Positions 1-64,000 of a DNA stretch of 64,000 bases are shown here, in pieces; position 1 is the first letter of the stretch, and every line of letters starts with the position of its first letter. The stretch lies in assembly GCF_003967195.1 (NCBI RefSeq), contig NZ_AP018725.1, forward strand, positions 1,798,001 through 1,862,000, given 5' to 3'. This DNA is from Sulfuriflexus mobilis. GTDB taxonomy: Bacteria; Pseudomonadota; Gammaproteobacteria; AKS1. The notes below the pieces were generated by a model that saw only the letters and a list, made by a program, of their open reading frames with translations, ran no database searches and was not told where the DNA came from. The position numbers and the translations under genes were made by a program.

Positions 1-270
1 AGGGCATTTGTCTTTATCAATAGGTGTTGGGACGGTGACAATATAAATGTTACAGTCACGGATATCATCTGAATTTGTTGTGTAGCAGAGCTTCGATGCT
101 TGTTTAAGCTCTTCTGGCTCTACTTCAAGAGTACGATCTTCGCCATCACGCAGTTCTTGAATACGACCAGGGTTGATATCGAAACCTATCGTATCCAGCC
201 GTTTACCAAATTCAACAGCAAGAGGCAGGCCTACATAGCCAAGGCCGATTATAGCAAGCTTATTTTGCAT
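1..270 (-). CDS. UDP-sugar 6-dehydrogenase, N-terminal part (TviB/WbpO type)
   Basis: The gene starts at ATG 270 and runs off the window edge, so only the first 90 residues are visible. They form the NAD-binding Rossmann start (residues 6-14, IIGLGYVGL) and continue to the TVPTPID motif near residue 84, typical of nucleotide-sugar dehydrogenases that oxidise UDP-HexNAc or UDP-glucose C6 to a uronic acid. Such enzymes supply acidic sugars for capsule, O-antigen or exopolysaccharide. The exact substrate cannot be told from this part. An ops element 32 bases upstream suggests that it opens an RfaH-dependent polysaccharide operon continuing beyond base 1. Confidence 0.85.
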   Translation of the reverse strand, partial: MQNKLAIIGLGYVGLPLAVEFGKRLDTIGFDINPGRIQELRDGEDRTLEVEPEELKQASKLCYTTNSDDIRDCNIYIVTVPTPIDKDKCP

Positions 271-301
271 AATTGTTATCTATCATATAATTCATCATCA
301 G

Positions 302-314
302 GCACGCTACCGCC
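302..314 (-). promoter_or_regulatory. ops element (RfaH loading site)
   Basis: Read on the minus strand this is GGCGGTAGCGTGC, which contains the complete ops core known from E. coli (GGCGGTAGCGTG). RNA polymerase pauses at ops and RfaH binds the exposed non-template strand. The site lies in the leader between the winged-helix regulator and the UDP-sugar dehydrogenase, on the transcribed strand and within 50 bases of the start codon. The gene for RfaH itself is about 700 bases upstream. Function is inferred from the exact match and context. Confidence 0.85.
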
Positions 315-366
315 CTACAGTGCATCATTAATGCCCCGCATAGTCGGTCCATCACGGAAATCTCTT

Positions 367-993
367 TTAGAGACTTTGTGAACTATTTTGTTTATCCAGA
401 CGCAACACGTCCGGAACGATGACCTTTGCAGGGTCTACCTTTGATATTAGGTGTTCATAACTAATTTTTGTCGCATTCAAATCAGTTATCAGGTATCCAT
501 CATGTTCTGGCAACATAGCAAGGTCGTGATAAACATCGTTGTTAATAAATCGAACATGCTCAGTATGTGGGTCATACAAAGCCACAATATCAATCCCACT
601 ATCATAGGAGCGAAGAATGGCTATTTCAGCCAAATCCGAAAGGCCACACAAAACTATCCTGTTCCAACCGTTCTCCTTACATTGAACGTATGCATTGCGG
701 CATGACTCACCCGCTTCTCGATAAAAAGAAAATGAGTTTTTCAAATACCAGGCCGTTAAACGTCCCTTTTCGGAGAGACCCTTTGGTGTCAGGTAATACA
801 AGTATCGATTCGCTGGTGCATCACTGATCTTTATAAGCCCCTTGCGTACACAGCGTTTTAAATAAGAATTGGCAAGACCCAGTGCAACACCGAGTTCCCG
901 TGCCAGATGACGCTGACTGATATCACTCTTGCGGCCTATCGCATCAAGCACACTTAGTGTAATTTCTTCTTCTTTAAATTCTTTATTATTCAT
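367..993 (-). CDS. Winged-helix regulator with a C-terminal Rossmann-like domain
   Basis: The protein has 208 residues. Residues 8-75 look like a MarR/ArsR-like winged helix: a recognition-helix region (SQRHLARELGVALGLANSYL), then a wing ending in YYLTPKG. Regulators of this N-terminal type occur in exopolysaccharide clusters. Residues 110-200 look like a separate alpha/beta unit beginning VLCGLSDLAEIAI, which resembles a dinucleotide- or CoA-binding Rossmann start, though the glycine motif is not canonical. The gene sits between rfaH (21 bases away) and the ops-preceded dehydrogenase, so a role in controlling polysaccharide genes is inferred. Its ligand and targets are unknown. Confidence 0.7.
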   Translation of the reverse strand: MNNKEFKEEEITLSVLDAIGRKSDISQRHLARELGVALGLANSYLKRCVRKGLIKISDAPANRYLYYLTPKGLSEKGRLTAWYLKNSFSFYREAGESCRNAYVQCKENGWNRIVLCGLSDLAEIAILRSYDSGIDIVALYDPHTEHVRFINNDVYHDLAMLPEHDGYLITDLNATKISYEHLISKVDPAKVIVPDVLRLDKQNSSQSL

Positions 994-1014
994 AGGAGAT
1001 TATTGAGATAATAG

Positions 1015-1533
1015 TTAACTAACTACCTCAATTGCCTCCATATCTATTTGTACACGTGTCGTCTTACCCATTAACTCAAGCAGTAACATCACACGTTGCT
1101 CACCTGTCCTGGCAACAAATACGCCCTCAAGACCCGCCATTGGCCCATCCAGTACCCGTACGTTGACACCCTTGCTGATTTCATCTTTAACATGCTGCAA
1201 ACCATCCGGGTTTTCACGACTACGGATCGCCTCGATGATTTCTTCGCTGATTGGCGTCGGCATTTGGCCGAAACGTACCAATGTTGAGACGCCTAGGGTT
1301 GAGCGAATGGGCGCCCAGTTGTCATGGCTCTGATCAAGGTGAATAAACAGGTAGCGGGGAAAAAATGGCTCATTGACATGGCGACGACGGCCATTTCGAC
1401 GTTTTACATTCATTATCATGGGGAGATAGGTGACATAGCCCTGCTGCTCAAGCTGCTGTTGAGCCACAGTCTCCTGTTTAGGCTTGGTATAGACAAGATA
1501 CCATGACCTACTATTTGCTTTTATTTCAGTCAT
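1015..1533 (-). CDS. rfaH: Transcription antiterminator RfaH (specialised NusG paralogue)
   Basis: The protein has 172 residues and two domains: a NusG N-terminal domain (about residues 9-105, opening WYLVYTKPKQE and including the FFPRYLFIH segment) and a C-terminal KOW domain (about 118-172). RfaH, unlike NusG, is recruited at ops sites. It suppresses Rho-dependent termination and couples transcription to translation of long horizontally acquired operons such as LPS, capsule and haemolysin. An exact ops sequence occurs at 302-314 in the same transcription direction, which favours RfaH over general NusG. It is probably co-transcribed with the winged-helix gene 21 bases downstream. Confidence 0.9.
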   Translation of the reverse strand: MTEIKANSRSWYLVYTKPKQETVAQQQLEQQGYVTYLPMIMNVKRRNGRRRHVNEPFFPRYLFIHLDQSHDNWAPIRSTLGVSTLVRFGQMPTPISEEIIEAIRSRENPDGLQHVKDEISKGVNVRVLDGPMAGLEGVFVARTGEQRVMLLLELMGKTTRVQIDMEAIEVVS

Positions 1534-1581
1534 TTATAATATTTACGGTCAAATAGCCGATTATCTCTGATCATGGCGTTC

Positions 1582-1611
1582 ATTCTATGAACATAGTCGA
1601 GATTTAAACAA
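1582..1611 (-). promoter_or_regulatory. Possible sigma-70 promoter for rfaH
   Basis: On the minus strand a TTGTTT hexamer (1606-1611) is followed after 18 bases by TAGAAT (1582-1587), the latter five of six to the -10 consensus. A short inverted repeat (CTATG-TT-CATAG) overlaps the -10. The -35 match is weak, so this is only a candidate. It lies in the 205-base gap between cysC and rfaH, which has no other clear feature. Confidence 0.35.
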
Positions 1612-1738
1612 AATTTAACTGAAAAAACAAGGGAATAGATTGAGAAACAAATACTTATACTATCCAATAATCACTGCGAATATTATGGTTTATTCGTCGC
1701 CGTGATAAACGGAACGAAGTCCGGAAGAAAAACTCTAT

Positions 1739-2368
1739 TTATAACCAAACGCCGCGTGCTTTAAGACATGCAATAATCGTCTCTGCACAGTCATCAAGCG
1801 AAAGACTGCCGCTCGTATCCACAACAATTTCTGCCGACCTGGGGACATCATAAGGAGCGGAAATGCCAGTAAACTCCTTGATTTCACCGGCCCTCGCCCT
1901 TTTATACAGGCCCTTCACATCACGTTCTTCACAAACCTCTATGGGGCAATCACAATAGATCTCGATAAAATCATCACCGACCAGGTCCCTGACCTTCTGC
2001 CGGTCTTCGTGCGAGGGGGAAATGAAGGCGGTCAGGGCAATCACGCCGGCATTAATAAACAGTTTCGACATCTCGCCTATGCGACGAATATTCTCACTGC
2101 GCGCCTCCTCCGAGAAACTCAGATCACCACACAGACCATGGCGGACATTGTCGCCATCGAAGACGAAGGTCCTGCAGCCCATTCCATGGAGTTTTTCCTC
2201 AACATAATGCGCAAGGGTGGATTTTCCGGAGCCGGAAAGCCCGGTAAACCAGAGGACCGCACTGCGATGGCCATTTTGTGCCTCACGACGCTCACGGGTG
2301 ACAGTGGCGCAGTGCCATACGGTATTGCTAGATTTTATAGGCGCTTGCTTGTTTTCTGATTTAGGCAC
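1739..2368 (-). CDS. cysC: Adenylylsulfate (APS) kinase
   Basis: CysC phosphorylates APS at the 3' position with ATP to give PAPS. The 209-residue protein has the Walker A motif at residues 43-51 (GLSGSGKST), the [10 protein letters not shown] segment near 71 and the phosphoacceptor-type serine in ISPSHEDR near 118. Start is GTG 2368, because the upstream frame closes with a TAA seven bases before it. No cysDN sulfurylase or PAPS reductase is present here. Placed beside rfaH and a nucleotide-sugar dehydrogenase, it might supply PAPS for sulfated polysaccharide, but sulfate assimilation is equally possible. Confidence 0.93.
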
Positions 2369-2410
2369 TTTGGGTTACTACTCTTCTACAACTGACTGAT
2401 TATATTGTGC

Positions 2411-2416
2411 ATTATA
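2411..2416 (-). promoter_or_regulatory. Candidate -10 box upstream of cysC
   Basis: A perfect TATAAT on the minus strand lies 42 bases before the cysC GTG. A short dyad, CGGA-CTATA-TCCG (2418-2430), sits immediately upstream in the spacer. No convincing -35 is present, so an activator-dependent promoter is possible. Confidence 0.35.
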
Positions 2417-2494
2417 GCGGATATAGTCCGATTAGGATATTGCCTGATTACACTGTGCTAATCTGACCTTCATCTCTGCGATATAGATAACCGT

Positions 2495-2520
2495 AAAAAA
2501 ACGGGCCCAATTGGGCCCGT
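2495..2520 (-). terminator. Rho-independent terminator
   Basis: A perfect 20-base palindrome (ACGGGCCCAATTGGGCCCGT, 2501-2520) is followed on the minus strand by seven T residues. It lies 93 bases after the comEA-like stop and separates that unit from cysC. Confidence 0.92.
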
Positions 2521-2613
2521 CGATTATACTAGCAATGGCAGCTTTGGCATCCATGCCCTTGCCTTGCCGTCATCCCCTACTCGGCGGCATCCTTATCGCC
2601 TTATAGTGTCAGA

Positions 2614-2907
2614 CTACTTTTTATCGCTCACGGCGGCCGTTTTTGCCCCCGTTGTCAGACGATCACGGTTTTTCGCTACCGTCTGCAGGCCTATCCCCTT
2701 CACCTTGGCCAGGTCGTCAACCGAGGCGAAACGGCCATTTTTCGTGCGGTAGGCAACAATGGCCTCAGCCTTGGCCTGGCCGACGCCCTGAATGGCTTGC
2801 GCCAGAGACAGGGCATCAGCGCTATTAATATCAACAGGCTCAATGGCAAAAACAGCAGTGGATAACAGTAGTGCGAACGCACCAATAAGACGGCGTAAAT
2901 GATTCAT
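2614..2907 (-). CDS. Secreted ComEA-like helix-hairpin-helix protein
   Basis: The 97-residue protein has a Sec signal peptide (residues 1-21, ending in VFA) and then about 65 residues of ComEA-type helix-hairpin-helix (VDINSADALSLAQAIQGVG and DLAKVKGIG). Family members bind double-stranded DNA without sequence specificity. In Gammaproteobacteria such short periplasmic forms take part in DNA uptake, or have unknown roles. A strong Shine-Dalgarno (AAGGAGAG) sits five bases before ATG 2907. A terminator follows at 2495-2520. No other competence genes are in the window, so an uptake role is inferred only from the family. Confidence 0.85.
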   Translation of the reverse strand: MNHLRRLIGAFALLLSTAVFAIEPVDINSADALSLAQAIQGVGQAKAEAIVAYRTKNGRFASVDDLAKVKGIGLQTVAKNRDRLTTGAKTAAVSDKK

Positions 2908-2962
2908 CGTAACTCTCCTTTTATGAATAATCCCCGAAACTCCATGTCGGGGTAAGACAACG

Positions 2963-3697
2963 TTACGGATTCAGCGATGCAGGGTCAATACCCGGCAAGG
3001 AAGCAATTTCTGATTCTATTGTAAGCAAAACGCCCATTGGCTTGTCAGCCTGGGTAATCGGTCTGCCAATCACCAGGTAACTGGAACCCGCAGCCATAGC
3101 CTCGGCAGGCGTCAGGGTACGGCGCTGATCATCGGTGGCCGAACCGGCAGGTCGAATGCCCGGGGTGACCAGGGCAAAGTCTTTACCGAGGCTTTCACGC
3201 AGGGCTGTTACCTCTTTGGGTGAGCAAACCACGCCATCCATTCCCGAGTGACTCGCCAGTCTGGCAAGGCGCATCACATTCTCTTCTGCGGTGCCCATAT
3301 AGCCCACTTCCTTAATATCTTCATCACTCAGACTGGTGAGGATCGTGACCGCGATCAACAACGGCGACTGGCTGGATTTCTCGATCGCCTCACGGGCGGC
3401 CTCCATCATGCGCCGACCACCACTGGCATGTACATTCATCATCCACACACCGAGATCACAGGCCGCCGAGCAGGCCGCCGCCACAGTATTCGGGATATCG
3501 TGGAATTTCAGATCCAGGAACACGTCAAAACCCTTACCCGCCAGTGTCTCGACAAAATCAGGTCCCAGACGGGTAAACATTTCTTTACCAACCTTCAATC
3601 GGCAACGCGAGGGATCGAGTTGTTCAACCAGGCCTAGGGCCGCGGCCTTTTCCGGAAAATCCAGGGCGACAATAATGGGCGAATTAGAATTAGACAT
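2963..3697 (-). CDS. pyrF: Orotidine 5'-phosphate decarboxylase
   Basis: PyrF catalyses the last step of de novo UMP synthesis, OMP to UMP plus CO2. It is a TIM barrel, here 244 residues. The catalytic motif [10 protein letters not shown] starts near residue 62, the substrate-binding VTPGIRP lies in the C-terminal half and the phosphate loop is near VIGRPI. I chose ATG 3697 over a TTG two codons upstream because a GAG lies eight bases before it. It follows lapB closely (9 bases), an arrangement common in Gammaproteobacteria. Confidence 0.95.
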
Positions 3698-3706
3698 AAT
3701 CAATAC

Positions 3707-4873
3707 TCAGCTTTCTACAATATCCTGCAACGGCTTGACACTGTTCCAGCGTTTGCAACTGGGACAATGCCAGTGCATGGCCTTGGCCTCAAATCCACAG
3801 GCCTGACATTTATATGATGACTTCAGGGTGGAGAGTTTGTTTATCAGGTCACTGAGAATATGCATATTCTCGCGCGCAGGCCCTTCAGTATTTTGCATAT
3901 TATATTCGACGAGTCGTTCCAGACCACGCACCGAGGGACGCTTACGCAACTCTTCAATAATAAATTGCATGGCCGCACGCTCACCCTGTTCCTTCTTCAT
4001 TAACTCGGCCAGGGCCAACATAGCGGTCACTCCACCATACTGGTTCAGAATGCCTTCAAGATAGTGGCGATACTCGGTAAGTTTTCCAATAGAACGATAG
4101 CATTTCTCCATTGGAATAATGGCTTCGGAAATATAACCCGCATCCTGCCCTTCAATAGCACGATAGGCGCGAATAGCCGCCTTACAATCACCTGACGAAG
4201 ATTCAAGATCACCTTGCAACAGGCTGGCGCGCACACAAGACTTGTCGACGGCCAATGCCTTCTTGACGGCCTGTTGCGCCGTACGTATATCATGGTGGCT
4301 AATAGCCGCCTCAGCCTGTTCACAATAATAATGTGCAATCACGACATGAGTACGTTTACCGGTCACAAACTCATAACTACGGGCCGTTTCAACAGCCTTT
4401 GACCAGTCTTTTTCCTGTTCATAGATCTCGAGCAACTGTTTCAGTGCCTCGGCTTTATATTCACCCAGCTCAATCAGTTCCTGAAACAGGTTCTCGGCAC
4501 GGTCCAGCAGGCCTGCACGCATATAGTCCTGTCCCAGTTCATAGAGCGCCAGGGAACGCTGACCACGACTCAGGGTTGGACGGGCAATAATATTCTGGTG
4601 AATACGAATAGCCCGATCGACCTCGCCACGACGTCGAAACAGGTTACCCAGGGCCAGGTGGGTTTCAACCGTTTCACTATCTACCTCAAGCATCTGGATA
4701 AAGACCTCAATGGCCTTGTCCGGCTGTTCATTAAGCAGGAAGTTCAGACCCTTGAAGTAGTCCGATGACAGATCGGGACGACCCCGCTGTTGCTGCCTGC
4801 GCATATCGCGGCGTGCAATATACCATCCGGAGGCAGCAGCGATCGGCAATAATAATGCGACCAACTCAAGCAT
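3707..4873 (-). CDS. lapB: Lipopolysaccharide assembly protein B (YciM)
   Basis: LapB is an inner-membrane-anchored TPR protein that presents LpxC to the FtsH protease and so limits lipid A synthesis. The 388-residue product has an N-terminal membrane segment (about residues 1-18), a run of TPR units through most of the length, and a C-terminal rubredoxin-type metal site with cysteines at 356, 359, 370 and 373. Its ATG shares bases with the lapA stop (TAATG), implying translational coupling. Confidence 0.95.
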   Translation of the reverse strand: MLELVALLLPIAAASGWYIARRDMRRQQQRGRPDLSSDYFKGLNFLLNEQPDKAIEVFIQMLEVDSETVETHLALGNLFRRRGEVDRAIRIHQNIIARPTLSRGQRSLALYELGQDYMRAGLLDRAENLFQELIELGEYKAEALKQLLEIYEQEKDWSKAVETARSYEFVTGKRTHVVIAHYYCEQAEAAISHHDIRTAQQAVKKALAVDKSCVRASLLQGDLESSSGDCKAAIRAYRAIEGQDAGYISEAIIPMEKCYRSIGKLTEYRHYLEGILNQYGGVTAMLALAELMKKEQGERAAMQFIIEELRKRPSVRGLERLVEYNMQNTEGPARENMHILSDLINKLSTLKSSYKCQACGFEAKAMHWHCPSCKRWNSVKPLQDIVES

Positions 4874-5166
4874 TAATGCTTGTCCTTGATCGGCATGGTA
4901 CGCAGATTCGTGAGTTCCTGCTCGGTGTGCTTGATCTGGCGACGCAATTTAGACACTTCATGACGTGTTGACATGATAATAACTACGCTGGAAATCAAAC
5001 CCAGAATGGCACCGCCGACAAGCGCGAGAATAATTGTCAGGGCGAGAGGTGCCCGCACTTCACCAAAGTAGTAGTTTACCGTTACCGGTTCACCATTAAG
5101 AATAGTAAAAAAAAGTACCAGCAGAAGTACCAGGAGGATAATAAAAGCACTGACTAGCCGCGCCAT
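4873..5166 (-). CDS. lapA: Lipopolysaccharide assembly protein A (DUF1049)
   Basis: This small inner-membrane protein of 97 residues has two hydrophobic segments (about residues 5-23 and 42-65) and a basic, coiled-coil-like tail (HEVSKLRRQIKHTEQELTNL). In E. coli LapA works with LapB in LPS assembly and in control of LpxC. The gene overlaps lapB by one base and sits in the conserved ihfB-lapA-lapB-pyrF order. The 106-base gap to ihfB holds a modest 6-bp hairpin (5222-5243) but no clear terminator. Confidence 0.92.
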   Translation of the reverse strand: MARLVSAFIILLVLLLVLFFTILNGEPVTVNYYFGEVRAPLALTIILALVGGAILGLISSVVIIMSTRHEVSKLRRQIKHTEQELTNLRTMPIKDKH

Positions 5167-5272
5167 GGCAAGCTCTCCCGTGATAAACGATTAGCAACAG
5201 GTATCCTGATTGTATTACAGCGCATTGTCAGCATAGGCAATGCTACGTGAATTGTTCAGGTCGCTGTATTAA

Positions 5273-5581
5273 TCAAGCTTCTACAATAGCGTTATTCGCC
5301 GCAGCGGCATTAACGCGCTCGCGCAGTTCCTTACCCGGCTTGAAGTGTGGGACATACTTGCCTGACAAGGAAACAGACTCGCCTGTTTTAGGATTACGAC
5401 CAACACGGGGTGGCCGAAAATGAAGAGAGAAACTGCCAAAGCCACGAATCTCGATGCGACTACCCGTCGCAAGAGACTGACTCATCTGTTCAATCAGGGT
5501 CTTCACTGCAAGTTCAACGTCTTTATATGGAAGCTGATTCTGTTTGCGAGCTAGAACTTCAATCAATTCAGACTTTGTCAT
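5273..5581 (-). CDS. ihfB: Integration host factor subunit beta
   Basis: IHF-beta pairs with IHF-alpha to make a DNA-bending heterodimer used in recombination, replication and promoter architecture. The 102-residue protein begins [11 protein letters not shown] and carries the beta-arm segment [20 protein letters not shown] with the intercalating proline. ATG 5581 is chosen because family members begin at MTKSEL; a frame extension of 13 codons upstream is not conserved-looking. It follows rpsA, as in E. coli and Pseudomonas. Confidence 0.95.
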
Positions 5582-5605
5582 TATTCTGATTCCCGTCTTG
5601 TTGTA

Positions 5606-5611
5606 ATTATA
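5606..5611 (-). promoter_or_regulatory. Candidate -10 box for ihfB
   Basis: A perfect TATAAT on the minus strand sits 25 bases before the ihfB ATG, just after the strong rpsA-ihfB hairpin. The -35 region is poor, so this is a weak call. In E. coli ihfB also has a promoter separate from rpsA. Confidence 0.35.
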
Positions 5612-5620
5612 GTGCTGCAT

Positions 5621-5648
5621 CCGGTGCAGTCCCGATGGACTGCACCGG
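5621..5648 (-). other. Strong hairpin between rpsA and ihfB
   Basis: CCGGTGCAGTCC and its perfect 12-base complement flank a four-base loop, starting nine bases after the rpsA stop. No T-tract follows, so it is unlikely to be a full terminator. It may protect the rpsA mRNA 3' end, mark a processing site or attenuate read-through into ihfB. Confidence 0.75.
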
Positions 5649-5656
5649 CAACAGTT

Positions 5657-7333
5657 TTAGTCTTTACCTTCCATCTGCTGCTTGAAGATATCACCAAGAG
5701 TGGCCTTCATGCCGCTGTCTTCACCGTTGGAATAATCCTGCAGAACAGCTGACTCGTCATCACTATCCTTCGCCTTGATGGACAAAGTAATCGTGTGGTT
5801 CTTACGATCAACACCAACAAACTTGGCCTCAATCTCATCACCTTCGTTGAGAACGGTACGAGCATCTTCAACACGGTCGCGAGCGATATCTGAAGCACGC
5901 AGGTAACCTTCTACGCCATCATCCAGTTCAATACGTGCGCCCTTGGCATCGACTTCAATGATCTTACCCTTAACGATGCTGCCCTTGGCATGCTCAGCAA
6001 CATAGTTAGAGAACGGGTTTTTCTCCATCTGCTTGATACCCAGCGAGATACGCTCACGCTCAGGGTCAACAGACAGAACAACCGTTTCGAGTTCATCACC
6101 CTTCTTGTAGTTGCGGATAACTTCTTCGCCAGGGACACTCCAGGAGATATCAGACATGTGCACAAGACCGTCTATGCCACCCTCAAGACCGAGGAAGATA
6201 CCGAAGTCAGTAATAGACTTGATGGTACCTACAACCTTGTCGTTCTTGTTGTGAGATTCAGCAAAGTCTTCCCATGGATTGGCCTGACACTGCTTCATGC
6301 CCATGGAGATACGACGACGTTCTTCATCAATGTCGAGCACGACGACTTCAACTTCATCACCTAACTGAACAACCTTGGATGGATGAATATTCTTGTTGGT
6401 CCAGTCCATTTCTGAAACGTGAACCAGGCCTTCAACGCCAGACTCGATTTCAACAAAGCAACCGTAGTCAGCAATATTGGTGATCTTGCCGAACAGGCGT
6501 GTACCTTCAGGGTAACGACGTGCAATATCAACCCATGGGTCATCGCCGAGTTGCTTCAGACCCAGCGATACACGGCTGCGGTCCTTATCAAACTTCAGCA
6601 CCTTAACGTCGATTTCATCACCAACGTTTACAATTTCACTTGGGTGCTTGATGCGCTTCCAGGACATATCAGTGATATGCAACAGACCATCAACACCACC
6701 CAGGTCAACGAATGCACCATAGTCAGTCAGGTTCTTGACGATACCCTTGACACTCTGACCTTCCTGCAGGTTGGCCAGTAATTCTTCACGCTCGGCAGTC
6801 GATTCGGTTTCAACCACGGCACGACGCGAGACGACAACGTTGTTACGCGCACGATCCAGCTTGATAACCTTGAACTCAAGTGGCTTACCTTCGAGGTAAG
6901 TGGTGTCACGAACCGGACGCACATCAACCAGGGAACCCGGCAGGAAGGCACGAATGTCCATGACTTCAACGGTAAAGCCACCCTTGACCTTGCCGGTAAT
7001 AATACCGGTGACGGTTTCATTGCCTTCCTGGGCAGCTTCAAGCTTGATCCAGGCTACGTTACGTTTCGCTTTTTCACGTGACAGCTTGGTTTCGCCATAA
7101 CCGTCTTCAACGGCATCAAGCGCTACATCAACCTCATCACCAATAGAAACTTCAATATCACCATTCAGATCAAGGAACTGCTCTAATGGGATAACACCTT
7201 CTGACTTCAGGCCAGCGTGGACGATGACAAAGTCATCATTAATGTCCATAACGAGACCACTAATAATGGCGCCGGGACGCATCTTGTCATTGGATAAACT
7301 CTGTTCAAAGAGTTCGGCAAAAGATTCACTCAT
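5657..7333 (-). CDS. rpsA: 30S ribosomal protein S1
   Basis: S1 binds mRNA and helps unfold it on the 30S subunit. The 558-residue product has six S1 OB-fold repeats at about residues 20-87, 105-171, 192-260, 277-347, 364-434 and 451-520, each recognisable by phrases such as [21 protein letters not shown]. Length equals that of E. coli S1 (557). It lies between cmk and ihfB, the usual order. A perfect 14-base palindrome (7394-7407) spans the cmk stop upstream. Confidence 0.98.
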
Positions 7334-7397
7334 GAATAAAAACCTGATTTCTACTACATTAACCGTGCCGAAAAAAGAGGTCGGGCTTCAGCCGGAT

Positions 7398-8111
7398 CTA
7401 TAGATCCTGACTTAACGGTGTTTCCTCATAATCGAAGCGCTGCTGACAGAGCTCCAGTATCTTTGCCACCACGGCCTCAATATCAAGCTCAGTGGTATCA
7501 AGAAGAATCGCATCCTCGGCCGCTATCATCGGCGAGGCACCACGCTGACTATCACGCAAATCGCGGCGTTCAATATCCTCTAAAAGAGGCGCGAGATTAA
7601 CACTCATTCCTTTCTCTTTCAACTGTTTATAGCGTCTTTCGGCCCTCGCCTCGGCACTCGCGGTGAGGAAAATCTTCAATGGTGCATCGGGGAAAACCGT
7701 GCTGCCCATATCCCGCCCATCTGCCACCAAACCGGGCATTTCCCGAAAGGCACGCTGACGTGCCAGCAAGGCCGCCCGCACCCCCGGCAGGGCCGCGACG
7801 ATCGAGGCGGCATTTCCGACTATTTCACTGCGGATTTGCTCGGTGACCGGCTCACCCTCGAGCAGAATGACGGTCTGGCCATCCTTGCCCAGGGCGAATT
7901 CCACATCGAGGTGCTCAGCCAGGGTTTCCAGTGATTCGGCATCATCCAGCGCCAGGGTATGGTTCTCGGCCGCCAGGGCCAGTACACGGTAAAGCGCCCC
8001 GCTATCGAGGTAATGCCAGCCCAGGCGTCGGGCGATGATCTGGCTCACCGTGCCCTTACCAGAGCCACTGGGGCCATCAATGGCCAGTAATGGTACATGT
8101 TCAGTATTCAC
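7398..8111 (-). CDS. cmk: Cytidylate kinase
   Basis: Cmk phosphorylates CMP and dCMP. The 237-residue protein has the P-loop GPSGSGKGT at about residues 13-21, the DSGALYR nucleotide-binding segment near 36 and the VADGRDMGSTVFP motif near 129. Start is GTG 8111, with Shine-Dalgarno AAAGGAAG six bases upstream. The gene lies between aroA and rpsA, as in many Gammaproteobacteria. The C-terminal tail beyond the kinase fold is somewhat longer than in E. coli. Confidence 0.96.
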   Translation of the reverse strand: MNTEHVPLLAIDGPSGSGKGTVSQIIARRLGWHYLDSGALYRVLALAAENHTLALDDAESLETLAEHLDVEFALGKDGQTVILLEGEPVTEQIRSEIVGNAASIVAALPGVRAALLARQRAFREMPGLVADGRDMGSTVFPDAPLKIFLTASAEARAERRYKQLKEKGMSVNLAPLLEDIERRDLRDSQRGASPMIAAEDAILLDTTELDIEAVVAKILELCQQRFDYEETPLSQDL

Positions 8112-8178
8112 ATTAACTTCCTTTACTTTTAAATCTCCATTCCCTTTTTTTTCAGATAGTTATATTATTTTTTTAATG

Positions 8179-9492
8179 TTAGTTCTGGGTGATATTCAGG
8201 CCACAGCGTGCGGCCAAATCAACGAAACCGGGGAACGAGGTGTTCACATTGGCACAGTCTTCGATCGTGATCGGCCCACTGGTGCGCAGGGCGGCCATGG
8301 CAAAGGACATGGAGATACGGTGGTCACCGTGGCTTTGCACCGTGCCGGAACCCAGTTGCCCACCCTCAATACGGATACCGTCCGCGGTCGGCTCGGCACG
8401 GATCCCCAGCACCTGCAGGCCATCGGCCATGACCTGGATGCGGTCACTCTCCTTCACACGTAGCTCCTCGGCCCCGGTCAGCACCGTCGTGCCTTCGGCA
8501 CAGGCCGCGGCGACAAAGATCGCCGGAAACTCATCAATCGCCAGCGGTACCTGCACCTCCGGGATGTGAATGCCCTTCAGCCGGGCAGAACGCACGCGGA
8601 TATCGGCCACCGGCTCGCCGCAGACCTCACGGCGATTCAGGACCTCGATATCCGCCCCCATCTCGCGCAGGATGGTGATCACCCCGTCACGGGTCGGATT
8701 AATACCGACATTTTCCAGGGTAATATCCGAATTCGGTGCAATCGAGGCGCCGACCATAAAAAAGGCCGCCGAGGAGATATCCGCCGGCACATCAATCTGC
8801 GTCCCGCTTAATGTTCCCCCACCCTGCAGGCAGGTCCTGGCACCACTGCGCTGTACGGCATAACCAAGGCCATTCAGCATGCGCTCGGTATGATCGCGGG
8901 TCGGTGCCGGTTCGGTGGTACAGGTCTCGCCTTCGGCATACATACCCGCGAGGAGCACACAGGATTTTACCTGGGCGCTGGCCATCGGTAGCACATAATC
9001 CATGCCCTTGAGAGAATGGCCACCGAAAATTCGCAATGGCGGTGTCCCCCCCTCACTGGTCTCGATCCTTGCCCCCATCGCCATAAGAGGATCTGTCACG
9101 CGGCGCATCGGTCGTTTGCTTAACGAGGCATCACCGATAAGTGTGACGTCAAAGTCTTGCCCTGCGCAGATGCCGCTCATCAAGCGCATCGAGGTCCCGG
9201 AGTTACCGAGGTCCAGCGCCGCCGCCGGTTTTTTCAGACCCTTCAGGCCAACACCTTCAATACGTACCTGGCCTTCACCAAGGTGGTCAATCTTCACACC
9301 CATGGCCCGGAAGGCATTCATGGTCGCCAGGCAGTCTTCGCCTTCAAGAAAACCGTTCACCTCGGTCACGCCCTCAGCCAGTGAGCCGAGCATAATACTG
9401 CGATGGGAGATCGACTTGTCACCGGCAACGCGAACAGTACCCGCCAGGGCACCACCGGCTGCAACATAAAAAACTGTATTAGAACCACTCAT
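8179..9492 (-). CDS. aroA: 3-phosphoshikimate 1-carboxyvinyltransferase (EPSP synthase)
   Basis: AroA joins shikimate-3-phosphate and PEP in the sixth shikimate step. The 437-residue protein shows GDKSISHRSIMLGSLAEG near residue 24, LGNSGTSMRLMSG near 96 and the C-terminal LRVKESDRI and GDHRISMSFAMA motifs. The N-terminal loop resembles class II, Pseudomonas/Agrobacterium-type enzymes rather than the E. coli type, which is a judgement from motif wording. tyrA lies 9 bases upstream, suggesting one transcript. Confidence 0.96.
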   Translation of the reverse strand: MSGSNTVFYVAAGGALAGTVRVAGDKSISHRSIMLGSLAEGVTEVNGFLEGEDCLATMNAFRAMGVKIDHLGEGQVRIEGVGLKGLKKPAAALDLGNSGTSMRLMSGICAGQDFDVTLIGDASLSKRPMRRVTDPLMAMGARIETSEGGTPPLRIFGGHSLKGMDYVLPMASAQVKSCVLLAGMYAEGETCTTEPAPTRDHTERMLNGLGYAVQRSGARTCLQGGGTLSGTQIDVPADISSAAFFMVGASIAPNSDITLENVGINPTRDGVITILREMGADIEVLNRREVCGEPVADIRVRSARLKGIHIPEVQVPLAIDEFPAIFVAAACAEGTTVLTGAEELRVKESDRIQVMADGLQVLGIRAEPTADGIRIEGGQLGSGTVQSHGDHRISMSFAMAALRTSGPITIEDCANVNTSFPGFVDLAARCGLNITQN

Positions 9493-9501
9493 GGATAAAA
9501 C

Positions 9502-10356
9502 TCAACAATATTGATCGCGTGCCTGCTTGGCACGGTTAAAGGTCGCTTTAATCGTTGCGCTATCTTCATCCTCGATAGCCTTGGCCAGGTCGGCCAGGTC
9601 CATACTGAAGCGCCGAATCATGTCCAGTAAGGCATCTTTATTGGCCAGACAGATGTCATGCCACATCTGCGGGTCACTCGAGGCGATGCGTGTAAAGTCA
9701 CGAAAGCCGCCTGCCGCAAACTGGAACATCTCGCGGCGTTCGTGCATACGCGCCAGGGTATCGACCAGGGCGTAGGCAATCACGTGCGGCAAATGGCTGG
9801 TAGCCGCCAATACCTCATCATGGTGCTCAACCGACAGCGAGATGACTTCGGCACCTGCCGCCTGCCACATCTTATGTATGACCTGTGTCGCGGCCGGGTC
9901 CGTAACCTCAAGCGGTGTGAGGATGACACGTTGTTCATTAAACAATTCGGCAAACGAGGCCTCCACACCATTTTTTTCCGTACCCGCAATCGGGTGGCCT
10001 GGGACAAAATAACTCTCGTCGCCACCAAAGACTTCGCGGGCGGCCAGCACCACACTGCCCTTGGCACTACCCACATCGGTGAGTACTGCGCCGGGCTTTA
10101 GATGGCCCTTAATCGCCGCGAAGACCGCAGGCATTGCCCCCACCGGCACGGCGACGACGATCACATCGGCATCGCTCACTGCCTTGGCAATATCGGTTTC
10201 AAAGCTATCGATCACACCCAACTCAACAGCCCGCTCAAGCTGCATTGGGTCGCGACCGCAGCCGACAATGCTGCCCACTGCCCCGGCCGCCTTCAATGCA
10301 CGACACAGGGAACCACCGATCAAGCCCACACCGATCATGCAAAGACGACTAATCAT
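9502..10356 (-). CDS. tyrA: Prephenate/arogenate dehydrogenase
   Basis: The enzyme oxidatively decarboxylates prephenate (or arogenate) toward tyrosine. The 284-residue protein is a monofunctional TyrA with an NAD(P) Rossmann start (MIGVGLIGGSLCRALKAAG, residue 7 on), the VGSAKGSV loop near 96 and the catalytic-type PGHPIAGTEKNGVEAS. It lacks a fused chorismate mutase; that activity is in PheA here. It overlaps hisC by four bases (ATGA). Cofactor and substrate preference are not decided by eye. Confidence 0.93.
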   Translation of the reverse strand: MISRLCMIGVGLIGGSLCRALKAAGAVGSIVGCGRDPMQLERAVELGVIDSFETDIAKAVSDADVIVVAVPVGAMPAVFAAIKGHLKPGAVLTDVGSAKGSVVLAAREVFGGDESYFVPGHPIAGTEKNGVEASFAELFNEQRVILTPLEVTDPAATQVIHKMWQAAGAEVISLSVEHHDEVLAATSHLPHVIAYALVDTLARMHERREMFQFAAGGFRDFTRIASSDPQMWHDICLANKDALLDMIRRFSMDLADLAKAIEDEDSATIKATFNRAKQARDQYC

Positions 10357-11474
10357 CTGTTCGATTCCTTGGCTAATATCTTCTTCAGTGCTTCAATACA
10401 GCGCGTATTCTCGTCACCTGTACTAATCGTGATGCGCAGAAAACTGGGCAACCCGTAGTTATCCACCGGGCGGGCAATCACACCTTCATGGAGAAGTTGG
10501 TTAAAGACCTCACGGCCATCACGTTTAAGGTCGACACTGATAAAATTCCCTGCCGTTTGGATCCAGTTAAGACCCATCGCCCTGAAGGCCGTCTGGTATT
10601 GGGCAAGGCCTCGACGATTCATATGTAAACTGGTATCCAGGTGCTCTTTGTCTTCCAGTGCCGCCAGTGCCCCGGCCATTGCAAAACTATTGACATTAAA
10701 CGGCTGACGTACACGGTTGAGAAAATCCGATATCTTCGCCGAGCTGACACCATAGCCCATGCGCAAACCGGCCAGGCCGTAGGCCTTGGAGAAGGTTCGC
10801 GTGACGATCAGGTTCGGGAAATCCTGCAACCAGCCGCTGGCCGATTGGTAACCCTCAAACAGGTCTTGTGCGTATTCGAAATAGGCCTCATCGATCACAA
10901 CCAGCACATTCGTCGGCACTGACTGGATAAACGACCTGAGTTCATCAGCACCTATACAGCTGCCCGTTGGATTATTCGGATTGGCAACAAAGATCACCTT
11001 GGTTCGTTCGGTGACCGCCCCGGCCATGGCCTTAAGGTCATGGCCCCAGTCTTTTGCCGGTACGACAACCGCCGTTGCACCCACGGCCTGCGTAACGATC
11101 GGATAAACGGCAAAAGCATGTTCAGAGAACAGCACTTCGTTATCGGTGCTGACAAAGGCACGGGCGATCAATTCGAGGATATCGTTGGAACCATTGCCAA
11201 GGGTGACCTGACTGGCATCAATCTGGTGTATTGCCGCCAGGGCCTGTTTGAGCTGAAAACCATTACCATCCGGGTAACGGGCCAGATCGGCCATTTGTGC
11301 CCGCAGTGACTCGACAACGCGCGCACTGGGGCCCAGCGGATTTTCATTCGAGGCCAGCTTGATAATACCGGTAATACCCAACTCGCGCTCAAGCTCATCC
11401 ACTGGCTTACCGGATTCGTAAGGGCGCAGTTTCTGCACGCCGGGCAAGGCGAGGTCGTTAATCGATACAGACAT
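10353..11474 (-). CDS. hisC: Histidinol-phosphate aminotransferase
   Basis: This PLP fold-type I aminotransferase has 373 residues from ATG 11474 (MSVSINDLALPGVQKLRPY). The PLP-lysine motif is RTFSKAYGLAGLRMGYG and the ASNENPLGPS substrate loop is near residue 40. A longer frame upstream overlaps the pheA end and lacks family similarity. Located between pheA and tyrA, it may act on both imidazole-acetol phosphate and aromatic keto acids, as do HisC2-type enzymes in such aromatic clusters. That dual role is inferred from context. Confidence 0.93.
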   Translation of the reverse strand: MSVSINDLALPGVQKLRPYESGKPVDELERELGITGIIKLASNENPLGPSARVVESLRAQMADLARYPDGNGFQLKQALAAIHQIDASQVTLGNGSNDILELIARAFVSTDNEVLFSEHAFAVYPIVTQAVGATAVVVPAKDWGHDLKAMAGAVTERTKVIFVANPNNPTGSCIGADELRSFIQSVPTNVLVVIDEAYFEYAQDLFEGYQSASGWLQDFPNLIVTRTFSKAYGLAGLRMGYGVSSAKISDFLNRVRQPFNVNSFAMAGALAALEDKEHLDTSLHMNRRGLAQYQTAFRAMGLNWIQTAGNFISVDLKRDGREVFNQLLHEGVIARPVDNYGLPSFLRITISTGDENTRCIEALKKILAKESNR

Positions 11475-11493
11475 ATTAATACTGTCCTTAAGC

Positions 11494-12579
11494 CTAAAGT
11501 ACGGCCTTGGGATAAGAACCCAGCACTTTGAGCATGGCAGCCTTTTCACCCAGTTCCTTCAGGGCATTGGCAACCGGGGCGTCCTCACTGTGGCCATCGA
11601 CATCGATGAAAAACACATAGTCCCACATGCCACGACGTGAAGGGCGTGACTCAATACGCGTCAGGCTCACATTATGCCGCGAGAATGGCGCCAGTAATTC
11701 ATGCAAGGCACCGAGTTTATTCTTGATAGAAACCAATAAGGTTGTTTTATCCATACCACTGGGGGCGACCGGTTTAGGTCCGATGATCAGGAATCGTGTG
11801 GTGTTATCCGGTTCATCTTCAATATTCGGGGCAATAATATCGAGACCATAAATCCCTGCCGCGGTATCACTGGCAATCGCCGCGGTACCGTCTTCATTGC
11901 TGGCACGACGGGCGGCCTCGGCATTACTGCTCACTGCAACACGCTCGGCCTCGGACAGGTTCGCATCCAGCCACTCTCGGCACTGTGCCAATGACTGCTG
12001 GTGCGAATAAATGCGTTTGACTCCGGCGAGATTCGACATCTTGCCCATCAGGTTATGATGGATTCGCAATTCCACCTCACCACATATCTGCAGTGACGAT
12101 TGCATGAACATATCCAGGGTATGGCTGATCACCCCTTCCGTCGAGTTCTCAACCGGCACCACACCATAGTGTGAGTTGCCCGCCTCCACATCACGGAAGA
12201 CCTCGTCAATCGCCGCGAGAGGTTGAGAAACAATGCCTTGCCCGAAGTGCTTCAGTGCAGCGGCTTGCGTGAAGGTCCCTTCCGGGCCGAGGAAGGCGAT
12301 CTTCATTGGCAACTGCAACGCCAGGCAGGCAGACATGAGTTCACGGAACAGGTGTGCAATGGTCTCATCATCAAGTGGGCCGTTGTTGCGTGCCTGCACC
12401 ATGCGCAGCACCTCGGCCTCGCGCTCGGGACGATAGAAGTCGGCGCTCTCACCACTGGCACGCTTGGAGTGAGCCACCTCAAGTGCACATTCGGCACGCT
12501 GACGAATCAATTCCTGGATCTGCTCATCCAGGTCATCAATGCGCCCTCGGATACCCTCTAATGTCAGTTCTTTACTCAT
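11494..12579 (-). CDS. pheA: Bifunctional chorismate mutase / prephenate dehydratase
   Basis: The P-protein converts chorismate to prephenate and then to phenylpyruvate. The 361-residue product has an AroQ chorismate mutase domain (about residues 5-85), a prephenate dehydratase domain (about 92-270, from KIAFLGPEGTFTQAAA through VPVENSTEG) and a C-terminal ACT domain (ESRPSRRGMWDYVFFID) for phenylalanine feedback. ATG 12579 is taken over a TTG five codons upstream. It lies in the serA-pheA-hisC-tyrA-aroA run. Confidence 0.95.
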   Translation of the reverse strand: MSKELTLEGIRGRIDDLDEQIQELIRQRAECALEVAHSKRASGESADFYRPEREAEVLRMVQARNNGPLDDETIAHLFRELMSACLALQLPMKIAFLGPEGTFTQAAALKHFGQGIVSQPLAAIDEVFRDVEAGNSHYGVVPVENSTEGVISHTLDMFMQSSLQICGEVELRIHHNLMGKMSNLAGVKRIYSHQQSLAQCREWLDANLSEAERVAVSSNAEAARRASNEDGTAAIASDTAAGIYGLDIIAPNIEDEPDNTTRFLIIGPKPVAPSGMDKTTLLVSIKNKLGALHELLAPFSRHNVSLTRIESRPSRRGMWDYVFFIDVDGHSEDAPVANALKELGEKAAMLKVLGSYPKAVL

Positions 12580-12603
12580 ATCTTCTTCAGTCAATCTATA
12601 TCA

Positions 12604-13770
12604 TCACATTGCCCGGACAGCCAGCACACCTTCAATAGCGGATATCACAGCAATTGTCGTCTCCGGAATTTCCGACTCGACATCAACCAGTGTATAGGCA
12701 AGATCGCCCCGTGACTTATTCAACATGTCGATAATATTCAAGCCGGCATCAGCCAGTGCTGTCGATATCTGTCCAAGCATATTGGGCACGTTTGAATTCA
12801 CCACTGCAAGACGGTAACCAGCATCACGTGGCATCAGCACTTCGGGGAAATTCACCGAGTTGTGGATATTGCCGTTTTCCAGATAATCTTTAACCTGTTC
12901 AGCGACCATAATCGCGCAGTTATCTTCCGCTTCTTTGGTAGACGCCCCCAGGTGTGGCAGGGTGATCACGCGCTCGTGCTGCTTCAACAGATTACTCGGA
13001 AAATCGCAGATATAGGCATTTACCTTACCGGCCTTGATCGCAGCAGAGACGGCTTCATCATCGACAATACCGTTGCGGGCGAAGTTAAGGATAGTCACAT
13101 TGTCCTTCATGATCTTCAGACGTTCGGCATTGATCATATTACGGGTGGCATCAACCAGCGGCACATGGAAGGTTACAAAATCAACACGTGATAACAGGTC
13201 ATCAACGCTGCTGGCCTTCTGTACTTCTGCAGACAGCTTCCAGGCGCTCTGTACGGTGATATCCGGATCATAACCAACCACCTTCATACCGAGTTTCAGG
13301 GCCACATTGGCGACCAGAATACCGATAGCCCCAAGACCAATTACACCCAGGGTACGACCCGGCAATTCAAAACCGCCGAAATTCTTCTTGCCGGCCTCGA
13401 CCTGCTTGTGGATTTCTTCATCGCTGCCTTCGAGCGTACGGGAAAAGTCCCAGCTCTGGCAGATGTTACGTGCAGCCAGCAACATGCCGGCAACCACCAG
13501 TTCCTTTACCGCGTTGGCATTGGCACCCGGCGCATTAAAAACCGGAATACCCAGCGCGCTCATCTTGTCGACCGGGATATTGTTGACACCGGCGCCGGCG
13601 CGGCCAATGGCCCTGACGGTTTCCGGCAGTTCCATATTATGCATGTTATATGAACGCAGCAGGATTGCATCCGGCTGCTTTATTTCAGCGGCAACTTCGT
13701 AAGAATCTTGCGGCAGGCGTTCAAGGCCCGCGGCAGAAATATTATTGAGTGTTTGAACCTTATACATCAT
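12604..13770 (-). CDS. serA: D-3-phosphoglycerate dehydrogenase
   Basis: SerA oxidises 3-phosphoglycerate in the first committed step of serine synthesis. The 388-residue protein has the 2-hydroxyacid dehydrogenase fold, with the NAD motif LGVIGLGAIGILVANVAL near residue 139, the catalytic Arg in NFARNGIVDD and a His in LPHLGAST. The C-terminal region from about residue 315 looks like an ACT domain (NVPNMLGQISTALADAGLNI). It is the short form, without the extra domain of long bacterial SerA. serC lies 24 bases upstream. Confidence 0.94.
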   Translation of the reverse strand: MMYKVQTLNNISAAGLERLPQDSYEVAAEIKQPDAILLRSYNMHNMELPETVRAIGRAGAGVNNIPVDKMSALGIPVFNAPGANANAVKELVVAGMLLAARNICQSWDFSRTLEGSDEEIHKQVEAGKKNFGGFELPGRTLGVIGLGAIGILVANVALKLGMKVVGYDPDITVQSAWKLSAEVQKASSVDDLLSRVDFVTFHVPLVDATRNMINAERLKIMKDNVTILNFARNGIVDDEAVSAAIKAGKVNAYICDFPSNLLKQHERVITLPHLGASTKEAEDNCAIMVAEQVKDYLENGNIHNSVNFPEVLMPRDAGYRLAVVNSNVPNMLGQISTALADAGLNIIDMLNKSRGDLAYTLVDVESEIPETTIAVISAIEGVLAVRAM

Positions 13771-13794
13771 TATCCCCAGATTTCTTGTTATTCT

Positions 13795-14877
13795 CTAAGC
13801 GTGGCGCTTTTCGAAGTCGACCATGAAATCCACCAGTGCCCGCACGCCCTCTTCCGGCATTGCATTATAGATACTGGCACGCATCCCCCCCACCGAGCGG
13901 TGGCCTTTGAGTGTGACCATGCCATTAGCTTTCGCCTCGGTCAGGAACAGGCTATCGAGTTCGGCATCAGCGAGGGTGAAGGGCACGTTCATCCAAGAAC
14001 GTGACGGCACTTCGACCGGGTTGGCATAAAACCCAGAGCCATCGATGGCGGCATACAGCATATCGGCCTTACGCTTGTTGATCTCGGCCATGGCCGTGAG
14101 ACCACCTTTTTTCTTCAGCCAGTCAAACACCAGCCCTGCCAGGTACCAGCCATAGGTCGCCGGGGTGTTATACATCGAGTCATTATCAGCGTGATTTTTG
14201 TAATCAAACATCGCTGGCGTGCCCTTGATGGTTTCACCAATGAGGTCTTCACGGACGATCACCACCGTCAGGCCGGCCGGACCGATATTTTTTTGCGCCC
14301 CGGCGTAGATCACGCCGTAGTCACTCACATTGATCGGCCGCGACAGAATTGTCGACGACATATCCGCGACTAGCGGCACATCACCGGTGGCTGGCACATA
14401 GGGGAACTCGACACCACCAATGGTCTCATTCGGTGTGTAATGCACGTAGGCCGCATCGGCACTCAGCTGCAAATCCGCTTGTGCCGGCGTAGTCATGAAA
14501 TTAGTCTCTTCGCTGGAGGCGGCAATGTTCACATCGCAGTAGTTTTTCGCCTCGGCAATGGCCTTCTTCGACCAGGCACCGGTATTGATGTAGTCGACCT
14601 TGCTTTTGCCGCGCAACAGGTTCATCGGCACCATCGCGAATTGGCTGCTGGCACCGCCCTGCAGGAACAGGACCTTGTAATTGTCCGGCACGCCCAGCAC
14701 TTCGCGCAGATCGGCCTCGGCCTTTTCCGCGATCGACATATACTCTTTGCCGCGATGGCTCATTTCCATCACCGACATGCCACTACCCTGCCAGTCCAGC
14801 ATTTCCTCACGGGCATGCTCAATGACTTCCTGCGGCATCATGGCCGGTCCTGCACTGAAATTGTAAACGCGTGTCAC
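13795..14877 (-). CDS. serC: Phosphoserine aminotransferase
   Basis: SerC transaminates 3-phosphohydroxypyruvate, and also acts in PLP synthesis. The 360-residue protein opens VYNFSAGPAMMP and has the PLP-lysine motif YAGAQKNIGPAG near residue 197. The start is GTG 14877, with a GGTGATGGA ribosome-binding region just before it. It is followed by serA, so phosphoserine synthesis is encoded in two adjacent genes. pdxJ, another vitamin B6 gene, is elsewhere in the window. Confidence 0.96.
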   Translation of the reverse strand: MTRVYNFSAGPAMMPQEVIEHAREEMLDWQGSGMSVMEMSHRGKEYMSIAEKAEADLREVLGVPDNYKVLFLQGGASSQFAMVPMNLLRGKSKVDYINTGAWSKKAIAEAKNYCDVNIAASSEETNFMTTPAQADLQLSADAAYVHYTPNETIGGVEFPYVPATGDVPLVADMSSTILSRPINVSDYGVIYAGAQKNIGPAGLTVVIVREDLIGETIKGTPAMFDYKNHADNDSMYNTPATYGWYLAGLVFDWLKKKGGLTAMAEINKRKADMLYAAIDGSGFYANPVEVPSRSWMNVPFTLADAELDSLFLTEAKANGMVTLKGHRSVGGMRASIYNAMPEEGVRALVDFMVDFEKRHA

Positions 14878-14959
14878 TCCATCACCCTCAATATAAATGT
14901 AAATTCTTATTCACTTTCTCATTTTCACATTGAGAAAATATTATTATTAAGCTATTTCA

Positions 14960-17548
14960 CTATTCACCAGCAGGGCTGTCAGCACCGGCAAGACCGACAG
15001 CATCAACCTCATCATCGCCATCCTGAACATCTTCAATACGTTCAAGACCCGAGAGACTTTCACCTTCACCCAGGCTGATCAGGCGCACACCCTGGGTATT
15101 ACGCCCAACAATGGAAATCTCCTCGACCTTGGTACGTACCAGTGTGCCACCACTGGTAATCAACATGATCTCGTCGCCCTCACCAACCAGCGTTGCAGCG
15201 ACAACATTACCATTACGTTCCGTAGTCTGAATGGCGATCACACCCTGACCACCACGACCATGTACCGGGAAGTCATCCATCTCGGTACGCTTGCCGTAGC
15301 CCTTCTCGGTGGCCGTCAGCACATGACCTTCGTCAGCGATAATCAGTGAAATGACACGCTGACCTTCCTGCATCTTGATCCCGCGCACCCCGCAGGCGGT
15401 ACGGCCCATCTGGCGCACAGTCGATTCGTTAAAGCGCACTGACTTGCCCGCACTGGTAAACAACAACACATCGCGTTCACCATCGGTGATATCCACACCG
15501 ACCAGCTGATCATTATCACGCAGTTCAATGGCGATAATGCCATTGGCGCGTGGCCGGGAGAAATCTTGCAGACTGGTCTTTTTCACCGTGCCGCTGGCGG
15601 TGGCCATGAAGATGAACTTATTTTCTTCATACTCACGTATCGGCAGGATCGCGTTAATGCGTTCGCCCTCATCCAGCGGCAGCAAGTTCACAATCGGTCG
15701 GCCACGCGAGGTGCGGCTGGCCAAGGGCAATTCAAAGACCTTTTTCCAGTAGACCTTGCCACGACTGGAGAAGCACAACATGGTGTCGTGCGTACTGGCG
15801 ATAAACAGCTTGTCGACAAAATCTTCTTCCTTGACCTTGGTCGCCGCCTTACCCTTACCACCACGGCGCTGTGCGCGATAGGAAGACAGCTGCTGTGCCT
15901 TGATATAACCTTCATGCGACAGCGTCACCACCACATCCTCTTCGCTAATGAGGTCTTCAAGGGTCAGGTCTTCATGGGCATCGAGAATTTCAGTACGACG
16001 TTCATCACCATACTGTTCATTCATCGCCACCAGTTCTTCGCGGATCACCTCCATCAGGCGATCAGGATTATTCAGTATCTCGAGATACTCGGCGATGTTA
16101 TCGAGGATCTCCTGGTATTCTTTGAGGATCTTGTCCTGCTCCAGCCCGGTCAGGCGATGCAGGCGCATCTCGAGGATCGATTGCGCCTGTATGGGTGAAA
16201 GATGGTAACCATCTTCACGCATACCGTACTCGTCACCGAGGTCGTCAGGGCGAGACGATGAGGCACCGGAGCGTTCCAGCATGCCCGTCACATCACCAGG
16301 CTGCCAGACTTGTGACACCAGCGCCTCTTTTGCCTGGGCGGGGGTCTTCGACGCCTTGATGAGCGCAATCACCGGGTCAATGTTTGCCAGGGCAACAGCC
16401 AGCCCTTCCAGGACATGGGCACGATCGCGCGCCTTGCGCAGGTCATAGACAGTGCGACGGGTAACGATTTCACGACGGTGACGAATGAAGGCATCCAGTA
16501 TCTGCTTCAGATTCAGCAGGCGTGGCTGGCCGTCCATAAGCGCGACCATATTGATACCGAACACGGTCTGCATCTGGGTTTGCTGGTAAAGGTTGTTGAG
16601 CATCACATCGGCCGGCTCACCACGGCGCAGTTCGATGACCATGCGCATGCCGTCTTTATCCGATTCATCACGCAGCGCGGTAATGCCTTCAAGTTTTTTA
16701 TCGCGCACCAGCTCGGCGATCTTCTCGAGCAGGCGTGCCTTATTCACCTGGTACGGCAACTCAGTAACAATAATCGTCGATTTGTCTTTTTTCTCGTTGT
16801 ACTCAATCTCGGTACGTGCGCGCACGTGGACGCGGCCACGACCGGTCCGGTAGGCCTCACGGATACCCCGCGCGCCATTGATGATGCCGGCCGTCGGGAA
16901 ATCCGGTCCCGGGATATGCTGCATCAGACCGGGAATATCCGTATCCGGCGCGTCGATCAGCGCCAGACAGGCATTAATGACCTCGGTGAGGTTATGCGGC
17001 GGGATATTCGTCGCCATACCCACGGCAATACCGCTGGAACCATTAATCAGCAGGTTCGGGATCTTGGTCGGCATGACCGCCGGCTCAGACTCGGATTCGT
17101 CGTAGTTGGGGACGAAATCGACGGTTTCCTTGTCCAGGTCGGCCAGCAGCTCATGCGCAATACGCGCCATGCGCACCTCGGTGTAACGCATCGCGGCCGG
17201 TGAATCACCGTCCACCGAACCGAAGTTACCCTGGCCATCGACCAGCATATAACGTAACGAAAACGGCTGGGCCATGCGGACAATGGTGTCATACACGGCG
17301 GTATCACCATGTGGGTGGTATTTACCGATCACATCACCGACCACGCGGGCGGATTTCTTGTAGGCCTTGTTCCAGTCATTGCCCAGCACACTCATGGCGT
17401 AGAGCACACGACGGTGAACCGGTTTCAGGCCGTCGCGAACGTCTGGCAGGGCTCGCCCGACGATGACGCTCATGGCGTATTCCATGTACGACTGTCGGAG
17501 TTCGTCTTCTATGTTGACGGGCAGTATTTCGCGCGCGATATCGTCCAT
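14960..17548 (-). CDS. gyrA: DNA gyrase subunit A
   Basis: GyrA is the cleavage-religation subunit of gyrase. The 862-residue product has the catalytic tyrosine at residue 122 ([10 protein letters not shown]) and a C-terminal six-bladed beta-pinwheel with the GyrA box QRRGGKG. The quinolone-determining region reads [10 protein letters not shown], with Thr at position 83 (as in Pseudomonas; E. coli has Ser) and Asp at 87, so no classic resistance substitution is seen. The tail is acidic, as is usual. Confidence 0.98.
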
Positions 17549-17642
17549 TAGACTGTCTGCTTATCCTGTAATAATTCTTTTATTATTCAGCAACTTGTAA
17601 GCCCTGCGTAAGGGGCCGGCCAAGCGGCAATATAAGCCGCTA

Positions 17643-17651
17643 ATAATACCA
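17643..17651 (-). promoter_or_regulatory. Possible extended -10 promoter for gyrA
   Basis: On the minus strand TGGTATTAT forms a TGn-extended -10 about 95 bases before the gyrA ATG. A 6-bp hairpin (AGCGGC/GCCGCT, 17623-17641) follows immediately in the leader. No good -35 is evident, which is tolerated by extended -10 promoters. Confidence 0.35.
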
Positions 17652-17721
17652 TACCGCGGGGATAAAGGGCAGTTTCGATCAGGCTTTTAGCCTATGCTAA
17701 GCACTTGTAAAACGTGAATTT

Positions 17722-18765
17722 TCAGGAGGCCATGAGGGCGGCCATTTTCGCCGCATCGGGCCGCTCGACCACGCCCTTTTCGGTGACGATGGCGTCAATC
17801 AGCGCGGCCGGGGTGACATCGAATACCGGGTTCCAGGCCCCGCTACCCTCGGCGGCCACCACCTGCTTGTTGAGGGACAGGATCTCGGCGCCATCACGGG
17901 CCTCAATGGGGATATCGGCGCCGCTCGCCACGTTCATATCGATAGTCGAGGTCGGTGCCACGACCATGACCTTGAGGCCGTGGTGTTTGGCGAGGATGGC
18001 CCCGGCATAGGTGCCGATCTTGTTGGCGACATCGCCATTGGCGGCAATACGGTCAGAACCGACAATAAACCACTGTACGGCACCCGTCTGCATCAGCGCC
18101 GCGGCTGCGCCTTCGACGATCAGCGTCACCGGGATGTGGTCCTGCAGCAATTCCCAGGCGGTCAGGCGCGCGCCCTGCAGCCAGGGCCGGGTCTCATCGG
18201 CATAGACCTGCCTGAGCTTGCCCGCCGCACTGGCGCTACGGATCACCCCTAACGCGGTGCCATAGCCACCGGTCGCCAGCGCACCGGCATTACAATGTGT
18301 TAACACACCGGCGTTGGCATTGATCAGGGCCGCACCCAGCTCACCCATTTTTTTATTCGCGGCGATGTCCTCCTCGTGAATCGCAATCGCCTCATCCAGT
18401 AACACGTTGACCGGGTTAGCGGAAAGACTCGCCATACGCTCACGCATACGTCCAATGGCCCAGAATAAATTAATTGCCGTCGGTCGTGAGGCGGCAAGAT
18501 ATTGCAAATCAGACTCGATTAGAGATCTCCAGTTTGCCGCGTCTTCACGATAGCGTTGCCCTGCCGCCAGCACAATCGCATAGGCGGCGGTGATACCAAT
18601 CGCCGGTGCGCCACGCACAACCATATCCGTGATCGCATCAGCGGCCGTTTTGACATCGGTGATATCGAGGTAGACGACTCGCTGCGGTAACAGCCGTTGG
18701 TCCAGCAGGCGCAGATGATCGCCTTCCCAAAGGATCGCTTGTGTATTATCACTCGATGTCATCAT
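17722..18765 (-). CDS. mtnA: Methylthioribose-1-phosphate isomerase
   Basis: MtnA converts 5-methylthioribose-1-phosphate to methylthioribulose-1-phosphate in methionine salvage. The 347-residue protein has the eIF2B-like fold with [13 protein letters not shown] near residue 50, the catalytic-type [18 protein letters not shown] near 156 and the [18 protein letters not shown] block near 238. No other salvage genes are adjacent. It overlaps rlmD by one base, so it is probably transcribed with that gene. Confidence 0.94.
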
Positions 18766-20102
18766 TATTTAACCCGTTCAAAGACTGCAATCGATTCAAC
18801 ATGCGCCGTATGCGGAAACATATCCATGATCCCGGCGCTGACTAATTTATAACCCTGATGGGCTACCAGTTCACCGGCGTCGCGCGCCAGGGTTGCGATA
18901 TTGCATGAGACATAAACAATCCTCTGCGGTTTGAGTTTTTTCATGCGTTCAACAACTTCCCATGCACCACTACGTGACGGGTCAAGCAATAATCGATCAA
19001 TAGGCTCATCGGCCGATGGCTCATCGGCCGATGGCACATAGGTTGTCAGGTCTGCTGCCAGGTAGTCAACATTCATAATGCCATTACGCTCGGCATTCTC
19101 TTTTGCCCGCGCTACCAGGGCCTCACTACCTTCGATACCGACCACCTTGCGTGCCTTACGTGCCAGCGGCAGACTGAAGTTACCGATACCGCAAAACAGG
19201 TCCAGGACATTGTGTTCAGGTTTAAGCTCGAGTAACTCAATGGCCCGCGCCACCATCTGGTGGTTAATGCCATAGTTCACCTGGGTAAAGTCGGTGGGTA
19301 GAAAATCCAGCTCAATATTATATTCCGGCATGGCGTAATACAGACGTGAATCCTTTGGCCATAATGGATAGGCCGTACTTGAGTTACCCGGTTGCAACCA
19401 GACCTGAACATTGAACTGTTTTGCGAAGGCTATTAATTTCTCCTGATCACCCTCAGCAAGTTCGATAAGGTTACGAAACACCAGTGTGGTGAGTTCATCC
19501 CCCACCGCAACCTCGATCTGTGCAATGGACTGATAGGCATCGAGACTACGAACAAGGGCCTGCAGGTCTTCGATATGCTGACCGACCGATTCATGCAGCA
19601 CCGCGCAGGAACTCATATCCGTCAGAAAACCGCTGCTGCGTTCACGGAAACCCACCAGTAACTTGTCTTTTTTGACCACGAAACGCACACCGAGGCGCGC
19701 CTTGCGCCGGTAACCCCATTGTTCGGCGGTTATCGGCGGCAGGATATTTTCTACTTTTAACTTGCCGATATGCAGAAACTGATCGATTAAAGTGGATTGT
19801 TTATGCGCAAGCTGCGCCTCGGCAGACATGTGCTGCAGGCTGCAGCCACCACACACGCCAAAGTGCGGACAGGCCGGTTCAACCCGATCGACCGATGGTT
19901 TGATGATTTCAACGGCACGGCCCTGATCAAAAGCCTTACGCTGCGAGGTATAGATAAACATCACCTCTTCACCGGGCAAGGCGTTATCGATAAACACGGC
20001 CTTGCCCTCAAGGTGGGCAACACCACGCCCCTCATGTGAGAGTGATTCAATCTCGGCGCGAACCGGGGTAATGGGAAGTGTCTTTTTTCTGCGGCGGGCC
20101 AT
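18765..20102 (-). CDS. rlmD: 23S rRNA (uracil-1939-C5)-methyltransferase
   Basis: RlmD methylates U1939 of 23S rRNA using SAM. The 445-residue protein has a TRAM domain (about residues 5-65), a 4Fe-4S cluster site ([10 protein letters not shown] near 78 plus a later Cys), SAM motif [16 protein letters not shown] near 297 and the catalytic [12 protein letters not shown] perfect 15-bp in-frame tandem duplication (19003-19032) repeats PSADE just before the DPSRSG motif. Confidence 0.95.
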
Positions 20103-20142
20103 AAATATCAGTCAGGGGTAAAAAATGTAACAGCGAAGGAAA

Positions 20143-20919
20143 TCAGGATGCGTGCCAGGCACGTTCAAACTCAAGCAGGTGCCCGGCTGTGGAGTGCGCC
20201 AAGACTTCACGCAGCAACGCACACTCGGCCCTGTACTCTGCTTCAAGCAGATTGCCGCGAATCAATTCAAAGCGCAGGTAAACTAAATACGTATTCAATA
20301 CATCGGTCTCACAGTAATTGCGGATGGCAGCCATCTCACCATTGCGGAAGGCGTCCCATACCTTGGAGCCATCCATACCCATCTTGCCGGGAAAACCAAG
20401 CATGGTCGCGATCTCATCCAGTGGCGCATTGGCGCGCGGCTGGTAACCCGCCACCACGTCCATCAGGTCGGTATGCCGTGAATGATAACGGCTGAGATAG
20501 TTGTTCCAACGGAAACTTTGATCATTATCCCCTGTCTCCCAGTAACGCGGCGCACTCACGCCGTGCAGCAAGGCACGGTAATTTAATACCGGCAAGTCAA
20601 AGCCCCCGCCATTCCATGAGACCAGTGTCGGGCTGAATTTTTCGATGCCATCAAAGAAATGCTGGATCAATTCCTTTTCGTCCGCGTCACTCTCACCGAG
20701 TGACCAGACCTTTACCGCGTTGCCGGAACGAAACACCGCCGCGATCGCAACAATGCGCTGCAGGTGCAAACGCAGGAAATCCGAACCGCCAGTCTCCTGG
20801 CGGCGCTTGTGAAACATAATGTTGGCGACTTCCTTATCGGTCAAGCCATCCAGGTCGTACAGGCGACGACCGCTTTCCACATCGGGAACGGTTTCAATAT
20901 CAAAGACAAACACATTCAT
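20143..20919 (-). CDS. Predicted 3'-5' exonuclease (PolB-exonuclease-like)
   Basis: The 258-residue protein is a DnaQ-superfamily nuclease. It shows the DEDD motifs: VFDIETVPD (residues 4-12, ExoI), SWNGGGFDLPVL (ExoII, near 99) and a C-terminal YCETDVLNTY (ExoIII, near 205). Family members are annotated as predicted exonucleases related to the PolB proofreading domain. The substrate is unknown. It sits between rlmD and cysM, with a 5-base gap to the cysM stop. Confidence 0.8.
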   Translation of the reverse strand: MNVFVFDIETVPDVESGRRLYDLDGLTDKEVANIMFHKRRQETGGSDFLRLHLQRIVAIAAVFRSGNAVKVWSLGESDADEKELIQHFFDGIEKFSPTLVSWNGGGFDLPVLNYRALLHGVSAPRYWETGDNDQSFRWNNYLSRYHSRHTDLMDVVAGYQPRANAPLDEIATMLGFPGKMGMDGSKVWDAFRNGEMAAIRNYCETDVLNTYLVYLRFELIRGNLLEAEYRAECALLREVLAHSTAGHLLEFERAWHAS

Positions 20920-20924
20920 GGTGA

Positions 20925-21818
20925 TTACTCGGCGGGAAAGACGTCGGTGGAAAGATAACGGTCGCCACGATCGCAGATGATGCTGACAATCACGGCATTT
21001 TCGAGCTGCTGTGACAGGCGCAGGCTGGCGGCCACCGCACCCCCGGAAGAGATACCGGCAAAGATGCCCTCCTCTCTCGCCAGTGCCCGTGTCGTCGACT
21101 CGGCCTCTTCTTGAGTTACATCAATGATCTGGTCAACTCGCGAGGCCTCGTAGATCTTCGGCAGGTATTCCTTCGGCCAGCGACGGATCCCCGGGATCGA
21201 TGAACCCTCACTCGGCTGCACGCCGACGATCTGGATAGCGGGGTCCTGCTCCTTGAGAAAGCGCGAGGTGCCCATAATGGTACCGGTGGTGCCCATGGCG
21301 CTGACAAAATGTGTAACCTGCTGCTCGGTATCGCGCCATATTTCAGGACCGGTGCCCTCGTAGTGGGCCAGCGGGTTATCCGGGTTCGAGAACTGGTCTA
21401 ATACCTTGCCCTGGCCTTCGGCTTCCATCTTGCGGGCCAGGTCGATGGCCGCCTCCATACTGCCCTCACGCGGGGTAAGGAGGATCTCGGCGCCGTAAGC
21501 CCGCATCGTCGCCCGCCGCTCAATACTCATGTGTTCGGGCATGATCAGCACCATGCGATAGCCCTTCATCGCCGCGGCCATCGCCAGGGCAATGCCGGTA
21601 TTGCCACTGGTCGCCTCGACCAAGGTATCTCCTGGCTTAATATCCCCCCGCGCCTCGGCATGGCGGATCATGCTCAGCGCCGGCCGGTCCTTGACCGAAC
21701 CGGCGGGATTATTGCCCTCAAGCTTGACGAGGATGGTGTTCGAGGTCTCACCCGGCAGGCGTTGCAGGCGCACCAGCGGCGTATTGCCAACAAAATCTTC
21801 AAGTGTTCGATAAGTCAT
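20925..21818 (-). CDS. cysM: Cysteine synthase B
   Basis: CysM makes cysteine from O-acetylserine and sulfide or thiosulfate using PLP. The 297-residue protein has the PLP lysine in NNPAGSVKDRPA (near residue 42), the TSGNTGIALA loop near 70 and the GTTGTIMGTSR phosphate cup near 175. The wording MRAYGAEILLTPREGSMEAA favours CysM over CysK. It is divergent from the HPt gene; the intergenic region is 112 bases. Confidence 0.93.
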   Translation of the reverse strand: MTYRTLEDFVGNTPLVRLQRLPGETSNTILVKLEGNNPAGSVKDRPALSMIRHAEARGDIKPGDTLVEATSGNTGIALAMAAAMKGYRMVLIMPEHMSIERRATMRAYGAEILLTPREGSMEAAIDLARKMEAEGQGKVLDQFSNPDNPLAHYEGTGPEIWRDTEQQVTHFVSAMGTTGTIMGTSRFLKEQDPAIQIVGVQPSEGSSIPGIRRWPKEYLPKIYEASRVDQIIDVTQEEAESTTRALAREEGIFAGISSGGAVAASLRLSQQLENAVIVSIICDRGDRYLSTDVFPAE

Positions 21819-21863
21819 GGACGCATTCTAACTGAAAACCCTGCCCGGTGGCAGACGGGCTAA

Positions 21864-21893
21864 CTGGCAAAAACCGTCCGCAGGCGGTATAAA
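21864..21893 (+). promoter_or_regulatory. Possible promoter for the HPt gene
   Basis: CTGGCA (21864-21869) and TATAAA (21888-21893) are separated by 18 bases on the plus strand, 37 bases before the HPt ATG. Each hexamer is imperfect. Confidence 0.4.
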
Positions 21894-21930
21894 TACTCCT
21901 GTCAGGATGACATGGAAACGGGGGAACAAC

Positions 21931-22266
21931 ATGGAAACAACTACACCAATCTACGATAAGGACCTGTCGCTGCAACTCGCCGGCGGCAAGCCCGATCTCG
22001 CCGAGCAAATGCTCGGCATGCTGCTTAGAGACTTGCCACAACTCTGTGAACAAGCCAATGTCGCCGCCGCCGCGAATGATAATGAGGCCCTGTTCCGCTC
22101 CGTGCACAAGATCAACGGCTCCACACGCTATTGCGGTGTACCAGCACTCGGCGAGGCCGCCGATGAACTTGAGTTAGAGATCAAGGCTGGAAGTACTGAT
22201 ATCACCGCCGCTATACAACGATTGAATGAAGAAGCAGAAAGGCTGATTGCTCTGAAAAAACAATAA
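21931..22266 (+). CDS. Stand-alone histidine phosphotransfer (HPt) protein
   Basis: The 111-residue protein from ATG 21931 is a single HPt domain. The phosphoacceptor histidine is His59 in SVHKINGSTRYCGVPALG, a motif very like the HPt domain of BarA-type tripartite sensors. Family proteins shuttle phosphate between hybrid kinases and response regulators. A GGGGGAA Shine-Dalgarno precedes this ATG; an upstream in-frame ATG lacks one. No kinase or regulator is adjacent. The hybrid kinase at 51946-55266 has two receiver domains but no HPt, so the two could work together, which is inference. Confidence 0.85.
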   Translation: METTTPIYDKDLSLQLAGGKPDLAEQMLGMLLRDLPQLCEQANVAAAANDNEALFRSVHKINGSTRYCGVPALGEAADELELEIKAGSTDITAAIQRLNEEAERLIALKKQ

Positions 22267-22308
22267 AGGGTACAACCCCCTTTAGTTTGTAAAAAATGGA
22301 GATTCTCA

Positions 22309-22803
22309 ATGGGTGATGAAACAAATGATAAAGTAAAAATAACTTTCGAAGAATCCATAAATGAACAGAGTCGTCATTTTTTAGACCATATCACACCTGA
22401 GAAAATCAATCTTGACCGAACTTCTGCCTATGCTGTATCTGCTATTTCATTTGCCACAATACTGGCACTTCTACAAATAAACAATTTACCCACAGCACTA
22501 CATGTTTCAGTATTATTTTTTTCTCTAGCTATTCCAATTCTAATATTCTGCGCATTACTGAATGAAGCATTTCTTTGGTTGGGAGAAAAATCATATGAAT
22601 ATTACAAAGGAATGCATAAGCGAAAAGGTTTTTTTGTTATTACTTTATCTGGATATGCTCTTTTTGGATTTGGTTACTTTTCCATAATTTGGCATATATC
22701 GATATTAGCGTTTGCGATTTCATGTATTGCAATTTTCTTGTTGGTTCCAACATATAACTATTTGATGCATCAGATATCAAAATCATTAGATACTAAAAAG
22801 TAA
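22309..22803 (+). CDS. Orphan AT-rich membrane protein
   Basis: I do not recognise this 164-residue protein. It has an acidic N-terminal tail (about residues 1-38), then four probable membrane segments near 41-60, 65-87, 106-126 and 130-152, and a basic tail. Base composition is clearly more AT-rich than the surrounding genes and codon choice is A/T-ending, suggesting recent acquisition. An ATGGAGA purine stretch precedes the ATG. A 393-base repeat-rich non-coding stretch follows at once. The HPt gene ends 42 bases upstream, but a functional link is doubtful. Confidence 0.6.
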   Translation: MGDETNDKVKITFEESINEQSRHFLDHITPEKINLDRTSAYAVSAISFATILALLQINNLPTALHVSVLFFSLAIPILIFCALLNEAFLWLGEKSYEYYKGMHKRKGFFVITLSGYALFGFGYFSIIWHISILAFAISCIAIFLLVPTYNYLMHQISKSLDTKK

Positions 22804-22805
22804 TA

Positions 22806-22845
22806 AAGGGGTCAGAGCACTTGATGGATAGGTTTTTGACCCCTT
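22806..22845. repeat. GGGGTCAG-type inverted repeat
   Basis: AAGGGGTCA (22806-22814) is matched by TGACCCCTT (22837-22845), nine bases each with a 22-base loop. The arrangement starts two bases after the stop of the orphan membrane gene. It resembles the short palindromes linked with REP-associated transposases in Gammaproteobacteria, though no transposase gene is present. Confidence 0.55.
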
Positions 22846-23059
22846 CGATGCAGCCGAGCCGCGCAGGAAATTTCCGGAAAATCACGCGCAGTCGACCCCG
22901 TTTGTAGGCGCAATCGGAACGAAGTGGAGATTGCAATAAGCCGTTAAGCAAACGGGAGGAGTCTGCGCGTGCCGGAAATTTCTGAGCAGTGAGGGAACTC
23001 ATGTATTCAGTGATAACTGAATATATGAGCAAATCGCAGGGCGCACTTTCTTTGGTTAG

Positions 23060-23083
23060 CTTTCTTTGTGCGAGCAAAGAAAG
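23060..23083. repeat. Perfect 9-bp hairpin
   Basis: CTTTCTTTG and CAAAGAAAG flank a six-base loop. It is embedded in a longer block rich in GCGCGCGGGTGGCGCG that looks like a dispersed intergenic repeat. Confidence 0.6.
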
Positions 23084-23172
23084 TAACTCGCGCGCGGGTG
23101 GCGCGAAAAGAACAATGGCTTTTTAAAATTTAGAAGCTCATAAAATAAAAAAATAATACCACCTCACCCTAA

Positions 23173-23193
23173 CCCTCTCCTTGAAGGAGAGGG
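23173..23193 (-). terminator. Hairpin after acpS, possible terminator
   Basis: CCCTCTCCTT and its complement form a 10-base stem with almost no loop, four bases after the acpS stop. A run of seven T residues occurs only about 20 bases further on the minus strand. The block matches a very common proteobacterial intergenic repeat, so termination of the long rpoE-acpS cluster is plausible but unproven. Confidence 0.5.
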
Positions 23194-23196
23194 GAT

Positions 23197-23586
23197 CTAA
23201 GGTGTCGCCGACGTCATAAGAGTTACAAACGCCACCGCATGATCATCTTCATCGGCGATGCTGATATACGCCTCACCAATGCCCAACTCATCACACAGTT
23301 CTTCCGCCCGTGCGGAAAATTCCAACACCGGCTTGCCATTGGCATCGTGCCCGACACCGATATGCGTCAGGCTCATACCACGACTAAAACCAATACCCAT
23401 GGCCTTGGCGGTCGCCTCCTTGGCCGCGAAGCGCTTGGCGAGGAAGTGTGCAGGGGATTTGCTGGCGGAAAAATCGCTTAGCTCATTATCGCTAAGGATA
23501 CGGTGGGCAAACTTATCGCCATATTCCTGCAAGTTATCCTGCATACGCCCAACGCGCACGATGTCAGTGCCGACACCGAAGATCAC
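23197..23586 (-). CDS. acpS: Holo-[acyl-carrier-protein] synthase
   Basis: AcpS transfers 4'-phosphopantetheine from CoA to acyl carrier protein. The 129-residue protein opens [14 protein letters not shown] and has the Mg/CoA motif [17 protein letters not shown] near residue 48. Its start overlaps the pdxJ stop by four bases, the conserved pdxJ-acpS pairing. It is the last gene of a collinear run that begins with rpoE. Confidence 0.96.
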
Positions 23587-24377
23587 GAGGCCTTACTCGC
23601 AAGTGCCTGCGCGCGCGCATCAACCATGAGACGTTTCATTTCACGCACCGATGCCTGCAGACCATTAAACACGGCATGGGCAATAATCGCATGACCGATG
23701 TTCAACTCACGCACATCGAGCAGGGCTGCGATAGGTTGTACATTTTCATAATGCAGGCCATGACCGGCATTCACATGCAGGCCGGCCTTCACGCCCGTAT
23801 CAACGGCATCACGAATGCGTTCAAACTCGACCTGGCGTTCAGTCTCAGTTTCCGCATCGGCGAAGCGTCCAGTATGGATCTCGATCACAGGTGCACCGAC
23901 CTCGGCGGCGGCCTCAATCTGCGCCGCATCGGGGTCAATAAATAGTGATACCCGTATGCCCGCCTCCGTCAGTCGCAGGCAGGCCTCACGCATGCGGGTC
24001 AACTGGCCCTTCACGTCCAGGCCACCTTCGGTGGTCAGTTCCTCGCGACGTTCCGGCACCAGGCAACACTCCTGAGGGCGATATTTCTCGGCGATGAGCA
24101 GCATCTCGTCGGTGACAGCCATCTCCAGGTTCATGCGTGTCTTTAATAGGCCGCGCAGTATGTCGACATCACGTTCCTGGATATGCCGACGGTCTTCGCG
24201 CAGGTGCAGGGTAATAGCATCGGCACCGGCCTGCTCGGATTCTATCGCGGCCTGAACCGGATCGGGGTAAGTCGTACCTCGCGCCTGGCGCAGGGTCGCG
24301 ACGTGGTCGATATTCACACCAAGCAGGATTTCATTATTATGCGGAGTGCCTTGGGCCACGCGATAGTCCTCGTTCAT
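23583..24377 (-). CDS. pdxJ: Pyridoxine 5'-phosphate synthase
   Basis: PdxJ condenses 1-deoxyxylulose-5-phosphate with aminoacetone-3-phosphate to give pyridoxine phosphate. The 264-residue TIM barrel has the signature [17 protein letters not shown] at about residues 19-35, [10 protein letters not shown] near 57 and a C-terminal GHGLHYENV. The N-terminal 15 residues extend beyond the usual start, so initiation could lie slightly downstream. It overlaps recO by four bases. Confidence 0.95.
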
Positions 24378-25108
24378 TCAGTGATGGATTGCGGTTTAGC
24401 CTGATTATATAACATTCGGCTTTGCAAAGGTTTATCGCCGAGGTATTGACGTAATATCGCCCGCATCAGGCGTTTACTGTCACGCAGGCTGGTGGCATCG
24501 GCCAGTTCATTACGGGCCAGGGACAACAGGCTTTGCCCGGAGATGATCGGCCCCGAGGCGGGCCGACCGATGGCTCGCGGCACCGGGCCACGCTCCGGTT
24601 CATAACAATATTCACCGTTCGCATCGATGACTTGACCGCTATCTGCCTCACACTCCAGCATCAAGCCATAACCGAGTTCCTGTAGTAAGGATTTCTCAAA
24701 CAGGCGTAAGACACGTTCACTGGCGGTTGCCGTAGTCGCTAAGGGGATATCCTGCAGAGCTTGTCGATACAAGGCATAGACTTCCTCGTGGGCATCATCA
24801 CGCTGCAACAGGCGCATGAGTAATTCATTCAGGTAAAAACAGCTTGCGTAGTCCACCCCGTTCACCGGGCTGACAAAACTATCTGCCTCGACCTGGGTCA
24901 GGGTGTAAAGCTCGCCCCTGCCCGTCCAGGAGATCAATAAGGGCCGGAAAGATTGCAACAGGGCATTCTTCTCTGAACGCGGACGACGTACACCACGGGC
25001 GACCAGGCCGATACGGCCAAACTCGGGGGTAAAGGCCTCGACGATCAGACTGGTGTTACGAAAATCACGTCGATGCAGGACATAGGCAGGCTGCAGGTCA
25101 ACACGCAT
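24374..25108 (-). CDS. recO: DNA repair protein RecO
   Basis: RecO helps load RecA on SSB-coated gaps and anneals single strands. The 244-residue product from ATG 25108 ([20 protein letters not shown]) has an N-terminal OB fold (about residues 1-80, including [10 protein letters not shown]) and a helical C-terminal part. The longer open frame upstream is era sequence in another frame. It lies four bases after era, the conserved rnc-era-recO order. Confidence 0.94.
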
Positions 25109-25112
25109 AGTG

Positions 25113-26018
25113 CTAACTGTCTTCCGAATAACCCAGGCTACGCAGGGCGCGCTCGTCGTCCGACCAGCCTTCGCGCACCTTGACCCAGAGACGCACAAAG
25201 ACCTTGGTCTCGAGCATCTTTTCCAGTTCTTCGCGTGACTGGCGGCCGATCTCCTTGAGCATGGCACCACCTTTACCGATCACAATGGCCTTTTGCCCGG
25301 GGCGTTCGACCCAGATCACCGCGCCTATCGTCAGCACCCCATCATCCTGTTTGTATTCTTCGATCTCAACTGTCAGGGCATAAGGCAACTCCTTTCCCAG
25401 ACGACGTATCAGTTTTTCACGAATAAGCTCAGCGGCGACAAAGCGCATACTACGATCGGTGATCTGATCCTCAGCAAAAAAGAATTCCGAGTGCGGCAAC
25501 ATGGTCGCCAGTTGCTGCTCCAGCACGTCGATATTTATACCCTTAGTTGCTGACAAGGGGATAATATCCTTGAATGACATCTTCTCATTCAAGTCGGCAA
25601 GTAACGGTAACAAGGCCTCCTTGTTTGTCAGCCGATCAACCTTATTCACCGCCAGCACCACCGGTGCGTCGGCCTGCTTGAGTTTTTCCAGTACCAGTTC
25701 ATCATCTTTTGTCCAGCCGCCGGCCTCGATAACAAAGACGATCACATCCACATCGAGAATGGTCGTAGTCGCTGCACGATTCAGGTAACGGTTCATGGCA
25801 TGTTTGTTATCGACATGCATGCCCGGCGTATCAACAAACACATATTGCACATCATTGGTGGTTTTTATACCCATAATGCGGTGACGTGTCGTTTGCGGCT
25901 TACGTGAGGTAATGCAAAGTTTTTGTCCGATTAGACGATTGAGCAGGGTTGACTTGCCTACATTGGGACGACCAACCAGGGCAATATATCCACAGCGGGT
26001 GGCGGGCAACTCAGTCAT
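25113..26018 (-). CDS. era: GTPase Era
   Basis: Era binds 16S rRNA and assists 30S maturation. The 301-residue product has G1 GRPNVGKST (residues 16-24), G3 DTPGMH, G4 NKVD and a C-terminal KH domain with IGKGGAMLKEIG near 235. ATG 26018 is chosen because the motif spacing then matches Era proteins; the longer frame upstream is an rnc shadow. Its start overlaps the rnc stop by eight bases. Confidence 0.96.
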   Translation of the reverse strand: MTELPATRCGYIALVGRPNVGKSTLLNRLIGQKLCITSRKPQTTRHRIMGIKTTNDVQYVFVDTPGMHVDNKHAMNRYLNRAATTTILDVDVIVFVIEAGGWTKDDELVLEKLKQADAPVVLAVNKVDRLTNKEALLPLLADLNEKMSFKDIIPLSATKGINIDVLEQQLATMLPHSEFFFAEDQITDRSMRFVAAELIREKLIRRLGKELPYALTVEIEEYKQDDGVLTIGAVIWVERPGQKAIVIGKGGAMLKEIGRQSREELEKMLETKVFVRLWVKVREGWSDDERALRSLGYSEDS

Positions 26019-26685
26019 TGACGATAGCTCCCAGTATCTTGCTGGCAGCGGCCTGCTCGGCCTTGCGGCGACTACTGCCCTGTGCACGCACGGCCTGCTC
26101 CCCCTCCACCCGGCATTCAACCGTAAAGGTCTGCGCATGCGCCTCGCCGGCGATATCAACCACTTCATAATCCGGCAGGGCCTGCTGACTGGCCTGAAGG
26201 TATTCCTGTAAACGTGTCTTCGGATCCTTCAGCGCGGTTTCAGGTGAGGTCATCGCTATGCGCGAGGAAAAGTGTTTGAGAATAATACGACGACAGTTTT
26301 CAAAACCACCATCCAGATAAATGGCGCCGAGTATGGCCTCAAAGGCATCGGCAAGAATGGATTTGCGACGAAAACCACCGCTTTTCAATTCACCCTGTCC
26401 AAGCCTGATCACATCACCCAGTTCAAAAGAACGGGCGACCTCCGCCAGGGTATCACCCTTGACCAGACTGGCACGCAGGCGGCTCAATTCCCCTTCGCTG
26501 GCACTGGGAAAACGCCTGAACAACTCTTCGGCTATCACCATACCCAGCACCGCATCACCGAGAAACTCCAGGCGTTCATTATTATTCTGGGTGACACTGC
26601 GATGCGTCAGTGCCGTTTCAAGCAGGCCTTCATCACCAAAACGATAATCAAGATGACGTATCAGCTTATCCAGCGATGCTATCAA
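26011..26685 (-). CDS. rnc: Ribonuclease III
   Basis: RNase III cleaves double-stranded RNA in rRNA and mRNA processing. The 224-residue protein has the signature ERLEFLGDAVLGMVIAEEL (near residue 37), the second catalytic ADAFEAILGAIYLD near 112 and a C-terminal dsRNA-binding domain (about 153-222, with SSRRKAEQAAASKIL). It overlaps both neighbours, DUF4845 upstream and era downstream, by a few bases. Confidence 0.96.
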   Translation of the reverse strand: MIASLDKLIRHLDYRFGDEGLLETALTHRSVTQNNNERLEFLGDAVLGMVIAEELFRRFPSASEGELSRLRASLVKGDTLAEVARSFELGDVIRLGQGELKSGGFRRKSILADAFEAILGAIYLDGGFENCRRIILKHFSSRIAMTSPETALKDPKTRLQEYLQASQQALPDYEVVDIAGEAHAQTFTVECRVEGEQAVRAQGSSRRKAEQAAASKILGAIVND

Positions 26686-27056
26686 TTACCGATTACCTCG
26701 ACAGACTCATCAAACTCGGCGATCAGGCTTAATGGGCCAAAGAGTTTGGTCTTTACATCGTATTTGACCGATACCGTCAGCACACCCCCACGTTGGGTAA
26801 TGGTGATATCCTTGCGTGTGGCATTCTTTACATCGTTAATCTGAAAACGATTGGTAATCAGGCGCAAAATTTCTGCCTTGGGCTTTTTCGTCACCTGGGG
26901 CTCGTTCTTCAACGACTCAAGCGATGAGACCACACTGAATTTTTCTATATAAATCGGGAACAGACGCAGGCCGATAAGCACAAAAAAAGCTATCAGGCCA
27001 AGAATAATCAGCCAGCCGATACCTGTGACACCTTGTTGTTTTTTTAATGTTTGCAT
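26682..27056 (-). CDS. DUF4845 single-pass membrane protein
   Basis: The 124-residue protein has a short basic N-terminus followed by a hydrophobic segment (about residues 12-34, GIGWLIILGLIAFFVLIGL) and a soluble domain. A QQGVTGIGWLI stretch resembles the start of type IV pilin-like proteins, but a canonical cleavage site is not clear. ATG 27056 is preferred over 27077 because GAGGGTG lies just upstream. Family members sit between lepB and rnc in many Gammaproteobacteria; function is unknown. Confidence 0.8.
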   Translation of the reverse strand: MQTLKKQQGVTGIGWLIILGLIAFFVLIGLRLFPIYIEKFSVVSSLESLKNEPQVTKKPKAEILRLITNRFQINDVKNATRKDITITQRGGVLTVSVKYDVKTKLFGPLSLIAEFDESVEVIGN

Positions 27057-27076
27057 GATCACACCCTCTTTTGTCA

Positions 27077-27874
27077 TTACTTTATAGATGTACCAATTCG
27101 ACCCCAGCGAATTCGCTCACCGGAGAACCAGCCCTTTGATGCATCGGAACTGAACCAAATCATCTTTGCCCTGCCAACCAGGTTCCTCTCGGGCACGTAA
27201 CCCCAGTAACGGCCATCGTTACTGTTATCACGATTGTCACCCAGCGCCAGAAACTGCCCTTCGGGTACGGTAAACTCATAGGCACGGTCCGGTGCCTGCG
27301 GGCAAACGTAGATCCGATGCGCCACGCCGGGCAGATTTTCAACACGTTCAATGGCCTTGTAGCCACCACACTGCCCCGCGACCTCAGCCTGGGTCTCCTG
27401 GGAGACAGGCTCATTATTAATATAGAGCATTTTGTTCATATAAAGTATGTGATCGCCCGGTAGACCTACGACACGCTTGATGTAATTGGTTTCATTATCA
27501 CGTGGATAGCGAAATACCATCACATCACCGCGCTGGGGACTGTCGACATCAAAGAGCTTTGTATCAATGACGGGTAAACGGACCCCGTAACTGAATTTAC
27601 TGACAACAATAAAATCACCCACCAATAGCGTTGGCTTCATCGAACCCGAAGGTATCTCGTAGGGCTCGGCCACAAAGGAGCGCAACAGCAGCACAATAAA
27701 AAACACCGGGAACAAGGAGCGCGCATATTCGACTACAACCGGCTCGCTCGCTGCCTCTTTTCCAGACTGAATGTCGGCCGTAACCGCCTTTGCAAAAAAC
27801 ACTCGATGTAATGCCCAGATAGCCCCGCTTGCAGCGGTTAGCGATACCAATAAAAGCTCAAAATCAAAATCCAC
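27077..27874 (-). CDS. lepB: Signal peptidase I
   Basis: LepB removes signal peptides from exported preproteins. The 265-residue protein has two N-terminal hydrophobic segments (about residues 6-28 and 50-68), the catalytic serine at 78 (PSGSMKPT) and the general-base lysine at 133 (NYIKRVVGLPGD). The C-terminal GDNRDNSNDGRYWG box is intact. It is preceded by lepA with a 20-base gap. Confidence 0.97.
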   Translation of the reverse strand: MDFDFELLLVSLTAASGAIWALHRVFFAKAVTADIQSGKEAASEPVVVEYARSLFPVFFIVLLLRSFVAEPYEIPSGSMKPTLLVGDFIVVSKFSYGVRLPVIDTKLFDVDSPQRGDVMVFRYPRDNETNYIKRVVGLPGDHILYMNKMLYINNEPVSQETQAEVAGQCGGYKAIERVENLPGVAHRIYVCPQAPDRAYEFTVPEGQFLALGDNRDNSNDGRYWGYVPERNLVGRAKMIWFSSDASKGWFSGERIRWGRIGTSIK

Positions 27875-27894
27875 CTGGCAATCTCCTTAGCCTG

Positions 27895-29694
27895 TTACTT
27901 CTTACTTACTTTCAATACTGTCATAAAGGCCTCTTGTGGGATTTCCACAGAACCGACCTGTTTCATGCGGCGTTTACCGGCTTTTTGTTTTTCAAGCAGC
28001 TTGCGTTTACGTGACACGTCGCCACCATAACACTTGGCGGTCACATTCTTGCGCAAGGCCTTTACATTGGAGCGCGCTATGATATTCGAGCCAATCGCTG
28101 CCTGTATAGCCACATCAAACATCTGTCGCGGAATAATCTCGCGCATTCTTTCAACCAGATCACGGCCACGTGCCAGACTCTGCCCCCGGTGCACAATCGC
28201 GGAAAGCGCGTCAACACGCTCGCCATTAATCATCACATCCAGCTTGACCACATCGGCGTACTGGAAACGATCAAAATGATAATCCATTGAGGCAAAACCA
28301 CGACTGACTGACTTTAACCGGTCAAAAAAGTCCAGCACCATTTCATTCATCGGCATTTCATAGCTCAAGCTAACCTGATTACCCAGATACTGCATCTTTT
28401 TCTGCACGCCGCGTTTCTCAATACAGAGGTTAATCACATTCCCCACATACTCCTGTGGTGTAAGGATATTCGCAACAATGATTGGTTCGCGGATCTCCTC
28501 AATGTAATTGGCCTCAGGCAAGGCGGCCGGGTTTTCTATCTTCAGTATCTCGCCCTTGGTAGTCAGCACTTCATAGACCACGGTGGGTGCAGTGGTGATT
28601 AACTCCAGATTGTACTCACGCTCGAGTCGCTCCTGAATAATCTCCATATGCAGCATACCAAGGAAACCGCAGCGAAAACCAAAACCCAGTGCCTGGGATG
28701 TTTCGGGCTCAAAATATAGCGAGGCATCATTCAGGCTCAATTTCTGCAAGGCCTCACGGAAGTCTTCGTAGTCTTCCGTGCTAATGGGGAACAGGCCGGC
28801 AAAGACACGAGGCTGGACCTTTTTGAAACCCGGCAAGGGCTTGCTTGAAGGATTATCTGCCCGGGTCAGGGTGTCACCGACCGGGGCGCCGGCGATTTCC
28901 TTGATACCGGCGACCACATACCCCACATCCCCAACTTCGAGAGATTCCGTCTCAATACGCTTGGGTGTAAACCTGCCAACCTTATCAACGAGAAAATCCC
29001 GACCCGTAGACATGATTCGCACCTTCTGTTTCGGCCTGAGACTACCGTGCATGACACGGACCAGCGACACCACGCCGAGGTAGTTATCAAACCAGGAGTC
29101 GATAATCAGTGCCTGCAGTGGTGCATCGGGGTCGCCTTCAGGCGGCGGGATACGCGCAATCAGTTGCTCGAGGCAGTCCTCGACACCGACACCGGTCTTG
29201 GCGCTGACGCGCACGGCATCTTCGGCCTCAATACCGATGATCTCCTCGATTTCCTTAATCACCCTCTCCGGCTCGGCTGCCGGCAGGTCGATCTTGTTCA
29301 GCACCGGTACCACCTCCAGGCCGAGGTCGATGGCGGTATAACAATTGGCGACACTCTGTGCCTCCACGCCCTGCGAGGCATCGACGATCAACAGGGCCCC
29401 TTCACAGGCCTCCAGTGAACGGGAGACCTCGTAGGAAAAATCGACGTGCCCGGGGGTATCAATAAAGTTCAGGTGATAGGTCTGGCCATCGCGTGACTTG
29501 TAATCAAGTGAGACGCTCTGTGCCTTGATGGTGATACCCCGCTCACGCTCGATATCCATGGAATCGAGGACCTGCGACTGCATCTCCCGGGCACTCAGCC
29601 CCCCGCAGACCTGGATAAAACGGTCAGCCAGGGTCGATTTACCGTGGTCAATATGGGCGATAATGGAGAAATTGCGGATGTTCTCCATTTTCAT
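27895..29694 (-). CDS. lepA: Elongation factor 4 (back-translocase)
   Basis: LepA is a ribosomal GTPase related to EF-G. The 599-residue product from ATG 29694 ([21 protein letters not shown]) matches E. coli length. It has G1 AHIDHGKS, G3 DTPGHVDF, G4 NKID and the family-specific C-terminal domain with KANVKALRK-like basic tail. AGGTAAG serves as Shine-Dalgarno. The longer frame upstream crosses a terminator and was not used. Confidence 0.97.
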
Positions 29695-29734
29695 GGGATT
29701 CTTACCTGGTAGGGTTCTGGCATAAGGACACAAT

Positions 29735-29760
29735 AAAAAACCGGCGCCCGACAGGCGCCA
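29735..29760 (-). terminator. Rho-independent terminator between the glutaredoxin-like gene and lepA
   Basis: GGCGCC repeats on both sides of a five-base loop (29743-29759), followed on the minus strand by GG and six T residues. It would end the rpoE-to-glutaredoxin-like unit and imply a separate promoter or read-through for lepA. Confidence 0.75.
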
Positions 29761-29770
29761 CATGGGGGGA

Positions 29771-30046
29771 TTATAACTGATTCAGGCTATGGGCTAAATG
29801 CTCATGTAGCCTCTTGGGGTCAAGAAAATAGTGGCAAATCTCCAGCTCGCCGTCCTTGAGCACCGGCACCAGCCTGCCATAGGCCTCGGCGAGGGCCGGG
29901 TCGCTATCCACATCGAGCCTTTTCAGGACGAAACCCCACTCGCGTTGAAAATCGAGCAAGGCCTCCTCCATGTCTTCACAGAGGTGGCAGCCACTGCGGC
30001 CATACAGGGTCAGATTGATGGCCGCAGCACGGGCATCACTCGTCAT
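29771..30046 (-). CDS. Glutaredoxin-family thiol protein
   Basis: The 91-residue protein has a thioredoxin-like fold with the redox motif CHLC at residues 20-23 ([12 protein letters not shown]) and the cis-proline in RLVPVL near 60. Proteins of this kind (DUF836 family) follow mucD in Pseudomonas and relatives. The reaction and partner are not known. Its start lies inside the mucD end (11-base overlap), so it is co-translated with the protease. Confidence 0.8.
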
Positions 30047-31469
30047 TCGTGATTTTCAGGGCCAGGAAGACCGGACCGCTACGGGCGCGATGCACCAGCA
30101 CCGGCACAGAACGGTTTTCCGGCAGTGCTTTCACCAGTTTTTCAAAATGCTCAACATTCTTGATATCTTCATTGTTCAGCATCTCGATGATGTCACCCTG
30201 GCGTATGCCGGCGCGCGCAGCAATCCCGCCTGACTGGCTCACCAGTACCCCGCCTTTGGCAATTTCGCGTTTTTTGCGCTGGGCATCGCTGAGGTCCGTA
30301 ACGGTAAGACCAATACGGTTTTGTTTGCTGGTCTTGGGTTTGTCTGAGGCGACGCGTATCTCATCATCCCCGGGTAACTCACCAATCACGACCTTCAATG
30401 TCCGTAACTTGCCCTGGCGTAAGACACGCACGGGCACAGCAGTATCGATGGGTGTGCGCCCGACCAGCGGCGGCAGGTCCTTGGAATGGTCAACTTCATC
30501 ACTGTTGAATTTGAGGATGATATCGCCAACCTCGAAGCCGGCCTTGGCAGCCGGACTATCCGGCAGAACACGTGACACCAGCGCGCCATGGGGTTTGTCC
30601 ATGCCAAATGACTCTGCCAACTCAGCGGTAACATCCTGAATGAGGACACCCAACCAACCACGTGTCACATGGCCCGTGTTCTTTAACTGGTTTGCCACAT
30701 TCATGGCCACTTCGATCGGGATCGCAAACGACAAACCCATGAAGCCGCCGGTGCGGCTATATATCTGTGAGTTGACCCCAACCACCTCACCATCGAGATT
30801 AAACAGTGGGCCACCCGAATTACCCGGGTTAATGGCTACATCGGTCTGGATAAACGGTACGTAGTTTTCGCGCGGCAGGCTACGTCCCTTGGCACTGACA
30901 ATACCCGCTGTTACCGAGTGATCAAAACCAAAAGGTGAACCAATGGCCAACACCCACTCACCGACCTTCAGGTCCTTGGACTTACCCATCTTTACCGTGG
31001 GCAGACTGCTGGCATCGATTTTTAACAAGGCCACATCGCTGCGCTCATCGCTACCCACTACCTTGGCGGAAAATTCACGACGGTCACTCAGGCGTACAAT
31101 CACTTCATCCGCATCACGTATCACATGGTTGTTGGTCATCACATAACCATCATCAGAGATAATAAAACCGGAGCCCAGTGACTTGGCATCCCGCTCCTGT
31201 GGTGAATTGCCTTCATCATCAAAAAAGTGACGGAAAAAATCGTTAAAGGGGCTGTCTTCGGGCAAGTCCGGTATCTGTAAATTTTCCGGTATGCGAGGGT
31301 GACGCTTAATCTTTTGCGTGGTACTGATATTCACCACGGCCGGGCTATTTTTTTCAGCCAGTTGTGTGAAGTCCGGCAGATTGCGCGCCTGTACTTGCGA
31401 CCAGGCAAACAGGCCAAGCATCCCCAGTACGATATTGAACACAAAGGCTTTGCCAGGAAATACTTTCAT
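30036..31469 (-). CDS. mucD: Periplasmic serine protease MucD/DegQ (HtrA family)
   Basis: The enzyme degrades misfolded periplasmic proteins and in Pseudomonas restrains the AlgU pathway. The 477-residue product has a signal peptide (about residues 1-28), the catalytic triad His115, Asp145 and Ser218 (PGNSGGP), and two PDZ domains (about 270-360 and 385-470). It is followed by the glutaredoxin-like gene and preceded by rseC, the order of the algU-mucABCD operon. Confidence 0.95.
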   Translation of the reverse strand: MKVFPGKAFVFNIVLGMLGLFAWSQVQARNLPDFTQLAEKNSPAVVNISTTQKIKRHPRIPENLQIPDLPEDSPFNDFFRHFFDDEGNSPQERDAKSLGSGFIISDDGYVMTNNHVIRDADEVIVRLSDRREFSAKVVGSDERSDVALLKIDASSLPTVKMGKSKDLKVGEWVLAIGSPFGFDHSVTAGIVSAKGRSLPRENYVPFIQTDVAINPGNSGGPLFNLDGEVVGVNSQIYSRTGGFMGLSFAIPIEVAMNVANQLKNTGHVTRGWLGVLIQDVTAELAESFGMDKPHGALVSRVLPDSPAAKAGFEVGDIILKFNSDEVDHSKDLPPLVGRTPIDTAVPVRVLRQGKLRTLKVVIGELPGDDEIRVASDKPKTSKQNRIGLTVTDLSDAQRKKREIAKGGVLVSQSGGIAARAGIRQGDIIEMLNNEDIKNVEHFEKLVKALPENRSVPVLVHRARSGPVFLALKITNDE

Positions 31470-31471
31470 GA

Positions 31472-31960
31472 TTACTCCAGAGTCAACTTGGTTACTGATT
31501 GTTTCGGTGCCGGGTCAGCGACGCGACGTAAAATCACTGGTCGGAAACGTGCGTCTATTAGCGCACGTTTGGCATAGCCCTTCAACCAGTATAGCCCCAA
31601 CATAAAGCCGACGACCCCGCCAAGGATAGCGGCAGTTTCCGTAGCCATCCACTTATCCGCAAGCAAATTTTCAGAGAGTGCTGCGAATAGCAGCAGACTC
31701 AGCAACGGCAACATATATACGGCAAAAGAACCCTGCAAAAGACTACTCTCCTCCAGCCCGAGGATAACTTCATCACCCAAACCCAGCCCTGGCACAGTGG
31801 TTACGGCCAATCGACTATGACGTTGACCGGTAAAACGTTCCAGCAGGGAAGAACCACAGGCATTCTTTGCAGAACAACTGCCACAGGTGGTCTGGCGTTG
31901 TGTTTCTACCCAGGTTGTTTCAGCTTCGATAGCGACAATTCGGGCATGCTCTTCAATCAT
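31472..31960 (-). CDS. rseC: RseC/MucC family membrane protein
   Basis: The 162-residue protein has an N-terminal cysteine cluster (CGSCSAKNACGSSL, near residue 22) and two membrane segments (about 81-98 and 105-128). RseC in E. coli contributes to the Rsx complex that reduces SoxR; MucC in Pseudomonas has a small role in alginate control. It lies between rseB and mucD, 2 bases before the mucD start. Confidence 0.9.
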   Translation of the reverse strand: MIEEHARIVAIEAETTWVETQRQTTCGSCSAKNACGSSLLERFTGQRHSRLAVTTVPGLGLGDEVILGLEESSLLQGSFAVYMLPLLSLLLFAALSENLLADKWMATETAAILGGVVGFMLGLYWLKGYAKRALIDARFRPVILRRVADPAPKQSVTKLTLE

Positions 31961-31969
31961 AATGAGGCA

Positions 31970-32947
31970 CTACGGCTTTTGCTGATGGTTAACTGAATCA
32001 CTGATTAATTTTACGGTTGAGGGCGGCACCTCGCCTACGGCGGTGACATGATAATCGCCCATAATACGTCCATAGGCATTGACCGCACCCATCGTCGATG
32101 ACCCCTGCAGGATATCCTTCTCGGTATCAAGCTTTTCGATATAGATAGATACCCATGCCAGGCCATCTGTATAAACGAGGTGCTCAACAGGCATGCGGTT
32201 ATCCGGTAGGTGATGCATATTACGGTGTGACATCATAAAGCCCTTCGGTAACTTGCGGGCCTGCCAGCCATCATCCATCGGCATGGGCGCGTTGCGTTTA
32301 TCGTCCTTGTCCGTCACCCAGGTGTATTCCGTACCACTAATATTCGGTTTGAGCCGCTGTTCATCCAGGCTTTCATACAAACGCAGGTCCGTAAACATAA
32401 TTTGCTCAATGGCATTACCCTTCGTATCCAGTAATTCCGATCGCAATAATAACTCAAAGGCATCATCTATCCAGAGACGGTAACCGTAACGAAAATTATC
32501 CCTTGGACGAATCATCACGCGCCGTGCCTGGCGCGAGGCAACACGCTCATAACCTTCGAAAACAAAGTCGTAATACTCACCAATCTGACTCAGATCGCTT
32601 GGGATAGAGGGCAACTTGGTTTCGGGGCCATGGTTATCCACCACCACAGAACGGTTATCCGGCAGGATGCAGATGACCTTATCATTATTCCTGATGACTT
32701 CGCGCGCGACACCGTTAAGTGACACCATGCGCTCACGTTCACCTTTACTGTCTGATTTGTGAATAACATGCACGGCTTCCATTTGGTCACCATGACGGTA
32801 TACAAACGTACCTTCGTAGTTCAGGGTTTCACCTGCACGACTTACGCGGCTCAACCACTCACGTACGGTATCAGAGGTAATCTTCTCCATCGCCGAGGCA
32901 CTGGCGAAATTGATTGAGAGCAACAGGAATACTACAACACGTTTCAT
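31970..32947 (-). CDS. rseB: Sigma-E regulatory protein RseB/MucB
   Basis: RseB is a periplasmic protein that binds RseA and protects it from DegS cleavage until it senses LPS or lipoprotein signals. The 325-residue product has a signal peptide (residues 1-19, ending ASA) and the two-domain MucB fold; NYEGTFVYRHGDQMEAVHV near residue 43 is typical. Start ATG 32947 overlaps the rseA stop by four bases. Confidence 0.94.
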   Translation of the reverse strand: MKRVVVFLLLSINFASASAMEKITSDTVREWLSRVSRAGETLNYEGTFVYRHGDQMEAVHVIHKSDSKGERERMVSLNGVAREVIRNNDKVICILPDNRSVVVDNHGPETKLPSIPSDLSQIGEYYDFVFEGYERVASRQARRVMIRPRDNFRYGYRLWIDDAFELLLRSELLDTKGNAIEQIMFTDLRLYESLDEQRLKPNISGTEYTWVTDKDDKRNAPMPMDDGWQARKLPKGFMMSHRNMHHLPDNRMPVEHLVYTDGLAWVSIYIEKLDTEKDILQGSSTMGAVNAYGRIMGDYHVTAVGEVPPSTVKLISDSVNHQQKP

Positions 32948-33567
32948 CGTAAGGCATTTTCCACGGCCGGTTTATATTCAATGGCGGCTGTTCCCTCATC
33001 GGCCTCATCGGCTACCGGCCTGTCACGGCCGGCGGTGACAATCGGCGCAAAGGGCAAAGCACCCCGCACGGCCGTTGAATAGCCATTATGATTAACCAGA
33101 TAACTGTTCAGTTTGGAAACCACCGCAGGGCGATCATCTGACCAGTTGCTACTGTTGACGCGCAACCACTGTTGCTCAACCGCCACCGGCGCTGTGCTGG
33201 CGACTTGCTGGTTAGTGGGTGCGAAGACCTGCCCGCCCGGTTGAATCGTCAATACCGCAACAGCGGTCACCGTGGCGGCAACGGCCATGCCGGCGACCTG
33301 CTTGAAGGTAGCCGATAGCGGTTGTCTTTTCAGTCGTGGCGCGAGAACGGTAGCCTCTTTTGCCAAGGCGGCATGAATACCCGGCAACAGCCCTCCACCA
33401 GCACCTGTACTCGCCTCACGGCGCAGGGCACTGCCCGCCTGCTGATAACGCAACCAGCGGGAACGCAGTTCGTCATTATCAAGCATTTTGTCGATTAGGC
33501 GATCGGCCTCAGCCGGCTCGAGTTCGCCATCCACTAAGGCAGAAAGTTGCTCATCATATGGTGTCAT
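32944..33567 (-). CDS. rseA: Anti-sigma-E factor RseA/MucA
   Basis: RseA is a single-pass inner-membrane protein whose cytoplasmic domain holds RpoE inactive. The 207-residue product from ATG 33567 begins MTPYDEQLSALVDGELE, has the anti-sigma N-terminal domain (about residues 1-75) and a membrane segment near 95-115 (QVAGMAVAATVTAVAVLTI). The AAGGG before ATG 33567 favours it over the upstream in-frame start. Confidence 0.92.
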   Translation of the reverse strand: MTPYDEQLSALVDGELEPAEADRLIDKMLDNDELRSRWLRYQQAGSALRREASTGAGGGLLPGIHAALAKEATVLAPRLKRQPLSATFKQVAGMAVAATVTAVAVLTIQPGGQVFAPTNQQVASTAPVAVEQQWLRVNSSNWSDDRPAVVSKLNSYLVNHNGYSTAVRGALPFAPIVTAGRDRPVADEADEGTAAIEYKPAVENALR

Positions 33568-33578
33568 AGCACTACCCT

Positions 33579-34172
33579 TCATAACTCATAATCCTCGCCC
33601 TCCAACATCGGGCGAATACGTGTATCAACGGCCTCACGGGCCCTGAAAATGCGTGAGCGTACGGTGCCCACCGGACAATCCATTGCCTGCGCAATATCGT
33701 CATAACTCATGCCTTCCAACTCGCGCAACATAATCGCGGTGCGCAGGTCTTCCGGCAGGGCCTCAATGGCCTGGTACACCGCTTGCTCCAACTCGTCCCT
33801 GTGCAGCAACCTTTCCGGTGTATCGTATTCCTTTAGACCATGTGCGCCGTCATATTGTTCAGCGTCGCTGGCCTCAATATCATCACGCGGCGGTCGGCGA
33901 CCCTGCGCGACCAGATAATTCTTCGCGGTATTGATGACAATGCGGTAAAACCAGGTATAAAACGCACTGTCACCGCGGAAATTCGCCAAGGCCCGGTAGG
34001 CCTTGATAAAGGCCTCTTGGGCAACATCCTGCGCCTCGGCCTGATCACGTACGTAACGCGAGATCAGGTTCAGTGCCTTTTGCTGGTATTTCAGCACCAG
34101 CAAATCGAAGGCCCGCTTGTCACCGCCCTGAACCCGCGCTACCAGCGCGCTGTCCGCATTCTTCTCGCCCAT
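33579..34172 (-). CDS. rpoE: RNA polymerase sigma factor RpoE/AlgU
   Basis: This ECF sigma factor directs the envelope stress response. The 197-residue protein has region 2 (about residues 25-95, with FDLLVLKYQQKAL and FYTWFYRIVINTAKNYL) and region 4 (about 125-185, with LREMEGMSYD-type helix LRELEGMSYDDIAQAMDCP). It heads the rpoE-rseA-rseB-rseC-mucD cluster. A sigma-E-like promoter sits about 50 bases upstream, consistent with autoregulation. Confidence 0.97.
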   Translation of the reverse strand: MGEKNADSALVARVQGGDKRAFDLLVLKYQQKALNLISRYVRDQAEAQDVAQEAFIKAYRALANFRGDSAFYTWFYRIVINTAKNYLVAQGRRPPRDDIEASDAEQYDGAHGLKEYDTPERLLHRDELEQAVYQAIEALPEDLRTAIMLRELEGMSYDDIAQAMDCPVGTVRSRIFRAREAVDTRIRPMLEGEDYEL

Positions 34173-34220
34173 CCGGGCCTTCCCCTTTATTCGTTGGTAG
34201 CACTGCTCATCTACCTGTTA

Positions 34221-34248
34221 CATAGACCTTTTTCAGGTATATTAGTTC
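34221..34248 (-). promoter_or_regulatory. Sigma-E-type promoter of rpoE
   Basis: On the minus strand GAACTA (34243-34248) and TCTATG (34221-34226) are separated by exactly 16 bases, close to the sigma-E/AlgU consensus GAACTT-N16-TCTGA. The start site would lie about 40 bases before the rpoE ATG. It fits known autoregulation of rpoE in E. coli and algU in Pseudomonas. Confidence 0.6.
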
Positions 34249-34344
34249 GCCAGCATGAGACTTTTATTATATTCTCATGCCCTACAGCCTTGGAAAACCG
34301 GAATTTCATGACCCAGCCTGGCGTTCAGGCCCCAAATCCAGCCA

Positions 34345-35973
34345 ATGAGCACACAGTATACACATGATGTCCTGATTATCGGTGGTGGTATCGCCGGTCT
34401 TAGCCTCGCCCTGCGCCTCGCCGACCGGGTCCGGGTTGGGCTGATCGCCAAGGGTCCGCTAACTGAAAGCGCCAGCCTCTATGCTCAGGGGGGTATCGCC
34501 GCCGTGCTCGATAATCAGGATTCCATCGATGCCCATGTCGAGGATACCCTCAACGCCGGTGGTCGCCTCAGCGACCCCGAGGTGGTACGACAAGTCGTCG
34601 AACACGGCGCCGACAGCGTCCAATGGCTGATCGACCAGGGTGTACTGTTTACGCGTGAACCCGGCGAGGACGGTTCCGGCGGTTACCACCTGACACGCGA
34701 GGGTGGGCATAGCCGCCGCCGCGTCATCCATGCCGCCGATGCCACCGGTCGTGCCGTGGAGACCACACTCAGTGAGCGCGTCGGTGCCCACAAGAATATC
34801 ACCCTGTATGAACACCATATCGCGGTTGACCTCATCACCAGTGCCAAGCTCGACCTGCCCGGCAACCGCGTACTCGGCGCCTATGTGCTAGACCGTAACA
34901 GTAGTCATGTACAGACCTTCACCGCACGCAGTGTGGTCCTCGCCACCGGCGGCGCCAACAAGGTCTACCTGTACACAACCAACCCGGACGTCTCGACCGG
35001 TGACGGCATTGCCATGGCCTGGCGCGCCGGTTGCCGTATCGCCAATATGGAATTTATCCAGTTTCACCCGACCTGCCTCTATCACCCCAAGGCCAAGACC
35101 TTCCTCCTCACCGAGGCGATTCGCGGCGAAGGGGGCAAACTGCGCCTGCCGGACGGCAGTCGCTTTATGGAACAGTTTGATAAGCGTGCAGAACTCGCAC
35201 CACGCGATATCGTTGCCCGCGCCATTGACCACGAGATGAAGTGCCTGGGTATCGACCATGTCTGCCTCGATATTAGTCATAAACCCGCTGAATTTATCCG
35301 CGGCCATTTCCCGAACATTTATGCGCGCTGCCTGGAGTACGGTTATGACCTGACCGCAGAACCCGTACCCGTGGTACCGGCTGCCCATTACACCTGCGGC
35401 GGTATCATGACCGATATACACGGCCGTACCGATGTTGATGGCCTGTATGCCATTGGTGAAACCGCCCATACCGGTCTGCATGGCGCCAACCGCCTGGCGA
35501 GTAACTCCCTGCTCGAGTGCCTGGTATTCGCCGAGGCCGCCAGCAAGGATATACAACGTGCCATTCCACAATGGGGTTTGTCGAAACACATCCCGCCATG
35601 GGATGAAAGCCGGGTTACGGATTCTGATGAAGAGGTCGTGGTCAGTCACAACTGGGATGAACTGCGCCGCTTCATGTGGGACTATGTGGGTATTGTACGC
35701 ACAGACAAGCGCCTGCAACGTGCCAAGCGCCGCGTCGACCTGTTAAACAGTGAAATTCATGAATACTATGGCAACTTCCGCGTCACCAATGACCTGCTGG
35801 AGTTGCGCAACCTGACCCAGGTGGCAGACCTCATCATCCGCAGCGCCATGCAACGCAAGGAAAGTCGTGGCCTGCACTACACCCTCGACTACCCGCAGAC
35901 CAGTAGTGAATATGCCCACAGTACCATTCTCGTCCCCGATAATTATCAGGCCCCTGCGGCACAGATTGCCTAG
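34345..35973 (+). CDS. nadB: L-aspartate oxidase
   Basis: NadB oxidises aspartate to iminoaspartate, the first step of de novo NAD synthesis. The 542-residue flavoprotein has the FAD motif [16 protein letters not shown] (residues 9-24), [11 protein letters not shown] near 46, the active-site HTRGGHSRRR-like segment [11 protein letters not shown] near 114 and a C-terminal helical bundle. It is divergent from rpoE, as in Pseudomonas. No obvious Shine-Dalgarno precedes the ATG. nadA and nadC are not in the window. Confidence 0.95.
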
Positions 35974-36437
35974 GCCAGTTTCCCCAGTTCACTATCACGC
36001 AGGCCCTTCAGCCTGACACGAAGACGACGCAGGATATCTTTGTCGGCGCTATCACTTAACAACGGCACGCTGAGATACCAGGGCCACTGCCCCAGCCTGA
36101 AGTTCAAGACGAGTAACCGGGGATGCACGTAACTGCCCTTGCGCAATACCGCCGGCAGCTGACATCCATCCGCCATAGCCAACAGGTATTCGTTATTAGT
36201 GGTTACGGTTATCTCGGTCACAGCATAGCCCCCCTTTAGCACAACATGGTGGGACAACACATGCACAAGGCTCAGGAGCAACAGTGGCACAGCGGGAAGC
36301 ACATACAGGCCAAATCGCACAGACAACGGCCAGAGCATGAACAGGCCAAGCGCATGCATGCCAGTCAGCAGTATCGCCAGTTGCCGTGAGCGACGTCGCT
36401 TAAGGTGCAGCGCAGCGTCGGATCGCCTCGATGACAT
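35970..36437 (-). CDS. YgfX-family inner-membrane protein
   Basis: The 155-residue protein has a basic N-terminus, two membrane segments (about residues 21-39 and 42-62) and a C-terminal cytoplasmic domain, matching the YgfX (CptA) family encoded next to SdhE. E. coli YgfX was described as the toxin-like partner of YgfY, an interpretation now disputed. Its start lies within sdhE (38-base overlap). Its stop overlaps the convergent nadB stop through a shared CTAG. Confidence 0.75.
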
Positions 36438-36663
36438 GATTGATATGCACCTCCCTGTGTCTTTGTCTGCCCATCAGGTATTCGAGCAGTTCGGTATCCG
36501 GACAATCAAGCAACGCGTTAAAACTCTGTTGGCCTTGTCTATCGAGCGCAGCGTAACCCCGCTCAAGGAAACCCTGTAACAGGGTATCGAGCTCGAGCAT
36601 GCCACGTCGACACTGCCAGTACAGACGCGCATGCGCCGCTGAGGCGGTATCGGCTGTCATCAT
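36400..36663 (-). CDS. sdhE: FAD assembly factor SdhE
   Basis: SdhE helps attach FAD covalently to SdhA. The 87-residue protein has the signature WQCRRGMLELD near residue 16, the RGxxE motif being essential in characterised members. Its ATG overlaps the sdhB stop (ATGA), so it is part of the succinate dehydrogenase operon itself, placing the maturation factor with its target. Confidence 0.94.
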   Translation of the reverse strand: MMTADTASAAHARLYWQCRRGMLELDTLLQGFLERGYAALDRQGQQSFNALLDCPDTELLEYLMGRQRHREVHINHVIEAIRRCAAP

Positions 36664-37352
36664 AACGACTTCTTCAGCATGCCCTGCTTGATCCGGCCGA
36701 TGGCCTGGGTCGGGTTCAGACCCTTCGGGCAGACCTCGGCACAGTTCATAATACTGTGACAGCGGAACAGCTTATAGGCATCATCAAGCATCGTCAGACG
36801 TTGCTCAGTGGCCTGGTCACGACTGTCGACGACAAAACGACAGGCCTGCAACAGGGCCGCCGGACCAAGAAAACGTTCCGGGTTCCACCAGAAGGAGGGG
36901 CAGGCCGTTGAGCAACAGGCGCAGAGGATACATTCATACAGGCCGTCAAGTTCCTCACGCTGGGCCGGGCTTTGCAGACGCTCGACCTCGGGTTCCGGTT
37001 CGTCATTCTGTAACCAGGGTTTAACGGCACGGTACTGTTTATAGAACTGCGAGAGGTCGACGATCAGGTCACGGATCACCGGTTGCCCGGGTAAGGGCCG
37101 CAATATCACCTTGTTGCCCAGTGAAGAAACCGGGGTGATACAGGCCAGGCCATTACGACCATTGATATTCATAGCATCCGAACCACACACGCCCTCCCCG
37201 CACGAACGGCGGAAGGATAAACTCTCATCCTCTTCCTTGAGCAGGTTGAGTGCCTCGAGCAGCATCATGCCATCCTGCACGGCCAGTTCATATTCCTGCA
37301 TGCGTGGTGTGCTATCCGTCTGCGGGTCATAACGATAGATAGAAAAACGCAT
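36660..37352 (-). CDS. sdhB: Succinate dehydrogenase iron-sulfur subunit
   Basis: SdhB passes electrons from FAD to quinone. The 230-residue product from ATG 37352 (MRFSIYRYDP) has a plant-ferredoxin 2Fe-2S site (CGEGVCGSDAMN near residue 54) and the C-terminal clusters CILCACCSTACP and CHSIMNCAEVCPKG for 4Fe-4S and 3Fe-4S. The longer frame upstream is sdhA sequence. It begins one base after the sdhA stop. Confidence 0.96.
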   Translation of the reverse strand: MRFSIYRYDPQTDSTPRMQEYELAVQDGMMLLEALNLLKEEDESLSFRRSCGEGVCGSDAMNINGRNGLACITPVSSLGNKVILRPLPGQPVIRDLIVDLSQFYKQYRAVKPWLQNDEPEPEVERLQSPAQREELDGLYECILCACCSTACPSFWWNPERFLGPAALLQACRFVVDSRDQATEQRLTMLDDAYKLFRCHSIMNCAEVCPKGLNPTQAIGRIKQGMLKKSL

Positions 37353-37353
37353 C

Positions 37354-39117
37354 TCAGTACACCCGTTCCTTGGGCGGGAAGGTCTCCACCGACATAGGCT
37401 TTGTATGTACCGGTTTGAAATCCAACTGCCGGCCATCTTTATAGAACAGGGTATGCTTCAGCCAGTTCACGTCATTTCGTTCTGGATAATCCATACGTGA
37501 ATGCGCACCGCGACTCTCCTGGCGGGCCAGTGCCGAACACACCGTTGCGATGGCGACATCCATGAGATTTTCCAGTTCCAGTGCCTCGATGCGTGCCGTG
37601 TTAAAGGCCTGACTATGGTCCGTCAGCCGGGCATCGGGCAGTCGCGCCTCGATAGCGAGTACCTTGTCCAGACCTTCCTGCAGGACCTCTTCGGTACGGA
37701 AGACCCCACAGTGTTGTTCCATGACCCGTTTTAGTTCGTTACGCAGACCGGCGACCGACTCCCCCTCGCCCTTTTGCTGCCAGCGTTGCAGACGCTGCAT
37801 GGCCACGTCGATACTCGACTCCTGCAACTCACGGTGATGACGGTTTTCAGTCAGGTACTGCTTGATATGGTTGGCCGAGGCCCGCCCAAAGACCAGGATG
37901 TCCAGTAGCGAATTACCACCCAGCCGATTCGCCCCGTGTACCGAGACACAGGCACATTCGCCGGCGGCGTACAGGCCTGGCACCTCTTCTTCCGGCCCGG
38001 AGGATACCGGGATCACCACCTGGCCATGGCGGTTGGTCGGGATCCCGCCCATGGTGTAGTGAGCCGTGGGAAAAACCGGGATCGGTTTATCGGCCGGGTC
38101 AATATTCAAAAACGTCTGTGTCATATCACAAATACCCGGCAGGCGCTTGTGCACAACCTCGCGACCGAGGTGATCGACCTTTAACAGGATGTGATCCTTG
38201 TTCGGCCCACAACCACGGCCTTCGCGTATCTCGACAGCGATGGCCCGACTGACCACGTCACGACTGGCCAGGTCCCTGGCCTTCGGCGCGTAGCGTTCCA
38301 TAAAACGCTCGCCCTCGCCATTGATGAGATAACCACCCTCACCGCGCGCGCCCTCGGTGATCAACATGCCCTTGCCGGCCATACCGGTCGGGTGGAACTG
38401 GAAAAACTCCATGTCCTGCATTGGGATCCCGGCACGCAACGCCATGCCCATACCGTCGCCGGTATTGATCATGGCATTGGTCGAGGTACGGAAGATCTGC
38501 GCCGCCCCGCCGGTGGCCAACAACGTGGTCTTGGCCTCGATCACCATGGGTTCACCCGTGGCAATGTCCATGATCAGTGCGCCAAGGATATAACCTTCGT
38601 CATCACGCAAAAGTTCGATGGCAAAATATTCATCAAAAAAGTGGGTGCGGGCGGCGATATTTTGTTGATACAAGGCATGCAGGATCGCATGACCGGTCCG
38701 GTCTGCGGCGGCACAGGTTCGGGTCGCCTGCGCACCACCAAAATTCTGACTCTGGCCACCAAACGGACGTTGATAGATCCGGCCATCATCCTTGCGCGAA
38801 AACGGTACACCCATGTGCTCGAGTTCATAGACGATGCGCGGTGCCGCCCGACACATATATTCAATCGCATCCTGATCACCGAGATAATCACTGCCCTTGA
38901 CGGTATCGAACATGTGCCAGTGCCAGTTATCCTCGGTCACATTACCGAGTGAGGCATTTACCCCGCCCTGAGCGGCCACAGTATGGGAGCGGGTCGGAAA
39001 GACCTTGGAGACCACTGCGACCATGGCCTCGTCCTGGGATAACTGCAAGGCAGCACGCAGACCCGCACCACCGGCACCAATCACCAGCGTATCGAACTTG
39101 CGCCGGACCAAACTCAT
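37354..39117 (-). CDS. sdhA: Succinate dehydrogenase flavoprotein subunit
   Basis: SdhA oxidises succinate to fumarate with covalent FAD. The 587-residue protein has the Rossmann start [15 protein letters not shown] (residues 13-27), the flavinylated histidine in [10 protein letters not shown] near 44 and the active-site HPTGMAGKG and [10 protein letters not shown] segments. Its ATG overlaps the sdhD stop (TGATG). Confidence 0.97.
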
Positions 39118-39461
39118 CAGACCACCCCACTATTAACGAGCAAGATCGACCAGGCCCAGAGCAACTGGCTGATCAAGATAATCGCCGTCATGCTCAGCAG
39201 CAAGAAACGTAGGCCCAGCGCAGACACATAATCCACCAGGATATCGCGCACACCGACCCAGGCATGCAGACAAAGGGCAAGGAAAAACAGGGCAAAGAGC
39301 AAGGCGATAACGGGTTCGGCCAGCAGCCCTCGCCAGGCCAGGTAGTCACGACTAGCCTGTTGCCACATATATAAAGGTATAAACAGCACAAACAAGGCCA
39401 GGTATATAGCCGTGACCCGCTGTAACAACCAGGCGCGAAAACCGCTCAAGCCCCCCGTCAT
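39117..39461 (-). CDS. sdhD: Succinate dehydrogenase membrane anchor subunit
   Basis: The 114-residue protein has three membrane segments (about residues 16-36, 50-70 and 84-106). [14 protein letters not shown] carries the haem-ligand-type histidine and the quinone-site Asp-Tyr pair. ATG 39461 ([20 protein letters not shown]) is chosen because it overlaps the sdhC stop and gives the family length. The longer frame lies within sdhC. Confidence 0.9.
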
Positions 39462-39835
39462 AGACACCCCCAGAGTAACACCGTCGTCAACAGCGCCAGA
39501 GCATTGACCAGCCATGCCGTCAGCCTGGCCTGGCGGCGCTGGATACCCCACTCAAGGTCAAGCAATAAAAACCGCAAGCCGGCAAACAAATGGTGGAATA
39601 TGGCCCACAACAACACAAATGCCAGCAGCCTGGCCGGCAGGCTGGTAACCAGTAAAGCCAGTAGTTGATTAAAACGCTCGGCACTGTGCAGGGATTCCTG
39701 CAGGACATAGATAAGCCCGGGCAGGATCAGGAATAATATTGCACCGGAAAGGCGGTGCAGAATCGACAGGATCGCCGTGACGGGCAGATGGATCTGTAAC
39801 AGGTTCAAAAAGACAGGTGCACCCGGTTTATTCAT
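39458..39835 (-). CDS. sdhC: Succinate dehydrogenase cytochrome b556 subunit
   Basis: SdhC forms the haem- and quinone-binding membrane part with SdhD. The product from ATG 39835 has 125 residues, three membrane segments and the family motif SILHRLSGAILFLILPGL with Ser and His near residues 24-28. A second histidine pair lies in FHHLFAGLRFLLLD. A TTG ten codons upstream is an alternative start. It is the first gene of sdhCDAB-sdhE-ygfX. Confidence 0.9.
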   Translation of the reverse strand: MNKPGAPVFLNLLQIHLPVTAILSILHRLSGAILFLILPGLIYVLQESLHSAERFNQLLALLVTSLPARLLAFVLLWAIFHHLFAGLRFLLLDLEWGIQRRQARLTAWLVNALALLTTVLLWGCL

Positions 39836-39937
39836 GGTGTTATAGGTATTTTCCTGTTCCAGCAAGTCTGGTAACTATAAGCAGCATAGCGCGACCATTT
39901 AGCTTGTGCAATGCGGCGCATGCCTTTGCCCGCGAGC

Positions 39938-39946
39938 TGCTATAAT
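39938..39946 (+). promoter_or_regulatory. Extended -10 promoter for ygfZ
   Basis: TGCTATAAT is a perfect -10 hexamer with the TGn extension, 33 bases before the ygfZ ATG. No good -35 is present, which is compatible with an extended -10 promoter. Confidence 0.55.
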
Positions 39947-39979
39947 GCACATAAATTCTCAACCAGACACTTATTAACC

Positions 39980-41035
39980 ATGCGTAGCGAATGGATAAAA
40001 TTTTTGCAAAACCAACAAGCCCGCCTGGATGAGCAAGGCTGGCCTGTTTTTGCCGATGCCCACGAAGAGGCCCATGCAACAAAAACCACGACCATCATGG
40101 CCGATATGTCACCCATCGGGGTTATTCGCATCAGCGGTGAAGAGGCAACCGATTTTTTGCAGGGACAGTTCAGTAATGACATCAAACAAATCGACGAACA
40201 AAGCGCACAACTGAACAGCTACTGCTCGCCGAAGGGTCGTATCCTCGCCAGCTTCTGGCTCTATCGCCAGGATAATGCCTATTACATGCTGTTACCCGTT
40301 GATAACCTGCCGGCCATTCTCAAGCGTCTGAAAATGTATGTGCTCATGGCCAAGGTCACACTCGAGGATGTCAGTGAGGAAAACGCTTGCCTGGGGCTGG
40401 CAGGACCCGAGGCAGACAGTCTGGTGCAACAACATCTTTGTGCTACGGCCATTGAGGCTTCCGGCACCTGCCGGCATGGCGCGCTCACCCTCATACGCCT
40501 GCCAGGCAAGGCCGTACGTTACCTGCTGAGTGGACCGGTTGCCGAGATGCGGTCAGTCTGGCAAAAGCTGTCTGCCACGTGCACACCGGTTGGCTACCGT
40601 GCCTGGCAACTCCTCGATATTGAAGCCGGTCTGCCCTCCGTCTACCTGAAAAATGTTGAGGCCTTTGTGCCACAGATGATCAACCTGCATGCGATTAACG
40701 GTATCAGTTTCAAAAAAGGTTGTTACCCGGGACAGGAAATCGTCGCCCGCATGCACTACCTCGGCAAACTTAAGCGGCGTATGTACCGTGCACGGGTCGA
40801 TTGTGACAACCCGCCACAAGCCGGTGATGCGCTATTTGCCCCGGACGGTGACAGTGGCCAGGGGACTGGGCGGGTGGTCATGGCCAGCCCGGCGGTAGAG
40901 GGCGGTTATGAATTACTCGCCGTGGTCCAGATCAATAGCGTCGACAACGGCGACGTCCACCTGCACAGTGCCGGTGGCCCGCTATTAAACTTTATCCCAC
41001 TGGATTACCCGGTACCGCTCGAACGCGAGGCCTGA
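39980..41035 (+). CDS. ygfZ: Folate-binding protein YgfZ (iron-sulfur cluster assembly)
   Basis: YgfZ uses tetrahydrofolate in maturation or repair of some iron-sulfur enzymes. The 351-residue product from ATG 39980 has the GcvT-like fold and the invariant motif KGCYPGQEIVAR with its conserved cysteine. The upstream reading-frame extension lies in the promoter and was not used. It is divergent from sdhC and so sits beside a three-cluster iron-sulfur enzyme, a suggestive but common arrangement. Confidence 0.94.
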   Translation: MRSEWIKFLQNQQARLDEQGWPVFADAHEEAHATKTTTIMADMSPIGVIRISGEEATDFLQGQFSNDIKQIDEQSAQLNSYCSPKGRILASFWLYRQDNAYYMLLPVDNLPAILKRLKMYVLMAKVTLEDVSEENACLGLAGPEADSLVQQHLCATAIEASGTCRHGALTLIRLPGKAVRYLLSGPVAEMRSVWQKLSATCTPVGYRAWQLLDIEAGLPSVYLKNVEAFVPQMINLHAINGISFKKGCYPGQEIVARMHYLGKLKRRMYRARVDCDNPPQAGDALFAPDGDSGQGTGRVVMASPAVEGGYELLAVVQINSVDNGDVHLHSAGGPLLNFIPLDYPVPLEREA

Positions 41036-41145
41036 GACTTCAGGACCTAGCCCCAAATATTACTGGGAAAAACTACTGTTATTTTTCCTGTGGCGGACTA
41101 GACTATGGACAAAGAGCAATAAAAATTAAGAATCAGGAGATTAAC

Positions 41146-41982
41146 GTGCTGTCTGCGGAAGAATTTTACTCACAGTTGATTAAAGATATTCAGAGTAATC
41201 AGCTGGTCTTACCTACACTTCCCGAGGTAGCCCTGAAAGTCCGGGATACCGTTGAAAATGAGGATGTTTCGGCCAAAGAAGTGGCTGACGTTATCAGTAC
41301 CGATGCTGCGCTCTCGGCGCGACTGATCCAGGTCGCCAACAGCCCGATGTACCGTGGTAACAAGCAGATCGAGGACATACAGACCGCCGTGGCCCGACTC
41401 GGTTTTACCACCACCCGCGACATCGTTACCGGTCTGGTGATGCAACAAATGTTCCAGGCCACATCAGAAGTTACTGACAAGCGCCTGCGCCATATCTGGG
41501 AACACAGCACCCAGGTGGCGAGTATCTCTCAGGTACTTTGTTCGCAATTCACCAAGTTGAAAAAAGATCAGGCGATGTTGGCGGGTCTGGTGCATGACAT
41601 CGGTGCCCTGCCGATTCTTGTCGCCGCGGAAGACATGCCGGAGCTGTTGGAGGATGAAGCAACGCTGGATAAACTCATCAAGGAACTGCACCCGCGCCTG
41701 GGCAAGATGATCCTCGAATCCTGGCACTTCCTGCCCGAGATCAGCGCGGTGGCTGCCGAACATGAAGACCTGAGCCGCAATTCTGGTGATGAGATTGATT
41801 ATGTTGACCTGGTACAGGTCGCCAACCTGCAATCCTATATTGGTACCAACCACCCGCTCGCCAGCGTCAATTTTGACGACGTGCCTGCCTGCGTGAAGCT
41901 CGGACTGGGTGGTGATGTCAACGTCGTCGATATGGACGGTTTTGAAGACCTCGATGATATCCAGAAATCACTTCTGGGATAG
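41146..41982 (+). CDS. HDOD-domain signalling protein
   Basis: The 278-residue protein consists mainly of an HDOD domain (about residues 15-215), with LPTLPEVALKVRDTVEN near 21, STDAALSARLIQVANSPMY near 50 and LVHDIGALPIL near 148. HDOD proteins resemble HD-GYP enzymes but usually lack catalytic metals and act as regulatory scaffolds in motility or c-di-GMP pathways. Start is GTG 41146, with AGGAGA six bases upstream. It follows ygfZ by 110 bases. No receiver or GGDEF domain is fused. Confidence 0.9.
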   Translation: MLSAEEFYSQLIKDIQSNQLVLPTLPEVALKVRDTVENEDVSAKEVADVISTDAALSARLIQVANSPMYRGNKQIEDIQTAVARLGFTTTRDIVTGLVMQQMFQATSEVTDKRLRHIWEHSTQVASISQVLCSQFTKLKKDQAMLAGLVHDIGALPILVAAEDMPELLEDEATLDKLIKELHPRLGKMILESWHFLPEISAVAAEHEDLSRNSGDEIDYVDLVQVANLQSYIGTNHPLASVNFDDVPACVKLGLGGDVNVVDMDGFEDLDDIQKSLLG

Positions 41983-42033
41983 AAATGTCATTGATGGATA
42001 AATGATGCTCATTAATAAGTCTGATTATTTTTT

Positions 42034-42148
42034 AAAAGCCCAACGCAGAGACGCGAAGACGCAGAGAACGCAAAGTAATTGCCCGTATTACATTCATTTT
42101 TAACTTCTCTGCGGCCTTTGCGCCTCTGCGTCTTTGCGTTGGGCCTTT
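42034..42148. repeat. CGCAGAG/CGCAAAG palindromic element, copy 1
   Basis: Two imperfect arms of about 42 bases face each other across some 28 AT-rich bases. The left arm reads AAAAGCCCAACGCAGAG and continues with GCGAAGACGCAGAG words; the right arm is its near complement, ending in TTGCGTTGGGCC. The arms consist of repeated seven-base words related to CGCAGAG or CGCAAAG. It lies between the convergent HDOD and lysS genes and could act as a terminator for both. Confidence 0.85.
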
Positions 42149-42159
42149 AGTTCAAAACA

Positions 42160-43653
42160 TCAATCTTCTCTATGTCGCATATGCGGGAACAACAACACGT
42201 CACGGATCGATGGTGAGTCGGTAAATAACATCACCAGGCGGTCGATGCCGATCCCCTCACCTGCCGTTGGCGGCATACCGTGCTCAAGGGCGACGACGTA
42301 ATCGGCATCAAAGTGCATGGCCTCGTCATCACCGGCATCCTTTTGCAAGACCTGCTCACGGAAGCGTTCGGCCTGGTCCTCGGCATCATTCAACTCGGAG
42401 AAACCATTGGCGATCTCCCGGCCGCCGACAAAGAACTCGAAACGGTCGGTAACATGCGGGTCATTGTCATTACGCCGTGCCAGTGGCGAGACCTCGGCCG
42501 GGTAAGCGGTGATAAAGGTCGGGTCCTTGAGACGGTGTTCGACGGTTTTCTCAAATATCTCGATCTGTACCTTGCCCAGACCATAGCTGTCCTTGAGCGG
42601 GATACCGAGACCTTCGGCCACTTTACGCGCGCCATCCAGTTCAGCTATCTGTGCAGCCGTTACCTCCGGGTTAAAGTGCAGGATGGATTCGGTGACCGAC
42701 ATGCGCGTGAACGGTTTGCCAAAGTCATACTGCTCCCCCTGATATTCAATGACCGACTTGCCTAGCAGATCTTCGGCCAGTCCTCGCAGCAATTCTTCAG
42801 TTTGGTCCATGAGGTCGTGATATGTGGCATAGGCCTCGTAGAATTCAATCATGGTGAATTCCGGGTTGTGGCGCGTCGATAGCCCTTCGTTGCGGAAGTT
42901 ACGATTGATCTCATAAACACGTTCAAAGCCACCGACGACGAGACGCTTCAGGTAAAGCTCCGGCGCAATACGCAGGTATAACTGCATATCCAGTGCATTG
43001 TGATGGGTCAGAAACGGTTTAGCCGCTGCACCACCGGGTATAGTCTGCATCATCGGCGTTTCCACCTCGAGGAAGTCACGCGCGTTAAAGAAGTTACGGA
43101 TATAACTAATGATCTGCGTACGCACCTTGAAGGTGTTACGCGAGGTCTCATTCATAATCAGGTCAAGGTAACGCTGACGATAACGTGCCTCCTGGTCAAC
43201 CAGGCCATGAAATTTGTCCGGCAAGGGACGCAATGCCTTGGTTAGCAGGCGCACGCTATCTACCCTGACTGACAACTCGCCCTTGTCCGTCTTCGTGAGC
43301 ACGCCCTCCGCGCCAATAATGTCACCCAGGTCCCACTTCTTGAACTGCGTATTGTAGACTCCCTCAGGCAACTCATCCCTGGCAACGTACAACTGAATAT
43401 CACCGGACATGTCCTTGATATGGCAGAAGCTCAACTTTCCCATAACACGCCGCGTCATCATGCGGCCGGCAACACTGGCTCGCACCGGACTGGCATCGAG
43501 TTCTTCCTTGGATTTATCACCGTACTCAGCATGTAGTTCACCTGCCATGACATCACGACGGAAATCATTCGGAAAGGCGATGCCTTCCTCGCGTAGCGAG
43601 TCCAATTTCGCCCTGCGCTGGGCAATATGTTCGTGTTCTTCGTTGTCGGCCAT
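42160..43653 (-). CDS. lysS: Lysyl-tRNA synthetase, class II
   Basis: The 497-residue enzyme has an N-terminal OB-fold anticodon domain (about residues 55-145) and a class II catalytic core with motif 2 [15 protein letters not shown] near 253 and motif 3 [11 protein letters not shown] near 472. It lies after prfB with a 40-base gap. The prfB-lysS pairing is conserved in E. coli and many others. Confidence 0.97.
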
Positions 43654-43693
43654 AGTGGTTACCGTTGAAATAAATATCAGTTCAGTTTCGTTT

Positions 43694-44792
43694 TTATAAG
43701 CCCTTCTTCAGGCTCGCTTCAATAAACTTGTCCAGATCGCCATCAAGCACGGCCTGGGTGTTGCCGGTTTCTACACCAGTACGCAGGTCTTTAATGCGTG
43801 ACTGGTCGAGCACGTAGGAGCGGATCTGACTGCCCCAACCGATGTCAGACTTGCTGTCTTCCACAACCTGAGATTCGGCATTACGTTTTTGCATTTCCAG
43901 TTCATATAGCTTGGCCTTGAGTTGCTTCATGGCCGTGGCCTTGTTCTTATGCTGCGAGCGGTCATTCTGACATTGCACCACGGTGCCTGTAGGATTATGC
44001 GTAATTCGCACCGCCGACTCGGTACGGTTAACGTGCTGACCTCCGGCGCCACTGGCACGATAGACATCAATACGCAGGTCGGCCGGATTAATATCGATAT
44101 CGATATCATCATCGACTTCCGGTGAGACGAACACCGCAGAGAAAGAGGTATGTCGGCGGTTACCGGAATCAAACGGTGATTTTCTTACCAGCCGGTGCAC
44201 ACCGCTCTCGGTACGCAACCAGCCAAAGGCATAGGGGCCGCTGAACTGCACGGTGGCCGACTTGATACCCGCGACTTCCCCTGCCGAGGCCTCGATGATC
44301 TCGGTCTTGAAACCGTGCTGTTCACCCCAGCGCAGATACATGCGCAGCAGCATCTCGGCCCAGTCCTGCGCCTCAGTACCACCGGAACCGGCCTGGATAT
44401 CGAGAAAGGCATTGTTCGCGTCCATCTTACCGGAGAACATGCGTTGAAATTCGAGCTTGGCCAGCCCCTCTTCCTGACTGTCCAGGTCGGCGACCACCGA
44501 CTCGACCGTGTCCTCGTCCTGATCGGCCTCGGCCAGTTCAAGCAGTTCCCTGGCCTCGTCGAGGGCGGCATTTAGGGTGTCGAGGGTCTCGACGACCTGC
44601 TCGAGCATGGCACGCTCACGGCCAAGGGCCTGCGCGCGCTCGGGGTCGTTCCAGATATCGGGGTCTTCAAGTTCGCGGCTGACCTCGGTCAGGCGTTCAG
44701 ACTTGTTATCGTAGTCAAAGATACCCCCTAAGCTCGTCAGAGCGAAGTTGCATATCCTTGATCCGGGTATAGATGGGGTTCAGTTCCAGCAT
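43694..44792 (-). CDS. prfB: Peptide chain release factor 2, with programmed frameshift
   Basis: RF2 ends translation at UGA and UAA. The first 25 codons run from ATG 44792 ([20 protein letters not shown]) to CTT, then meet TGA at 44717-44715. A +1 shift at CTT-TGA-C skips base 44717 and continues from 44716 to the stop at 43694, giving 365 residues as in E. coli. The internal AGGGGG Shine-Dalgarno is intact. The GGQ motif ([12 protein letters not shown]) and the SPF anticodon tripeptide (KSPFDSG) identify RF2. RF2 scarcity at the in-frame UGA gives autoregulation. Confidence 0.97.
44714..44729 (-). promoter_or_regulatory. prfB +1 frameshift site
   Basis: The minus strand reads AGGGGGTATCTTTGAC: a Shine-Dalgarno-like stimulator three bases before the slippery CTT and the UGA stop followed by C. 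It is identical to the E. coli site. Confidence 0.97.
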
Positions 44793-44911
44793 GTCGGCCA
44801 AACAGTGATTACAAAGTGCTGAATGTTACTACAGCGCGACCGATCTGACTACAAAATGCCTGTTTTAAATCGCCTTTATGGCCAGTCCGGACTATCCAGC
44901 CTTGTGTTTAA

Positions 44912-46645
44912 TTAAGCCAGCACCTCGATGTGCTCAACCATGAGCTGTGCCGTACGCATCCCCTGGAACTCATTTACGTCGAGACGGTAGGCAAGACGCA
45001 GGCGTTCCACCCGGCTCGGCCAATCGGCGTCGGTGATATTGAAGGCGATGCCATCGATACAGGCCTGCTCGCCGGGCTTGCGTAACATGAGTTTCAGGTG
45101 CCGTTCACCAACAATACGCCGGCTGACCAGTTCAAACTCGCCATCGAAGGTCGGTTCCGGAAAGCCCTGCCCCCAGGGCCCGGCATTGCGCAGGGTCTCG
45201 GCAAACGCCAGGTTCAGCTCTGTACTGGCCAGTTCGCCGTCGCTAAGCACGACACCCTTCAGGTCCTCCTCATCGAGTTGCCGGCGCACCTCGGCATCAA
45301 AGGCCTCGCAAAAACGCCCGAACTGCGCCTCAGGCAGGCTCAGACCGGCGGCCATGGCATGGCCACCGAACTTGCTGATCAGGCCAGGATTATGCGCCGC
45401 CACGGCATCAAGGGCATCACGAATATGCAGTCCGGGGATCGAACGCGCCGAGCCTTTTAGTTCTCCGCTATCTCCCGAGGCAAAGGCGATCACCGGACGA
45501 TGCAGGCGTTCCTTGACCCGCGAGGCAAGGATGCCGATCACACCCTGGTGCCAGCCCGGGTCATACAGACACACACCGACCGGCTGTTGGGCATCATCGA
45601 ACTGCAGGCTGTCCAGTGCGGCAAAGGCCTGTTCGCGCATGTCCTGTTCAATGGCGCGCCGTTCATGGTTGAGGGCATCGAGTTGTTGTGCCAGTGCCAG
45701 GGCCTGCTTCGGTTCATCGGTGAGCAGACACTCGATGCCGATCGACATATCCTCCAGCCGCCCCGCCGCATTCAGGCGCGGTGCCACCGCAAAACCAAAG
45801 TCAGCGGCAACACAGGTCTGCTGATCTCGCCCGGCCACCTTCAGCAACGCCGTAATACCGGCACAGCATTTACCCTGACGAATACGTGCCAGACCCTGGG
45901 CAACAAGGATACGATTATTGCGTTCCAGTGGCACCACGTCCGCGACTGTGCCAAGGGCGACGAGATCCAGCAAGACGGCCAGGTTCGGTTCAGTAATCCC
46001 CTTGAGCGTAAATCCATCGCGCCGGCGCAACTCGGCACGCAGTGAAAACATCACATACAGGGCCACGCCAACACCGGCCAGCGACTTGCAGGGAAAGCTG
46101 TCGCCCGGCTGGTTCGGGTTCACAATGGCATCGGCCTCGGGCAACGCATCGGCGGGCAGATGGTGATCGGTCACGATCACCTGCATGCCATATTGTTTGG
46201 CGGTCCTGACTCCGGCAATACTGGAGATACCATTATCGACGGTTATCAGTAGATCTGGTTTACGTTCCGCGGCCAGTTCCACAATCTCCGGCGTCAGACC
46301 ATAACCAAAGGTAAAACGGTTTGGCACCAGATAATCGACCTGCTGCGCACCGAGCATGCGCAGGGCACGCATCATCAGGGCGCTACTGGTCGCCCCGTCG
46401 GCATCAAAATCACCGACGATAACCATGCGTTTGTCCTGCATGACCGCATCGGCGAGCAGCGTGGTTGCCTCACGCATGCCGAGCAAGTCCTGATAGGGCA
46501 AAAGATTCGCCAGCGAGTAATCAAGGTCTTCGTCGGCCTTCACATCACGCGCCGCATAGATACGTGACAATACAGGGTGCTGACCCTTCATACCGAGTGT
46601 AGCGCTGGCCTCGCGACGCAGAATGGTTTTTTCAATCTGACTCAT
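44912..46645 (-). CDS. recJ: Single-stranded-DNA-specific exonuclease RecJ
   Basis: RecJ is a 5'-3' exonuclease of the RecF pathway and mismatch repair. The 577-residue protein has the DHH phosphoesterase motifs DFDADGATSSA (near residue 78), VTVDNGISS, TDHHLPAD and NPNQPGD, a DHHA1 domain with FGGHAMAAGLSL near 405 and a C-terminal OB fold. It starts 5 bases after the rpfE-like stop. Confidence 0.95.
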   Translation of the reverse strand: MSQIEKTILRREASATLGMKGQHPVLSRIYAARDVKADEDLDYSLANLLPYQDLLGMREATTLLADAVMQDKRMVIVGDFDADGATSSALMMRALRMLGAQQVDYLVPNRFTFGYGLTPEIVELAAERKPDLLITVDNGISSIAGVRTAKQYGMQVIVTDHHLPADALPEADAIVNPNQPGDSFPCKSLAGVGVALYVMFSLRAELRRRDGFTLKGITEPNLAVLLDLVALGTVADVVPLERNNRILVAQGLARIRQGKCCAGITALLKVAGRDQQTCVAADFGFAVAPRLNAAGRLEDMSIGIECLLTDEPKQALALAQQLDALNHERRAIEQDMREQAFAALDSLQFDDAQQPVGVCLYDPGWHQGVIGILASRVKERLHRPVIAFASGDSGELKGSARSIPGLHIRDALDAVAAHNPGLISKFGGHAMAAGLSLPEAQFGRFCEAFDAEVRRQLDEEDLKGVVLSDGELASTELNLAFAETLRNAGPWGQGFPEPTFDGEFELVSRRIVGERHLKLMLRKPGEQACIDGIAFNITDADWPSRVERLRLAYRLDVNEFQGMRTAQLMVEHIEVLA

Positions 46646-46650
46646 TATAT

Positions 46651-47700
46651 TCAGGCCAATAACTCAGTTAACTGACGCGGGCGACGCCACCAACGACGCA
46701 TCGTCTTGCGATTCAGGCAGAATCGTTGCCCGGCAAAATAAATCACTAACTCATCAAGCTTACCCTGCTTCATATCAGAGCATAATACCTGCAGGTAATC
46801 ACGCTCGAAGCCGCTCAGGAACCGCATGAAGGCCTGTGGGTCATCACGCTCAGCCAACTCGGCAAACTCCAGCAATTGTTCCGTGTCATCAAGCACGCAC
46901 TCTCCGGCTGAACCAGGCACATCGCCCACCTCTACCCGCATATACCGGGCCAGTCCCCGGCTAAAGGCCTGTTGTGTGTAGACACGGCTGAATGCACTTG
47001 AACCATATTCGGGTGACCATTTTGGAAGCTTGCCGCCACCCCAGCACCAGACGCTGTTCACCTCGGCCATAGCCGATTCGGCACGCTGTCGATTGACCTC
47101 GCTGGCCGTCATCTGCATTTGCATCTCATTCAGATAGCGCCGCCACGTCGCTTGCTCTGGGCCCACTGGTAAAAAGTGTAAAATATTTCGCGCCAATACC
47201 TTGTCTAACGGGGTGAAACTGACATCCGGGGCTTGCCGACAACGCAGGTACCAATGCTCGTGTGTGCCGACAATAAACTCGAGAGCATCTTCACGAAAGA
47301 GTTGATTCAGTTCTTCAACCAACTGCCTGGCCTGCGCGGGGGTAGGGGAAAATGACTCGCCACTAAACAACAACAAGTGGTCCAGGTCCGGGTGCAGGTG
47401 CACAGGATCAGCACACAACCAATAAGCCTCATCGGCAGGTTGCAATCCATCTGCCAGGGCACGCAGGGCGGCAACAGGTGGAGAAGTCTGCACCTCACCG
47501 CTTAACAGGTAAAAAACCAGGCTATGCCTGTCGGTGACAGGCATGGCCATTTTATCTGCGCGCGCAAGGAGCTTATGGAAAAGATTCAGCGGTTCACTGG
47601 CCTGCTCGGCGCAGGCCTGAAGATACTGGAGAAACTCAGGATTTTCATCGGGCAGCGACGGCAAGACAAGGCTTAGCCGGGATGACGTCACTATCCGCAT
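46651..47700 (-). CDS. RpfE-family protein of unknown function
   Basis: The 349-residue cytoplasmic protein has no motif of known catalysis. Its composition and a segment WYLRCRQAPDVSFTPLDKV, followed by SVWCWGGGKLP, match a family sometimes annotated as regulatory protein RpfE or mislabelled phosphoglycerate mutase (COG4255). In Xanthomonas rpfE also precedes recJ-prfB-lysS. The family assignment rests on these motifs and the shared gene order. The other rpf genes for diffusible signal factor are absent here. Confidence 0.7.
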   Translation of the reverse strand: MRIVTSSRLSLVLPSLPDENPEFLQYLQACAEQASEPLNLFHKLLARADKMAMPVTDRHSLVFYLLSGEVQTSPPVAALRALADGLQPADEAYWLCADPVHLHPDLDHLLLFSGESFSPTPAQARQLVEELNQLFREDALEFIVGTHEHWYLRCRQAPDVSFTPLDKVLARNILHFLPVGPEQATWRRYLNEMQMQMTASEVNRQRAESAMAEVNSVWCWGGGKLPKWSPEYGSSAFSRVYTQQAFSRGLARYMRVEVGDVPGSAGECVLDDTEQLLEFAELAERDDPQAFMRFLSGFERDYLQVLCSDMKQGKLDELVIYFAGQRFCLNRKTMRRWWRRPRQLTELLA

Positions 47701-47718
47701 AGGAGAATATGCCCCCGT

Positions 47719-48801
47719 CTAGTCTTCCATATTATCGAGGATGGCAGACTTCACCGCACCCAGTGTCGCATCAACTGTGATCAAGGCACGTGTGCTTTGC
47801 TTGATGGCCGTGTCCGGGTCTTTCAGGCCGTGGCCGGTCAGGGTACAGACGACCTTGCTGCCTTCCGGTATCTTGCCACTATTGATATCGCGCAGGGCAC
47901 CGGCCAGCGAAGTGGCCGAGGCCGGTTCACAGAACACACCCTCCTTCTCGGCGAGCAATTTCTGTGCAGCGAGGATCTCTTCGTCCGTACACTCGTCAAA
48001 CCAGCCATCGGATTCTTCTCTTACTACCCAGGCCTTGTCCCAACTCTGCGGGTGGCCAATACGAATCGCTGTAGCAACCGTCTCCGGATTATCCACCATT
48101 TCGCCGCGCATGAACGGTGCGGAACCGGCGGCCTGATAGCCGACCATGCGCGGGCGGTTATTGACCACGCCATGTTCAAAGTATTCGCTGTAACCCATCC
48201 AGTGGGCAGTGATATTACCGGCATTACCGACGGGCAGGCAATGGAAGTCCGGGGCACACTCGAGTTCTTCAACGATCTCAAAGGCGGCGGTCTTCTGGCC
48301 TTGCAGGCGGTATGGGTTGATGGAGTTAACGATCGTTACCGGTGCCTCTTCAGCAACCTCTTTCACCAGTTGCATACCTTCATCAAAGTTACCCTTGATC
48401 TGGATGACAACGGCACCGTGCATCATGGCCTGTGAGAGTTTACCGAGGGCAATCTTGCCTTCCGGAATCAGCACAAAGGCGGTAATACCAGCGCGCGCGG
48501 CATAGGCGGCGGCCGCCGCCGATGTATTACCCGTTGAGGCGCAAATGATCGCCGTACTACCTTCCTCCACGGCCTTGGTCACGGCCATGGTCATACCACG
48601 ATCTTTAAACGAGCCGGTTGGGTTCAGACCCTCATACTTGACGTAAATATCAACATCCTTACCTATCTCACGCGGGATATTATTAAGGCGGATTAGTGGC
48701 GTATTGCCTTCGCCGAGACTGATCAGGCGGGTATCATCCGAGACCGGCAGACGGTCGCGGTACTTATTAATGAGTCCGGTATAACGTGGTCGAAATGGCA
48801 T
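47719..48801 (-). CDS. thrC: Threonine synthase
   Basis: ThrC converts O-phosphohomoserine to threonine with PLP. The 360-residue protein has the PLP lysine in [14 protein letters not shown] (near residue 60), [19 protein letters not shown] near 88 and the glycine-rich phosphate loop [12 protein letters not shown] near 185. It is the short class of threonine synthase. It lies 20 bases after hom. Confidence 0.95.
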
Positions 48802-48821
48802 GTTGCTTACTCCGTTTTAAT

Positions 48822-50138
48822 TCAGTCGGCGTCAAGGGTTTCCAGGCGAATACGTACGACTTCACCATGAATACTATCGAGCGCCTCAATTTGCGCTATC
48901 GCTGCGTTCATCTGCTTCTCACGAATACGGTGGGTCAACAGGATAATCGGCACACTGATCTCATCCAGTGCCGCTTCTTTTTGCAAAATGGCTTCAATAC
49001 TGATGCCAGCCTCTCCAAGGATGCGTGTAATATCGGCGAGCACGCCCGGCTTATCATTGGCCTGCAGGCGCAAGTAATAGGCTGTTTCGACCTGCTCCAT
49101 CGGCAGGATCGGTGTATCCGACAGGGCATCCGGCTGAAAGGCCAGGTGAGGAACACGGTTCTCCGGGTCGGCGGTCATGGCACGCACAACATCGACGAGG
49201 TCAGCGACTACGGCAGAGGCAGTCGGGTCGGCACCGGCACCGGCACCGTAGTACAGGGTTGGGCCGACGGCATCACCCTTGACGAGAATGGCATTCATGA
49301 CGCCATCAACATTTGCGATCAGGCGACGTTGCGGGATCAGGGTCGGGTGCACACGCAGTTCAATACCCTCTGCGGTACGGCGCGAGAGTCCCAGGTGTTT
49401 GATGCGGTAACCGAGTTGACCGGCATAATCGACATCTTCACGGGTAATGTGGCTGATACCCTCGGTGTAGGTGCTTTCAAACTGCAACGGGATACCAAAG
49501 GCGATCGAGGCAAGAATAGTCAGCTTGTGCGCGGCATCGATACCCTCGACGTCAAAGGTCGGGTCGGCCTCGGCATAACCGAGTTTTTGTGCCTCGGCCA
49601 GTACATCCGCAAAGTCACGGCCCTTGTCACGCATCTCGGTGAGGATAAAGTTACCGGTGCCATTGATGATCCCGGCCAGCCACTCAATGCGGTTACCGGC
49701 CAGGCCTTCACGAATCGCCTTGATAATGGGAATGCCACCGGCCACGGCGGCCTCGAAGGCGACCATGACACCCTTGTCCTGTGCGGCCTTGAAGATTTCA
49801 TTACCGTGCAGGGCAATCAGCGCCTTGTTGGCAGTGACAACATGTTTGCCATTGTTAATGGCCTGCATCACCAGTTCCCGCGACAGGTCATAACCACCAA
49901 TTAACTCCACCACGACATCGACATCCGGGTCGTTAACCACATCCATCGGTACCGTAGTCAGCTTGATACCCTCGGTCGAACAATTTCGTGGGGCATCAAG
50001 ATTACGTGCCGCGGCGTGGGTGACAACGATGCCACGTCCGGCACGACGCGTAATTTCCTGGGCATTGCGAGCGAGTACATTGACTGTGCCACTACCTACC
50101 GTACCCAGGCCTAGCAGGCCGACATTAACCGGATTCAA
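48822..50138 (-). CDS. hom: Homoserine dehydrogenase
   Basis: Hom reduces aspartate semialdehyde to homoserine. The 438-residue, monofunctional enzyme has NAD(P) motif [13 protein letters not shown] (residues 8-20), the catalytic core motif [14 protein letters not shown] near 157 and a C-terminal ACT domain (about 345-435) for threonine feedback. There is no fused aspartokinase. It overlaps alaC by four bases. Confidence 0.96.
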
Positions 50139-51349
50139 AGTTCTTCTCCTACTGCTGCCGCTTGCAGCACATTATCTTTTCTAAACATGTTACGCAGACC
50201 GCGAATGGCCTGGCGTGTGCGGTGTTCATTTTCAATCAGGCTGAAGCGCACGTGGTCATCACCGTACTCACCAAAACCAATCCCTGGCGATACCGCGACC
50301 TTGGCCTCTTCGAGTAATTTCTTCGAGAATTCGAGCGACCCCATGGCCTTGTATGGTTCCGGGATCGGCACCCAGACAAACATGGTCGCCTTGGGTTTTT
50401 CGACGTGCCAGCCAATCGCATTCAGGCCCTCGCAGAGGACATCACGACGGTTCTGATACATATCACAAATCTCTTTGACGCAATCCTGTGGGCCTTCCAG
50501 GGCATGGATCGCGGCAACCTGGATCGGCGTAAACATGCCGTAGTCATGATAAGACTTCATGCGCGCCAGGGCCGCAACCAGTTTCGGGTTGCCCGCCATG
50601 AAACCGACACGCCAGCCTGGCATGTTGTAGGTCTTAGAGAGCGAATAAAACTCAACAGCGACATCCTTTGCGCCCGGTACTTCAAGGATCGACGGTGCCT
50701 TGTAACCATCAAAGACGATCTCGGCATAGGCGATATCGTGAACGACCCAGATCTCATGTTCGCGGGCGATCGCGATCACCTTCTCGAAAAAGTCGAGTTC
50801 AACACAACCGGTGGTCGGGTTACCGGGGAAGTTCAGAACCAGCATCTTCGGCTTCGGCCAGGTATTCTTGATCGCGGTTTCAAGCTCGGTGAAAAAGTCG
50901 ACGCCCGGCACCAGTGGCACATGGCGGATATCGGCGCCGGCGATGACAAAACCATAGGTATGAATCGGGTAACACGGGTTGGGCACAAGTACCGCATCGC
51001 CAGGCCCGACGGTGGCCAGCGCCAGGTGTGCGAGGCCCTCCTTGGAACCGATAGTGACGATGACCTCGGACTCGGGGTCGAGGTCGACATCATATTTACC
51101 CTTGTACCAGCTGGCCAGCGCCCGACGCAGGCGCGGGATGCCACGTGACATGGAATAACGATGGGTGTCCTTGCGCTGGGTGGCCTCAACCATCTTGTCG
51201 ACGATGTGCTGGGGTGTGGCCTGGTCCGGATTACCCATCCCAAAATCGATAATGTCCTCGCCACGGGCTCGCGCCTTGGCCTTCAACTCATTGACGATAT
51301 TGAAGACATAGGGAGGTAAGCGCTTGATTCTGGGGAAATCTTCTTCCAC
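50135..51349 (-). CDS. alaC: Alanine/glutamate aminotransferase AlaC
   Basis: The 404-residue PLP enzyme belongs to the fold-type I aminotransferases of the AlaC (YfdZ) group, which use pyruvate and glutamate and are often encoded upstream of hom-thrC. The PLP lysine lies in [17 protein letters not shown] near residue 235; NFPGNPTTG near 170 contacts the cofactor. It heads the alaC-hom-thrC operon behind a good sigma-70 promoter. Confidence 0.9.
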
Positions 51350-51395
51350 GTCGGTGTACTCGTAAGGCCGTTTTCGGCACTGGTTCAGTAAATAA

Positions 51396-51419
51396 AGCCG
51401 GCGAAGATACGAGCCGGCT
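51396..51419. other. Inverted repeat bracketing the alaC -10 box
   Basis: AGCCGGC (51396-51402) and GCCGGCT (51413-51419) form a 7-bp dyad with a ten-base gap that contains the whole -10 hexamer of the alaC promoter. A dimeric repressor there would block polymerase. The minus strand continues TTTATTT, so a hairpin-attenuator reading is also possible if transcription starts upstream. Confidence 0.5.
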
Positions 51420-51432
51420 GCCCGCTTGTCAA
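51404..51432 (-). promoter_or_regulatory. Sigma-70 promoter of alaC-hom-thrC
   Basis: On the minus strand a perfect TTGACA (51427-51432) is followed after exactly 17 bases by TATCTT (51404-51409). The start site would be near 51397, giving a leader of about 48 bases before ATG 51349. Confidence 0.75.
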
Positions 51433-51558
51433 TCTGAGGCCGGCAAAACCGGTATCAGTACAAAATTTGCGAGGAAATATAACATGATGCGTGCTTTTAC
51501 GCACTCCTGAGCAGGGCTAATTTTGACTGCAAACCGGTCCCGGGCTAGCATGCTGCTC

Positions 51559-51930
51559 ATGAAACTGCATCAACACAGCCGCGCAGAGCACTATGCGATA
51601 CGCGCCTACACCGATACCAGTATCACCATCAACGATGAGGTCTTTACCCGTCCACTGCTGGTGACGGCAGATATCCTGTTGCCTGACTGGGCAGTGACCG
51701 GCTTTGATGCACTGCAAGCCTCACACTTCAACGCCCTTAATGCACTGGATATCCAAATCCTGCTGCTCGGCACGGGCAGGCAGCAACGCTTCCCTTCTCC
51801 TCGCCTGCTGCTGGGCCTGCAGGAACGTGCTATTGGTACCGAGGTCATGAGTACCCCGGCGGCCTGCCGTACCTATAATATCCTGCTCGCCGAGGGCCGC
51901 AGCGTGGCAGCTGCATTGCTGATTGAGTAG
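51559..51930 (+). CDS. Mth938/Xcc1710-like domain protein
   Basis: The 123-residue protein from ATG 51559 matches the Mth938 (DUF498) family, related to mitochondrial assembly factor NDUFAF3. The segments TITINDEVFTRPLLVT and LLGTGRQQRFPSPRLL are characteristic. Function in bacteria is not settled; roles in respiratory complex I assembly are suggested only by the eukaryotic relative. It stands alone, divergent from alaC and convergent with the sensor kinase, 15 bases from its stop. Confidence 0.85.
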   Translation: MKLHQHSRAEHYAIRAYTDTSITINDEVFTRPLLVTADILLPDWAVTGFDALQASHFNALNALDIQILLLGTGRQQRFPSPRLLLGLQERAIGTEVMSTPAACRTYNILLAEGRSVAAALLIE

Positions 51931-51945
51931 TCCCGGTCTCTGGGG

Positions 51946-54900
51946 CTAGGCGGCATTGATCACCTCATTGATGACCTCGGCGAGTTTCATGTTGCTGGTC
52001 GAGGATTTGGCCAAGACCGCATTGACTTTTTTAGAAATCTCCTCATTCACATCATAGGCAGAAAAGATGACAACCCTCGGTGGTGGTAATTGCCGTTCGA
52101 TCACTTCGAGCAGGTCGAGTCCGGAGCCATCCGGCAAGCCTATATCCAGCAACACCAGGTCAAAGTGCTCTTTCTCGATAACCTCTTCCGAGGCACCGAA
52201 CGTCGTCGTCCAGGTCAATTCACAATGGTTCTGCAGTATGCCCTTCACCACCTCATGAATATCCGCCTCATCCTCGACATGTAATACACTCGGCACACCA
52301 CAGGGCCCGGCGGCCAGCTGAACCGCCTCAATCAAACGTTTATGATCAATCGGCTTTTGCAACCAGTCTGAAACACTCAGCGCCGCACCACTGAGACCAC
52401 GCCTGGCCTCATCGGCCTTTACCGAAACCACCACAATGGGGATATGGCGGGTAGCTTCATTTTCACGCAATTCATTCATAAATGACACACCATCCAGACC
52501 AGGCAAAATAAGATCCATGGTAATGACCCGGTATTGATTGAGGTTATGACTCAGCAGGCGCCTCGCCTCTGCTGCATCGTAAGCGACATCACAGTTAAAA
52601 CCTTCTTCTGCCAGCATTCGCCGCATTAATGCGGCAATATCATGATCGTCTTCAACTATGAGAACGCAGGCACCTTTAGTGGCATCAAGTTGCCTTGGGG
52701 CCTCAACGCTGCTATTGATTTCGTCACTGCTTAATTCGGGCAAATCGACAAAAAAGGTCGTGCCAATACCCATTTCACTGACAAAGTCGATTTCACCGCC
52801 ATGCTTCTCAATAATTATCTTGCTGATGCTCAGGCCAAGTCCTGTGCCGCCTTTCTTACGCGTGGTTGATGTGTCTGATTGCGTAAACTGATCAAATAAC
52901 TTGTCCTTGAATTCTTCAGGTATGCCCTCGCCGTGATCCGTCACAGAGATACGAAGGCGATCATTATGACGAGCCATACTGATTTCTATGACATCACCTT
53001 CCGGCGAGAACTTTGCCGCATTCGAAATCAAGTTGGCCATTACCTGCATTAACCGGTCTTTATCTGCATAGACCCTGGCTCCATCAATACTCTTGACCAG
53101 GCGGATGCTTGCATGATGCTCCCTGGCATAGGTTTCATTATCTCTCACCACCTGCTCAAGAAAGGCCGTCAGGGGTATATTCAGGAACTTAAAGGCGATT
53201 TTCCCAGATGTAATCTTCTGCATATCGAGAATGTCATTGATCAATATCAGCAAGCGTTCGGTGTTATTGGTGGCGATCTTCAGCATATCCATGGCTTTCG
53301 GTGGTAATTCACCAACAACCCCGGCGGTCAACAAACCAAGTGAACCACGAATCGCGGTCAGAGGCGTGCGCAATTCGTGACTAACCGTGGAGACAAATTC
53401 ATTTTTCATCGTCTCGATACGTTTGCGTTCAGTAATGTCACGTACGATACCAATAAACGTACGTCGGCCATCGATGCTCATTTCACTTACGGCCAGATCC
53501 ATTGGAAAGACACTGCCATCCTTTCGTAGTCCCTCGACTTCACGGCCAATGCCAATAACCTTCCTCTCGCCTGTGCTCAAGTAATGATGCAGGTAACCAT
53601 CATGTTGGGTTTTATAGGGTTCAGGCATCAGCATATTCACGTTGTTACCGATAATGTCATCCGCAGCGTAGCCAAAAATAAGCTCTGCAGCATGATTGAG
53701 GCTGCGGACAACACCCTTATCATCAATCGTCACAATACCATCAATAATATTCTCAAGGATTGTGCGTTGACGAGTTTCCGAGTTAAGCAGCGCCAGCTCA
53801 GCTTGCTTGCGCTTACTGATATCGCGGACAATACCCGTAAAGTAACGCTTCCCTTCTAACCGCATCTCACTAACCGCAAGTTCGAGAGGGAAAATTGTGC
53901 CGGACTTACGCCTGCCCTCCACTTCACGTCCTCTGCCAATCATATTGTCCTCGCCGGTTTCCATATATCGGCGCAGATAATCATCATGCTCTTTAGCATA
54001 GCGTTCTGACATCAGTATTTTTATATTTTTACCCAGCACTTCCTCAACAGAATATTCAAAGACCTTCTCTGCAGCATGGTTGAAGTTATGAATACTCCCC
54101 TTGTTGTCTATCACGATCACAGCATCTGCAACCGTTTCAAATATGGAACGCTGCAGTGTCTCTGATGAAGCCAGATCGTCTCTGGCATTGGCGATCTCAA
54201 CAAAGACACGTCGGTTTCTTCTGTAGAGATAGAGAATAAGAACAATGAAAACCATAACGGTCAGCGCCATCGCCAGCACTATGATCGCCAGCACGCGACG
54301 TTTTTCAGCTACCCGCTCATTCAGCAAATCAACCAGCTCAATATGAGCGACACGCCTCAACTCTGATATATCTTCAATAAGCGCCGTGCCAGAACGGAAA
54401 TATTTTCTCGCTTCAGAGATTCCGCGTTGATTACTCGCGACGTAGCTATTTTCGTTTACCCGGGACAACAAATACAGAATGCGCTCAGAAAATCCCTTGT
54501 CCTCTTGCAAGGAATGACTGATCAGGTGCTTGATTTCTCGTTCGACCAGGTGCATTTCACGAATCAAGAGTTTTGAATTATGTTGCAGATACTCCTTTGC
54601 CTGCTCAGGCTGTCGAGAGACTTGCATGGCACTTGAAGATAGATCACGTATAGTCGCCACTTGCTCGGATAATGCAGGTAATTGATGAACTAACAAATTA
54701 ACCAGATGATGACCCTTTAAAGTAGGGTCGACGGTCAATCGTGAATTAGCCGCCACCTCGAACATCATGTCTGTCAGTACATTGATTAATGTGGTGTAGG
54801 TGTTATACGCGGTGAACGCATGCTCGACACGGTTATCGCTTGTCTCCAGGTGGTTAAATTTATCGAGCAGCACATGCAGTTGCTCGCGAGCATAGGTGTT

Positions 54901-55266
54901 GTTTGCCGACTTATTGTTGATATTCAGTTTTATAATGGCACGAAACTGTTCTATCAGGGATTCGAGCTCCGCGTCATTACTATGATCGCCGCCTGTTTTC
55001 AGGAGTGTCAGCCCACGAATACCCTGCAGAACCTTGATGGCCTCGGCAAGTGTATAAAGCTCCTGCAAGCCCTCAGCTTCTTCAAGAGTCAGTTCGATAT
55101 CACCCCGGAATTCCTCAATAGTCAGGTAGCTTGCGGCCCCGATAAGCAACATAGGGATAGCGAGCAGCAACATATAATGCCAGGGCTTGAGCGGGTTGCT
55201 CTTTGAGCTGACTGCCTGCATATTCTTATTCTTAGTCTTAGTCTCTGTATAGAATTCAGACACCAC
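51946..55266 (-). CDS. Hybrid sensor histidine kinase with two PAS and two receiver domains
   Basis: The 1106-residue protein has, in order, membrane segment 1 (about 31-49), a helical periplasmic sensor of about 270 residues (with LQGIRGLTLL, somewhat NIT-like), membrane segment 2 (325-347), PAS 1 (371-485), PAS 2 (498-612), HisKA with His630 (STVSHELRTPL), HATPase (735-842, GGTGLGLSIS), receiver 1 with Asp918 and receiver 2 with Asp1041. No HPt follows, and no response regulator gene is adjacent. The start is one of two tandem GTG codons after GAGGGT. It lies between the Mth938-like gene and the MCP remnant near rpoS. Stimulus and output are unknown. Confidence 0.92.
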   Translation of the reverse strand: MVSEFYTETKTKNKNMQAVSSKSNPLKPWHYMLLLAIPMLLIGAASYLTIEEFRGDIELTLEEAEGLQELYTLAEAIKVLQGIRGLTLLKTGGDHSNDAELESLIEQFRAIIKLNINNKSANNTYAREQLHVLLDKFNHLETSDNRVEHAFTAYNTYTTLINVLTDMMFEVAANSRLTVDPTLKGHHLVNLLVHQLPALSEQVATIRDLSSSAMQVSRQPEQAKEYLQHNSKLLIREMHLVEREIKHLISHSLQEDKGFSERILYLLSRVNENSYVASNQRGISEARKYFRSGTALIEDISELRRVAHIELVDLLNERVAEKRRVLAIIVLAMALTVMVFIVLILYLYRRNRRVFVEIANARDDLASSETLQRSIFETVADAVIVIDNKGSIHNFNHAAEKVFEYSVEEVLGKNIKILMSERYAKEHDDYLRRYMETGEDNMIGRGREVEGRRKSGTIFPLELAVSEMRLEGKRYFTGIVRDISKRKQAELALLNSETRQRTILENIIDGIVTIDDKGVVRSLNHAAELIFGYAADDIIGNNVNMLMPEPYKTQHDGYLHHYLSTGERKVIGIGREVEGLRKDGSVFPMDLAVSEMSIDGRRTFIGIVRDITERKRIETMKNEFVSTVSHELRTPLTAIRGSLGLLTAGVVGELPPKAMDMLKIATNNTERLLILINDILDMQKITSGKIAFKFLNIPLTAFLEQVVRDNETYAREHHASIRLVKSIDGARVYADKDRLMQVMANLISNAAKFSPEGDVIEISMARHNDRLRISVTDHGEGIPEEFKDKLFDQFTQSDTSTTRKKGGTGLGLSISKIIIEKHGGEIDFVSEMGIGTTFFVDLPELSSDEINSSVEAPRQLDATKGACVLIVEDDHDIAALMRRMLAEEGFNCDVAYDAAEARRLLSHNLNQYRVITMDLILPGLDGVSFMNELRENEATRHIPIVVVSVKADEARRGLSGAALSVSDWLQKPIDHKRLIEAVQLAAGPCGVPSVLHVEDEADIHEVVKGILQNHCELTWTTTFGASEEVIEKEHFDLVLLDIGLPDGSGLDLLEVIERQLPPPRVVIFSAYDVNEEISKKVNAVLAKSSTSNMKLAEVINEVINAA

Positions 55267-55370
55267 ATACCCTCATTATTGACGCACTAACTTGCACCAC
55301 ACAGTCCGTCTAGTCAATTACCCTATAATACCTTTATAAATATACTCTATATGGATCAGATAGCAGAGAC

Positions 55371-55400
55371 AAAAAACGGCAGCCGAAGCTGCCGTTTTTT
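55371..55400. terminator. Symmetric Rho-independent terminator
   Basis: AAAAAACGGCAG and CTGCCGTTTTTT flank a six-base loop, so it can act on both strands. On the minus strand it is 47 bases after the stop of the chemotaxis receptor remnant, and is probably that gene's original terminator. It also insulates the sensor kinase from upstream transcription. Confidence 0.92.
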
Positions 55401-55446
55401 AGCCGTTAACAGCTTGAGTTTATATCTTGAATTGACTGATCAGTGA

Positions 55447-55565
55447 CTATAACTGACTGGCCGTCGTGGTCTGCTCGGCAGCCCTCAGAAACCTGATTAA
55501 TATTAATGATGTTGCGGTTCATCTCTTCAGTAACTGCACTCTGTTCCTCGGCAGCAGTGACGATG
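55447..55565 (-). pseudogene. 3' remnant of a methyl-accepting chemotaxis protein gene
   Basis: Reading the minus strand from about 55565 gives VTAAEEQSAVTEEMNRNI, then INQVSE, a standard C-terminal stretch of MCPs (consensus like IATAAEEQSAVTEEINRNI). After GAG the frame slips: the next frame gives AAEQTTTASQL and a TAG at 55447-55449, as in an MCP ending. Nothing MCP-like lies upstream before rpoS. The gene is therefore truncated at its 5' side and frameshifted. The 352-base gap between rpoS and the kinase otherwise holds only the terminator at 55371-55400. Confidence 0.8.
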
Positions 55566-55618
55566 TAATCTAGTCAACTATTCAATCAATTAGAACAGAG
55601 GGAGCATTAGGTGGAGAC

Positions 55619-56686
55619 TCAATCTTCGCGGAACAGGGCATCCAGGGAATAACCATCACGCTCGAGCACCTCACGCAGTCGCTTGAGTGCCTCGATCTGA
55701 ATCTGGCGGACGCGCTCGCGGGTCACGCCGATTTCATTACCGACCTCTTCGAGGGTGGAGATTTCATAACCATGCAGACCGAAACGACGCTCGACGACTT
55801 CACGCTGTTTGTCATTCAGCTGGTTTAACCAGTCATCAAGGTGGCTCCTGACATCGTCACTTTGCAACACGCTGGCGGGGTCATTTTTACCTTCATCTGG
55901 AATGGAGTCGATAACGGCGGTATCTGAACCTCTGCCCATAGGAGTATCTACCGAGGTCACGCGTTCATTGAGGCCCATCATGCGTTTCACATCCTCAATG
56001 GGCTTATCGAGCAGACGGGCCACCTCTTCCGGGCTCGGCTCATGACCCAGTTCCTGAGTAAACTGGCGTGCTGCCCGCAGATATACATTCATTTCCTTGA
56101 CAACATGAATCGGCAGACGGATCGTTCGGGTCTGGTTCATAATCGCACGCTCGATGGTTTGCCGAATCCACCAGGTCGCATAGGTTGAAAAACGAAAACC
56201 ACGCTCGGGGTCGAACTTTTCCACGGCGCGAATCAGGCCAAGATTGCCCTCTTCAATCAGGTCGAGTAGAGGCAGGCCACGATTCATATAACGACGCGCA
56301 ATCTTGACCACCAGGCGCAGGTTGCTCTCGATCATACGTTTGCGCCCGGCCTCAATGCCCTTTTGCGCCATGCGCGAGTAGTACACTTCCTCTTCGGCGG
56401 TTAGCAGCGGCGAGGCACCGATTTCACTCAGGTACAGCCGGGTGGCGTCGGCATCACCGCCCCGACCAGCAGCAGATGCAGATTTAGCCTTAGCCTTAGC
56501 CTTCTTTTTCGTGCCACCTTTAACCGGGACATCAGGATTACCCGCCTCATCCTCCGCGAAGCTTAATGAGGCTTCATCGGCAACATCCGTTTCATCGACA
56601 GGTTCATCCCTATCATCAGCCGCTAATATAGCTGCCTCCTTGGCCAATTTGGGTTCCGACTCAACACTTGACTTCTTGCGTGGCAT
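55619..56686 (-). CDS. rpoS: RNA polymerase sigma factor RpoS
   Basis: RpoS directs the general stress and stationary-phase response. The 355-residue protein has an acidic then lysine/alanine-rich N-terminal extension (to about residue 75), region 1.2 ([20 protein letters not shown]), region 2 ([14 protein letters not shown] and [16 protein letters not shown]), region 3 and region 4 ending with [18 protein letters not shown]. The N-terminal extension is longer than in E. coli. AAGGAG precedes ATG. It follows nlpD, the conserved order. Confidence 0.96.
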
Positions 56687-56754
56687 GAACGTCTCCTTCT
56701 AGCTTTCCAACTGTCTGCCTTCGCTATCCATAATTCCTCAGAAGGCGGCAGTAT

Positions 56755-56783
56755 TTATCGTACTTGTTATATTGTTATCGTAC
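56755..56783 (-). promoter_or_regulatory. 20-bp-phased direct repeat upstream of rpoS
   Basis: The minus-strand word GTACGATAA occurs twice (56755-56763 and 56775-56783), start to start exactly 20 bases, about 70-95 bases before the rpoS ATG. The spacing of nearly two helical turns would put both copies on one face of the DNA. It is a candidate regulator site; no matching promoter is clear. Confidence 0.5.
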
Positions 56784-56814
56784 GTGACAAGGATTTCTAC
56801 AGCCCATTTAGCCT

Positions 56815-57603
56815 CTAACTGCGACGCTTTGGCAAATAGCTCATCGGGTTAACGGGGTTGCCTTCCCGACGGATCTCAAAGTGCAGCTTGACGCGGTCCG
56901 CTCCGCTACGTCCCATTTCGGCAATCTGTTGTCCCGTTTTAACCGTATCGCCTTCCTTAACCAATAACTTTCTATTATGTGCGTAGGCACTTAAATAGCG
57001 TTCATTATGTTTGACGATAATAAGCTTTCCATAACCCCGAAGTCCACTGCCACTATAGACCACTTTTCCGGCGCTGGCGGCGGTTACTGCCTGCCCCAGA
57101 CGCCCAGCGATATCAATGCCCTTGCGGGTACTCGACTGGCTGGAGAAGGTTTCGACCACCTTTCCCTGTGTTGGCCAGCGCCAGCGTACTGTACCGGTAT
57201 TTTTACTACTTTCGGGGCGAGATGTTTTCTCTGTTTTGCTACGTGTTGCTGGTTTGGCTGTCGTCCGTGTTACCGTGCGGGGACTTTGTGTCGACTTGCG
57301 TGTGCTACGCGTCGCAGGGCCGGTAGTACCCGCGAGTTTGAGTTTTTGTCCGACATAAATGGTATAGGGATGCTTAATACGGTTACGACGTGCCAGTGTC
57401 CGATAATCCTGTCCATACTGGAAGGCAATCGAGTAAAGGGTTTCACCACGCGTGACCGTGTGATTGACAGGTGACCAGCGACTGCCCTTGGCATGTTTGC
57501 TGACCGGAGCCACGACGACATCGCCGCCACAGCCCGACAACACCAGCCCCATCAGGAGCAAAGTGAACCATAATGCTTGTCTTGCCTTAACCGAGACCAC
57601 CAC
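56815..57603 (-). CDS. nlpD: NlpD-type lipoprotein with LysM and M23 domains
   Basis: NlpD activates the amidase AmiC at the division septum. From GTG 57603 the 262-residue product has a lipoprotein signal ending LVLSGC, a LysM domain ([17 protein letters not shown]), a Thr/Arg/Lys-rich linker and a C-terminal M23 (LytM) domain. The domain reads GIDIAGRLG and [11 protein letters not shown]; the usual HxxxD and HxH zinc ligands are incomplete, as expected for a non-catalytic activator. The start lies inside pcm and is uncertain; an ATG at 57654 or GTG 57600 are alternatives. Confidence 0.9.
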
Positions 57604-58249
57604 GCAACGGCACAAAGCTGACCAGATCGATTGTCTTTGAGTCATAACCATCATGGGTGCGGGTTACCACGAGCAATTGCTGCCGGCCCTGTTCCCCTAC
57701 CGGGATCACGAGTCGCCCGCCGACCGAAAGTTGGTCATAAAGCGGCTTGGGCACCTGCGGCGGTGCGGCAGTCACAATGATACCGTCATAAGGTCCGTAA
57801 TCATCCCAGCCCCAGTTGCCATCACTGTGTTTGAGGCGAATATTGCGCAGCCCCAGTTCCTGAAAACGTGTCCTCGCCTGCTGCATCAGGGCATCGATAC
57901 GCTCAACGCTATATACCTGTTCCACCAGACGCGCCAGGATCGCCGTCTGATAACCCGAACCGGTACCGACCTCGAGGACCTTCCTGGGTAACTCACCCTC
58001 ACCGAGCAAGGCCTCGGTCATACGCGCAACGATATAGGGCTGGGAAATGGTCTGACCCTGGCCGATCGGCAGGGCGGTATCTTCGTAGGCGCGACTCGCC
58101 AACGCCTCTTCAATAAAAATATGCCGTGGTGTACTGCGCATGACCTCGAGCACCGACTCGTTGCGGATGCCCTGCTCGCGGAGGCGCTCGATCAGGCGAT
58201 CACGGGTGCGCTGCGAGGTCATACCGATACCCTGGTGACGATCGATCAT
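57587..58249 (-). CDS. pcm: Protein-L-isoaspartate O-methyltransferase
   Basis: Pcm repairs isoaspartyl damage in proteins using SAM. The 220-residue protein has SAM motif [17 protein letters not shown] (near residue 83), the family segment [16 protein letters not shown] near 60 and a C-terminal RLVIPVG. It starts four bases into surE (ATGA overlap). Pcm, SurE and RpoS together support stationary-phase survival. Confidence 0.96.
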
Positions 58250-58998
58250 GCCGACAGGCCCTCCAGCCAGCTGGCGACCTTTTCCAGGGTCGGGTAACTG
58301 GTCATGTCGATCTTCAGCGGGGTGATAGAGATCATCTCATGGGCAACGGCATGAAAATCGGTACCCGGCCCGGCATCGGCATGTTCACCCGGTGGGCCAA
58401 CCCAATAGATGCTACGCCCGCGCGGGTCCTTTTCACGGTAAACGGGTTCGGACTTGTGACGATGCCCCAGGCGCGTCGCCTCAAAGCCCTTAATCGCCTC
58501 CCACGGCAGGTCCGGCACATTGATGTTGAGGATGGTATCCGCCGGCAAGGGGTCATGGCTCAGGCGCTCGATGATCGCCAGCACAGCGCGGGCCGCCGAC
58601 GCATAGTGTTCGAGGTTTTCCCCCACCAGGGAGACGGCAATGGCCGGTGCCCCCAAAAAGCGCCCTTCCACCGCGGCGGCCACGGTCCCGGAATACAGTA
58701 CATCGTCACCCATATTGGCGCCGGCATTGATCCCGGCCACGACCATGTCCGGTTCCTCTGCGAGCAGGCCGGTGATCGCCAGGTGCACACAGTCGGTCGG
58801 CGTACCGTCAACACTGATGAAGCCATCTGCCATGGTCGTGGCCCGGATCGGATTGTCCAGGGTCAGGGAATTACTCGCGCCGCTACGGTTCCTGTCAGGG
58901 GCGACCACGGTCAGTTCGGCCTGGCCGCGCAGGGCCTCGTACAAACAGCGAATACCCGGGGCCTGGTAGCCATCGTCATTACTAATCAAAATACGCAT
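58246..58998 (-). CDS. surE: 5'/3'-nucleotidase SurE
   Basis: SurE is a stationary-phase nucleotidase with exopolyphosphatase activity in E. coli. The 250-residue product opens [16 protein letters not shown], carrying the paired metal-binding aspartates 8 and 9, with further ligands in RSGASNSLT (near 43) and [20 protein letters not shown] (near 93). It forms surE-pcm-nlpD-rpoS. An Smr gene diverges upstream. Confidence 0.97.
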
Positions 58999-59127
58999 AT
59001 CGTTCAGGATAGCCGGGCTCGTTTATGTTATAAAGACAATCACTTATATTATGATTCTAATACAAATTAGAATCACCTGAACAGCATGGCTCCGTGCATG
59101 GCTGTGCCGGCTTGGATAGTGACCATT

Positions 59128-59673
59128 ATGCCTGAGAAACCGAAAATTTCCGATGCCGAGCGACAGCTGTTTCGTGACAAGCTCAAAGACGTGCGGCCAC
59201 TGGAGCAAAAACACCACTACCAGGCACCACGGCCGAAGATTAAGCCAATACCCCGTCAACGCATCGCCGACGAGCGACAGGTACTCGATGAGATGTTTTC
59301 CGATGATTTTCGCCCCGAGGACGTCGAGACCGGCGAGGAACTGCTGTTTAGCCGCGCCGGCCTGCAAACCCGGCTTATGCGCCAGTTACGCCGGGGCCAG
59401 CTCAGTATCCGTGCCGAACTCGACCTGCACGGTTATACCGTCCTCGAGGCACGCCAGGCGATGACCGAGTTCCTGCATGACAGCCTGCGTCATGGTGACC
59501 GCTGTGTGCGTATCGTCCACGGCAAGGGTTTTGGCTCGAAACAGAAGTTGCCCGTGCTGAAAAACAAGGTCAATGCCTGGCTGCAGCAACGTGATGAGGT
59601 GCTGGCCTTTTGCTCGGCCCGCCCCGTCGATGGTGGCACCGGTGCGCTGTATGTGCTACTGAAACGTCTTTAG
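59128..59673 (+). CDS. Smr-domain endonuclease-like protein
   Basis: The 181-residue product from ATG 59128 (MPEKPKISDAERQLFRDKL) has an N-terminal linker region and a C-terminal Smr domain (about residues 90-180) with the LDLHGY motif (AELDLHGYTVLEA) and the HGKG motif (VHGKGFGSKQKLPVLK). SmrA/SmrB proteins nick DNA or cleave mRNA on collided ribosomes; this one has the SmrB-like length. It stands between divergent surE and the convergent truD, followed by repeat copy 2. Confidence 0.88.
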   Translation: MPEKPKISDAERQLFRDKLKDVRPLEQKHHYQAPRPKIKPIPRQRIADERQVLDEMFSDDFRPEDVETGEELLFSRAGLQTRLMRQLRRGQLSIRAELDLHGYTVLEARQAMTEFLHDSLRHGDRCVRIVHGKGFGSKQKLPVLKNKVNAWLQQRDEVLAFCSARPVDGGTGALYVLLKRL

Positions 59674-59684
59674 TAAAGATCAAC

Positions 59685-59916
59685 AGCCCAACGCAGAGTC
59701 GCGAAGACGCAGAGGTTCGCAAAGAAAACAAATATAAGTAAGGGCAGCTTATCTTTAATTCGGCTGAAGGTTGTATTCGAAATAAAACTAACAATGAACT
59801 CGGTTTTTCTATCTTTTACACCCTCTGCGTTCTTTGCGTCTTCGCGCGATGTTCAGGATGAATGAGTGTCGCGAAGTGCATGGACGCACGAGAGCGACCC
59901 TCTGCGTTGGGCTTTT
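59685..59916. repeat. CGCAGAG/CGCAAAG palindromic element, copy 2
   Basis: The left arm (59685-59726) begins AGCCCAACGCAGAGTCGCG; its complement occurs as two parts on the right, 59821-59846 (CCTCTGCGTTCTTTGCG onward) and 59899-59916 (CTCTGCGTTGGGCT). About 50 unrelated bases (roughly 59848-59898) interrupt the right arm, and some 95 AT-rich bases form the middle. It occupies nearly all of the gap between convergent Smr and truD genes. Confidence 0.85.
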
Positions 59917-59928
59917 AAATAAAAACGT

Positions 59929-60969
59929 TCAACTCTCGACGATCTCGCGCAGCACGGCCGTGGCGAAACAACCCGCCGGCAGGCTAAATCTCAGCACCAA
60001 TGTCTTATCCGCATATTCCCACTGCAGGTCTTCCGGTATCAGACGCAGGCTGCGACGTTCCATTTTCAGCCCGGCCTTTTCCAGGCCCACACACCAGTCT
60101 GCCAGACCCGCCAGCGCGGCCTTCTCCAGTTCAAGCGCCTGCCCCTGACTGGGTAGTTCACCCTTGCCCCATAATGGCCCGCTGGGGTGGATCGCCTGCG
60201 CCTGCAAGCGCTGCCGGAGTTCATCATCAACCGAATCGGTCGCAAAAAAACCCCGACTACCGGTACGCATACAGACCTCGCCATCGAGCAACTGATCCCA
60301 GTTACCCTCACCCACACGTTGAGACAGGACCTTATTGAATAACATTGAACGCACGGCAGACAGATAGAGACTGCGTTGTTCACGCTTGACGCGGCGGCCG
60401 GCAAACATCTCCAGCGCGCGCTCAAGATTCGACCCACCACGCCCAAAACGCTGGCTACCGAAATAATTGGGCACACCCTGTCCGGCGATTTGCTGCAGGC
60501 GCGCCTCCAGCGGCCCGGCATCGACCTCAAATTCACGTACGCTGATCTGAAAACGGTTCCCCGCCAGGGTGCCGCGGCGCAACTTGCGGCCATTACGCAC
60601 GACCTCAAGGACCTGCACCGCGTCACTATTCAGTTGTTGCCAGTCAGGGTCGGCAACACCCGGCAAGTAAACACTGAACCATTGTGTCGTTAGCGCATAG
60701 CGATCCTTCATACCGGCATAACTGACATCACGCCGTGTTACACCGGCCAGCGTTGCCAGTTGTCGAGCGATGTCTTCGGTATTCAGGCCACGTTTACGGA
60801 TATGCAGGCAGGCGTGTTCACCTTCGCCGGTGAATTCTACTGACGCTAATTCGTCGACAATAAAATCTTCCGGTTGCTGGCGTATAGAGCCCTTACCCAA
60901 GGGCCCCCCATGGGCACAGGCTGGCTGCAAGGCGACTTGCAGGATGGCGGACAAATCTGGCATGGACAT
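59929..60969 (-). CDS. truD: tRNA pseudouridine-13 synthase
   Basis: TruD makes pseudouridine 13 in tRNA-Glu. The 346-residue protein has the catalytic aspartate in YAGMKDRYALTTQWFSV (near residue 85), the inserted TruD domain (about 150-300) and the NYFGSQRFGRGGSN motif near 168. Its ATG overlaps the ispF stop (ATGA), the conserved ispD-ispF-truD arrangement. Confidence 0.96.
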   Translation of the reverse strand: MSMPDLSAILQVALQPACAHGGPLGKGSIRQQPEDFIVDELASVEFTGEGEHACLHIRKRGLNTEDIARQLATLAGVTRRDVSYAGMKDRYALTTQWFSVYLPGVADPDWQQLNSDAVQVLEVVRNGRKLRRGTLAGNRFQISVREFEVDAGPLEARLQQIAGQGVPNYFGSQRFGRGGSNLERALEMFAGRRVKREQRSLYLSAVRSMLFNKVLSQRVGEGNWDQLLDGEVCMRTGSRGFFATDSVDDELRQRLQAQAIHPSGPLWGKGELPSQGQALELEKAALAGLADWCVGLEKAGLKMERRSLRLIPEDLQWEYADKTLVLRFSLPAGCFATAVLREIVES

Positions 60970-61448
60970 CAGCGACTGGTGAGTAAGGCGATGGCCTGTG
61001 CGGCGATACCTTCGCCACGGCCGGTGAACCCCAGCTTCTCCGTCGTCGTGGCCTTGACGTTAACGCAATGCATTTCAACCGCGAGGTCAGCGGCAATGTG
61101 CGCACACATGATATCGATAAAAGGTGCGAGCTTTGGCCCCTGTGCTATGACAGTGCAATCCAGGTTACCCAGGACATAGTCTTCCTGCTGCACACGCCGA
61201 TACACTTCACGTAATAACTCACGACTGTCGGCGCCGGCGTATTGCGGGTCGGTATCAGGGAAATGTCGACCAATGTCACCGAGGGCCGCGGCACCGAGCA
61301 AGGCATCACAGATGGCATGCAATAACACATCGGCATCGGAGTGACCGGCCAGTCCTTTGCTATAAGGTATATCCACGCCGCCGAGGATCAGCTTCCTGTC
61401 CTCAGCAAAGGCATGTACATCAAAGCCCTGTCCAATCCGCATTGTCAT
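60969..61448 (-). CDS. ispF: 2-C-methyl-D-erythritol 2,4-cyclodiphosphate synthase
   Basis: IspF closes the cyclic diphosphate in the non-mevalonate isoprenoid pathway. The 159-residue protein opens RIGQGFDVH, with zinc ligands in that Asp-x-His, [17 protein letters not shown] near residue 37 and a C-terminal [18 protein letters not shown]. It directly follows ispD without a gap, giving two consecutive pathway activities. Confidence 0.97.
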
Positions 61449-62198
61449 TCAGCCATCATCCGCCATCAGGCCGTCATAGTCACTGGCCGCCTCGTCACTG
61501 ATAGATGCCAGGTAGAAATCAGCCAGTGCCAGGTCCTCGGGGCGGGTGATCTTGATATTGTCGCCATGCCCTTCCACAACCAATGGGCTATAACCGGCAT
61601 GTTCCATCGCCGAGGCCTCATCGGTAACCAGCACACCTTCATCGATGGCCTTCTCAAGCGCTTCGCGCAACATGCCAATGTGAAACATCTGCGGCGTCAG
61701 GGCGTGACAGAGTCGCTCCCGGTCAACCGTATCTTCGATAATGCAGGCGACATCGACACGTTTTAAGGTATCACGTACCGGCACGGCGAGGATCCCGCCC
61801 TGCGGGTGTTGCGCCATCGTGATCATGAGCTTATCGAGGTCTTCTCGACGCAGGCAGGGGCGTGCCGCATCATGGACCAGTACCCAGTCGGAATCGCGGG
61901 TTTTGTCTTTGAGAAAATTCAGCGCATTCAGCACGGAATGGCAACGCTCAGCGCCGCCATTGACAGTATAAAGTGGTTTGTCGGTATTCACCTTCAGCGT
62001 TGGCCAAACGTCATCATCTTCGGCTATGGCAACGACAATACCGTGAATACGCGGGTGATGGGTGAAGTGGGCAAGGGTCTGCTCAAGTACAGTCTTGCCC
62101 TGTAGTTCGAGATATTGTTTGGGACAGTCAGCCTGCATACGGCTGCCGACGCCGGCAGCGGGGATCACAACCCAGAAAGTTTGTTCGGTAACCGTCAT
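61449..62198 (-). CDS. ispD: 2-C-methyl-D-erythritol 4-phosphate cytidylyltransferase
   Basis: IspD couples MEP with CTP to CDP-methylerythritol. The 249-residue protein has the nucleotidyltransferase start VIPAAGVGSRMQADCPKQY (residues 11-29), the VHDAARPCL motif near 108 and RPEDLALADFYL near the C-terminus, followed by an acidic tail. It overlaps ftsB by four bases. Confidence 0.96.
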   Translation of the reverse strand: MTVTEQTFWVVIPAAGVGSRMQADCPKQYLELQGKTVLEQTLAHFTHHPRIHGIVVAIAEDDDVWPTLKVNTDKPLYTVNGGAERCHSVLNALNFLKDKTRDSDWVLVHDAARPCLRREDLDKLMITMAQHPQGGILAVPVRDTLKRVDVACIIEDTVDRERLCHALTPQMFHIGMLREALEKAIDEGVLVTDEASAMEHAGYSPLVVEGHGDNIKITRPEDLALADFYLASISDEAASDYDGLMADDG

Positions 62199-62488
62199 TT
62201 CCCTGCGTCAGCCTCTTCTTCCACAATAACTTGAAAAAATGTCTCGTCCTTTTTTACCATGCCCAGTTCATTACGGGCGCGCTCTTCGATTGCGGCCAGG
62301 CCCTGTTTAAGGTCCTGCACCTCGGCCTCCAGGGCCGCATTACGTTCCTGTAATTGCTTATTCTCATCTTTCTGCGCATTAATCTGCTGGCGCAACTGCC
62401 AGATCTCAGCCAGGCTATCGTCACCAAACCACAGTGTGAGCTGTAGTGTGACCAATAGCAAAACAAGAAAAATACTGAGCCATTTCAT
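62195..62488 (-). CDS. ftsB: Cell division protein FtsB
   Basis: FtsB is a bitopic protein that joins FtsL and FtsQ in the divisome. The 97-residue product has one membrane segment (about residues 3-21), then a coiled coil (about 30-68, QLRQQINAQKDENKQLQERN) and the conserved EERARNELGMVKKDETF segment. It precedes ispD, as in E. coli. Repeat copy 3 separates it from eno. Confidence 0.95.
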   Translation of the reverse strand: MKWLSIFLVLLLVTLQLTLWFGDDSLAEIWQLRQQINAQKDENKQLQERNAALEAEVQDLKQGLAAIEERARNELGMVKKDETFFQVIVEEEADAGK

Positions 62489-62518
62489 TATCTGCGCCCA
62501 AATAAACTAAAGAATTTG

Positions 62519-62624
62519 ACGCAAAGAGCGCAAAGGCGCAGAGGCCGCAGAGGAAGATAAATAAAAGAACTTTATATCCATAAATCCCTTTGCGTCCTCT
62601 GCGCCTTTGCGAGCTCCGCGTTAA
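62519..62624. repeat. CGCAGAG/CGCAAAG palindromic element, copy 3
   Basis: The left arm (about 62519-62554) contains GCGCAAAGGCGCAGAGG and its near complement lies at 62586-62624, with about 30 AT-rich bases between. The arms share the seven-base words of copies 1 and 2 but lack the outer GCCCAAC/GTTGGGC cap. Unlike them it lies between two genes in the same direction, eno and ftsB. Confidence 0.8.
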
Positions 62625-62683
62625 TCCTGAAAGCGTCTATTCAGAGAATGCTCATAGCTTGCATAACATAAACTGACAGAAAA

Positions 62684-63997
<1,314 letters not shown>

Positions 63998-64000
63998 TTA

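Follow-up and report, generated by a model that had tools for sequence, protein, structure and literature searches.

Word-array palindromes are widespread in the intergenic DNA of environmental bacteria, and their origin and role are not agreed. One of them lies between an HDOD-domain gene and lysS in a 64,000-nucleotide stretch of the Sulfuriflexus mobilis genome, the whole of which was analysed here and is referred to as the window. An initial annotation of the window had described this palindrome as one of three copies of a dispersed family and had suggested a role in bidirectional termination, or else a preferred landing site. The question raised by the locus is what these palindromes are and how they came to occupy their sites. 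The genome of the window (G000) was compared with three same-genus relatives (G001, G002 and the sister species G003) and with loci and genomes from other bacteria.

Architecture of the copies in the window

The three copies are built on one plan, an inverted pair of arms, each of three to four degenerate heptads (CGCNRAG) with spacers of 1-2 nt, enclosing an AT-rich loop (Table 1). The initial annotation had read copy 1 as a capped palindrome with repeated heptads, an AT-rich centre and a mirrored arm, and this description was confirmed; the other two copies proved to be real, with refined boundaries. It had also placed two of the three at convergent genes, which is the case for HDOD/lysS and smr/truD, the third being in tandem, from eno to ftsB. 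The lack of kinship among the loops, the fixed heptad spacing and the cap subtypes, described below, go beyond that annotation, as does the link to GxxExxY genes. RNA folding, which it had named as a check, was strong for copies 1 and 3, at -54 to -60 kcal/mol on either strand and with z of -7.5 to -9.8 against shuffled sequences. Neither an Rfam scan of the window nor a comparison of copy 1 with plasmids gave a match.

Table 1. Coordinates of the three elements and their parts within the window.
Feature	Position	Strand	Remarks
Copy 1, whole element (GCCCAA cap to TTGGGC cap)	42038..42144	.	between HDOD-domain gene (+) and lysS (-)
Copy 1, 5' arm CGCAGAG-a-CGCGAAG-a-CGCAGAG-aa-CGCAAAG	42044..42075	+	four heptads, spacers 1-1-2
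Copy 1, AT-rich loop, 31 nt	42076..42106	.	unrelated to loops of other copies
Copy 1, mirrored 3' arm	42107..42138	-	four heptads
Copy 2, GCCCAA-capped element	59686..59912	.	between smr (+) and truD (-); 8-11 bp spacer in relatives
Copy 2, 5' arm	59692..59724	+	
Copy 2, 3' arm, inner three heptads	59823..59846	-	
Copy 2, insertion of second repeat family (CGATGTTCAGGATGAAT...), 53 nt, within 3' arm	59847..59899	.	
Copy 2, 3' arm, outermost heptad, separated by insertion	59900..59906	-	
Copy 3, element without GCCCAA cap (TTTGACGC...GCGTTAA)	62516..62624	.	between eno and ftsB, both - strand; 25-30 bp spacer in relatives
Copy 3, 5' arm, spacers 2-1-2	62520..62552	+	
Copy 3, mirrored 3' arm	62588..62620	-	

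The repeat inserted in copy 2 (CGATGTTCAGGATGAATGAGTGTCGCGAAGTGCATGGACGCACGAGAGCGACC; 59847-59899) also lies in the arms of no fewer than three further elements. It adjoins the G000 elements at 2649742, 2870447 and 2873222, and in several elements its insertion point is a heptad boundary, as if it targeted the arms.

A dispersed family in the genome

A genome-wide count had been proposed as a check. The sequence ACGCRRAGNNGCRRAG, with at most one mismatch, matched G000 at 73 positions, as against 22 for the reversed control, while the strict three-word pattern CGCRRAGNCGCRRAGNNCGCRRAG gave 40 matches against none. A census of 829 kb of G000, taken around the ACGCRRAGNNGCRRAG matches and over ten other stretches, yielded at least 36 elements, all in intergenic spacers or over weak small ORF calls, which bears out the family; the true number may slightly exceed 36, because elements without a ACGCRRAGNNGCRRAG match outside the surveyed stretches would be missed.

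Full arms in G000 consist of four heptads with spacers of 2-1-2 (33 nt) or 1-1-2 (32 nt), the left arm reading CGCNRAG and the right arm its mirror. The positions C-G-C--AG are invariant, and the words follow one another at a regular 8-9 bp on both strands. The outer caps fall into the subtypes GCCCAA, GAGTNNNTAA and CTGGAANNNAA, together with a three-word type. No homology was found among the loops of G000 elements beyond nested REP-like repeats; the arms stay conserved while the loops drift. Such nested repeats include one of 84 bp common to the loops of the elements at 396694 and 540431 (L063, L066; 92% identity), a GTCGGATTAGCG type at 722945 and 826905, and CCCTCACCC...GGGAGAGGG at 406505.

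Covariation of the arms, as a proof of base pairing, was rejected overall, the likeness of arms within an element being 394 as compared with 390.6 between elements (sd 4.9); two core positions were the exception. Among the 14 elements of G000 whose arms are full 2-1-2 arrays, which include copy 3, position 4 of the outermost heptad tends to differ between the arms, being identical in 0.29 of these elements where 0.56 was expected, a weak tendency.

Gain of elements within the genus

Ten G000 sites were compared via their flanking genes in G001-G003, at about 65-80% DNA identity over most matched stretches. At nine of the ten, the heptad element was absent from every readable same-genus genome, and several of the spacers measured 8-15 bp as against 109-357 bp in G000. 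The tenth site (893876) is occupied in G003 by another heptad element and in G001 by an inverted repeat built on a separate word (GACAGGATTAACAAGATTTACATGATT...). As G000 could be the outgroup, polarity was tested in the reverse direction, from G003. Two G003 loci carry AGATCTAACGC-capped elements, the first of which is absent from G001, G002 and G000 and the second from G001 and G000 (G002 not being comparable). Thus the element-free sites, together with the polarised G003 loci, establish that copies have been gained, and the site polymorphism that the initial annotation had envisaged is supported. CCATA flanks one G003 insertion on both sides and was not seen elsewhere by eye; inspection by eye gave no clear target-site duplication.

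Other arrays were observed at some of these positions. Inverted repeats of RGATTWACA fill the same spacers as the G000 elements at 893876 and 2870447 (L252 in G001 and L250 in G003), and this word also flanks a gene of the GxxExxY family, introduced below, in L338. In G002 (L249), the spacer corresponding to 2870447 holds a third palindromic word array, GTTAGGGGTAAGGAGTGAAG...CCTAACTCCTAAC. In G003 (L046; G003:C43, about 1782), a capped arm seems to stand alone, with no clear mirrored arm beside it.

A GxxExxY gene framed by the arms

Loci fetched by the heptad from other genomes contained small ORFs, with the motif LGPG[LF]LExxY, flanked precisely by a forward arm on one side and a reverse arm on the other. 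These ORFs belong to the GxxExxY family (TIGR04256; PF13366, PDDEXK_3), with E values of 1e-36 to 1e-42. The association was then approached from the protein side with 31 GxxExxY genes fetched by HMM alone, blind to repeats, and scored for a CRCNRAG arm in the 250 nt before the gene and for a mirrored arm after it. Arms were present on both sides of 18 of the 31 genes, on one side of six and on neither side of seven, as compared with 0/1,122 and 5/752 control ORFs of similar size (5/1,874 in all; Fisher p 4e-31). Five of the seven loci scored as having none have arms built from CRCNGAT, a sister word, with spacers of 3 nt. In a set restricted to one genome per family, inverted tandem-word arms, some judged by eye, were found at eight of nine GxxExxY loci, including L338, whose arm word RGATTWACA is also a gene-less repeat in G001. 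At the level of genomes, GxxExxY was present in 12/16 of those with the strict pattern and in 45/283 of the others (p 8e-7, kinship ignored), a value that overstates independence since the sample is dominated by one family, f82.

All 33 aligned GxxExxY sequences have the active-site residues D, E and K, and dN/dS was 0.04-0.25 in pairs with measurable dS, showing at the sequence level that the protein is under purifying selection. No solved structure was found for GxxExxY by sequence. An AlphaFold model (pLDDT 92) has a PD-(D/E)XK fold, its best match being SSO0001 (4ic1; Z 10.0), of the Cas4 family, with Hjc resolvase at Z 7.2. Nuclease activity is predicted, a common fold not being proof of function. 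A tree of 38 GxxExxY proteins unites the five that have CRCNGAT arms in a single clade (support 100/99), and the arm-word labels require three changes as against a mean of 6.8 for shuffled labels. The five CRCNGAT cases and most of the CRCNRAG cases belong to a single host family (f82), and thus the word follows the protein and not the host.

The literature searched, mostly outside subscription journals, gave neither a function for GxxExxY nor a link to inverted heptad arrays, and nothing relevant on the heptad words themselves. The link is new in this analysis, although an earlier report may exist.

A GxxExxY-like gene, apparently without the E-x-K motif and without heptad arms, was seen between lexA-like and dinB/umuC-like genes (L341 in G046), and the G000 element at G000:C1:2649742 lies between the orthologous lexA/dinB-type pair; the match of junctions was dismissed as a single coincidence.

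Placement relative to genes and the question of termination

Eleven of the 36 G000 elements lie between convergent genes, 24 between tandem genes and one between divergent genes, against a background, in G000 spacers of at least 20 bp, of 79 convergent, 385 tandem and 87 divergent. Convergent sites are enriched (p about 0.01-0.03) and divergent sites depleted (p 0.03-0.0004), the values varying with the minimum spacer length. The siting between convergent genes that the initial annotation had emphasised therefore holds as a modest enrichment (11/36) but not as a rule, 24/36 being tandem. At tandem sites the median distance is 25 nt to the stop codon upstream and 37 nt to the start that follows (p 0.02), a slight bias that fits both selection against harm and a role at 3' ends.

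In the GCCCAA-capped subset the elements end in tracts like GGGC(C)TTTT, in many cases at both ends, and for most other caps a T-tract is not clear. Judged by sequence, the pattern of an intrinsic terminator, a G+C-rich hairpin followed directly by a T-tract, fits much of the GCCCAA subset and does not clearly fit the other caps.

Complete elements, in which the arms frame a GxxExxY gene, are co-directional inside operons. The junctions, with flanking proteins named by eye, were trpD-trpC (14), trpE-trpG (4, in different classes), sufB-sufC (3), bluB-cobyric acid synthase (3), ribF-ileS (3, both word types), pyrB-pyrC (2), pheA-hisC and thyA-folA. The ribF-ileS junction holds CRCNRAG- and CRCNGAT-type GxxExxY elements in different genomes (L327, L315, L332), suggesting independent insertions at a single junction. 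The junctions of G000 elements are not generally those of complete elements; at ileS, the G000 element lies at the opposite end of the gene.

The elements could be envisaged as intrinsic (bidirectional) terminators, or as hairpins stabilising 3' ends, that multiplied for their usefulness past stop codons. The strong folding on both strands would suit such a role, as would the nearby upstream stop, the convergent enrichment and divergent depletion, the tracts of the GCCCAA-capped subset and the conservation of arms beyond that of loops. However, a mobile element under selection against harm predicts the same location bias, the stems are at least 30 bp long with loops of up to about 250 nt, a clear T-tract is missing in most other copies, and several of the same sites are hairpin-free in relatives, with the 8-15 bp spacers mentioned above. 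Arms of the same element match no better overall than arms of different elements, which argues against selection for pairing. Moreover, strong terminators inside operons would be polar on the next gene, so that the complete relatives within operons such as trpD-trpC and sufB-sufC would speak against a general role of the arms in termination. Bidirectional termination, as initially suggested, thus did not hold up generally, and we consider this explanation unlikely for the family, while termination by the GCCCAA-capped subset is possible from its sequence.

Distribution across bacteria

Stretches of GTDB contigs with an exact 24-nt arm pattern numbered at least 117 and came from Pseudomonadota, Desulfobacterota, Bacteroidota, Planctomycetota, Acidobacteriota, Chloroflexota, Verrucomicrobiota, Nitrospinota and Spirochaetota, and the initial annotation was right in placing repeats of this kind in many environmental bacteria. 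Over these multi-phylum loci, with the retrieving triplets left out, neighbouring words were spaced by 1 or 2 nt in 284/348 pairs as compared with 17/38 for reversed words. The strict pattern was present in 16/299 genomes of a phylum sample dominated by f82 (131 matches against one control match). The distribution is sporadic across many phyla and patchy even within a genus, and it comes with genome-specific dialects, such as CGCAGAGGCGCAGAGGACGCAGAG in G334 and CGCAAAGCCGCAAAGAACGCAAAG in G176 and G212. In some other genomes dispersed copies are alike in their loops as well as their arms, and thus whole units have been copied there; arms were more conserved than loops in five of six dispersed homologous pairs. 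Gene-less and complete copies with the same words and caps occur together in G334 and G017.

It could be argued that the elements are binding sites of a host nucleoid protein or global regulator, as Aklujkar et al. proposed for Geobacter metallireducens. The regular word spacing on both strands and the invariant C-G-C--AG positions would be in keeping with a bound protein, and published class 2 paired sites, of consensus TCTCCGTS[Y], are of the same design (PMC2700814). Yet no host protein is known to read the heptad words, the distribution is patchy even within a genus, and the arm words track the nuclease family across phyla rather than the host, so that we find this proposal hard to credit.

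An alternative origin would be as MITEs of an ordinary insertion sequence, or as REPINs moved by a RAYT (Y1) transposase, with GxxExxY an unrelated passenger. Short dispersed palindromes are typical of both, and Y1 transposase genes are present in G000 and several carriers. A MITE of a DDE insertion sequence would have terminal inverted repeats in common with a transposase-coding copy. Inverted arms are present, and GxxExxY is the only gene found framed by them, and repeatedly so, among the loci read, where no arm-framed transposase was noticed; the stronger of the two G000 Y1 genes has no heptad flanks; and G334, with 11 pattern matches, has no Y1 gene (HUH, PF01797) at E <= 1e-3, on which ground RAYT was rejected as the partner. 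An origin of this kind seems to us very improbable. The Y1 (RAYT-type) gene seen without heptad flanks in G000 lies at L284 4063-4917 (G000:C1:2059062-2059916).

Proposed origin of the elements

In our estimate it is somewhat more likely than not that the copies in the window are gene-less, non-autonomous forms of a palindromic mobile-type element with arms recognised by the GxxExxY nuclease, recognition and mobilisation being the inferred part. The defining part of such an element would be its inverted arms of three to four degenerate CRCNRAG heptads with spacers of 1-2 nt, bounded by an outer cap that varies with the genome; the complete copies of other genomes have a single small gene between these arms, coding for GxxExxY, the predicted PD-(D/E)XK nuclease. 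This enzyme would bind its own arms as duplex repeats, as an extruded hairpin or as single strands at a fork, and would promote the copying of the arm-loop-arm unit into intercistronic sites, by analogy with the cognate enzyme that serves REPINs. In G000 the enzyme may have been lost or never kept, and persisting copies would be found mostly just past stop codons, where insertion harms least.

The weak point of the nuclease model is that the enzyme is absent where activity is recent enough to be seen. A genome-wide search of G000, remnants included, gave no GxxExxY match at E <= 1e-3, nor did the sequence between the window arms, and the same threshold gave none in G003 (80% complete) despite its gained copies. 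Thus the gene may have disappeared once the copies had spread, or else their movement depends on another factor. In the larger sample, G208 (9 matches) and G275 (7 matches) likewise carry the strict pattern without GxxExxY. As no two G000 loops are related, whole-unit copying is established for other genomes only, and the GxxExxY protein could be cargo.

Beyond the window, these elements may represent a new class of prokaryotic mobile element that crosses phyla, with a GxxExxY PD-(D/E)XK nuclease gene framed by the inverted word arrays it recognises, co-evolution of word and protein, gene-less swarms and a niche at the intercistronic junctions of operons; we advance this tentatively, as a little short of an even prospect. 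If it is true, one superfamily would take in other common intergenic arrays (CRCNGAT, RGATTWACA) as well. The tie to a named family with a conserved nuclease active site turns unexplained repeats into a testable problem of enzyme and substrate, and offers a candidate function for GxxExxY proteins, so far named merely for their motif. It also suggests that trp, suf, pyr and other operon junctions are recurrent sites of selfish elements.

Comparison with known systems

Integron attC sites have the ends RYYYAAC...GTTRRRY. The GCCCAAC...GTTGGGC cap fits these ends, and a long imperfect stem with a variable loop is a further likeness, but only the GCCCAA cap subtype fits, the other caps do not, and the stem is a heptad array.

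With REPINs and their RAYTs, the elements have in common dispersed intergenic palindromes, non-autonomous copies, and a complete form or partner gene encoding a nuclease-type enzyme. They differ in having heptad-array arms instead of GTAG-tagged hairpins and in framing a PD-(D/E)XK gene instead of a Y1 transposase; in the listed elements, no GTAG or CGTC tag was seen by eye at the arm ends, where the caps are GCCCAA, GAGTNNNTAA, CTGGAANNNAA or AGATCTAA.

The TAACTGA heptamers of Beggiatoaceae, Cyanobacteria and Bacteroidetes are likewise intergenic and patchy across phyla, with suspected horizontal transfer (MacGregor 2015, PMC4679880). In contrast to the heptad elements, they are direct repeats of another word by start codons, almost never inverted and with no associated gene described (PMC4679880).

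The paired tandem-word sites of G. metallireducens were proposed for IHF/HU-type proteins in global regulation and were called unique to that genome; those of class 2 comprise three tandem repeats of TCTCCGTS[Y], paired on opposite strands at variable distance (Aklujkar et al. 2009, PMC2700814). The reverse complement of this consensus contains ACGGAG, in keeping with a heptad CACGGAG plus 1-2 nt. The paired design fits, but the words here are CGCNRAG and usually number four per arm, and no gene link or site gain was described for the Geobacter sites, whereas the heptad elements have the GxxExxY link and spread across phyla.

The gene between the arms belongs to the GxxExxY family (TIGR04256, PF13366), and the link to heptad arrays is what sets it apart from the family as known in the literature searched. 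As GxxExxY-framing heptad elements, defined here, the window copies have arms of CRCNRAG, the class also admitting sister words, and lack the framed gene; since none lies between their arms or, at E <= 1e-3, elsewhere in G000, we infer that they are gene-less derivatives of the complete form.
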